From: Anaerolineae bacterium
Lineage (GTDB): Bacteria; Chloroflexota; Anaerolineae; Aggregatilineales; Phototrophicaceae
NCBI GenBank assembly: GCA_020848855.1
Contig: JADLHH010000317.1
Coordinates: 1 to 5,175, forward strand
Direction: 5' to 3'
DNA length: 5,175 nt
The stretch's first letter is position 1; every line of letters starts with the position of its first letter. Of this stretch, positions 1 to 5,175 are shown piece after piece. Both the position numbers and the translations under genes were made by a program. The notes beneath the pieces are model-generated. The model searched no databases, had not been told where the DNA came from, and saw nothing but the letters and a program-made list of their open reading frames with translations.

Positions 1-88
1 AGGCGTTGTCATCGTTCTGTGCCGCCGCAGGGAAAAATCCGAGGATCAAAAGCAGGGGGGCGAGAGCAAATGCCAGGGTTTTTCGCAT
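1..88 (-). CDS. Secreted protein of unknown function, N-terminal fragment (runs off left edge)
   Basis: The ATG is the complement of 86-88, and the frame stays open leftward to the window edge, giving 29 codons. The peptide starts MRKTLAFALAPLLLILG and continues through FFPAAAQNDDNA. This is a textbook Sec signal peptide: Arg/Lys at positions 2-3, a hydrophobic core over about residues 5-19, and an AAA-Q cleavage site near residue 23. The mature part begins with an acidic, polar stretch (QNDDNA), as in many exported or surface proteins. A strong AAGGAG ribosome binding site lies 6 nt before the ATG. The gene diverges from the M24 peptidase and shares the 80-nt intergenic region with it. The visible part says nothing about function. 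The fragment is too short for most ORF finders but is well supported by start, RBS and signal peptide together. Confidence 0.75.
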   Translation of the reverse strand, partial: MRKTLAFALAPLLLILGFFPAAAQNDDNA

Positions 89-94
89 CACTAT

Positions 95-100
95 CTCCTT
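95..100 (-). promoter_or_regulatory. Strong Shine-Dalgarno of the divergent secreted-protein gene
   Basis: The minus strand reads AAGGAG, then a 6-nt spacer (ATAGTG), then ATG at 88. It is the best ribosome binding site in the window and confirms the minus-strand start. Confidence 0.7.
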
Positions 101-111
101 CAAACGGGTAC

Positions 112-120
112 TGCTATACT
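112..120 (+). promoter_or_regulatory. Candidate extended -10 promoter for the rightward operon
   Basis: TGCTATACT matches the extended -10 consensus TGnTATAAT with one mismatch. It lies 48 nt before the peptidase ATG, so a transcript would start near 126-128 with a leader of about 40 nt. No TTGACA-like -35 box sits at 16-18 nt upstream (about 91-98), which is tolerated when an extended -10 is present. It is in the only sizeable intergenic gap, where a promoter for the six-gene series is expected. I saw no convincing -10/-35 pair on the minus strand, although that gene must also start in this 80-nt gap. Confidence 0.4.
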
Positions 121-168
121 ACAATACGTTGCCTTGCTTCGTGGTACTGACTCAGACAGGAATCGACC

Positions 169-1287
169 ATGCTCACTCCATCTGGCTGCCGGGTACGACA
201 GGGGCGTCTGCGGCAGGCGCTCGGCGCTCAGGGTATCGATGCAGCCGTGATCAGTGATCCGCATGAGATATATTACTTTTCCGGGCTGCTCCTGCCAACG
301 ACTCCATTCGCGCCGCCCGCGCTGCTCTGGATCGACGCTAACGAAACGTGGATCATCGCGGCGGCAGGTTTCACTGCGCCGGCGGTTGATGAGACGCTGT
401 CGTATGCCGGCAGCGAGGGCAGCACCGTCAGCCCCGACCAGATGCGTCTGCTCAACGCCATCGCCGCGCTGCGCCTCAGCGACGTGCGGGCGCGGCGGCT
501 GGGCTGGCAAGCCGACGCGCTGCCGCGTCTCCTCGGCACAACCATCGACTCGGCGGTGCATCCGGTCGAGTGGGTCGCCATTGACGATCTGGTCAATATG
601 ATGGAGCGCCGCAAAGACCCCGACGAGATCGAATTAATCCGCCGCTCCGTCGCCGTCGATCTGGCGGCGTACCGGGCGGCATCGGCAGCAATCCAGCCGG
701 GCGTCAACGAGCTGGACGTGCTGGCTGCCGGGCAGCGTGCCGCCATGCGCGAAGCGGGCGAGGTCGTGTGGCACGGCGGCGATTACCAGAGCGGCAAGGG
801 CGGCGGCTGGGCGCGCGACCGTCAAGCCGAAGCGGGCGAACTCTACATCATCGACGCGCAGACCTGTTATCGCGGCTACTGGTCGGACTTGTCGCGGGCG
901 TACATCGTCGGCGATACCATTACCGACCTGCAGCAGTCGGTATTTGACCACATCCAATCAATCCACGACCGTGTGCCGGAACTGCTCAAGCCGGGCATGG
1001 ACGGCACGGTGCTGTGGCAGTTCGTCGATGCCATGATCCGTGAGCATCCGGCGCTGGCGGACACCGGACTGACGCACCACGCCGGTCACAACATCGGCTT
1101 ACGCGCCCACGAACTGCCCGACCTTAACCCGGAGCGCGGCGGTATGTTCGAGGTCGGCAACGTGGTCACGGTCGAGCCGGGGGCGTATGTTGAAGGCTTG
1201 CGCGGCGGCATCCGCCTCGAAAATATGTACCTGATCACCGAAAGCGGTGCTGAAAACCTGTCGGTCTATCCCATGAGCCTGCGCTGA
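169..1287 (+). CDS. M24-family metallopeptidase, Xaa-Pro dipeptidase/aminopeptidase-like
   Basis: Probable cytoplasmic dinuclear-metal peptidase, 372 aa, close to the usual length of short prolidase-like proteins. Residues about 10-135 form a creatinase-type N-terminal domain (including ISDPHEIYYFSG) and about 150-372 the pita-bread catalytic domain. All five expected metal ligands are present: D229 and D240 (IIDAQTCYRGYWSDLSR, the standard 11-residue spacing), H307 (HHAGHNIG), E336 (TVEPGAY) and E351 (IRLEN). H303 and H314 (AHELP) match the other conserved histidines. The substrate-site histidine normally 17-18 residues before the first Asp is not there; the stretch reads QSGKGGGWARD instead. 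The fold and metal site are therefore clear, but substrate preference is not, and a creatinase-like or non-peptidase member is possible. ATG is preceded by a modest AGGA at 158-161. No signal peptide is visible. The stop lies 8 nt before the next start. Confidence 0.9.
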   Translation: MLTPSGCRVRQGRLRQALGAQGIDAAVISDPHEIYYFSGLLLPTTPFAPPALLWIDANETWIIAAAGFTAPAVDETLSYAGSEGSTVSPDQMRLLNAIAALRLSDVRARRLGWQADALPRLLGTTIDSAVHPVEWVAIDDLVNMMERRKDPDEIELIRRSVAVDLAAYRAASAAIQPGVNELDVLAAGQRAAMREAGEVVWHGGDYQSGKGGGWARDRQAEAGELYIIDAQTCYRGYWSDLSRAYIVGDTITDLQQSVFDHIQSIHDRVPELLKPGMDGTVLWQFVDAMIREHPALADTGLTHHAGHNIGLRAHELPDLNPERGGMFEVGNVVTVEPGAYVEGLRGGIRLENMYLITESGAENLSVYPMSLR

Positions 1288-1289
1288 GG
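1286..1289 (+). promoter_or_regulatory. Shine-Dalgarno that favours the GTG start at 1296
   Basis: GAGG overlaps the TGA stop of the peptidase gene and lies 6 nt before GTG 1296. The in-frame ATG at 1329 has no purine-rich site before it (TCGACAACCGT). This favours the GTG start and suggests that translation is coupled to the upstream gene. Confidence 0.5.
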
Positions 1290-1295
1290 TAGACT

Positions 1296-2477
1296 GTGTC
1301 TGATCGCCGCCCTTTAGTCGACAACCGTATGAAGCTTCGAACCCTGTTAATCGTCTTTGCGCTGGCGCTGTGCGTCGGCGTGATGCCCGCCGCCGCCGAT
1401 GACCCGCCAATTTCGCCGTTCGTGGCAACCGCCTACCGGACGGTCAACGTCTTCACCGGACCGGGCATCACCTATTTGCAGCTTGGCAGCATCCGGGCGG
1501 GTATCCCGCTGACCATCGTCGAGCGCAACAGCGTCGGCACGTGGGTTCACGTGCAGCGGGCACGCGACGACGGCACGCTGATCGACGACGGCTGGATCAT
1601 CAGCGGCTACCTGAATTTCGACATCGCTCTGCATTTCAGCGACGTGCCCGTTTCGCCGCTGCCGGACGCCGACGCCGATTCGGACATGTCGCAGCTTCAC
1701 GATCTGTATCTCGTGCCGGTCATTCCGACCATCAGCGACGCCATGCGCGAAGTCTACCGGCGCGGGCGCGACGAGCTTCGCAACTACAGCCACGTCGTCA
1801 CCAAGGTTGGCGACAGCATCACCGCCGACGACCTGTATCTCGCGCCGCTGAGCCGCAACAACAACGTGCTGGGTCCTTACGATTATCTGGGCGACGCCAT
1901 GCTCTATTTTGGCGCGTCGACGACCGTGCCGAGCGTGGCAGCGCAGGTCGGCATGACGACTTACACGCTGTTCGACGCCGGTTGGGCGCCGGATGACCTG
2001 TGCGAGCCGCGCGAAACCCCGCTCGACTGCGAGTATCGCCGCAAGCGACCGAGCGCCAGCTTCATCATGTTCGGTCCCAACGACCTGCTGCGCATGGACG
2101 ATCAGCACTTCGACGAGCAGATGCGCAAGGTCGTCCAGACGACGCTCGATCACGGCATTATTCCGGTGCTGTCGACTTTCAGCTACGATCCCGGTATGGG
2201 GCTGTGGCTCCAGTCGGTCAACTTCAATCGGCGGCTGGTGGGGATTGCCGCCGACTACCAGGTGCCGATCATCAACCTGTGGCTGGCGGCGCGTCCGCTG
2301 CCGGAATATGGTCTCGAAATCGACCACATCCACATGAAACACTGGGGGGCGTATTCGCTCAACCTGACTCGCGGCTCGCCCGCCTTTTCCGGCGCGGCGC
2401 TGCGTAACCTGCTCACGCTTCGAATGTTGGACGAAATTCGTCGGACGGTGATCCTTGATCCAAATGCAGTGGGTTAA
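1296..2477 (+). CDS. Secreted SH3b-domain SGNH/GDSL hydrolase (possible polysaccharide O-acetylesterase or acetyltransferase)
   Basis: 393 aa from a GTG start, with a Sec signal peptide: basic n-region ending RMKLR, hydrophobic core at about 16-30, and cleavage near PAAA-DD at residue 34. Residues about 43-107 are a bacterial SH3 domain (TVNVFTGPGITYLQLGSI, then DDGWIISGYLN), a fold often used to bind cell-wall material. A linker (PLPDADADSD) leads to an SGNH hydrolase domain, about 135-385. It shows block I VGDSIT with nucleophile S174, block III GPND with N262, and block V D343-x-x-H346 (DHIHMKHWG), so the catalytic set looks complete. Such domains remove or transfer acyl groups on surface sugars. 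Lying upstream of an MBOAT and a second SGNH protein, it probably acts on the same polymer. Whether it is esterase or transferase cannot be read from the sequence. Starting at ATG 1329 would give 382 aa with the same signal peptide. Confidence 0.85.
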   Translation: MSDRRPLVDNRMKLRTLLIVFALALCVGVMPAAADDPPISPFVATAYRTVNVFTGPGITYLQLGSIRAGIPLTIVERNSVGTWVHVQRARDDGTLIDDGWIISGYLNFDIALHFSDVPVSPLPDADADSDMSQLHDLYLVPVIPTISDAMREVYRRGRDELRNYSHVVTKVGDSITADDLYLAPLSRNNNVLGPYDYLGDAMLYFGASTTVPSVAAQVGMTTYTLFDAGWAPDDLCEPRETPLDCEYRRKRPSASFIMFGPNDLLRMDDQHFDEQMRKVVQTTLDHGIIPVLSTFSYDPGMGLWLQSVNFNRRLVGIAADYQVPIINLWLAARPLPEYGLEIDHIHMKHWGAYSLNLTRGSPAFSGAALRNLLTLRMLDEIRRTVILDPNAVG

Positions 2478-2481
2478 CCCT

Positions 2482-2862
2482 ATGCTTCCCGGCGGCAAAC
2501 ACGTTCTCCGGCTGTTCGTGCTTGGGCTGCTGGTATTGGCTGCCTGCTCGTCTTCGAGCGGGGGTGACCCGGCGAAGACCGTCGAGCAGTACCTGACGGC
2601 GAAGGTCGCCAGCGACGAATCGGCGCTGCGTGGGCTGTTGTGCAGCGAGATGGAAGCCAATCTGCCGATTGAAGCGTCGTCGTTCGCCGGGCTGGACGCC
2701 AGGCTCGACGGGATGACGTGCCAGCGCCGGGGCGACAGCGATGTCGTCACCTGCACCGGCAAGATCGTCGCCACTTATGGCACGGAGGAGACCGACTTCC
2801 CGCTCTCGTCCTACCGCGTCGTGCAGGAAGACGGCGAGTGGAAATGGTGTGGGGAAAACTGA
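2482..2862 (+). CDS. Small lipoprotein of unknown function
   Basis: 126 aa from ATG 2482, 4 nt after the previous stop. The N-terminus MLPGGKHVLR is followed by a hydrophobic core and the lipobox LAAC, so C22 should be lipidated and the protein anchored outside the membrane. A Ser/Gly linker (SSSSGG) follows. The mature domain starts with a helix-like KTVEQYLTAK and ends with YRVVQEDGEWKWCGEN, a pattern seen in small NTF2-like lipoproteins (DUF4878 type); this is a resemblance, not an identification. Four other cysteines (C54, C80, C91, C123) could form two disulfides. Earlier in-frame starts (TTG 2455, ATG 2464) would overlap the upstream gene and put nine residues before an already complete signal peptide, so 2482 is preferred; a weak GTGGG at 2469-2473 supports it. 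The stop overlaps the next start as TGATG. Its place in the operon suggests an accessory role in surface acylation, by inference only. Confidence 0.75.
   Translation: MLPGGKHVLRLFVLGLLVLAACSSSSGGDPAKTVEQYLTAKVASDESALRGLLCSEMEANLPIEASSFAGLDARLDGMTCQRRGDSDVVTCTGKIVATYGTEETDFPLSSYRVVQEDGEWKWCGEN
2851..2855 (+). promoter_or_regulatory. Shine-Dalgarno of the membrane microprotein gene
   Basis: GGGGA lies inside the last codons of the lipoprotein gene, 6 nt before ATG 2862. Together with the TGATG stop/start overlap it supports translation of the very short downstream gene. Confidence 0.5.
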
Positions 2863-2978
2863 TGCGCCGCCTGCTCACGCGCGAAAACGGGTACGCGCTG
2901 GCGTTGTGCCTGATCCTGCTGCTGGTGATCGTCGTCACGAGCGACACCGCGCCGCAGTGGATTTACCAGGGCTTTTGA
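2862..2978 (+). CDS. DltX-like membrane microprotein with C-terminal acyl-shuttle motif (WIYQGF)
   Basis: 38 aa. Visible parts: a basic N-terminus (MRRLLTRENG, R2, R3, R7), one hydrophobic segment at about 11-27 (ALALCLILLLVIVV), and a short tail DTAPQWIYQGF. By the positive-inside rule the tail lies outside the membrane. In the Dlt system, DltX is a similar single-pass microprotein whose C-terminal hexapeptide, FIYNEF-like, carries the acyl group on its tyrosine between the MBOAT DltB and the transferase DltD; many AlgI-type MBOATs carry a related ending (FIYFQF-like) fused to their own C-terminus. WIYQGF has the aromatic residue, Ile, Tyr (Y35, fourth from the end) and final Phe in the same places. 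The gene overlaps the lipoprotein stop (TGATG), has GGGGA 6 nt upstream, and ends 15 nt before the MBOAT. The function is inferred from motif, topology and context; overall similarity to DltX is not expected to be high. The symbol is left blank because no Dlt operon is shown. Confidence 0.8.
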   Translation: MRRLLTRENGYALALCLILLLVIVVTSDTAPQWIYQGF

Positions 2979-2981
2979 GCC

Positions 2982-2985
2982 GGAG
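2982..2985 (+). promoter_or_regulatory. Shine-Dalgarno supporting the GTG start of the MBOAT gene
   Basis: GGAG lies in the 15-nt gap after the microprotein stop, 8 nt before GTG 2994. It fixes the MBOAT start at the GTG. Confidence 0.5.
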
Positions 2986-2993
2986 CATTCGCC

Positions 2994-4472
2994 GTGACGT
3001 TTGACCTCGCCACGATTCTGATCTTCGTCGTCGGTGCGCTGGTGTACGCCGCCGTGCTGCCGAAGCGCTGGCGCGGCTGGGCGCTGCTGGTCGGCAGTGT
3101 CATCCTGATCTATCGCTTGCAGCCGCCGCTGCCGATCCGCTACAGCGACTTCATCCTGCCGACGGCGACCCTCGTGCTGACGGTCGCCGGCTGGTGGATG
3201 ACGCGCGACCAGTCTGTTGATACTGCCCGCGACGACCGCGTCACCTTCTGCGTGATCGTCGCGCTGGTGGTCGGCATGTCGCTGATGCGCTTCATCGACG
3301 CCGACTACCGCCTGACCGCCTCGCGCCCGCCCGAACCGCTGCTGGTGATCGTGTCGCTGGCGCTGGTGGCGGCGATTGTTCTGGGCGCGTCGCTGCTGGT
3401 GGCGCGCATCACCACGCCGGACAACCAGCCGCGTGTGCAGCGCCGGACGCTCTGGCTCATGATGCTGCTGATCCTGGTGCTGTTCGTCGCCCTCAAGAGC
3501 GCGCCGCTGGCGACCGAAGTCGCCCGGCTGTGGCGCGGCGGCACGGGGCAGGATATCGCGCTGGCGAGCTTCATCGACCTCAACTGGCTGGGCTTCTCCT
3601 ACGTCGCCTTCCGCCTGATCCACACCCTGCGCGACCGCCAGACCGGGCTGCTGCCCGCGCTTTCCCTGCGCGAATACGTCACCTATGTGATCTTCGCGCC
3701 TGCCTACACCGCCGGACCGATTGACCGCGCCGAGCGCTTCGCCGAAGATTTCCGCGCGCTGCCGGAGAAAGTCGGGCTGGATGGTGCGCGCTTCACCGAC
3801 GGCTTCACCCGCATCAGCATCGGCATCTTCAAGAAATTCGTGATCGCCGACACGCTGGCGATGGGCGCGGCGCTCACTCCGGCGAACGCCGCGCAGACCG
3901 ATTCCGCGCTCGGCATGTGGCTGCTGCTCTACGGCTATGCTCTGCGCCTGTACTTCGACTTCAGCGGCTACAGCGATGTTGCCATCGGCATCGGCATCCT
4001 GTTCGGCATCCGGCTGCCGGAGAACTTCGACCGCCCGTACCTGCGCCAGAATATCACCGTTTTCTGGCAGAGCTGGCACATGACGCTGAGCAGCTGGGCG
4101 CGCTTCTACATCTTCTCGCCGCTGTCGCGCTGGCTGCTTTCGCGCAAGCCCAAGCCGTCGCCGACGCTGATTGTGCTGGCGACCCAGACGGCGACGATGG
4201 TCACCATCGGCATGTGGCACGGCGTCTCGCTCAATTTCCTGATCTGGGGCATCTGGCACGGCGTCGGGCTGTTCGTGCATAAGAAGTGGACGGATCGCAC
4301 CCGCAAGTGGTATCGCGGGCTGAACGACAAGCCGGCGCAGAAGCGGGCGTGGACGCTGGTCGGCTGGTTCGTGACGTTCCATTACGTCGTGCTGGGCTGG
4401 GTGTGGTTCGCGCTGCCGGAAGTCGGGCAGTCGCTCCACGTCCTCGGCGGCTTGTTTGGGATTGGGCTGTGA
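2994..4472 (+). CDS. MBOAT-family O-acyltransferase (AlgI/DltB type)
   Basis: 492-aa polytopic membrane protein with about 11-12 hydrophobic segments. It should take an acyl group from a cytoplasmic thioester donor and deliver it across the membrane for esterification of a surface polymer. Family signatures in order: LGFSYVAFRLIH (199-210), FAPAYTAGPIDRAERF (234-249), YFDFSGYSDVAIGIG (320-334), PENFDRPYL (342-350), FWQSWHMTLSSWARFYIF (357-374, H362) and MWHGVSLNFLIWGIWHG (407-423) with the presumed catalytic H409. The segment before about residue 190 is longer and less conserved than in DltB. After the last helix (about 455-473) the protein ends in LHVLGGLFGIGL, without the extra C-terminal helices or tyrosine-containing tail of many AlgI proteins, so it ends like DltB. 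A separate microprotein encoded just upstream appears to supply that tail. The start is GTG with GGAG 8 nt upstream; the stop overlaps the next ATG (TGATG). Donor (acetyl-CoA or carrier-bound acyl) and target are not determinable here. Confidence 0.93.
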   Translation: MTFDLATILIFVVGALVYAAVLPKRWRGWALLVGSVILIYRLQPPLPIRYSDFILPTATLVLTVAGWWMTRDQSVDTARDDRVTFCVIVALVVGMSLMRFIDADYRLTASRPPEPLLVIVSLALVAAIVLGASLLVARITTPDNQPRVQRRTLWLMMLLILVLFVALKSAPLATEVARLWRGGTGQDIALASFIDLNWLGFSYVAFRLIHTLRDRQTGLLPALSLREYVTYVIFAPAYTAGPIDRAERFAEDFRALPEKVGLDGARFTDGFTRISIGIFKKFVIADTLAMGAALTPANAAQTDSALGMWLLLYGYALRLYFDFSGYSDVAIGIGILFGIRLPENFDRPYLRQNITVFWQSWHMTLSSWARFYIFSPLSRWLLSRKPKPSPTLIVLATQTATMVTIGMWHGVSLNFLIWGIWHGVGLFVHKKWTDRTRKWYRGLNDKPAQKRAWTLVGWFVTFHYVVLGWVWFALPEVGQSLHVLGGLFGIGL

Positions 4473-5175
4473 TGGGTTGGCGCTTTCTGCTTCGTGTTGT
4501 CATCAAGGCGGCGGTGCTGTTCGTGGTCGCCAACCTTGTCTTTGCGCTGCTTGATCCGGTCGAGGCGCTTGGTCGCGTCTCGCTGTACAACGTCGTGCTG
4601 CCGGGACGCGAGCGCCTGCCGTATGGCGAAAACCCGTCCGAATCCTACAACCTGAGCCTGTACAGCGTCCCGGCGATGTTCTCGTCGCACGTCGTCTCGC
4701 GCCCGAAGCCCGCCGACGAATACCGCGTCCTGCTGATCGGCGACTCATCGACGTGGGGCTGGCTGCTCGAAAACCGCGACGCCTACGCCGCCAATATCAA
4801 CGCCGCCAACCGGACGGCTGCCGACGGGCGGCGCATCGTCGCCTACAACCTCGGCTACCCGATCATGTCGCTGACCAAAGACCTGATGCTGCTCAATTAC
4901 GCCATGCACTACCAGCCGGATCAGATCGTCTGGCTGGTGACGCTGGCGTCGTTCCCGCGCGACAAGCAGTTGTTCCCGCCGATTGTGCAGAACAACGCCG
5001 CCCGCGTCCACGACCTGATCGCCCGCTACGAGTTGCAGCTTGACCCCGACGACAGCCGTCTCGTCACGCCGGATTTCTTCGGCAGGACGATCATCGGGCA
5101 GCGGCGGGCGCTGGCGGACTGGCTGCGCCTGCAAACCTACGGCTTGTCGTGGGCGGCGACCGGCGTCGATCAGGC
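4472..5175 (+). CDS. Membrane-anchored SGNH-fold acyltransferase, DltD/AlgJ-like (C-terminus beyond window)
   Basis: Open from ATG 4472 to the window end (234 codons plus 2 nt), overlapping the MBOAT stop by one base as TGATG. Residues about 6-27 (LLRVVIKAAVLFVVANLVFALL) form an N-terminal membrane anchor, leaving the rest outside. An extended segment (about 30-83) precedes the SGNH core. Block I is VLLIGDSSTWGW with nucleophile S92; a block II-like region is AYNLGYPIMSLTKDL (G128 as likely oxyanion glycine). Where block III would be expected the sequence reads WLVTLASFPRD, with no GxND. The catalytic Asp-His pair lies beyond the window if present. Anchored SGNH proteins next to an MBOAT (DltD, AlgJ, PatB-like) receive the acyl group and transfer it to the polymer, and that is the inferred role. 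No good Shine-Dalgarno is visible, so translation probably depends on coupling to the MBOAT gene. Confidence 0.82.
   Translation, partial: MGWRFLLRVVIKAAVLFVVANLVFALLDPVEALGRVSLYNVVLPGRERLPYGENPSESYNLSLYSVPAMFSSHVVSRPKPADEYRVLLIGDSSTWGWLLENRDAYAANINAANRTAADGRRIVAYNLGYPIMSLTKDLMLLNYAMHYQPDQIVWLVTLASFPRDKQLFPPIVQNNAARVHDLIARYELQLDPDDSRLVTPDFFGRTIIGQRRALADWLRLQTYGLSWAATGVDQ

Follow-up and report, generated by a model that had tools for sequence, protein, structure and literature searches.

A conserved stand-alone microprotein beside a DltB-like MBOAT as a candidate acyl-tyrosine shuttle in Chloroflexota

The window analysed here is a stretch of 5,175 nucleotides from an Anaerolineae bacterium (contig JADLHH010000317.1), and all of the features described below lie on its forward strand. 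It begins with a gene for an M24 peptidase (169-1287), followed by a gene for a secreted protein with SH3 and SGNH/GDSL domains (1296-2477; PF08239 28.4 bits, cut-off 27; PF13472 29.8 bits, cut-off 32.9), which is the second SGNH protein of the locus and possibly serves the same function as the microprotein operon. In locus L153, a gene of the SGNH cluster sits between the microprotein and the MBOAT. A small lipoprotein gene comes next (2503-2862; start uncertain, alternative ORF start at 2455), and its stop codon overlaps the start codon of a 38-residue ORF in a TGATG (2860-2864) that was read directly. This ORF (2862-2978; MRRLLTRENGYALALCLILLLVIVVTSDTAPQWIYQGF) encodes the candidate acyl-shuttle microprotein, with a basic N-terminus, one membrane helix predicted at low confidence (residues 7-26; block pLDDT 45-65) and the C-terminal hexapeptide WIYQGF (2958-2975), in which the codon of Tyr35 lies at 2964-2966 and that of Phe38 at 2973-2975. 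Fifteen nucleotides (2979-2993) separate its stop codon from the GTG start (2994) of an MBOAT O-acyltransferase (2994-4472; codons of His362 and His409 at 4077-4079 and 4218-4220, respectively). The last gene (4472-5175), in the position of DltD, encodes a membrane-anchored SGNH protein (Ser92 codon, 4745-4747). As the window stops inside this gene, any acyl carrier protein (ACP) or ligase gene beyond it is out of view. The preliminary description of this DNA had drawn attention to the 38-residue ORF, its basic start, single membrane segment, WIYQGF end, TGATG coupling and 15-nt distance to the MBOAT, and all of these were re-read as claimed.

The microprotein ORF is confirmed as real and conserved. 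In 102 loci, some of them overlapping, only 90 of 16,325 ORFs of 25-80 amino acids have ends of the form [FW][ILVM]Y..F; 87 of these are WIYQGF-like and the other three are FIYFQF, which we have taken for the ends of fused MBOATs. The 87 distinct copies of the microprotein end in WIYQGF (80), FIYQGF (3), WIYQNF (3) or WMYQGF (1). Among the 86 that are full length, the Tyr, Gln and Phe of the hexapeptide are present in every copy, Ile in 85, and Trp and Gly in 83 each; Pro-8 is likewise constant in all 86, while the codons of these four invariant residues vary. The copies were retrieved with a profile that includes the tail, which favours a result of conservation, yet none of the 90 profile hits was dropped. 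It had been proposed that homologous loci without the ORF, or without its terminal Tyr and Phe, would speak against a shuttle; the ORF was found in all 70 of the genomes with this MBOAT, and Tyr and Phe in 86 of 86 copies. A chance ORF was also considered, and is ruled out by the conservation of the tail and the rarity of such ends among small ORFs.

A profile of 16 copies (15 from upstream of related MBOATs and that of the window) matched at least 5368 proteins at E<=10 among 7992 scored candidates. Every one of the best 120 members listed scores E<1e-19 and lacks a Pfam domain, and those that are named at all are called 'hypothetical protein'. The small ORF that precedes dltABCD is itself often overlooked in annotation, according to the available part of one report (PMC5541007). 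Against solved structures the profile gave a single match at chance level (E 5.8), and in 50 genomes of other lineages it gave one weak match (E 4e-4), which lay within a 484-residue frame and stopped short of the tail. In a sample of the phylum, the microprotein was found in 18 of 201 genomes, all 18 of which also belong to the class sample described below.

The linkage of the microprotein with the MBOAT was examined at two levels. A 34-row MBOAT alignment (A1) was searched against bacterial and archaeal genomes, the best 80 of 585 confirmed loci were retained, and the first 21 of these (L001-L021), all assigned to Chloroflexota by title or lineage, are referred to here as the clade. A small ORF ending in WIYQGF lies directly upstream of the MBOAT in 15 of the 21. 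In the other six, L008 starts such an ORF and is then masked, L018 begins at the edge of its contig, and no microprotein lies upstream of the MBOAT in L003, L004, L005 or L016. The genomes of 19 of the 21 loci, including those of L003, L004 and L016, contain the microprotein somewhere; a genome search did not find it for L005 (G005) or L018. Leptolinea tardivitalis (L015) is among those with both microprotein and MBOAT. In L005 the lipoprotein abuts the MBOAT (about 5600-6000) and the microprotein is absent from both locus and genome, reflecting either loss or an incomplete assembly.

Among 298 sampled genomes of one class (that of G007, presumably Anaerolineae), for which the searches for MBOAT, DltA and ligase scored the best few candidates per genome, the microprotein occurs in 71 genomes and the clade MBOAT in 70, and all 70 are among the 71. 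The single occurrence among the 228 genomes that lack the MBOAT, in G044, has a stop codon inside the match. Across the 71 genomes, the gap between microprotein and MBOAT is below 150 nt in 45, below 500 nt in nine, below 3 kb in nine and larger in two; in the remaining six, no MBOAT shares both contig and strand with the microprotein. G254 has the microprotein immediately after a ligase gene on one contig and the MBOAT on another. Of the 59 class loci that extend at least 5 kb downstream, 30 have a relative of the lipoprotein near the MBOAT.

The MBOAT of the window matches PF03062 (77.5 bits), and among named models and solved structures its nearest relative is DltB. However, it scores 230.5 bits on the DltB equivalog TIGR04091, below the cut-off of 375, whereas two true DltB proteins of the same class score 446 and 425 bits. 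Its closest relatives that carry an organism name are from Chloroflexota or Phototrophicaceae, which bears out the earlier suggestion that the DNA is of Chloroflexota origin. All 34 rows of A1, the window included, have both His362 and His409, and their spacing of 47 residues equals that of His289 and His336 of DltB, residues named in the accessible text of PMC11035591.

The claim that the tail stands alone, rather than being fused to the MBOAT, holds throughout the clade: none of 121 MBOATs (that of the window and its 120 best homologues) has a fused C-terminal shuttle motif. The same count rules out a fused-motif MBOAT that happens to adjoin an unrelated small ORF. In other lineages the pattern finds a fused motif in 46 of 59 MBOATs; one of these (L025) is a false match, the pattern overlooked variant fused tails in L046, L049 and L076, and L027 is cut. 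A quick tree of 88 MBOATs (midpoint root, no bootstrap) places 29 of the 30 clade rows in a single group (SH-aLRT 99), outside a branch (SH-aLRT 97) to which all 47 fused rows and four unfused ones belong. L062 and L251 did not enter this tree, L026, L027 and L059 were left out, and the row for L008 is a different MBOAT of that contig because the clade copy is masked.

The microprotein and MBOAT were also folded as one read-through chain (mean pLDDT 89.6), using an alignment in which the final Phe was misplaced in many short rows, which may have hurt prediction of the tail; an alignment without paired rows (A5) misplaced small proteins and was not used. The MBOAT part of the model is good and DltB occupies ranks 1-3 in Foldseek, but residues 23-45, which include the tail, have pLDDT below 50, and the tail is unplaced relative to the MBOAT lumen. 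An unplaced tail and a putative acyl-tyrosine would also suit a subunit of the MBOAT that has a structural or regulatory role and whose Tyr35 carries nothing. We consider such a subunit very improbable, as the invariant Tyr/Phe tail is common to DltX and PatA-type tails in which the Tyr is acylated (PMC12148441, as far as its available text goes), and the end of the clade MBOAT offers no other shuttle motif.

In the partner in the DltD position, the serine of the GDS motif (S92) is kept in all 69 aligned SGNH rows, and a His in 67 of 67. The corresponding protein of a relative (L010) has an SGNH fold, and its match to DltD by fold is weak (best at rank 11, E 0.004). By sequence, the SGNH profile matched none of the solved chains.

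How close, then, is this system to Dlt? The WIYQGF tail differs by one letter from the FIYQGF of true DltX, as found in the dlt operons of three genomes of the same class (KFIYQGF, SFIYQGF and PFIYQGF in G111, G157 and G279, respectively), and in a profile comparison the last 18 residues of the microprotein align with the DltX of G413 (probability 61%). With the MBOAT nearest to DltB, this likeness would fit a divergent true Dlt system that has D-alanine as its cargo and the microprotein as its DltX, with DltA and DltC encoded elsewhere in the genome. However, neither the window microprotein (P0001) nor its relative in L009 matches PF12459 (DltX), whereas four true DltX proteins used as positive controls (L249-L252) score 31-38 bits against a cut-off of 25. 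Furthermore, DltA is over its cut-off in only two of the 298 class genomes (a third, in G279, is just below) and DltC in three. The one genome of the 70 with the MBOAT that has both over cut-off, G111, carries a separate true dlt operon (L249), whose own DltX, DltB and DltA all exceed their cut-offs, about 32 kb from a FAAL-type operon (L217) on the same contig (C50). True Dlt with DltX is therefore ruled out as the main reading by the PF12459 and DltB misses and the rarity of DltA and DltC, and, given also the FAAL-like ligase of the operons described below, we regard even a divergent form of it as improbable. Because the microprotein fails PF12459 and the MBOAT is below the DltB cut-off, we do not file the microprotein as DltX, although it probably works in the same manner. 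In 18 genomes that carry other loci no DltX was over the PF12459 cut-off, and among relatives of a Paenibacillus (40 genomes of its order and 91 of its phylum) there was one weak match and one over the cut-off.

Weak DltC hits beside the MBOAT led us to inspect the neighbourhoods of the sister loci. In many of these the gene order is lipoprotein (not always present), microprotein, MBOAT, SGNH (in one to three copies), ACP and a FAAL-like ligase. L017 and L010 are examples in which microprotein, MBOAT, ACP and ligase are all present. The ACP is of about 82 amino acids with a GLIDSF serine; the D, S and F of this motif are kept in at least 95% of 49 ACPs, and the dltC model scores below its cut-off. 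The ligase is of about 560 amino acids (PF00501), and aligns end to end with 14 PDB sequences at E<=1e-60, the best being 3kxw and 3pbk. Four of the 14 are named fatty-acid AMP ligases, and the others, 3pbk apart, we take to be FAAL domains. 3pbk is the FAAL of E. coli, EcFAAL, in the part of PMC8460268 available. When six ligases were compared with NCBIfam models, PRK09192 (fatty acyl-AMP ligase) came first for three and PRK07768 (long-chain-fatty-acid--CoA ligase) for the other three, and none of the six passed a cut-off (best PRK09192 score 366 bits, cut-off 600). From these sequence comparisons the enzyme is probably a fatty acyl-AMP ligase, and we refer to it as FAAL-like.

Of the 79 loci that extend 5 kb or more downstream, 59, 45 and 43 have SGNH, ACP and ligase genes, respectively, within 8.5 kb on either side of the MBOAT. 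The corresponding counts for the 59 such loci of the class sample are 40, 32 and 31, falling to 31, 22 and 22 of 49 once ten loci retrieved for their ACP hits are set aside; ACP and ligase are thus missing from the vicinity of the MBOAT in about half of the class loci. Across genomes, the ligase clade (E<=1e-150) is present in 65 of the 70 with the MBOAT versus six of the 228 others (Fisher p 4e-52, although related genomes are not independent). Five of the 70 have no ligase at this threshold, and the 65 include genomes in which the ligase is unlinked. ACP and ligase directly follow the SGNH gene in L171, L173 and L174, which come from genomes of the order of G003. In L002, the closest relative of the window in the tree, neither was found within about 6 kb downstream.

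The patchy linkage is one of several points that would suit an acyl-CoA-fed O-acetylation system like PatA/AlgI, in which the tail has been split from the MBOAT and the ACP and ligase are chance neighbours or makers of acyl-CoA. Many of the MBOAT homologues are named AlgI in their source annotations, and a CoA-ligase model came first in half of the ligases scanned. We nevertheless consider such a system unlikely, since the ligase co-occurs with the MBOAT even where the two are unlinked, all 43 loci with a ligase near the MBOAT also have an ACP near it, and the MBOATs with fused tails form another branch of the tree. The ACP and the probable fatty acyl-AMP ligase seem instead to take the places of DltC and DltA in the sister operons, and from their presence there and the co-occurrence of the ligase we therefore arrive at a Dlt-shaped machine in which DltC and DltA have been replaced. 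The label 'non-Dlt', given to the locus at the outset, is thus only partly apt: it holds for the activating enzyme, which is FAAL-like, but in layout many of the sister operons are Dlt-like, carrier protein and AMP ligase included.

We consider the microprotein likely to be the acyl-tyrosine shuttle of this surface-acylation machine, the transfer of an acyl group being the presumed part of that role. The hexapeptide mechanism itself was reportedly defined by Schultz and co-workers in 2023, whose work PMC12148441 cites. In DltX and PatA the Tyr of the hexapeptide carries the acyl group (PMC12148441, in the portion available). By analogy, the fatty acyl-AMP ligase would make an acyl-AMP and load the acyl chain onto the dedicated ACP, as expected of its family (PMC8460268, in part). 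On the cytoplasmic side the MBOAT would accept the chain from the arm of the carrier and, using His409 and His362 as in DltB and PatA, transfer it to Tyr35 at the outer face. The acylated tail would then swing to Ser92, and the membrane-anchored SGNH protein may transfer the chain from there onto an outer polymer or glycan. The wider proposal, that FAAL-activated fatty acids pass through an ACP, a DltB-like MBOAT, a stand-alone Tyr microprotein and an SGNH protein to a surface polymer, as a fatty-acyl counterpart of Dlt with one branch in Chloroflexota, is one that we hold to be somewhat probable.

Several loci of other lineages have arrangements that invite comparison. In a member of the Polyangiaceae (Myxococcota; L065, 3759-7157), an ACP, a FAAL-like ligase, an unfused MBOAT and a 74-residue ORF ending in FIYGNF lie in a row. 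This is the same architecture outside Chloroflexota and suggests a wider or repeated origin; in the tree L065 joins the DltB rows, which may be long-branch attraction. A Clostridiales locus (L023, 4548-8964) has an SGNH-like gene, an unfused MBOAT, a 43-residue ORF ending in GFQYVGF, an ACP and an AMP ligase that is not close to the FAAL clade (42 bits; contig cut). L067 (1236-3657, Chisholmbacteria) has a weak SGNH-like gene, an unfused MBOAT and a 36-residue ORF ending in EFIYVDF, which is possibly another stand-alone shuttle. In Paenibacillus assamensis (L055, 5629-8264), an unfused MBOAT and a 386-residue gene precede a 62-residue ORF that ends in TEFIYMNF and has no match to PF12459. Finally, in a member of the Micrarchaeota (L041, 707-2203), the gene immediately after an unfused MBOAT resembles a holo-ACP synthase (TIGR00556 72 bits), a hint that an archaeon, too, may use carrier-fed acylation.

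MBOAT/SGNH pathways other than Dlt are said to lack both a DltX-like microprotein and a carrier protein (PMC12148441, 2025, in the part available), and the operon described here argues against this. If our reading is true, two stated rules of bacterial MBOAT-SGNH acylation are broken. It would also give carrier-bound fatty acids a possible way out of the cell and a very large family of nameless microproteins a function, and the operon opens the surface chemistry of little-studied bacteria to testing. A literature search returned no paper with both FAAL and MBOAT as whole words, and DltX was absent from the matches listed for Chloroflexota/Chloroflexi, Anaerolineae and microprotein.

Among known systems, Dlt is alike in that a small single-helix protein with a [FW]IYxGF tail and an invariant Tyr stands by a DltB-like MBOAT and an SGNH protein, and, in the sister operons, in having a carrier-protein pathway. 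It is unlike in that the microprotein here has no PF12459 match, the MBOAT falls below the DltB cut-off and a FAAL-like ligase stands in the sister operons instead of DltA. PatA/PatB, AlgI and related MBOAT-SGNH O-acetylation systems share the logic of MBOAT, SGNH and acyl-Tyr hexapeptide; however, in the PatA/AlgI type the MBOAT itself bears the motif as a fused tail and acyl-CoA is the donor (PMC12148441, in its available text), whereas here a separate gene encodes the motif, and an ACP and an AMP ligase are present in the sister operons. Finally, the pairs of FAAL and stand-alone ACP known from lipopeptide and polyketide pathways are alike in ligase family and in the logic of ACP loading, but typical bacterial FAALs adjoin PKS/NRPS genes (PMC8460268, as far as its accessible text describes), whereas in the sister operons the pair is found with an MBOAT-SGNH export pair.
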